In this document: positions 1 to 26,824 of the stretch, piece by piece
How positions within the stretch are numbered: the stretch's first letter is position 1
Layout: every line of letters begins with the position of its first letter
Translations under genes and position numbers: made by a program
The notes under the pieces: generated by a model
The model's database searches: none
The model's input: only the letters and a program-made list of their open reading frames with translations
Told to the model about the DNA's origin: nothing
Origin: a virus
DNA: 26,824 bases
IMG/VR virus record: IMGVR_UViG_3300043775_002347
Location: 1 to 26,824 of that record
Reading direction: 5' to 3' (one strand)

Positions 1-50
1 ATGACCCAATAATCAGAAACAGCACTTTTGGATTGGGTATTAATTTCTAA
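1..50 (+). CDS. C-terminal end of an upstream gene (partial)
   Basis: Reading frame 3 is open from the window edge to a TAA at 48-50 and would encode the ending DPIIRNSTFGLGINF. An alternating hydrophobic final strand with a terminal Phe is the usual C-terminal signature of outer-membrane beta-barrels, and the next gene ends the same way. The next ATG follows after one base, the tight spacing seen throughout the window. Only about 16 codons are visible, so both the coding status and the barrel reading are tentative. Confidence 0.45.
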   Translation, partial: DPIIRNSTFGLGINF

Positions 51-51
51 A

Positions 52-1473
52 ATGAAAAAATGGGTATTGGGTTTAACGATAATTGTTATGTCTTTATTCG
101 CTACCGAAGCGATAGGGCAAACCTATACCCAAACTTATAAAGATAAATGTACTGGTGAGATTAAGGTTGCTACTACTACAATAACAAATGGATACGCAAC
201 GGTATCATTCTATAATCAGGTAAGAGTATTTTCACCACAAGAGGTAATGGCTGGTGCAGTTCAACTATGGATAACTGCAACATATACGGCATACTCAACT
301 ATGGGATGTCCAACTAATCAGGTTGTTCAACAAACTGTAACAAACGCAGTAGCACAAGCATCATCACAAGCTGCATCTGCGGCAGCATCTGCAGCAAGTT
401 CAGCCGCTAGTTCTGCGGCATCATCATCGGCAAGTGCAGCAGCAAGTTCATCGGCATCTTCTGCCGCTTCATCTTCCGCATCTGGAGCAGCAACATCATC
501 AGCTAGTTCTACACCACCACCTACATCTTCATCATCAGGAAGCAGTACTTCTGGAGGTTCTGGAAGCAGTTCTGGTAGTAGTTCATCTTCATCATCTGAA
601 ACTAAGACTGAAACCAAAACGGAGACTAAATCCGAATCAAAATCTGAAACTAAATCGGAATCAAAGGAGGAATCTAAATCTGAAAGTAAATCCGAAGAAA
701 AGAAAGAAGAATCTAAATCGGAGGAAAAAAAAGAGGAGAAGAAGGAAGAATCTAAAGAAGAAAAGAAAGAGGAGAAGAAGGAAGAAAAGAAAAAAGAGGA
801 AAAAAAGAAATCCGTAGCAAACCCAATGATGTTAGCATCTGATTTGGCTGGTACGGAAGATATGGATGGTAGATACGCAGTAATGATGAGTGTGGGTGTA
901 TCCAAATCATCCTTAATGGGTGATAAATCATATTCAGCTACCGCACTTATATGGAGTACTCTAAACCAATTTGCATTGAGTGCTGGGGTGACCAAGATGG
1001 ATTTTGAGGAGGGCAAATTAAATGCAATACATTCATACGGAACTACATTTGCGTACCTTAAAGGAACTCTAATGAACCTTAATGGGTACACCTATATCAA
1101 ACCACATCCTAAGTACGGAACATTTGGTTATAATGTGGGTGTAATTACCTTAATGATGCCTAGAATGGGTGAGAATGGTTATGATGTATCACTAAGTGCA
1201 TCAGCAGTTGGATTTTGGATGAAACCATTTCAGTATAGTAGAAAAGTTACTTTAACCCCTCAATTGTTTTTAATGCAATCACCGATAGCTTGGAATACAA
1301 TGACTGGTAATAGTTCGGTAACTAGAAAGCCAGGTGCAATTGTTGGATTGGGATATGATTATAAAATAAGTAAAAGATTTGCGTTATCAACCGCATATAG
1401 AGGTGCAATGACTTTCGAACCTAACTTTAATTTACTACATAATTTCCAAATCGGTTCAAAGATGTTATTTTAG
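52..1473 (+). CDS. Secreted low-complexity protein with C-terminal outer-membrane barrel-like domain
   Basis: The start is taken at ATG 52, not the in-frame TTG at 28, because 52 gives a clean signal peptide: MKKW, a hydrophobic core, then a cleavage-like ATEAIGQ around residue 23. The mature 473-residue protein has a short N-terminal domain (residues 24-100), a Ser/Ala-rich stretch (about 103-182) and a Lys/Glu/Ser-rich stretch (about 183-253). A C-terminal region (about 254-473) of alternating hydrophobic strands ends in KMLF. The terminal Phe and strand pattern suggest an outer-membrane barrel, with the low-complexity part as an extended spacer. I do not recognise the family. A phage-made envelope protein could alter the host surface (for example in superinfection exclusion) or be a virion part; the sequence does not decide. 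It is probably co-transcribed with the gene upstream. Confidence 0.75.
   Translation: MKKWVLGLTIIVMSLFATEAIGQTYTQTYKDKCTGEIKVATTTITNGYATVSFYNQVRVFSPQEVMAGAVQLWITATYTAYSTMGCPTNQVVQQTVTNAVAQASSQAASAAASAASSAASSAASSSASAAASSSASSAASSSASGAATSSASSTPPPTSSSSGSSTSGGSGSSSGSSSSSSSETKTETKTETKSESKSETKSESKEESKSESKSEEKKEESKSEEKKEEKKEESKEEKKEEKKEEKKKEEKKKSVANPMMLASDLAGTEDMDGRYAVMMSVGVSKSSLMGDKSYSATALIWSTLNQFALSAGVTKMDFEEGKLNAIHSYGTTFAYLKGTLMNLNGYTYIKPHPKYGTFGYNVGVITLMMPRMGENGYDVSLSASAVGFWMKPFQYSRKVTLTPQLFLMQSPIAWNTMTGNSSVTRKPGAIVGLGYDYKISKRFALSTAYRGAMTFEPNFNLLHNFQIGSKMLF
358..597 (+). repeat. Ser/Ala-coding low-complexity tract
   Basis: About 80 codons are almost only Ala and Ser, interrupted by a short PPP-containing segment and then Ser/Gly. 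Degenerate tcatca/gcagca-like triplets alternate, so the tract could change length by slippage. It lies inside the secreted protein gene. Confidence 0.7.
720..810 (+). repeat. Polypurine tract encoding Lys/Glu repeats
   Basis: Bases 720-750 and 754-810 are uninterrupted purines (31 and 57 nt) separated only by tct. They encode EEKKEEKK-like repeats of the secreted protein. Such strand-asymmetric tracts can slip in replication and may form triplex structures; here the coding explanation is sufficient. Confidence 0.75.
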
Positions 1474-1482
1474 AATAACTGA

Positions 1483-1491
1483 ATATTTATA
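1483..1491 (+). promoter_or_regulatory. Candidate late promoter, ATATTTATA motif (site 1)
   Basis: ATATTTATA followed by CACATAAAA lies in the 36-nt gap before the gene at 1510, 18 nt from motif end to ATG. It is one of six similar intergenic sites in the same orientation. The promoter role is inferred from position and recurrence. Confidence 0.6.
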
Positions 1492-1509
1492 CACATAAAA
1501 ACTAGTCTT

Positions 1510-2166
1510 ATGAAAAAATTTGTTAATTTTAAAAATATTGCCATCGTAGCATTGGTAATTTGGATTCTTTTACAATGGTTTAATCCAGGTGGAATTATGC
1601 CAGGAGGAAGAACTATCAGAATTGATGGTAAAAAATATGAAGTTATTAAACATACAATTGATACTGTTGAAGTTGAAAAGGTAAAAGTAGTAACTAAAAG
1701 AGGTGAAGATATTGTACACGAAGTAATCGATGTAGATACTTTGGTTTTAAAAGAATTGGTAAATGTAGATACCGCTGCGTTACTTAAAGATTATTTAGCA
1801 AAAGTGGTTTACAAAGATACATTAACTTTAGATGGTGGATTAGGAACAATTGCATTAACTGATACTATCTCAAAAAATAGAATCTTAGGTAGAACTTGGG
1901 ATGCTAAAGTAAAAGAAAGAACTATTAAGGAAGAACTTATTGTTAAGGAGCCTGCTAGAAATCAAGTATATTATGGTTTGAATGCTGGGTTTAATAAAGA
2001 AGATTATGTATCTGCTATTGGAGCCGGCGTGATTCTTAAAACTAAAAAAGATAAAATTTATCAACTTGGATTAGGTGTAAACAATAGAACAATTGATGGA
2101 ACTAATGGCTCGTTCTCACCTTATGTTGGGTTTGGTACATACTGGAAAATTAAAGTAAAGAAATAA
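1510..2166 (+). CDS. Membrane-anchored protein with strand-rich periplasmic region, unknown function
   Basis: The 218-residue protein starts with two Lys, then a single hydrophobic segment at about residues 8-26, without an obvious cleavage site, so an N-terminal inner-membrane anchor is likely. Residues 35-140 are charged and Val/Thr/Asp-rich with repeated VDT motifs, probably extended or coiled. Residues about 150-218 hold short alternating strands (YYGLNAGF, AIGAGVIL, YQLGLGV) that resemble outer-membrane barrel hairpins, but they end in KIKVKK and not an aromatic residue. A spanin-like or envelope-spanning role can be imagined but no family is recognised. It is first after a candidate late promoter and is followed at 1 nt by the next gene. 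Confidence 0.7.
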   Translation: MKKFVNFKNIAIVALVIWILLQWFNPGGIMPGGRTIRIDGKKYEVIKHTIDTVEVEKVKVVTKRGEDIVHEVIDVDTLVLKELVNVDTAALLKDYLAKVVYKDTLTLDGGLGTIALTDTISKNRILGRTWDAKVKERTIKEELIVKEPARNQVYYGLNAGFNKEDYVSAIGAGVILKTKKDKIYQLGLGVNNRTIDGTNGSFSPYVGFGTYWKIKVKK

Positions 2167-2167
2167 G

Positions 2168-3040
2168 ATGATAAAGCTAAAAGATTTACTAAACGAAGAA
2201 AAACCAGGTTTATGGGCAAACATTAGAGCTAAAAAAGCTAGAGGTGAAAAACCTGCACATGGTAACTCTGATGCACATAAAGATGCAGTTAAAGCAGCTA
2301 AAAAAATAAACAAAGAAGAATCGGTAGTTGAAGGATTGTATCATATAGGATATAATAAAGGTAGAGGACAGGGTACGGGAGTTTTTAAAGATTCTTATTC
2401 ATCGTATAAAGATGCTAAGAAAGCAGTAGAAAAACTTGAAAAGGAAAGAGGTGGTTCGTATAATCAGATTGCTTATTATGTAGCCGATAAAGATGGGAAG
2501 TTTGTAAATGAATCCGATTTAAAAGGATACCTTGTTGGAGATGTAGTAGATGATATTATCAAATCAATTGGAACTCGTTTCGTAAGTGGTGAAATCAAAC
2601 AAAGTAATAAAAATAAAATCTACTTAAAACTAAAGGATGTAAAATTCGGTAGTGGTGTTGTAAAAATGTTAAAATCACAATTTGGAATTGATGCTAAAGA
2701 AGAAATGTTCGGTGGGAAAGATAAGTTTGGTTCAATACCATCAGTATCATTTTTTGCGAATAAAGTAGTTAGTGAAGCAAAAGCACCTTACGAAGTATAT
2801 CACAAATCATATACATCAGCTATTGAAGCAGCTAGAGAATATGCGGAGAAAAAAGGATTTGAAATAGATAATGATGATTCTTTCAGAAAAATAGGAATGG
2901 GACCTCGTAAACCATCAGAAGGTAAAACCAATAGTTTTAGCATACAATTATCTAAAGATGGTAAATTACAAAGAAAACAACTTCATATACAAGTCTATGG
3001 TATGAAGAATTCTTACGAACTAAATGCATATATCGGGTAA
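2168..3040 (+). CDS. Candidate internal head protein with capsid-targeting leader
   Basis: A 290-residue basic protein starting MIKLKDLLNE|E. T4 internal proteins and Alt carry an N-terminal capsid-targeting sequence of about ten residues, which the gp21 prohead protease cuts after Leu/Ile-X-Glu; here L-N-E ends exactly at residue 10. The next gene has nearly the same leader. Residues 14-47 are Lys/Ala-rich (LWANIRAKKARGEKPA), suited to contact with packaged DNA. Two later segments (about 57-95 and 203-235) share a YxxY...A..xAxEYAEKKG-like helical pattern and may be small repeated folds. No enzymatic motif is recognised. If the leader reading is right, the protein is packaged in the head, trimmed there and delivered with the DNA. 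Confidence 0.7.
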   Translation: MIKLKDLLNEEKPGLWANIRAKKARGEKPAHGNSDAHKDAVKAAKKINKEESVVEGLYHIGYNKGRGQGTGVFKDSYSSYKDAKKAVEKLEKERGGSYNQIAYYVADKDGKFVNESDLKGYLVGDVVDDIIKSIGTRFVSGEIKQSNKNKIYLKLKDVKFGSGVVKMLKSQFGIDAKEEMFGGKDKFGSIPSVSFFANKVVSEAKAPYEVYHKSYTSAIEAAREYAEKKGFEIDNDDSFRKIGMGPRKPSEGKTNSFSIQLSKDGKLQRKQLHIQVYGMKNSYELNAYIG

Positions 3041-3043
3041 TAA

Positions 3044-3592
3044 ATGATTAAATTAAAATCACTTTTAAAAGAAGATATTACAACTACTATATTACTACAT
3101 ATAGCAGCAACTGCTGCTATTTGGGCAATTAAAAAGGCAATACTATCTTTTAGAGAAGGTTCTGTAAAAGAAAAAGAAGTTGGAAAATCATATATCAAAT
3201 GGTTAGATAGATTGGATAAAAATGATAAGTTTAATAAGTTTGTTTATTATACTTTGAAAAATGATAACAAACTAAAATCATTGCAATCTAAATCAAAAGA
3301 TGGTAAATTTGATTTTGAAACATTTGTTTATGAAAAATCATTAGTTAAAAAATGGTTGACAAGTAAGCCGGCAGAAAGCGAGTTGGAAAAAGTATTTAAA
3401 GATTTATATCCATCCAAAGATAAAAATTCAAAAGATATACCAGGTGATAACAATTTAGAACTTACCTATCCACAATGGAAATTGGGTACATTAAATAAAG
3501 CGGTTGAAGAATTTACAAATGTTTTAAAAAGTGGACATGTAAAAGGTTTTATTAATCAATACGCTCAAAAGCAAGGACTGGAAACCATATAA
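3044..3592 (+). CDS. Candidate internal head protein with capsid-targeting leader and hydrophobic helix
   Basis: A 182-residue protein starting MIKLKSLLKE|D, matching the leader of the gene before it at 8 of 10 positions and ending in L-K-E as prohead-protease sites do. Directly after the putative cut comes a hydrophobic helix (about residues 12-35, TTTILLHIAATAAIWAIKKA), followed by a soluble Lys-rich helical region with no recognised motif. Cleavage would leave the hydrophobic helix near the new N-terminus, which would suit a membrane-active ejected protein; that part is speculative. It begins after a TAATAA double stop and lies between two other candidate head-packaged genes. Confidence 0.7.
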   Translation: MIKLKSLLKEDITTTILLHIAATAAIWAIKKAILSFREGSVKEKEVGKSYIKWLDRLDKNDKFNKFVYYTLKNDNKLKSLQSKSKDGKFDFETFVYEKSLVKKWLTSKPAESELEKVFKDLYPSKDKNSKDIPGDNNLELTYPQWKLGTLNKAVEEFTNVLKSGHVKGFINQYAQKQGLETI

Positions 3593-3602
3593 TTTCAAAT
3601 TG

Positions 3603-4418
3603 ATGAAACTTTTAGAATGTATTATCGTATCCAAAGAAATAAACGATAAATTCATACTTGCAAAAAATAGAGATAGGGGATATAATCCTGAATTAGAAAT
3701 TGTTCATGAAATAATTGATGGAGTAGAAGTTGTGTATTTGCATGATATTCTGACCGATTGGTGTGAGGGTATGAATGAGTATGGTTTAGGCGTAGTTAAT
3801 TCGGCCTTGTTAGTTGGTTACGATGAAGCAGAAGGTAAGCTCGTTAAAAAAATGAGAGGGTATGGTGATGATGGTAAAAAAATGAAAAGCATTTTTTCAA
3901 AAAAAACTTTAAAAGAAGCAATTAAAGCTTGTATGATATGGAATGGTAATAATAAAAAAGGATTATCAGGACACACATTTATTTCAACACCAATGCAAAT
4001 GGTTAGCATTGAAAACATTCCAAATTTAAAACCTGAAATAAAGTTGTGTAATACAGAAAAGCCGATTGTTAGAACAAATCATGGACATGTTTATATAGGC
4101 GCAGGATATACCGATGGTAAAAAATATCTAAGTTCAAAAATGCGAAAGATATCGGCTGAGAAATCCGTTGATAAGGTGGAAGACTGGAAGGAAATTGCGG
4201 ATGCTATGAGAAAGGAGTACTTTCCAAATAAACCTTCATTGAATATGAAAAGAGATACTGAAAAAATGTCTACTTCTTCTCAAACGGTAATGAATCTGAC
4301 AGACCGTATATTACAAATAACTTACTTTAAGAACAAAGTAAAGGAATTCAAAGGTATTAACAATAAACTACCCAAAGAATACCAGCCTAAGATTACAATC
4401 GAAGTAATCGAAATTTAA
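3603..4418 (+). CDS. Ntn-hydrolase, choloylglycine hydrolase / acyltransferase-like
   Basis: The start is ATG 3603 (a TTG one codon upstream adds nothing), giving 271 residues. The pattern is that of N-terminal-nucleophile amidohydrolases of the choloylglycine hydrolase/penicillin acylase type: a Cys near the start (C6), AKNRDRG about 16 residues later (N22, R23, D24), a GMNEYGLGVVNS segment, and RTNHGH (N159) in the position of the conserved Asn. In this family the Cys must become the N-terminal residue and acts as both base and nucleophile on a linear amide bond. Here it follows MKLLE, so removal of five residues would activate the enzyme. Leu-Leu-Glu before Cys resembles a prohead-protease site, and the two preceding genes carry similar leaders. 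The substrate cannot be told from the sequence. Confidence 0.75.
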   Translation: MKLLECIIVSKEINDKFILAKNRDRGYNPELEIVHEIIDGVEVVYLHDILTDWCEGMNEYGLGVVNSALLVGYDEAEGKLVKKMRGYGDDGKKMKSIFSKKTLKEAIKACMIWNGNNKKGLSGHTFISTPMQMVSIENIPNLKPEIKLCNTEKPIVRTNHGHVYIGAGYTDGKKYLSSKMRKISAEKSVDKVEDWKEIADAMRKEYFPNKPSLNMKRDTEKMSTSSQTVMNLTDRILQITYFKNKVKEFKGINNKLPKEYQPKITIEVIEI

Positions 4419-4439
4419 TTTCAACATTTTAATAGAATC

Positions 4440-4448
4440 ATATTTATA
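4440..4448 (+). promoter_or_regulatory. Candidate late promoter, ATATTTATA motif (site 2)
   Basis: ATATTTATA followed by TACATAC lies in the 56-nt gap before the gene at 4475, 26 nt from motif end to ATG. It shares the downstream ACATA element with sites 1 and 3. It would drive the spike/entry module. Confidence 0.6.
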
Positions 4449-4474
4449 TACATACAAAATGTAATTATATTAAT

Positions 4475-4867
4475 ATGTCAACAGAATTCGAATTATTTAA
4501 AGGAAAGAATCTAAGTTCTCTATTTGAGGATATATATAACAATCAATTATCCAAAAAAGCAAAAATATCCGCTTTAATAGAAGAACTTAAAAAGATGATT
4601 AAACATGCTGGTGATGTTGCTAGTGTAGGGCCTATACTATCTTCATTGATTGATAGTTCGGTAAAGAACGATGACCAATTGGTTAAATTGGCAACTATTG
4701 CAACTAAAATTATAGCATCCGAAAAGAAAACCGAAGGACAAGATGGGTTCTTAACTGAATTTGAAAAGAATCAATTACTTAAAGAATTAGAAGAAACTAA
4801 GCAAGAAGTTGAAAGGGTAGATGATTTGGAATTTGAATTGGAAGATTTAAAAAAGAAAATGAAATAA
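4475..4867 (+). CDS. Small conserved T4-type phage protein, unknown role
   Basis: A 130-residue, mainly helical, charged protein. The N-terminal part (residues 6-75, FELFKGKNLSSLFEDIYNN ... VKNDDQLVKLATIATKI) resembles a short conserved protein of T4-type marine phages as I recall it, but I cannot attach a function. Residues 95-130 (EKNQLLKELEETKQEVERV) form a probable coiled coil. It is the first gene after candidate promoter site 2 and lies 1 nt before the spike gene, so a role in tail or hub assembly is plausible. It does not look like T4 gp16 (small terminase), which I considered because of size. Confidence 0.7.
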   Translation: MSTEFELFKGKNLSSLFEDIYNNQLSKKAKISALIEELKKMIKHAGDVASVGPILSSLIDSSVKNDDQLVKLATIATKIIASEKKTEGQDGFLTEFEKNQLLKELEETKQEVERVDDLEFELEDLKKKMK

Positions 4868-4868
4868 T

Positions 4869-6110
4869 ATGGGAGGAGGATTATTTTCGGGAAGAGCAGG
4901 TAATAGTAATTCTACCGGCAATAAAACCAACGCACTTTTTGATGCTAAATTAGGATTTGTTTATGATGTGATTTTAGATGAAACGAATTCATACGCAGTT
5001 GAAAAAAGTGCATTTTCAACATATATAGGTGCGATACGTTTTAGAACTCGTGAAATGTCAACCGTTTCCGATTCTGAATTACCGATTGCATTGCCAATGG
5101 ATAAAAATATTAAAAATTTACCCGTTAGAAATGAGATGGTAGAAATCATCAAAATGCAAGGGGGTAGTTATTATTATAGAAAAATTGGTATAACATTTAA
5201 TCCATCGGTAACGGCTGAAGAAAACGCAATAGGTGCTGAGTTTGCAAAAGAAAGCCAATTACAAAATAGTGCACAAGGATATAATGCTGTTGCACAAACG
5301 GGTACCGCTAATACAAACGAATCAAATAGTCCTACAAAAGGATATGGTAAATACTATACACCAAAACAATATCTTCATAATTTAAAATTATATGAAGGAG
5401 ACTTCTTAATAGAAGGTAGGTTTGGGAATACCATACGATTATCGGGATATAACAATCCAGGAAATAAATACGCACCAACTTTAATCATCAGAAATAATGA
5501 AAGTGGTATAACTAGAACCGATAAATATAGAGAAAACCAAAGTGTTGAAGAAGATTTTAATAGAGATGGTAGTATTATTGCTATGACATCGGAGCAATTT
5601 GAATTACCATTTACTCCTGGTACTTTATCCGATAAGGGTTCAACCGATTTTGAGACAAAGCCCGCATCTTTTCAAAACTATCCAACAAAATTAATAGGTG
5701 ACCAAATATTACTAAATTCGGGTAGAATTATATTATCCGCAAAAAATGCAGAAATGATGTTCTTCTCCAAAAAGAATTATGGATTTGTTTCGGATGGTGC
5801 GTTATCAATTGATAATAAACTGGGAATGGATGTAACTGTTGGGGATAACATAAACTTTGTTACGAATGATAGAGATGTTGTATTTTATACAGGTAAAGGT
5901 TCGGTCTTTTTAGGTAATACTGAATTAGAACCAATTGTTAAAGGGCAACAATTAGTTGATATTTTAAGTGAACTAATTGATGCAATAACACAACAAATTT
6001 ACCTAACACCATCTGGTCCAACTGCCGAAGGGCCTACAAATTTATCTCAATTTGGAAACATAAAATCTAGATTAAATAATATATTAAGTAAGTTAAATCA
6101 AACATCATAA
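4869..6110 (+). CDS. gp5/VgrG-like baseplate hub central spike
   Basis: A 413-residue protein arranged like a contractile-tail spike. Residues about 28-112 form a beta-rich domain compatible with the gp5/VgrG OB-fold. Residues 177-208 contain EGDFLIEGRFGNTIRLSG and LIIRNN, typical of T4-type hub proteins. Residues about 277-352 are a run of short beta strands with turn Gly/Asn residues (ILLNSGRIILSAK, VTVGDNINFVT, VVFYTGKGSVFLG), suited to the trimeric beta-helix that pierces the outer membrane. T4 gp5 carries a lysozyme domain between OB-fold and helix; none is seen here, and two separate candidate wall hydrolases are encoded just downstream. Residues 120-160 are Asn/Ser/Thr-rich and probably a flexible insert. 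The stop overlaps the next start by one base. Confidence 0.8.
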   Translation: MGGGLFSGRAGNSNSTGNKTNALFDAKLGFVYDVILDETNSYAVEKSAFSTYIGAIRFRTREMSTVSDSELPIALPMDKNIKNLPVRNEMVEIIKMQGGSYYYRKIGITFNPSVTAEENAIGAEFAKESQLQNSAQGYNAVAQTGTANTNESNSPTKGYGKYYTPKQYLHNLKLYEGDFLIEGRFGNTIRLSGYNNPGNKYAPTLIIRNNESGITRTDKYRENQSVEEDFNRDGSIIAMTSEQFELPFTPGTLSDKGSTDFETKPASFQNYPTKLIGDQILLNSGRIILSAKNAEMMFFSKKNYGFVSDGALSIDNKLGMDVTVGDNINFVTNDRDVVFYTGKGSVFLGNTELEPIVKGQQLVDILSELIDAITQQIYLTPSGPTAEGPTNLSQFGNIKSRLNNILSKLNQTS

Positions 6111-6658
6111 TGTCTAAAACAACAAATATACCAATTGATCCAGAAAAAGCAGCCAAACAAGCTGAAGAACTTGCTAAACAAAAAGCTGCAGAAGCAGAGG
6201 CCGCTGCAAAAGCCGCAGCAGAACAGGCAAAAGCTTTAGCGGAACAGGCGGCGGCACAGGCTAAAGCCGCAGCAGAAGCAGCCGTAGCTCAGGCTAAAGC
6301 CGCAGCAGATGCTGCAAAGGCACAGGCTGCAGCCGCAGCAGCCGCAGCGGCAGCCGCATTAAACGCAATTAAAGGGTTTAAACTTCCAAAGTTACCTAAA
6401 CTTAAAAAATTCAAACCAAAAAAACAAAAAAAGCCAAAAGTGTTTGAAAATAAAGATAAATTGGCAAAAATAAAAGATATAAAAGTTCCAAAAGTACCAC
6501 AACCACCAAACTTACCAAAATTAGAACTTCCAGATGTGGGTGGTATAGTTGGTGGTATTGGTGGAGCAGTTGGTGGAATCGGAGGAGCAGTTGGTGGTAT
6601 TGGTGGAAAAATTGGTGATGCCGTTGGTGGTATTAGTGGAAAGATTGGTAATATCTAG
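6110..6658 (+). CDS. TolA-like helix, Lys/Pro linker and glycine-zipper protein
   Basis: A 182-residue low-complexity protein in three blocks. Residues 10-88 are an Ala/Lys/Glu/Gln helix resembling the periplasm-spanning helix of TolA. Residues 89-141 are a Lys/Pro-rich basic segment (LPKLPKLKKFKPKK, then VPKVPQPPNLPKL). Residues 143-182 are Gly-rich with exact 7-residue units VGGIGGA, a glycine-zipper pattern found in membrane-inserting and pore-forming peptides. It sits between the spike gene (1-base overlap) and two candidate wall hydrolases. This suggests a role in envelope penetration, for example an ejected channel or a spike-associated factor, but that is inference. No homologue is recognised. 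Confidence 0.75.
   Translation: MSKTTNIPIDPEKAAKQAEELAKQKAAEAEAAAKAAAEQAKALAEQAAAQAKAAAEAAVAQAKAAADAAKAQAAAAAAAAAAALNAIKGFKLPKLPKLKKFKPKKQKKPKVFENKDKLAKIKDIKVPKVPQPPNLPKLELPDVGGIVGGIGGAVGGIGGAVGGIGGKIGDAVGGISGKIGNI
6548..6610 (+). repeat. Three 21-bp repeats encoding VGGIGGA-type units
   Basis: Consecutive 21-bp units at 6548-6568, 6569-6589 and 6590-6610 encode VGGIGGA, VGGIGGA and VGGIGGK. Third-base differences (ggtattggt versus ggaatcgga) show that the amino-acid pattern is kept while the DNA drifts. They form the core of the glycine zipper. Confidence 0.8.
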
Positions 6659-6681
6659 AAGATTGTACAAAAAATAATATT

Positions 6682-7974
6682 ATGTCTTGGGCATTGTTTA
6701 AAAACAATATATTAAAATACGCAAATAATCCTAATAGTTTGCCTGATTTGAATAAGGTAGCAAAACTTTGGACTACTGAATATGATGCTGCTATAAAAAG
6801 AGGGTATGATACGGTTAATTTTGTAAAAGTAAAACAAGGAAACACCAAATTGATGGAAGAACTTGTTTACGCTGCTTTACTAAAAGGACAAAGTTCAAAA
6901 CAACCTTATGATTTAGTAGGAGAATTAGGAAAAGCAGTTCAGGCGTATTGGACCGGCGCGGTATTAAATGAAACACCGATACCAATAATACCTGCACCTG
7001 GAACAATAGCTAATATAGCGGTTACATCAAATGTTGTAATAAATATTGGAACATGGACTCCTCCACAACAATCGCCTACTCCTCCTCAAACGGATAGACC
7101 AGATTTAAAAGAAGATTTTGAAAAATACAAAGAAACTGTTAAAACATTTGATGAAATATTTAGAACAACCGTAATAGTTTATGATAATAGACAACCAACT
7201 CCAACGCAAATTATACAAAGTGTTATTGATTATAAGAGAGAGTTAGAGGTTGAAAATCCGGGTGATTCTGGTACATCAGATGCGGCACCGGATGAGGAAG
7301 AAGAACAAAAACCTAAACCAAAAATTTCACCTATAAGAGGGGATAAGAAATTATACGATGTGGTTGGGGGTCTATGGCCTGCTTTAGGGGAGTATGGTAA
7401 TTTTGAAGTAGATATAGCAAGTACTAAAAAACAAGCGTGGTATAAAAATAAAGGAACTAAGGCGTTCCCGCTAACAAAAATGCCCGAAACCTCAACCGAG
7501 ATAAATGAATATTTACAAAAATCCGGAGGTAAAGGTGTTCGGGTTTGGTATAAAGTAAATCCTGAATATCTTCGAAAAAATTGCGATAAAGTACTTATAC
7601 CAACTGCATCCGGAGATGTTACATTTGTAGTTCATAAACAATTAAAAACATTAGTTGACCCGGTTTTTAAAAAAATTAAAGAGAAAGGATTGCAAAAATA
7701 TATATTAAACTGCGGCGGTGGAATTGCTATTAGAAATGTTACCGATGGTTTAAGATTATCAAACCATAGTTGGGGCTTGGCGATTGACCTAAATACTGAA
7801 ATATATCCTATTAAAACGAAATTTGGAGCAGATGGTATATATTCGGGCAAAAAGAAGGTTAGAGATTTTAATGATTTTGATTTAGGATTTATTAAAGTTA
7901 CAAAACTATTCACAGATGCAGGTTTAACTTGGTTAAAAAGTTTTGACCCAATGCACGTATCAATATATGAATAA
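6682..7974 (+). CDS. Tail-associated peptidoglycan peptidase, M15 (VanY/DacB-like) family
   Basis: A 430-residue protein. Residues 1-130 resemble a conserved N-terminal module of phage tail-associated proteins (EYDAAIKRG, AYWTGAVL, PIPIIPAPGTIANI). Pro-rich and acidic linkers follow (about 130-215), then a C-terminal zinc peptidase. The M15 signature is clear: SNHSWGLAID gives H362 and D369, and DPMH gives D422 and H425, with the last His ligand close to the C-terminus as usual. M15 enzymes cut peptide cross-links or stems of peptidoglycan (D-Ala-D-Ala or L-Ala-D-Glu bonds). No signal peptide is seen. Lying behind a spike that lacks a lysozyme domain, it probably opens the wall during infection; a lysis endolysin role is the alternative. 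Confidence 0.8.
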   Translation: MSWALFKNNILKYANNPNSLPDLNKVAKLWTTEYDAAIKRGYDTVNFVKVKQGNTKLMEELVYAALLKGQSSKQPYDLVGELGKAVQAYWTGAVLNETPIPIIPAPGTIANIAVTSNVVINIGTWTPPQQSPTPPQTDRPDLKEDFEKYKETVKTFDEIFRTTVIVYDNRQPTPTQIIQSVIDYKRELEVENPGDSGTSDAAPDEEEEQKPKPKISPIRGDKKLYDVVGGLWPALGEYGNFEVDIASTKKQAWYKNKGTKAFPLTKMPETSTEINEYLQKSGGKGVRVWYKVNPEYLRKNCDKVLIPTASGDVTFVVHKQLKTLVDPVFKKIKEKGLQKYILNCGGGIAIRNVTDGLRLSNHSWGLAIDLNTEIYPIKTKFGADGIYSGKKKVRDFNDFDLGFIKVTKLFTDAGLTWLKSFDPMHVSIYE

Positions 7975-7980
7975 ATTAAT

Positions 7981-9030
7981 ATGTCAATAATATCACCTAC
8001 TAAAAATACTTCGTTAATAATAGACGATTTTATTCAATACGCTACACAACATCTTACAACTGTTACAGGTGTGATTAGTACCGTATCGTTATACCCAACA
8101 GCCCCAACACCAACACCCGCTCCGAGTGTTATCAATTGGACGGGATATACGGTACCGCCGGCTGCTCCAACTCCACCACTCTCTCAAGAATTATATAATA
8201 ATATAGATTGGAGTAAAACCGATTTGGACCCAAATGACCCAGAGGTTCAGGCTATTATAAATCCAAGTCCTGAAAAAATAGATGCACTTGCAAACGAATA
8301 TAAAACATATCAAGCAGCAACACCTACCGAATTCAGCGATGGGAATACTGAAGAAGAGTCTCTTAATGCAGCCAGTCAGGTAAATCAATTAAAAGCGGAA
8401 AAATTAAATCAAATTTTAATTGACCAGGGAATAGTAAAATTACCACCGGCAGAAAGTATAAAATCTGGATATAAAAATTTAGATGAATTATTGCAAAAAG
8501 CAGGACAATGGGCTAAAAGTCTTGGTAAAAATGCTAGAGTAAAATATGAAAATTTAAGAAGTGGTTATATAAAGGGTGTACATGGTTTATGTCCGCAAGG
8601 AACGCAAGCGGTGGTAACTGCTTTAACTGGTGTAAAGGGGTTAGGGCAAATTAGTGGAAATGCCGATTGGTTTTCATTTAAAAATCCATCAACTGGTGGC
8701 GGTGTATCATCATTTGCGAAACCAATTGGTGGAAAAGTTTATTACGATGATAAGAAAAGAATAGTAATTCCTAAAAACGCAAATGGTGTACCTGATTTTT
8801 CAAGATCGTACATTGGAAACGCATCCGAATGGCAAATTGGTGATATAATTGTTATGGGTTATACTAATAATAAACCATACGGTCATATTCAGGTGTGGAC
8901 TGGTTGGAATTGGGTTAGTGATTTTACTCAAAAAGGTATTCAAAAAAATCACGTAGATACTGATACTATTGCATTGTGGAGACTAAACCAAAATGGAAAA
9001 GCGGCGGTACAATCTCAAAAAAATGTATAA
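7981..9030 (+). CDS. Putative papain-like (NlpC/P60- or CHAP-type) cell-wall hydrolase
   Basis: A 349-residue protein. Residues 1-75 are followed by Pro-rich spacers (PTAPTPTPAP, PPAAPTPP) as in the peptidase gene before it, then a helical linker. The C-terminal domain (about 165-340) has a Cys in GLCPQGTQAV (C204) at the head of a helix, and a His in YGHIQVWTGWNW (H302) on a strand, followed by WVSDF. This order of Cys, helix, then GHxxVW strand is that of NlpC/P60 and CHAP amidases, which cut peptidoglycan amide bonds. Assignment to one family is not possible by eye. With the M15 gene 6 nt upstream it forms a two-enzyme entry set expressed with the spike. Confidence 0.65.
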   Translation: MSIISPTKNTSLIIDDFIQYATQHLTTVTGVISTVSLYPTAPTPTPAPSVINWTGYTVPPAAPTPPLSQELYNNIDWSKTDLDPNDPEVQAIINPSPEKIDALANEYKTYQAATPTEFSDGNTEEESLNAASQVNQLKAEKLNQILIDQGIVKLPPAESIKSGYKNLDELLQKAGQWAKSLGKNARVKYENLRSGYIKGVHGLCPQGTQAVVTALTGVKGLGQISGNADWFSFKNPSTGGGVSSFAKPIGGKVYYDDKKRIVIPKNANGVPDFSRSYIGNASEWQIGDIIVMGYTNNKPYGHIQVWTGWNWVSDFTQKGIQKNHVDTDTIALWRLNQNGKAAVQSQKNV

Positions 9031-9052
9031 ATCCCAAAAAATAACAATTCAA

Positions 9053-9061
9053 ATATTTATA
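9053..9061 (+). promoter_or_regulatory. Candidate late promoter, ATATTTATA motif (site 3)
   Basis: ATATTTATA followed by AACATAAC lies in the 51-nt gap before the gene at 9082, 20 nt from motif end to ATG. It would start the baseplate wedge unit. Confidence 0.6.
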
Positions 9062-9081
9062 AACATAACAAATAATAAAGT

Positions 9082-9579
9082 ATGAATACGGACAAATTAT
9101 TAAAAGCCATTCAGATTCTTATTAAAGAGGAGCTTAAAGAGCAATTACCCGCTTTAATTAAAGAAGGTGTGAAGGCTGAGATGAAAAAGATGTTGGCAGA
9201 GAGTAAACAACCTGCTAAACCAAAAACTACTGGATTATCAATGGCTAAGGCTATGTTAGATGATGATATTATCGAAGAATCGGTATCTACAAACGTATCT
9301 TCTCAGAAACAATTCAGTAAAAACCCAATGATTAATCAAATTCTTAATGAAACACGTGGTGGGCTTCCACAAGGTGATGGTGGTTTTAGAACAATGAACT
9401 TTGGACAAGGTGATATGGGTTCACTTGTAGGTAGAACGGCGATAGCTGAAAAAATGGGTTATGGTGATTTAGCGAAAGGACCTTCTCCAACTGGATTGGG
9501 TGTAAATACCGGAGTAGCTGAATTGGATAAAGCTTTTAACAGAGATTATTCGGAATTAGTAAAGAGATTTAAGAAATAA
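9082..9579 (+). CDS. Unknown protein upstream of gp25, probably virion-associated
   Basis: A 165-residue protein. The first 45 residues form an amphipathic, strongly charged helix (KAIQILIKEELKEQLPAL, KEGVKAEMKKML), likely a coiled coil. Residues 75-165 are Gly-rich with few predicted structures (GGLPQGDGG, MNFGQGDMGS), ending in a basic helix, ELVKRFKK. No catalytic motif is seen. It leads the wedge unit and overlaps the gp25 start by one base, so a role in baseplate assembly is likely. A short IKE|E near the N-terminus would also fit a prohead-protease site, but that motif is too common to use alone. Confidence 0.65.
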   Translation: MNTDKLLKAIQILIKEELKEQLPALIKEGVKAEMKKMLAESKQPAKPKTTGLSMAKAMLDDDIIEESVSTNVSSQKQFSKNPMINQILNETRGGLPQGDGGFRTMNFGQGDMGSLVGRTAIAEKMGYGDLAKGPSPTGLGVNTGVAELDKAFNRDYSELVKRFKK

Positions 9580-10001
9580 TGGCAATAGTACTTGGCAAAA
9601 AAAGAGTAATTGATACCGTAGAGTATAATGATTATGCTATCGGTATTACTTTGCCATTACAAATAGGAAATACAGCATTTAATCAATCTTTCACAACTTC
9701 GGACCAAATAAAAACAAATATAAAAAGTTTGTTACTAACAAAACGATATGAAAGAATAATGCAGCCAAATTTAGGAAGTGGACTTCAGGAATTGTTATTT
9801 GAACAAAATACCGAAGACCTACCTGATAGAATTGAAGAAAGAATAAATCAATCTTTAAGCAATTGGTTACCGTTTGTTACTATTGATACGATAGATATTA
9901 CTCAATCGGATGAACTAAAAGATAGTAATAGAGTTGAAGTTTCTATTAAATTTAGATTAAACGATACTCCTAAGTTGGAAACATTAACATTTACTGTTTA
10001 A
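9579..10001 (+). CDS. gp25: Baseplate wedge protein, gp25 family
   Basis: 140 residues, near the usual size of T4 gp25 (132). The signature region at about 55-95 reads RYERIMQPNLGSGLQELLFE with a following DRIEERINQSL helix, matching the conserved R...P.fGsgL...lFE pattern of the GPW/gp25 family. gp25 joins the wedge and contacts the inner end of the tail sheath, helping to trigger contraction. The neighbour downstream is gp6, the usual partner in contractile-tail gene clusters. The gene starts on the last base of the preceding stop. Confidence 0.92.
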   Translation: MAIVLGKKRVIDTVEYNDYAIGITLPLQIGNTAFNQSFTTSDQIKTNIKSLLLTKRYERIMQPNLGSGLQELLFEQNTEDLPDRIEERINQSLSNWLPFVTIDTIDITQSDELKDSNRVEVSIKFRLNDTPKLETLTFTV

Positions 10002-10011
10002 TTAATATAAG

Positions 10012-12048
10012 ATGTCATTAAAAAGCATAAATAAAAATTTTAAGAATAGAGGAAAAGAGATTAAATACCTTAATAAGGATTTCACATCTTATAGAGGTAA
10101 CTTAATAGAGTTTGCAAAAAACTATTTTCCAAAAACCTATAATGATTTTAATGAAACATCACCTGGTATGATGTTTATTGAAATGGCATCTTATATAGGT
10201 GATACTTTATCGTATTATATAGATGATACTTTAAAAGAATCATTGTTACCATACGCAGAAGATAAGAAAAATGTATTAGCACTTGCGCAATTTTTGGGAT
10301 ATAAACCAAAGGTAACATCACCCGCAGTAACCAAAATATCAGTATATCAACTTGTACCATCAATTGGTACTGGTATCTATAACCAACCTGATTCAAAATA
10401 TTTCTTAAAAATAAAACCAGGATTAAGAATAAAATCAAAAACAAATGGTATTCAATTTAGAACAACCGATATTGTTGATTTTTCGGATGAAATCGGCAGA
10501 GAAATAACAATTTATCAACGAAATGTAACAACGGGAGACCCAACATTTTATTTGTTAAAAAAATATGTAGATGCTATATCGGCGAATGAAGTTACTCAAA
10601 CTTTTACATTTGGTAACTATAAAGCATTTGAATCAATAAAATTATCAGAAGATAATATAATTGAAGTATATGATGTGAGAGATGGTGATAATAACAAATG
10701 GTATGAAGTACCATACTTAGCACAGGAGATGGTATTTGTGCAAGAACCAAATACGCCAACAAATGATCCAGATTTATATCAGTTTAAATCAACGGTTCCA
10801 TATATTTTAAAAACAATAAAAACTTCCAGAAGATTTGTAACTAAGATAAATTCCGATAGTACAACAACTATACAATTTGGTGCAGGAGACCCAACCGCAT
10901 CGGATGAATTACTTATTCCTAATTTAAAAAATGTTGGATTGGGATTACCAAACTCTATTAATAGATTGGAAGAATCGTTTGACCCAACAAATTTCTTAAA
11001 AACAAAAACATACGGCACATCTCCATCAAATACGGTAATGACCGTACGATATTTAGTTGGTGGTGGTGTTAATACCAACGTTTCGCAAGGAGAATTGACA
11101 CAAATTGATGGAATAGAATATGAAGAAGATATTTCTCAGTATTCATCGGATGAGATAGCTGTTTATAATAGAATTAAATCATCGGTTGCTGTTGATAATG
11201 AAATACCGGCAATAGGTGGTAGAGGTGCGGAGACAGTTGAAGAAATAAGACAAAACGCATTAGCGAATTTTGGTTCTCAAAATAGAGCGGTTACTATAAA
11301 AGATTATCAAGTTCGAGCTCTTTCAATGCCATCTAAATTTGGTGGAGTTGCAAAAGCATACGCAGTAGCAGATGGTACATTGGATAACAATTCACCATCT
11401 TCAATTCTTGCATCTCCAAACGCATTACAAGAATTTACGGATTTAGTAATGGGGTTTGTGAATAAACCAGATAGTGAAGAACCAACTGCGGCAACTGTTA
11501 AAAACGAAATACAACAATTTCTAATAGGTAAAACCTCAAATGATAACGAAAAGAATAATCCATTTGCTATTAATCTTTATTTACTTGGGTATAATTCAAA
11601 TGGGCACTTAACAAATTTATCCAGAGGAATTAAAGAAAATTTAAAAACATATTTTAATGAATATAGAATTTTAACCGATGGATTAAATATAAACGATGGA
11701 TTTATTATTAATATTGGTTTAGAATTTGAAATTATATGTTTTGAAAATTATAATAAAAATGAAATCGTTGCTAAATGCATATCTGATTTAAAAGAATATT
11801 TCAATATAGATAATTGGTCATTTAACCAAACTATAAATTTAAGTGAAATTGAATTATTAATTGCAAATGTGGAAGGAGTTCAATCAGTACCATCTCTTAT
11901 TGTTACAAATAAGTGTGGTGGTAGATATTCAACAAATTCGTATAATATAGAAGCAGCAACTAAAAGTAAAATAGTCTATCCATCATTAGACCCATCGGTT
12001 TTCGAAATTAAGTTTCCAGACACAGATATAAAAGGTAGAGCAAGATAA
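10012..12048 (+). CDS. gp6: Baseplate wedge protein, gp6 family
   Basis: 678 residues, close to T4 gp6 (660). The N-terminal segment SPGMMFIEMASYIGDTLSYYIDD (about 49-70) followed by a LALAQFLGYKPKVTSPA segment is the gp6 hallmark. Residues about 395-440 (GGRGAETVEEIRQNALANF, AVTIKDYQVRAL) match the region shared with gpJ/Baseplate_J proteins. gp6 dimers form the continuous ring that ties the wedges together around the hub and controls baseplate rearrangement on contact with the host. It follows gp25 by 10 nt and its stop overlaps the next start by one base. Confidence 0.92.
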   Translation: MSLKSINKNFKNRGKEIKYLNKDFTSYRGNLIEFAKNYFPKTYNDFNETSPGMMFIEMASYIGDTLSYYIDDTLKESLLPYAEDKKNVLALAQFLGYKPKVTSPAVTKISVYQLVPSIGTGIYNQPDSKYFLKIKPGLRIKSKTNGIQFRTTDIVDFSDEIGREITIYQRNVTTGDPTFYLLKKYVDAISANEVTQTFTFGNYKAFESIKLSEDNIIEVYDVRDGDNNKWYEVPYLAQEMVFVQEPNTPTNDPDLYQFKSTVPYILKTIKTSRRFVTKINSDSTTTIQFGAGDPTASDELLIPNLKNVGLGLPNSINRLEESFDPTNFLKTKTYGTSPSNTVMTVRYLVGGGVNTNVSQGELTQIDGIEYEEDISQYSSDEIAVYNRIKSSVAVDNEIPAIGGRGAETVEEIRQNALANFGSQNRAVTIKDYQVRALSMPSKFGGVAKAYAVADGTLDNNSPSSILASPNALQEFTDLVMGFVNKPDSEEPTAATVKNEIQQFLIGKTSNDNEKNNPFAINLYLLGYNSNGHLTNLSRGIKENLKTYFNEYRILTDGLNINDGFIINIGLEFEIICFENYNKNEIVAKCISDLKEYFNIDNWSFNQTINLSEIELLIANVEGVQSVPSLIVTNKCGGRYSTNSYNIEAATKSKIVYPSLDPSVFEIKFPDTDIKGRAR

Positions 12049-13118
12049 TGGCATATTATTTTTTAACAGCATCAAAAGATGCAGCGGTTTATTTACAACA
12101 GCCAAATCAAAATACTGGTTTGGATGAAGTGCTAGAAATTAGTAAAGTTTACTATGGGAATATAAAAGATATTTCTAGAGCTTTACTTAAATTTGATGTT
12201 GGATTTTTGTCTGCATCAATAACAAATGGTACTTTAGGATTGGAAGATGCTACTTTGATTTTAAAAGAAACTGAAAGTGAGGAAATTCCATTGGAATATA
12301 CATTATATGGATTTGCTGTATCCGGTAGTTGGGAAATGGGAACGGGTACTAGATTTGATAAAATATCAACACAAGGTGTAAATTGGAATTATAGAGAAGG
12401 AGATTCTAAATTAGTATGGTTAGAAAATGGATTGAACTCTGGGACTGATTCAAATCCAAATAATGGAACTGGTGGTACATGGTGGATATCAAACGCAGCA
12501 TCACAGTCATTTAACTATCAAACAGCTGATATAGAGATGAATGTAAAATCTTTATTAGAAAGTTGGATGAGTGGTTCTATTCCAAACGATGGTATTATTA
12601 TAAAATATTCTGATACTTTTGAAAATGATACAAAAGATTATGGTATAATAAAAGTATTCAGTAAAGAAACTAATACTATATATCAACCAAAAATAAGAAT
12701 CGGATATTCAGATGAATCATTTTTAACAGGTAGTTTATCCGAATTGACATCGGAAGATAAAAAAATAGGAATTACCAATTTAAAAAAAGAATATAAAGTT
12801 GGTTCTCAAATTAAATTAAGATTATTTGCTAGAGAACTATATCCTTTAAAAACATTTACAAATTCGTTTTCTTATAATCAAGTAAAACATTTACCTGAAA
12901 CATCATATTATCAGATAAAAGATTTTGCATCTGATGATATTATTATACCGTTTTCCAACTATTCAAAAATTAGTTGCGATAACGATGGTAACTATATTAA
13001 ATTAAACTTATCGAATTGGGAAGCGGATAGAGTATATAAGATAGAATTTAAAATAGATAATAATGGTAGTTCAGAATATTATGATAATGAATTAACATTT
13101 AACACTGTTAAAGGATAA
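12048..13118 (+). CDS. Tail/baseplate protein with DNRLRE-like beta-sandwich
   Basis: A 356-residue protein with no signal peptide. Residues about 5-220 have the features of DNRLRE/CBM96-type beta-sandwich domains: SKDAAVYLQQPNQNTGLDEVLEI near the start, SRALLKFDV, a W-rich middle (SGSWEMGTG, GGTWWIS) and a DGIIIKYSD...PKIRIGY strand pair near the domain end. Residues 225-356 form a second beta-rich domain. It lies directly after gp6, where T4 has gp7 and gp8, but it does not look like either. A peripheral baseplate or host-surface glycan-contact role is a reasonable inference. Confidence 0.65.
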   Translation: MAYYFLTASKDAAVYLQQPNQNTGLDEVLEISKVYYGNIKDISRALLKFDVGFLSASITNGTLGLEDATLILKETESEEIPLEYTLYGFAVSGSWEMGTGTRFDKISTQGVNWNYREGDSKLVWLENGLNSGTDSNPNNGTGGTWWISNAASQSFNYQTADIEMNVKSLLESWMSGSIPNDGIIIKYSDTFENDTKDYGIIKVFSKETNTIYQPKIRIGYSDESFLTGSLSELTSEDKKIGITNLKKEYKVGSQIKLRLFARELYPLKTFTNSFSYNQVKHLPETSYYQIKDFASDDIIIPFSNYSKISCDNDGNYIKLNLSNWEADRVYKIEFKIDNNGSSEYYDNELTFNTVKG

Positions 13119-13122
13119 TAAA

Positions 13123-14133
13123 ATGCTACCATCAGGACTTAAAAACGAAAAGCTTGTAAGTGATATTGAACTAAGTGGTTCTTTAATACTACCTACACGA
13201 AATACGTCTGGTGTATATCAATTTACATCCGATAATAGGAGAGATGGTGTGGTATCTGGTAAATTAGTAAAACCAAAATATAATGTAGAAGAATTAGTTA
13301 AATCAATTGATACTACAATTTTTGAACTTTTACCAATTGAAGAACCTGAATTACCTGAAACGGTATTGAAAGTAATTTACGATGCTGCTTTAGAAGATAT
13401 TAGATTGAGAGATATAACAATAGCGGAACAAACCGATACTATTTTAGATTTGAGAGGAAAGGTATCAGAACTGGAAATTGTATCTCAGAGTTTAAGAGTT
13501 GAAATTGATGGAAAAGAACTTTTAGTAGCAAATGCTGATAATCAAGCTTCACAGGCTACTGCTAGAGTTAGTAGTGCTGTAATCGATTTACAAAACGCTA
13601 TACAAAAAGCAACTGCAGAATCTATACAAAGAGTTTCATTATTTGCAAGAAATCAATCTTTAGAACAAGAATTAGGTGCATTGAGAGAGCAGTTATTTGG
13701 TAAACAAGGAAAAATATCAGAGGGAGCAAAAGTAGGAGAAGATTTTTCAGCAAAAATTATAGAAATTAAAGAAAAAGAGGTTGGTGATATTGCGTATAGA
13801 GCAAGAGCTAATAAGGCAACTGAAGAATGGATTAATGGGCCTACTCTTGAACTAACAAATTTTACAACAAATAAAGATACCACAATAACATTTACAATTT
13901 CGGGAGACCCAATAATAAATGTACCGGGTTCAGTAACGCTTAAAGCAGGTGAAACTAAAAATGTTAAATTGGTTGAAAATATTGGTTGGATTAGAGACCA
14001 AAAACCAAAAAATATAGCTGGTACTGCGGGTGATAGAGAATATAGAAGTTCATTAAAAGTAAAATCAAGTGCAGGTTCTAGTTCAGAGGTTTCACTTTCT
14101 ATATATTTAAAGAAGTTTAGAGGAAGTAGTTAA
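13123..14133 (+). CDS. Coiled-coil protein with C-terminal Ig-like domain, tail structural
   Basis: A 336-residue protein. The N-terminus (1-60) is strand-rich with a TSGVYQFTSDNRRDG motif. Residues about 85-200 form a long helical, probably coiled-coil rod (ILDLRGKVSELEIVSQSLRVE, NQSLEQELGALREQL). Residues about 235-336 are a Thr/Ser-rich beta-sandwich of the Ig-like type (TITFTISGDP, SVTLKAGETKNVKLV, SLSIYLKKF). Rod plus terminal sandwich suggests a trimeric fibre or an assembly factor attached to the baseplate. No known family is recognised; the position between gp6 and the giant tail gene supports a structural role. Confidence 0.65.
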   Translation: MLPSGLKNEKLVSDIELSGSLILPTRNTSGVYQFTSDNRRDGVVSGKLVKPKYNVEELVKSIDTTIFELLPIEEPELPETVLKVIYDAALEDIRLRDITIAEQTDTILDLRGKVSELEIVSQSLRVEIDGKELLVANADNQASQATARVSSAVIDLQNAIQKATAESIQRVSLFARNQSLEQELGALREQLFGKQGKISEGAKVGEDFSAKIIEIKEKEVGDIAYRARANKATEEWINGPTLELTNFTTNKDTTITFTISGDPIINVPGSVTLKAGETKNVKLVENIGWIRDQKPKNIAGTAGDREYRSSLKVKSSAGSSSEVSLSIYLKKFRGSS

Positions 14134-14144
14134 AATTAAATAAT

Positions 14145-15470
14145 ATGGCCTTACAATCGGTAAAAAGTATAATTCAAAACAAAGGATATCTGATAGAACA
14201 GAAGGATAGAGCAATTTTCGAAACCGGAGATTTGAGTTCATTCTTTGGCTTTAGTCAAAATGATGCGATTGAATTTATTGTTTACGATTCAAATGATAAT
14301 CAACTTCCACAAATAAATGGTGAATTGGTTAGATACATTCCATTATCAACTGAAAACATTAATGATTATTTTTTAATACCAACTGGAACTGTTTTTCAAA
14401 AATATAAATTACCATCCGAATATTTTATTGATGTTGAAAGACTATTAAGAGAAGCTGGATATAATAATGGAATTTTTAAAACACAAATAACTTTAGTAAA
14501 TAAAAGAGTAGGTAGTGAAAAGCTTGTAGATAAGATGTGGATATCTGAAATTTCACCTTCTAGGACAGAAATTAGATTATTTCCATTAATTAAAAATCAA
14601 CCTCCTGAATTATTAAATAATTTAAAAGAAAGATTTAATACTTTTGTAGATAATAAAAAATTTAGAGAAGATTATATTAATCAATCATTTCAATATATTG
14701 AAAATATAAACCCATCACTAATTGCTTCGTTTTTAAAAACAAAGTATAGTGAATCGTTTTTTAATATGTTAGTAAATGAATATAAAATTCAAAGTTTTGA
14801 TGTATTTGTTGCTCAAATTCATAAACAATTTATAGAAGCATGTGTTTACGAATTTACAAATAGAGTTTCAGATATTAATGATAATAATTATGGTAAACCA
14901 AAATCTACAAAGCCAAAGATTACCACAAGTGAGGGGGAAATAAAAAAATCTATACAAAGAATATTGGTAGCAATTTTGAATAAATATTTGGTAACACCTG
15001 ATTTTGTAGGAACTACAACATTTGATAATATAATAGATAATAGTATTGATGAGGTATCGAGCATACTTCAAACAACCAACTCTGATACAGCTGTAACTGC
15101 AGGTGAATTGGGTATAAAAAAGGCGGCTATTGAAAAAGCAGCGATTAAAGTAAAATCCGTTGGAATAGAAACTTCTATAAAATTGAAAGAAAAGATTAAA
15201 AAACAATTATTACCAACCGAATCCGATAATCAACCACCACCTGAATTATCATTGCCAACCGATGAACAACAGCCAACAAATACTCCTACATATCAAACAT
15301 ACGAACAACAAAAAGGAGGGCAGGTAGGTCAATTTGGGGCAATGAATCAAGTAGAAATAGACCAACAAAAATTACTTGATGCTTTACAAGAAGGAGGAGT
15401 GAATAGAGGATATGGAGATGCGAAACAAATAGCGGTAAGAGATAGAACCCAAAATCAAGCAGTTGAATAA
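14145..15470 (+). CDS. Baseplate/tail structural protein, unknown family
   Basis: A 441-residue protein. Residues 1-145 are strand-rich and include KMWISEISPSRTEIRLFPL (about 131-149), a motif I associate with phage tail proteins, although I cannot name the family. Residues 150-260 are helical and aromatic-rich (FNTFVDNKKFREDYINQSF, FDVFVAQIHKQFIEACVYEF). Residues 260-360 are helical with a Lys-rich end. The final 80 residues are Gln/Pro-rich and probably disordered. It sits between the coiled-coil gene and the giant wedge protein in one run of tail genes, with no promoter or terminator visible on either side. Confidence 0.65.
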   Translation: MALQSVKSIIQNKGYLIEQKDRAIFETGDLSSFFGFSQNDAIEFIVYDSNDNQLPQINGELVRYIPLSTENINDYFLIPTGTVFQKYKLPSEYFIDVERLLREAGYNNGIFKTQITLVNKRVGSEKLVDKMWISEISPSRTEIRLFPLIKNQPPELLNNLKERFNTFVDNKKFREDYINQSFQYIENINPSLIASFLKTKYSESFFNMLVNEYKIQSFDVFVAQIHKQFIEACVYEFTNRVSDINDNNYGKPKSTKPKITTSEGEIKKSIQRILVAILNKYLVTPDFVGTTTFDNIIDNSIDEVSSILQTTNSDTAVTAGELGIKKAAIEKAAIKVKSVGIETSIKLKEKIKKQLLPTESDNQPPPELSLPTDEQQPTNTPTYQTYEQQKGGQVGQFGAMNQVEIDQQKLLDALQEGGVNRGYGDAKQIAVRDRTQNQAVE

Positions 15471-15498
15471 AATAGTATTAAAATAATAAAATCAATAA

Positions 15499-18400
15499 AT
15501 GCCAAGAATAGCTGATATAGAAGATAATTTATTACCTAAAACGGATTCTCAAAATTTGGAATTTTTATCCGCATTAGAAAGTGGTGTATCGAGTGGTGGT
15601 GGGGTTTATGTTGTAAATCCATCTACTGGAACACCTATGAACGTATCGAGTGACCCTCAATATGTTGGTACTACAACTTATGCTCCTAATTTTTTATTTA
15701 ATATAATTTCAACTGAACCAAATGCTTCCGTTGTTATAAATGGAGAAAATACATTTAAAAATACTCCGAATTCGTTTAACATAAGTACGGAAGATGTATT
15801 AAAACAAAATAATCAATATACGATTGAGGTATTAAAAGAGGGATATGTAAGCGCTGACAAATATGTATTGAATGTATTATTTGATTACAAATACTATAAA
15901 GATGATACATTTGTAAAAGATTTAGTTCCAGTAGATAATACATACAATCCTTTTGATAATTTTGGAAATCCTGTAAATAGATTTGACGGACAGGCAAGAA
16001 GAAGTTCTGAACCGGTGTATAGTACTGACCCTATTTACACTATAAGAATTACAAAGTATGAAAATGGTATTATAGTTCCATTTGAATATGAAGTAGCTAG
16101 TCAGGTAAAAGAATTATCTTTTTCTAATTTTTCAAAAACAGGCGGAATAGACCCATCCCCATCTGATGAATTGGAAAGCGTAGATGTTAATTTGAATGGT
16201 AGTGATTTTTCTTCAATTTTAATAATAAATGATAACGAAAGAATTGAATTAAGACGAGGATTAAATCAATTAGGTTATCCATCTGGTACAAAAATTGAAA
16301 TAGTATCATCTAATTTAGAAACATATAGAATAAATTCTATATCGATTACCGAACAAATTGGTGTTGCTGCTATATTGGCTAGACGTTCTAGAAATAACAC
16401 ACAATTAATTGAAGCTGAAAATACATTAGAAAGTGTATCTACTAATTTTATATTAACACAAGGTGTTGGTATAGAAATAGAGGCACTAAACATAGATGTA
16501 TCGGTAAAAGAACTTCCGTCTATATTTTTAACTAATATTGATGAATTAACCAAATATAATATTAATACTAAAGAGGGATTACCGATTGTACTTAGAAAAA
16601 CTGGTAATTTAACATCTTTAAGAGTTGTATTAAATAGTCAAACAATTCAATTTGGAAATCCGTTTGGAGAAAGTGATACGGCTGCAATATTAATACCTGA
16701 AAAGTATTTTACAACATTGGGGGTATATCAAATAGTTATAATCCCAACCATTGATGGTACGGATGCAGATTTTGTAGAATTTAAGACAAATGTAGTAGAT
16801 GATGTTTATGTAGGAACACCGGATATCCGAAATATATTGTACCCATCGCTTATACGAGGTAAAGATTATGTTGGGTATGATGTTGATTTTGAAATAGAAT
16901 GGGAATCTATTAATACTGATTATGTATTAATTAAACCATTGGGAACCGTTACATCTACAAAAGTACAATCTTCCGGTAGAACAAAATTAAATTATAAATC
17001 TTTATTAGAATTAAGTTCATCCGTAAGAGATAGTACTACTAGTGGTAATTCACTTACTCTTGTATTAACTCCGTATAATATTAGTGGTAAAGAACCAGTT
17101 GTTGGAAAAGAAGAATTAATTACAATTAATTTTCAAGAAGGTACTTTAAAAATTCCAAAAGAAACTGCTATTAATAGAATAGCCGAAGGATTTTTATTAC
17201 AATTGGATGATAGTATTTTTGACGAAGAAAATTCTAAATATCTTACCCACCTTTTACATTTTGGGGATGGTAATAATAAAATTATTACAACTTGGGTTGG
17301 TGATAGAGAATCTTTAATTTTAAAATTATATGAACCTGTATCAACAGCGGTACAACCAAATGACCAGGTTTGGATTTCTAAATTACAGTCCAATCCAATA
17401 GTTGAAACGATAACTATAACTGGATTGCCCGATGATGTTTGTCCTCCACTAAAAGGACCAAACTTTTCGATTCAGCCTGATAATGGTATTGGGTTTACTG
17501 TATTTGAGGATTTAATAGCAAGTGGCTCAGTAACATCAAATGATATTGCAAATCGATATTTAGAAAGTGTAGGAGTAGATACTGCAAAATTAAATATACA
17601 ATATGTAAGTGGTTCACAATACACTTTTGAAAATTTTTCACATTTTGGCGCAGCAGCGGAAAGAGTTGAAAACTTTTTCTACAAAATACAAATAATAGAA
17701 AGATTAAAAAATACTTATGCTGCTTTAACTGAAACCTCATTCAATGGTGGTGGTGTATTGGCGGAATCTATACCTAATCATGAAATTGTATTAACGTTGG
17801 ATGGTGCACAAATACTTACCGAAGATAGTATATATGATATACAATGGGAAGTTCAACAATTTGCAGGACCTTCTCAAGCAAATCAAGCGAAAAAAGTATT
17901 ATCTGATTTAAACCAAGCGTTAAAAAATTTAGATGGGTTTGAATATTGGCTATACAAATCAATTGATGATTTGGCGTATCCAAAAATTTTATTTGTAAAT
18001 GGAGATACTGGTCTACCAACGTATATATTAAGAGAAGCAACTCATCCAGATGTTGTAGCTTGGTATGAGGCATTAATAGGGGATGCGGTTGAATACGATA
18101 AGTACAATCCGAATCTTTTAAGAAATAATGTTCCTGAATTTATTTATTCTGATTATGAAAACGAACAATTTTTGTTGTTCTTAGATATGATTGGACAGCA
18201 TTTTGATATAATATGGTCTTATATAAATGCGTTAAATAGAGTTAAAGTTGTAGAAGAAAAAGTTGATTTAGGTATACCAGATGATTTAATTTGGCATTTG
18301 CTTAAATCATTTGGTTGGGATGGTAAACGTGCGTTTGATTCACAATTTGTATGGGAGTATGCGTTTGGACAGTATAAAGATGGATTCCAAAAATATTCGA

Positions 18401-20715
18401 TGTCATTAGAAGAAGCGAATAATCAGGTTTGGAGAAGAATCATCAACAACCTTCCATATCTATTAAAACATAAGGGAACTGCCAGAGCTATGAAAGCCAT
18501 TATGGCATGTTATGGTGTTCCTCAATCTCTTTTAACTATAATGGAATTTGGAGGACCACAAGACCCATCGGTGGGAGGTTCGAGACAATTTACATTCGAA
18601 GATAGGACGGCTGCGATTTATTTAACTGAAAGTTCTAGTGTAAAAATACCTTGGAAATCTGTTAATGGGAATGTACCTGCTGCAATTGAATTTAACTTTA
18701 AACCATCTTCGTTACCAAATACACAATATACATTAATTTCATCAAGTCAATGGACATTAGATTTAATTCAAACTACCGGTTCATTTGGTAGATTGGAATT
18801 GAATTTTGGTGGTGATGTTTCAAATACTTCTTATATATTAGAGCCGTTTGCAAGTGGTTCGCCAGTTGTAACAACATATTATTTCGATACTGCTAGTTAT
18901 TATCCATTCGTATATGGTCCAGATTTAACTACGGGAAGTTTAGGGTTTCCAATATCAACTGAATATTATTCAAATATTTGCATTAACAGAACTGACTATG
19001 CTGGAGATGGCTCATTATACGAAGTTTGGTTAGGCACATCGAATGGTGATAGAATAGTGACATCCGTGAGTATGTCTATTTTTACCGAAGATTCTCAATG
19101 GGTAAATGTTCCATCGTTACAAATTGGTGGCAATGGGTTTAAAGGAAATGTTGATGAATTCCGTTTATGGAGAATTCCATTAGAAAGAGGTAAATTTAAC
19201 AGTCACGTATTACAACCGGATTCAATTGCGGGTAATTCATATACATCATCAACTGAAGATTTGTTATTTAGATTAGATTTTGAATATCCAAAAGATAGAA
19301 CCGCTGATTCATTTATTAAAAATGTGGCGATAAATCAAACTTATGGTGAACCTTTTGCAAGTACAAACAATATGTACTCTGCATCGGTATATCCATATCA
19401 ATATACACCGTATGAAAGAACTGTAACGGCTACTGTTCCATCTTTAGGATTTAATTATTCAAACAAGATTCGTTTTGAAGAACAAACTTTAGTGAGTAAT
19501 CTTTCTTATAAAACTAGAGCAACTAAAAAATCGTTTGATAGAGCTCCAATAGATTCAAATCGTTTAGGATTATTTTTCTCTCCTATAAAGGAGTTGAATA
19601 TGGATATTGTTAAAGCGTTTGGTGAATTTAATATTGATAATTATATAGGTGACCCATCGGATGAATATAGAGATTCGTATAAAGAATTGGAGGGCCTTAG
19701 AACATACTATTTTGAAAGACTTGATAGAAATATAAACGAATATATTCAGTTAGTTAGATATATTAATAAATCACTATTCGATGTTCTTACTGATTTAGCT
19801 CCTGCTAGAGCAAAAGTATCTAAAGGTTTGTTAATCGAACCACATTATTTAGAAAGAAGTAAAGTTAAATGGGATAGGCCAACCGCTTTACAAAATAACT
19901 ACGATGTAAGTATAGATACCAATACCGATGTAATTATAAACTCTACATTTGATGTTTACAACGGGCAATTAGACGCCGAAACTATAACAAATTTAGTTGT
20001 TGATGTAAATAACTACGATACAACAATTGACGTTGGTGACGAAACTATATTAGATTCAGCGTATTTAACTTATACCGGCACTATTGATGCGGCAGATGAT
20101 ACTATTTTAGAAGCAACTGCTCCTTTTTATGATGTTGAGATTGATGTTCCAACCGGTGCTACTCTAAGTGGTGAAGCCGATTCTTATGGATTCGAAATAA
20201 TTGGAATGGAAAGAGATTCAATATCTAACTTAGGATTTGGGCTTTATGGTGAAAATGGGTTTGGAATCTATAAAAGATATGATATATTTGGTAACTTTAC
20301 GCAAAGTAGACAAAACATTTATCTAGTAAAAGAACAATATAGTAGAAAAGTTTCAACACAAACCGCAGGATATCCTAAAAATGGTGCTTTACCTGGTGAA
20401 CAAGTAAAATACCAAGATGTATTAGTACCTTATAACAAATATAGAGTTTCATTGATGCCGTTTAGTGGCAGTGTATCAATTGGAAACGAAATTATTTCGG
20501 TAACACCTTTGGATGGTTATTTACCATCTCATTATCGTTATACTAATAATTTGGGAGAGGGTATGATTCGTTCATTTTGGAAAGGTTCTCAACAAAATTC
20601 AACAACAACACCCGATGGATTACCAGCGGTTGAAATATTTACAACTAATCCTAACATACTTAGAGTGGCTAAGACCGGTAGAGGTAGTGGAGAGCCTATC
20701 TTGGAAGTTGATTAA
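15499..20715 (+). CDS. Giant mosaic tail/baseplate protein (PEGA-like, P2 gpI-like, LamG-like, 19-residue repeats)
   Basis: 1738 residues in one frame, longer than T4 gp7 (1032), the large wedge protein it may replace. Visible parts in order: a PEGA-like domain (68-128: ISTEPNASVVING, YTIEVLKEGY); beta-rich segments to about 860; and a region like the P2 gpI tail family (875-1018), with RRIINNLPYLLKHKGTARAM, ACYGVPQSLLTIMEFGG. A LamG/concanavalin-like sandwich follows (about 1035-1270: GNVDEFRLWRIPL), then a helical segment (about 1380-1450). Five tandem 19-residue repeats lie at 1468-1562, and a C-terminal domain closes the protein. The gpI-like part suggests attachment at the baseplate edge; the LamG and repeat parts suggest surface contact. 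These domain names rest on motif recognition only. Confidence 0.75.
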   Translation: MPRIADIEDNLLPKTDSQNLEFLSALESGVSSGGGVYVVNPSTGTPMNVSSDPQYVGTTTYAPNFLFNIISTEPNASVVINGENTFKNTPNSFNISTEDVLKQNNQYTIEVLKEGYVSADKYVLNVLFDYKYYKDDTFVKDLVPVDNTYNPFDNFGNPVNRFDGQARRSSEPVYSTDPIYTIRITKYENGIIVPFEYEVASQVKELSFSNFSKTGGIDPSPSDELESVDVNLNGSDFSSILIINDNERIELRRGLNQLGYPSGTKIEIVSSNLETYRINSISITEQIGVAAILARRSRNNTQLIEAENTLESVSTNFILTQGVGIEIEALNIDVSVKELPSIFLTNIDELTKYNINTKEGLPIVLRKTGNLTSLRVVLNSQTIQFGNPFGESDTAAILIPEKYFTTLGVYQIVIIPTIDGTDADFVEFKTNVVDDVYVGTPDIRNILYPSLIRGKDYVGYDVDFEIEWESINTDYVLIKPLGTVTSTKVQSSGRTKLNYKSLLELSSSVRDSTTSGNSLTLVLTPYNISGKEPVVGKEELITINFQEGTLKIPKETAINRIAEGFLLQLDDSIFDEENSKYLTHLLHFGDGNNKIITTWVGDRESLILKLYEPVSTAVQPNDQVWISKLQSNPIVETITITGLPDDVCPPLKGPNFSIQPDNGIGFTVFEDLIASGSVTSNDIANRYLESVGVDTAKLNIQYVSGSQYTFENFSHFGAAAERVENFFYKIQIIERLKNTYAALTETSFNGGGVLAESIPNHEIVLTLDGAQILTEDSIYDIQWEVQQFAGPSQANQAKKVLSDLNQALKNLDGFEYWLYKSIDDLAYPKILFVNGDTGLPTYILREATHPDVVAWYEALIGDAVEYDKYNPNLLRNNVPEFIYSDYENEQFLLFLDMIGQHFDIIWSYINALNRVKVVEEKVDLGIPDDLIWHLLKSFGWDGKRAFDSQFVWEYAFGQYKDGFQKYSMSLEEANNQVWRRIINNLPYLLKHKGTARAMKAIMACYGVPQSLLTIMEFGGPQDPSVGGSRQFTFEDRTAAIYLTESSSVKIPWKSVNGNVPAAIEFNFKPSSLPNTQYTLISSSQWTLDLIQTTGSFGRLELNFGGDVSNTSYILEPFASGSPVVTTYYFDTASYYPFVYGPDLTTGSLGFPISTEYYSNICINRTDYAGDGSLYEVWLGTSNGDRIVTSVSMSIFTEDSQWVNVPSLQIGGNGFKGNVDEFRLWRIPLERGKFNSHVLQPDSIAGNSYTSSTEDLLFRLDFEYPKDRTADSFIKNVAINQTYGEPFASTNNMYSASVYPYQYTPYERTVTATVPSLGFNYSNKIRFEEQTLVSNLSYKTRATKKSFDRAPIDSNRLGLFFSPIKELNMDIVKAFGEFNIDNYIGDPSDEYRDSYKELEGLRTYYFERLDRNINEYIQLVRYINKSLFDVLTDLAPARAKVSKGLLIEPHYLERSKVKWDRPTALQNNYDVSIDTNTDVIINSTFDVYNGQLDAETITNLVVDVNNYDTTIDVGDETILDSAYLTYTGTIDAADDTILEATAPFYDVEIDVPTGATLSGEADSYGFEIIGMERDSISNLGFGLYGENGFGIYKRYDIFGNFTQSRQNIYLVKEQYSRKVSTQTAGYPKNGALPGEQVKYQDVLVPYNKYRVSLMPFSGSVSIGNEIISVTPLDGYLPSHYRYTNNLGEGMIRSFWKGSQQNSTTTPDGLPAVEIFTTNPNILRVAKTGRGSGEPILEVD
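19900..20184 (+). repeat. Five tandem 57-bp units encoding 19-residue repeats
   Basis: Inside the giant protein, five units of exactly 19 residues follow without gaps, each starting with Tyr and having the loose pattern Y-x-x-x-(I/L)-D, with T-(I/L)-(L/V)-like hydrophobics near the middle (for example YDTTIDVGDETILDSAYLT and YTGTIDAADDTILEATAPF). A sixth partial unit begins YGFEI. The DNA is diverged, so the repeats are old. The regular period suggests a beta-solenoid or stalk. Confidence 0.8.
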
Positions 20716-20736
20716 GATTGAAAATAATAATTGGTT

Positions 20737-20745
20737 ATATTTATT
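20737..20745 (+). promoter_or_regulatory. Candidate late promoter, ATATTTATT variant (site 4)
   Basis: ATATTTATT, one mismatch from the other sites, lies in the 60-nt gap before the gene at 20776, 30 nt from motif end to ATG. It is the weakest of the six members, kept because of its position. Confidence 0.45.
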
Positions 20746-20775
20746 TTAGAAATAAAGCATTAAAAACAATATCAA

Positions 20776-21399
20776 ATGGCATATTTAGATAATACAGAAA
20801 TTACAGTAGATGCAATTCTTACCAAAAAAGGTAGACAAAAATTGGCATCTGGACAATCTTTAAACATTACAAAGTTTGCTTTGGGTGATGATGAGATTGA
20901 TTATACATTATACGAGCCTGCACATCCAAAGGGTTCGGCATTTTATGATTCGGCTATTAGAGCAATTCCGGTAACCGAAGCAACACCGGATGAAACACAG
21001 GTATTAAGATATAAACTAGTAACCCTTCCAAAAGGAACTACACAGATTCCTTTAGTAAAATTGGGTATTCCTTCAATTGGAGTAACACAATTAGAAGGTG
21101 GAGTTGGTTTATCACCAACTACATCGCCAGCAGGAAACGCTTCAGCTGGTTATACAATGGTATTGGCTGACCAAAATGCCGGAACATTAACCGTAACGAG
21201 AGGTGCAGCAGCAACTGGTACTGTACCTGTATTCTTAGGTGAAGAAGTTTCAACAACCGCACAAGTAGTAACTGGATTAGAGTTTAGATTTACACCTAAC
21301 CCATCATTAACTTTTGATGTGGTAACTACAATTACCGTTTATGGTAACGAAACGGGTGGTTCACAAACTATACCAGTAAGAGTAACTTATCAAGCTTAA
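20776..21399 (+). CDS. Conserved phage virion structural protein
   Basis: A 207-residue protein. The N-terminal 60 residues (MAYLDNTEITVDAILTKKGRQKLA, ITKFALGDDEIDYTLYEPAHPKGSAFYD) match a module I recall from structural proteins of many tailed phages of marine and Bacteroidota hosts. The rest is Thr/Gly/Val-rich beta structure with LTVTRGAAATGTVPVFLGE, ending in YQA. A decoration, tail-tip or fibre-associated role is likely, but which is not shown. It is the first gene after candidate promoter site 4 and is followed at 16 nt by another structural gene, both ending before a strong terminator. Confidence 0.7.
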   Translation: MAYLDNTEITVDAILTKKGRQKLASGQSLNITKFALGDDEIDYTLYEPAHPKGSAFYDSAIRAIPVTEATPDETQVLRYKLVTLPKGTTQIPLVKLGIPSIGVTQLEGGVGLSPTTSPAGNASAGYTMVLADQNAGTLTVTRGAAATGTVPVFLGEEVSTTAQVVTGLEFRFTPNPSLTFDVVTTITVYGNETGGSQTIPVRVTYQA

Positions 21400-21415
21400 A
21401 AAAATAAAATAGAAT

Positions 21416-22627
21416 ATGGCACTAATAAATGACCCTAATGTAACAGCCCAACTGGCAGCATTGGCAAATCAGGGAACGATTGATACAAATACAATTGTAT
21501 CATTATTAAACTCTGTTTTACCAGCTGGACAACAAATCGCAGTTGGTTCAGGCGTTACAACAGGAATATACAAAAGATTTGGAGATTTTGATAAGGTAAA
21601 TGCAAAAGTGGAAGTTGTAACAACTGGAATGTGGACTAACGATTCTGGTTCTTTAAATTCATATTTTACCTCATCTACACAGGCGAATGCAACAAGTGGA
21701 CAATATTATTATAATGTTTACAATGAAAATCCGGCAACCGATTCTTCAGCAGAAATCCAATACGCAGTAGCGTATGGACATGTTGATGGAAGTGGCTCGG
21801 TAGATTTGGCAACTGATGATAATTCATTGTTAGCAACTAAATCCACTTACGCACAATATCGTTCAATGTTATTGGATAACCCAACTCAAAAATTTCAATT
21901 TGAAAATGGAAGCGGTGTTGCAACCGATGCTAATGGTATCTATATTATTAATATAGCTAGAGCCAGATTTAGAGAAGAAATGGATGCGGGTAACTGGTCA
22001 TTAAAACTATCTGGTTCAAATGGCTTATTTACTTTTATCGATGATAGTGGTAAGAAATTTGGAGATACATTAGGTAAAGCTGGCAGAGTATTTAAACTAG
22101 TTTCTGGTTCACTTAATTTGGGAACTCAAAGTGAAGCTACTGTAAATACAACAACTGCATCCAATGGATTGGGATATGGGGCATTCTATCCTGATAAAGG
22201 AATTATTATACTTAATGCAGCGGCAATTGGAAACACAATAGGAAATGTTGGAGAAGTTGGATTTGCAAACACTGGTAGTTTGGTTGGTGGTACTGCTACT
22301 ACACATGAAGCGTATAATCACAAATTATTACATTACGCAATTAAAAAAGGTGAAGATTTTGAAGCTAGAAGAACTGAAGATGTATCAACTCAACATTTCT
22401 TTGTGAGAGCAACAAATAGAGAATTCAATTACTCGAATAACCCAACTTATGTTAATACTGATGGTACTTTTGCAGAAACTACATTTGTATCTGACCCACA
22501 AACATTTGTTACTACAATAGGTCTTTATAATGACGCAAATGAAATGATAGCAGTAGCTAAAACTTCACAACCAATTGTTAAATCGTTTGATAAAGAAATT
22601 CTTATAAAAGTTAAACTTTCATTCTAA
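21416..22627 (+). CDS. Virion structural protein with shared C-terminal motif (paralogue 1)
   Basis: A 403-residue beta-rich protein with no signal peptide. The N-terminal 50 residues are helical (VTAQLAALANQGTIDTNTIVSLLNSVLP). The middle is Thr/Ser/Gly-rich. Near the C-terminus (about 365-403) it reads TTIGLYNDANEMIAVAKTSQPI, then ends in VKLSF. The same C-terminal motif closes the gene at 22710, marking a common tail domain, and such endings occur in phage structural proteins of Bacteroidota as I recall them. The gene ends 25 nt before an intrinsic terminator, which suits a highly expressed virion component. Confidence 0.7.
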   Translation: MALINDPNVTAQLAALANQGTIDTNTIVSLLNSVLPAGQQIAVGSGVTTGIYKRFGDFDKVNAKVEVVTTGMWTNDSGSLNSYFTSSTQANATSGQYYYNVYNENPATDSSAEIQYAVAYGHVDGSGSVDLATDDNSLLATKSTYAQYRSMLLDNPTQKFQFENGSGVATDANGIYIINIARARFREEMDAGNWSLKLSGSNGLFTFIDDSGKKFGDTLGKAGRVFKLVSGSLNLGTQSEATVNTTTASNGLGYGAFYPDKGIIILNAAAIGNTIGNVGEVGFANTGSLVGGTATTHEAYNHKLLHYAIKKGEDFEARRTEDVSTQHFFVRATNREFNYSNNPTYVNTDGTFAETTFVSDPQTFVTTIGLYNDANEMIAVAKTSQPIVKSFDKEILIKVKLSF

Positions 22628-22652
22628 TTAAATTTTAAACTCTTAATATGAT

Positions 22653-22674
22653 AAACCCCCGAAAGGGGGTTTTT
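22653..22674 (+). terminator. Intrinsic terminator after the structural gene pair
   Basis: A perfect 8-bp stem, aaaccccc paired with gggggttt, closes on a GAAA (GNRA-type) loop and runs into a short T-tract (22670-22674). It lies 25 nt after the stop at 22627 and just before candidate promoter site 5. It is the only clear rho-independent terminator in the window. Confidence 0.92.
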
Positions 22675-22684
22675 CGTTTAAGAA

Positions 22685-22693
22685 ATATTTATA
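22685..22693 (+). promoter_or_regulatory. Candidate late promoter, ATATTTATA motif (site 5)
   Basis: ATATTTATA lies 11 nt after the terminator and 16 nt before the ATG at 22710. Coming directly after a terminator, the next gene needs its own promoter, which makes this the best-supported member of the motif family. Confidence 0.7.
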
Positions 22694-22709
22694 TAAAATA
22701 AAAAAGTAG

Positions 22710-23564
22710 ATGTTAAAAGAAATACCAAAATCGGATATTGTAATTAGACCATTAAAAGTTTATAAGGAATGGGCGTTGGATGAAACTGATATACATCCTA
22801 TTTTTGCTAAAAGTGGAAGTTCGGGTAATTATGATGAAGAAATTGAAGAAAAATCGTATGGTATTTCTAAAGTATCATTGTATCATTCTATAAAATCTCA
22901 ATTCTACACAAATCCAGCAACTTCATCAATTTTTACCGAAGTTGGTAGAAAAAAATGGGGATATGGTGATGGGCGTGATAGGATTTTAGAAGATGAATTG
23001 GCTGTATTTTCAATACCACAATCTAAATATGGTGAGGGAATTAAAGTTGGGTCAGTTACATTTACTAGTGGTAGTGAAACTTTTATCGATGATGGTTATT
23101 CTAATTTAGTATATAATAATGAAATTAAAGGTAATATATTTTATGATAGAGGATTGATTGTAATGACAAAAAATGTAGAAAGTGGTTCTACATTAAATTC
23201 ATTTATAATTGAGTATCGTTCTACAAAAACAATTTATGAGAATGAAATATTCCTTTCAGTTTTAGAAAGTGAATTCAATGTTTCTCAGAATCCATCTGCA
23301 GTTGATTGGAATCCAGATATGAGTTTTGGAAAAATTAAATTACGTTCAATTTCATCATCATTAGACCCAACGGTAGTAAGCGGTTTTGGTGATTATGATT
23401 TTTCATCATCAGTAGACCCTACTGGTTCTTATTTAGCACCGTATATTACAACAATAGGATTATATGATAACGAATTAAATATGGTTGCAGTAGCTAAGTT
23501 ACCACAACCAATCAAATCATTACCCGATTATCCAATTAATTTTATTGTTCGTTTGGATACATAA
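22710..23564 (+). CDS. Virion structural protein with shared C-terminal motif (paralogue 2)
   Basis: A 284-residue protein in its own unit between a terminator/promoter pair and the next candidate promoter. The N-terminal part contains YGISKVSLYHSIKSQFYTNP (about 50-70), a motif I recall in phage structural proteins of Bacteroidota, and the middle is strand-rich. The C-terminal 40 residues (about 246-284: TTIGLYDNELNMVAVAKLPQPI) repeat the ending of the gene at 21416, so the two share a terminal domain though the rest differs. The ending IVRLDT parallels IKVKLSF. A tail or head-surface role is likely; the exact site in the virion is unknown. Confidence 0.7.
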   Translation: MLKEIPKSDIVIRPLKVYKEWALDETDIHPIFAKSGSSGNYDEEIEEKSYGISKVSLYHSIKSQFYTNPATSSIFTEVGRKKWGYGDGRDRILEDELAVFSIPQSKYGEGIKVGSVTFTSGSETFIDDGYSNLVYNNEIKGNIFYDRGLIVMTKNVESGSTLNSFIIEYRSTKTIYENEIFLSVLESEFNVSQNPSAVDWNPDMSFGKIKLRSISSSLDPTVVSGFGDYDFSSSVDPTGSYLAPYITTIGLYDNELNMVAVAKLPQPIKSLPDYPINFIVRLDT

Positions 23565-23568
23565 GGTT

Positions 23569-23577
23569 ATATTTATA
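23569..23577 (+). promoter_or_regulatory. Candidate late promoter, ATATTTATA motif (site 6)
   Basis: ATATTTATA followed by CTTATAAAC begins 4 nt after the preceding stop and ends 20 nt before the ATG at 23598. It would drive the short group of small genes, and no terminator separates it from the gene before. Confidence 0.6.
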
Positions 23578-23597
23578 CTTATAAACAAATACTAAAA

Positions 23598-23798
23598 ATG
23601 GCAACTATAATTGATATTTATAAAAAAGCAACCCCTGCAACTGGTAAAGTTGACCTTAAAGGTAAGGATATCGAACCAATTGGATTTGAAAACACATTTA
23701 AACCATCTAAGAACTTAGCTAAAGATGCGAAAGCACTTAAAAAAGCAAGAGGTGGAGATTTGAATACAAAAAAGTATTCGGATAGTGTAAACCGATAA
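23598..23798 (+). CDS. Small basic protein, unknown
   Basis: A 66-residue Lys-rich protein (MATIIDIYKKATPATGK ... KDAKALKKARGGDLNTKKYSDS). It has no signal peptide, membrane segment or recognised motif; residues 38-52 (KNLAKDAKALKKARG) form a basic helix. A start 20 nt after a candidate promoter, and a stop 1 nt before the next ATG, support that it is real. A nucleic-acid-binding or small virion role would suit its charge but is not shown. Confidence 0.6.
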   Translation: MATIIDIYKKATPATGKVDLKGKDIEPIGFENTFKPSKNLAKDAKALKKARGGDLNTKKYSDSVNR

Positions 23799-23799
23799 T

Positions 23800-24210
23800 A
23801 TGTCTTGGAAATTTAATGGAAATATTGTTACAGAAGAAAACACACCTGAAGGTGCGGTTGGGTTTGTCTATAAAATGATACATACTCCAACTGGAAAATT
23901 CTATATAGGTAAAAAACAACTTACACAAACCAGAAGATTAAAACCTCTTAAGGGAAAGACTCGTAGAAGGGTTGTAAAGAAAGCATCTGATTGGGAGAAA
24001 TACTATTCATCAAACGAATGGATTAAATCCGAAGTTAAAGCTGGAAACGCAGAACACTTTGAGAGAGAAATAATTCAATTCTGCTTTTCCAAAAAAGCAT
24101 TATCATATTACGAAATTAAATGGCAGTTTCATTACGATGTACTTGCCAATGAACAAGCAATAAACGAAAACCTTATGGGAAAATTCTTCCGTAGGGATAT
24201 TATAAACTAA
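23800..24210 (+). CDS. GIY-YIG family nuclease-like protein
   Basis: A 136-residue protein with a GIY-YIG-type core at the N-terminus: GFVYKMI (21-27, in place of GIY) and FYIGKKQ (34-40, YIG). A basic loop (RRLKPLKGKTRRRVVKK), SDWEKYYSSNEWIK and FEREIIQFC follow, then a Glu (E105) in SYYEIKWQF where the metal-binding Glu of the family is expected. GIY-YIG enzymes nick or cut DNA; T4 has homing versions (Seg genes). Small free-standing forms like this are common in T4-type phages. No DNA-binding C-terminal domain is attached. Homing, or processing of phage or host DNA, are both possible. Confidence 0.75.
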   Translation: MSWKFNGNIVTEENTPEGAVGFVYKMIHTPTGKFYIGKKQLTQTRRLKPLKGKTRRRVVKKASDWEKYYSSNEWIKSEVKAGNAEHFEREIIQFCFSKKALSYYEIKWQFHYDVLANEQAINENLMGKFFRRDIIN

Positions 24211-24214
24211 AGTT

Positions 24215-24415
24215 ATGAACATTCAAGAAATTTGTAAAAAGTACGGAATCTCCGATAATTACTTAAACTCAAAAGATGACGCACATTCAGTTGCGGCTGC
24301 ATCATTAATAGACCTCAAAAATATGGTTCTCCAAAATCAACCAAGAGAAACCATAGCCAACAAAATACAATTCTTAGCGGATTTTCTGATTGATGTTAAG
24401 AATTCTTCTTATTAA
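24215..24415 (+). CDS. Small helical protein, unknown
   Basis: A 66-residue, probably all-helical protein (MNIQEICKKYGISDNYLNS ... IANKIQFLADFLIDVKNSSY). The first 20 residues have a helix-turn-helix-like spacing, but the match is too weak for a regulator call. It starts 4 nt after the GIY-YIG gene and ends just before the host-type promoter of the primase. No function can be assigned. Confidence 0.6.
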   Translation: MNIQEICKKYGISDNYLNSKDDAHSVAAASLIDLKNMVLQNQPRETIANKIQFLADFLIDVKNSSY

Positions 24416-24416
24416 G

Positions 24417-24448
24417 TTTGGTATTATGGGATAAATTTCGTATATTTG
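24417..24448 (+). promoter_or_regulatory. Bacteroidota-type sigma promoter for primase and recombination genes
   Basis: TTTG at 24417-24420, a 20-nt spacer and TATATTTG at 24441-24448 match the Bacteroidota primary-sigma consensus (TTTG or TTG at -33, TAnnTTTG at -7) fully. Expected transcription start is about 24453-24456, roughly 12-15 nt before the ATG at 24468. It differs from the ATATTTATA sites and so is probably read by unmodified host polymerase early in infection. Confidence 0.8.
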
Positions 24449-24457
24449 TTATACGAA
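24437..24457. promoter_or_regulatory. Palindromic operator overlapping the primase promoter
   Basis: A perfect 8-bp inverted repeat, TTCGTATA and TATACGAA, is separated by TTTGT. It covers the whole -7 element and the probable start site, the classic place for a dimeric repressor. Alternatively it could form a small hairpin at the 5' end of the mRNA. No candidate regulator gene is evident in the window. Confidence 0.6.
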
Positions 24458-24467
24458 TATCTAAATT

Positions 24468-25403
24468 ATGCTATCCGGTAAGAACAAATTACAAATAATT
24501 ACAATATTAGACTCGGCATTAGGAGTAGGTTCTTCCTTAAAGGGGAATGAACAAGCCCATCATTGCCCATTTTGTAATCACCACAAAAAGAAACTTCAAG
24601 TAAATTTAGATACACAAAGATGGCATTGCTGGGTATGTGATTCTAAGGGCAGAAGTATCTATTCATTACTTCGTAAACTAAATGTGGATACGAGAGACCT
24701 GAATAGAGTTAGAGATGTATATGGTGATGAGCCTGAATACGATTCAAAAGAGGAATATGTAGCAAAGTTACAATTACCAAAAGAATTCAAGCAATTATAT
24801 TTTAAACCAAAAGGTGTCAATCCTTATTACAATTTGGCACTTCATTACCTTACTAAAAGAGGTATTACACAAGCGGATATTGTAAAATATAATATCGGAT
24901 ATTGTGAAGATGGATTATATGGTGGTAGGGTTATTATTCCTTCTTACGATGATAATGGTGAACTTAATTATTTTGTAGCTCGTTCATTCTACGAAGATGA
25001 GAAAATGAAGTATAAGAATCCACCAATTAGTAGAGATGTAATTGTATTTGATAATATGATTAATTGGAACGAACCAATAACATTAGTTGAAGGAGTATTT
25101 GATTCTTTCTCAGTTAAAAGAAATGTAATTCCATTGTTAGGTAAATTTTTACTCAGCAAACTCAAAAATAAAATTATGGAAAAGGGCGTTAAGGATGTAA
25201 CAATTATGTTAGATTCTGATGCCGTAGATGATTCTACCAAACATACTGAATGGTTTCAGAAAAATGGAATTAAGGTAAAAAATATTATCCCAACCGATAA
25301 AGATGCGGGTGAAATGGGATTCCAAAAAGTAAATGATTTATTAAAATCCGCCAAAGAGACAAGTTGGGAAGATTTGATGATGGCAAAGTTGAATAATATA
25401 TGA
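24468..25403 (+). CDS. gp61: DNA primase, T4 gp61 / DnaG-like
   Basis: 311 residues, slightly shorter than T4 gp61 (342). The N-terminal zinc-binding domain has C33-P-F-C36 and C54-W-V-C57 (CHC2-type, here four Cys) followed by KGRSIYSLLRKL. The Toprim catalytic core shows GGRVIIPSYDDNG, LVEGVFD (E208) and MLDSDAVDD (D249, D251), the acidic metal ligands. It makes the RNA primers for lagging-strand synthesis with the gp41-type helicase, which is not in this window. It is transcribed from a host-type promoter with an overlapping operator. Its TGA stop overlaps the ATG of the next gene (ATGA), so translation of the two is probably coupled. Confidence 0.9.
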   Translation: MLSGKNKLQIITILDSALGVGSSLKGNEQAHHCPFCNHHKKKLQVNLDTQRWHCWVCDSKGRSIYSLLRKLNVDTRDLNRVRDVYGDEPEYDSKEEYVAKLQLPKEFKQLYFKPKGVNPYYNLALHYLTKRGITQADIVKYNIGYCEDGLYGGRVIIPSYDDNGELNYFVARSFYEDEKMKYKNPPISRDVIVFDNMINWNEPITLVEGVFDSFSVKRNVIPLLGKFLLSKLKNKIMEKGVKDVTIMLDSDAVDDSTKHTEWFQKNGIKVKNIIPTDKDAGEMGFQKVNDLLKSAKETSWEDLMMAKLNNI

Positions 25404-26824
25404 GGTTAAAAAGAATTTATCATATTGCGGATATTCACATTCGTAACGTAAAAAGACACAAAGAATTTAGAGAAGTATTTTACTCTATGTTCGATGAGAT
25501 TAAAAAAAGAGGAACTGAAGATTCTATTATTTATTTGGCAGGTGATATTGCACACGCTAAATTAGAAATGTCACCTGAATTATTAAAAGAAATAAGTTGG
25601 TTATTAACCGAGTGTACGAAACATTGTGAAACTATTCTTATTGCGGGTAATCATGATTGTAATATGAATAATTCCGATAGATTGGATGTACTTACTCCAA
25701 TTGTAGATGCATTAAAATTACCAAACCTACATTATTTAAGAGATACTCAAGTTTACGCAATCGGAGATGTTGATTTTGCAGTATTCAGTATATTTGATAA
25801 CAAAAATAATTGGCCAAAAGCCGATACACTATTTGGAAACAAAAAGATTGCATTATTTCACGGACCTGTTGATAATTCTCAAACCGATATTGGATATGTA
25901 GTATCTTCTCGTCATTTTACAACTGATATGTTTGATGGTTATGATTTGGCGTTATTAGGTGATATTCATAAGAGACAAGAAATGATTTCTCCTAAAGGAT
26001 GTAAAGTAGTATATGCCGGTTCTTTGGTACAACAAAACTTCGGCGAAACATTAGATAAGCACGGATTTTTAGTTTGGGATTTGGATACAATGACATACGA
26101 AGAAGTTGATATCAAAAATGATTATGGGTATTATACTTTGGATGTATTAAATGGTGTGGTGCCGGATGTAACCGATATGCCATTACATCCCAGACTTAGG
26201 GTTAGATTTTTTGATACTGATTCCGTAGACACTAAAAAAGCTACTACGGAAATAAAGATAAAATACGGTGTTGATGATTTTACAACAATTCGTACCGATT
26301 CATTATCACAAAGAAAAACGGGTGATAGAGATAATCAATTAGAATTGGATGACATTACCGATGTAACTTACCAAAACTCTTTAATAAGTGATTATATTCA
26401 ACGAATGTTACCATTTGTAGATGATGAGGAGTTAAAGGGGATTCAACTTCTTAATGAGGGGATTAACAATAGAATTGAATTGGATGAATTGACGAGAAAT
26501 GTGAAATGGAAGCCGGTAAGATTTGAATTCTCTAATATGTTCAGTTATGGTGAAAACAATGTAATCAATTTCGATAAAGTAAGAGGTCTTATGGGATTGT
26601 TTGCACCAAATGCAAGCGGAAAATCATCCTTATTTGACGCAATATCATTTACACTATTTGATAAATCCAGCAGAGCATTCAAAGCCGCTAATATACTCAA
26701 TAATAGAAAAACGGACTTCCATTGTCAATTAGATTTTGAAATAGAAGGTATCTCTTACTTCATTCGTAGAGAGGCAAGGGTAATCAATAAGGGAAAGAAT
26801 GTAAAGGTAGATGTACAATTTTGG
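25400..26824 (+). CDS. gp47-gp46: Fused gp47-gp46-like (SbcD/SbcC, Mre11/Rad50-type) recombination nuclease, partial at 3' end
   Basis: Open from ATG 25400 to the window edge (475 codons, no stop). Residues 1-about 365 are a gp47/SbcD-like phosphoesterase with all metal motifs: D11 and H13 (ADIHIR), D49 (AGDIAH), N84-H85-D86 (AGNHD), H154 (FHGPV), and G187-D-I-H190. Without a stop the frame continues into a gp46/SbcC-like ATPase: RFEFSNMFSYGENNVINF (about 372-390), then Walker A FAPNASGKSS (K408) and LFDAISFTLFD. In T4 these are two genes, together processing DNA ends for recombination-dependent replication. Here they appear as one polypeptide. The rest of the ATPase, with coiled coil, Walker B and signature, lies beyond the window. 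Confidence 0.85.
   Translation, partial: MRLKRIYHIADIHIRNVKRHKEFREVFYSMFDEIKKRGTEDSIIYLAGDIAHAKLEMSPELLKEISWLLTECTKHCETILIAGNHDCNMNNSDRLDVLTPIVDALKLPNLHYLRDTQVYAIGDVDFAVFSIFDNKNNWPKADTLFGNKKIALFHGPVDNSQTDIGYVVSSRHFTTDMFDGYDLALLGDIHKRQEMISPKGCKVVYAGSLVQQNFGETLDKHGFLVWDLDTMTYEEVDIKNDYGYYTLDVLNGVVPDVTDMPLHPRLRVRFFDTDSVDTKKATTEIKIKYGVDDFTTIRTDSLSQRKTGDRDNQLELDDITDVTYQNSLISDYIQRMLPFVDDEELKGIQLLNEGINNRIELDELTRNVKWKPVRFEFSNMFSYGENNVINFDKVRGLMGLFAPNASGKSSLFDAISFTLFDKSSRAFKAANILNNRKTDFHCQLDFEIEGISYFIRREARVINKGKNVKVDVQFW

Follow-up and report, generated by a model that had tools for sequence, protein, structure and literature searches.

Features of the locus

The window, meaning the whole stretch of DNA analysed here, is a 26.8 kb virus record (26,824 nt; IMG/VR IMGVR_UViG_3300043775_002347) in which myovirus tail genes are present, including one for a gp25-like baseplate protein. 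The gene considered here, for an Ntn-hydrolase-like proenzyme, and the features associated with it are listed in Table 1. The open reading frame is genuine and intact. Its product begins MKLLECIIVSKE, the longer N-terminal stretch being MKLLECIIVSKEINDKFILAKNRDR..., and there is an alternative TTG start at 3600, one codon upstream, which would add one Met and alter nothing else. The motifs named in the original prediction (C6, NRD at residues 22–24, GMNEYGL, and TNH with N159) are all at the positions given for them, and the two genes just upstream do carry the leaders ending in L-X-E that it described.

Table 1. Features of the Ntn-hydrolase-like gene and its upstream neighbours in the window (a slash marks the presumed cleavage point)
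Feature	Position	Strand	Basis
Upstream gene, capsid-targeting-like leader MIKLKDLLNE/E (2168–2197)	2168..3040	+	Leader type recurs upstream in related loci
Upstream gene, capsid-targeting-like leader MIKLKSLLKE/D (3044–3073)	3044..3592	+	Leader type recurs upstream in related loci
Ntn-hydrolase-like proenzyme, 271 aa	3603..4418	+	ORF; NCBIfam C45_proenzyme E 2.3e-6 (below curated cut-off); AlphaFold2; Foldseek
5-aa leader MKLLE; L-L-E fits gp21 motif L/I-X-E	3603..3617	+	Homologue conservation and published motif (PMC9026906)
Cys6, predicted N-terminal nucleophile once cleaved	3618..3620	+	Invariant; residue 2 in five leaderless homologues
N22-R23-D24, predicted active-site motif	3666..3674	+	Invariant in homologue alignment
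T158-N159-H160, predicted oxyanion-hole motif	4074..4082	+	N159 and H160 invariant; putative role from family

Elsewhere in the window, positions 28–1473 encode a protein, retained upstream of the Ntn gene in related loci, that has long stretches of low complexity rich in Ala/Ser and in Glu/Lys. A protein with a C-terminal M15_4 peptidase domain is encoded amid the tail genes (6682–7974) and is probably a cell-wall enzyme.

Fold and family of the enzyme

Pfam provides no confident name for the window protein. In NCBIfam it matches the C45 family (autoproteolytic acyltransferase/hydrolase) below the threshold, with a best E of 4.2e-12 across 36 members; the NF040521 score of 27.2 bits misses the cut-off of 85, and the PF03417 score of the enzyme of Chryseobacterium phage MA9V-1 is 22.3 against a cut-off of 23.2. 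In the member-by-member tables the match mostly opens near profile position ~100, which is consistent with the long C45 propeptide being missing in the phage family. Membership of this family in C45 is remote.

A model was built with AlphaFold2 from 36 diverse homologues (pLDDT 81, pTM 0.84) and supersedes an earlier, poor model from a shallow alignment (pLDDT 59). Residues 1–4 are floppy and of low confidence, and the first strand starts from residue 7, right after Cys6. The best Foldseek match in the PDB is the mature isopenicillin N acyltransferase (AAT) 2x1e (E 2.6e-7), followed by bile salt hydrolases and penicillin V acylase (PVA), with an archaeal Ntn-fold protein also among the best. 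The original prediction had called the product an Ntn hydrolase with its family residues kept, and had suggested comparison with the choloylglycine hydrolase and penicillin acylase folds; the matches returned are of just this kind, and the model has the alpha-beta-beta-alpha arrangement of the Ntn fold. The TM-scores are moderate, about 0.5–0.6, so that the similarity is at the level of the fold and is not close. When the PDB was searched by sequence, neither single proteins nor two alignments led to an Ntn structure; fold comparison alone gave one. No relative turned up in two scans of 84,980 bacterial and archaeal genomes, and the enzyme family has no PHROG match at E ≤ 0.001. C6, N22, R23, D24, N159, and H160 are invariant across the 36 diverse homologues. 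Given the predicted fold and these invariant residues, the assignment as an Ntn hydrolase is well supported. The fold suggests that the enzyme may hydrolyse an amide bond on an acylated small molecule or lipid.

The window copy lies on a long branch and has nine near-invariant residues changed. At 4017–4028 the TSKH of the family (residues 139–142) is IPNL, and five other near-invariant positions differ too. With dN/dS for the gene at about 0.08–0.12, indicating purifying selection, loss of function in this copy appears unlikely; given the changes, it may act on a different substrate from its relatives.

Residues preceding the cysteine

Scans of IMG/VR and a phage collection yielded 179 usable copies of the enzyme, representing 98 distinct proteins. 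Just two classes of sequence precede the Cys, [LI]-x-E in 93 distinct proteins and a bare Met in five. In T4 the cleavage motif of gp21 is L/I-X-E (PMC9026906), and this motif is directly before the Cys, at the presumed cut, in 93/93 of the distinct leader-bearing homologues. The leaders are 4–12 aa long, with P2 and P4 variable, as in MKLSE, MKLLE, MKLKE, MKLTE, MKITE, MINE, MLNE, MIKE, MAKILQE, MKRILTE, MGNKLTE, MKKDILINE, and MPQLFDRIILGE. Upstream in-frame open stretches were considered as possible fusion proteins and dropped, there being in-frame starts shortly before the motif in most members. One locus (L131) lacks an obvious start codon, and contig ends truncate a few members.

On a tree of the mature part, made by a quick method with some branches left open, the P1 Glu has no amino-acid changes despite at least 11 synonymous switches between GAA and GAG. 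P3 is only ever Leu or Ile (12 amino-acid changes, 23 codon changes), while P2 takes nine residues through at least 33 changes, and the Met-Cys state has changed at least 3 times. A fixed P1, a P3 limited to Leu or Ile, and a free P2 is the pattern to be expected of a recognition site, and as read from these sequences it is beyond chance. It had been stated at the outset that homologues without Glu or Leu before the Cys would refute the proposal. Glu is present in every leader-bearing member and Leu is replaced by Ile alone, which gp21 permits (PMC9026906), the exceptions being the leaderless Met-Cys forms.

In the five Met-Cys homologues the Cys is residue 2, the catalytic residues are the same as in the leader-bearing forms, and the gene is located away from the head cluster. 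The existence of these members means that the enzyme can do without a leader.

Head protease and head genes

Peptidase_S77, the T4 gp21-type protease, scored above the cut-off in 20/44 records searched (6/8, 8/22, and 6/14 by set). Many of the records without it are fragments, so its absence there is uninformative; it is encoded by many long relatives and by both MA9V phages. The window has no protease gene, being a fragment that ends short of those genes. Met-Cys enzymes also occur in phages carrying S77, so S77 alone is no predictor of a leader, and the leaderless form would seem to have been released from head control, rather than to belong to a phage that has lost its protease.

In the 266 kb contig G014, the Ntn gene, beginning MAKLLNE/C (L204:11420-12247), is between the S77 gene (9261–9860) and scaffold-like and Gp23 capsid genes. 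Between S77 and the Ntn gene there are also two genes with MK[KT]QNSYLIME/G leaders, and the Gp23 protein has, on our reading of its sequence, QLLDE/A at the place expected for capsid-protein cleavage. Among distinct predicted genes upstream of leader-bearing Ntn genes, 64/217 have [LI]xE near the N-terminus, against 10/217 in same-sized internal stretches, a count based on mechanical gene prediction and on related sequences that are not fully independent. Proteins of 938–1204 aa with an N-terminal L-G-E leader are also encoded beside head genes (L167:2021-5635, L168:2765-5581); the first has a cytidylyltransferase-like domain (PF01467) after its leader and may be a second head-packaged enzyme.

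In a second phage lineage, the Chryseobacterium phages MA9V-1 and MA9V-2, the enzymes (40% identity) begin MTSANNNEFLNE/C and MTSADNNAFINE/C, respectively, their leaders ending FLNE/C and FINE/C. Among the head proteins of MA9V-1, that of the small gene 150 starts MKTFTCFINE/A and the Gp23-type capsid protein (gene 152) has SEFINE/A; the middle position of [LI]xE shows a 3.3-fold enrichment of Asn in the region read from this phage. The leader of the enzyme therefore appears to resemble the head cleavage sites of MA9V-1 itself, a resemblance that is suggestive and not a statistical test, since these are just two related phages. In MA9V-1 the head protease is one part of a 1347-aa protein (L209:14502-18545), which has a further match to a family of starvation-inducible regulators (Dps-like) and, with its 16 [LI]NE motifs, has the look of a polyprotein that processes itself.

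Proposed activation of the enzyme

The computed support for activation by the head protease consists of the fold, the invariant nucleophile, the strict conservation of the motif, the presence of the protease in related phages, and the setting among head genes. From these we infer, with a probability of roughly two in three, a zymogen whose Cys nucleophile is exposed by the gp21-type prohead protease and which is packaged and delivered at infection, the cleavage, packaging, delivery, and substrate all being part of that inference. The leader MKLLE would block the alpha-amino group of Cys6 in the proenzyme, and cleavage by Peptidase_S77 after L-x-E would make Cys6 the N-terminal nucleophile. As gp21-type proteases act inside proheads, the precursor would probably enter the prohead core, along with its leader-bearing neighbours, and be matured there. 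The mature enzyme would be ejected with the DNA and, once in the next host cell, would cleave an amide bond in a small molecule or lipid. That activation is in trans within the capsid, with the enzyme gaining activity only once in the virion and arriving in working order at infection, is also favoured on balance, if with rather less assurance.

Exposure of the nucleophile by the prohead protease was the central claim of the original prediction, and it is partly borne out, in that the motif is kept, many long relatives encode S77, and a position of the gene within a head cluster does occur. Against it, the capsid targeting sequence of T4 has 10 residues, of which positions 4 and 7 are the targeting residues (PMC9026906), while some of the leaders here have just 4. 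Targeting residues would have little space in leaders of 4–5 aa, and T4-like targeting positions could be accommodated in the longer leaders alone.

The main rival to the head protease is that Cys6 removes the leader autocatalytically and the conserved residues before it serve self-cleavage, which we consider unlikely, although it is the textbook route. The known Ntn hydrolases are reviewed as self-activating (PMC9140057), PurF loses a short propeptide by self-cleavage (PMC7056826), and C45, which is the closest family with a name, is activated by autoproteolysis. Nor would Glu at P1 by itself tell a protease from autocatalysis, given the R-E-E that precedes the Cys in a plant PurF chain of the PDB. 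The propeptide of Bacillus subtilis PurF, which ends L-N-E-E, also speaks for the autocatalytic route. However, autocatalysis alone would leave unexplained both the Leu or Ile at P3 beside a free P2 and the match of the MA9V leaders to head cleavage sites of their own phage; Leu/Ile at P3 is not shared by the one plant PurF sequence examined, where P3 is Arg. The P3 restriction and the resemblance to head sites thus appear to favour a protease over self-cleavage, and the two could act together.

Far less probable is that the leader serves as a tag for capsid targeting and cleavage on a packaged protein with a structural or core-filling role, its Ntn chemistry being incidental or lost. No enzyme domain can be recognised in many of the neighbours that have similar leaders, and several near-invariant residues are altered in the window copy, but the predicted catalytic residues are invariant in the 36 diverse members and are retained in the leaderless forms away from the head cluster, and the Cys is always exactly at P1-prime. 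It is more improbable still that a host protease or aminopeptidase strips the short leader in the cytoplasm, with the enzyme acting during infection and not from the virion. The Met-Cys members presumably do depend on the host methionine aminopeptidase, as established biochemistry would have it, and a targeting signal like that of T4 would not fit into several of the leaders. Yet the leader fits the motif of the phage's own protease and the gene is located among leader-bearing genes, and we are aware of no host protease that is specific for L/I-x-E.

Activation by the head protease, if true, would be a new route for a class of enzymes described as self-activating (PMC9140057). Enzyme activity would be coupled to the assembly of the virion, and phages would be shown to be able to preload an armed small-molecule hydrolase. 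The occurrence of [LI]-x-E directly before a nucleophile would then serve as a sequence rule with which to search for other head-matured enzymes. No precedent for Ntn hydrolases in virions, or for zymogens activated by a prohead protease, was found in the titles and abstracts searched, among which few are from subscription journals, so that this counts as weak evidence of absence.

Comparison with known systems

The C45/AAT proteins (NF040521, PF03417) have the same fold, a Cys nucleophile that has to become N-terminal, and a remote profile match to the phage enzymes. They differ in having an autoproteolytic propeptide of ~100 residues, where the phage family has 4–12 aa ending in L/I-x-E, and the phage members checked score below the C45 family cut-offs. 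The choloylglycine hydrolases and penicillin V acylases, which are high among the PDB fold matches, have the Ntn fold and Cys nucleophile in common with the phage enzymes, but are 9–14% identical to them in the fold alignments and have a different kind of leader. PurF likewise has a short propeptide, with Glu before the catalytic N-terminal Cys in the plant chain, but is self-cleaved, belongs to a different family, and has Arg at P3 in the one plant sequence. The internal proteins and Alt of T4, which are cut by gp21, likewise have a short N-terminal leader ending in L/I-X-E in S77-bearing phages (PMC9026906). In the phage enzyme, unlike in these, the predicted cut would create the catalytic residue itself.
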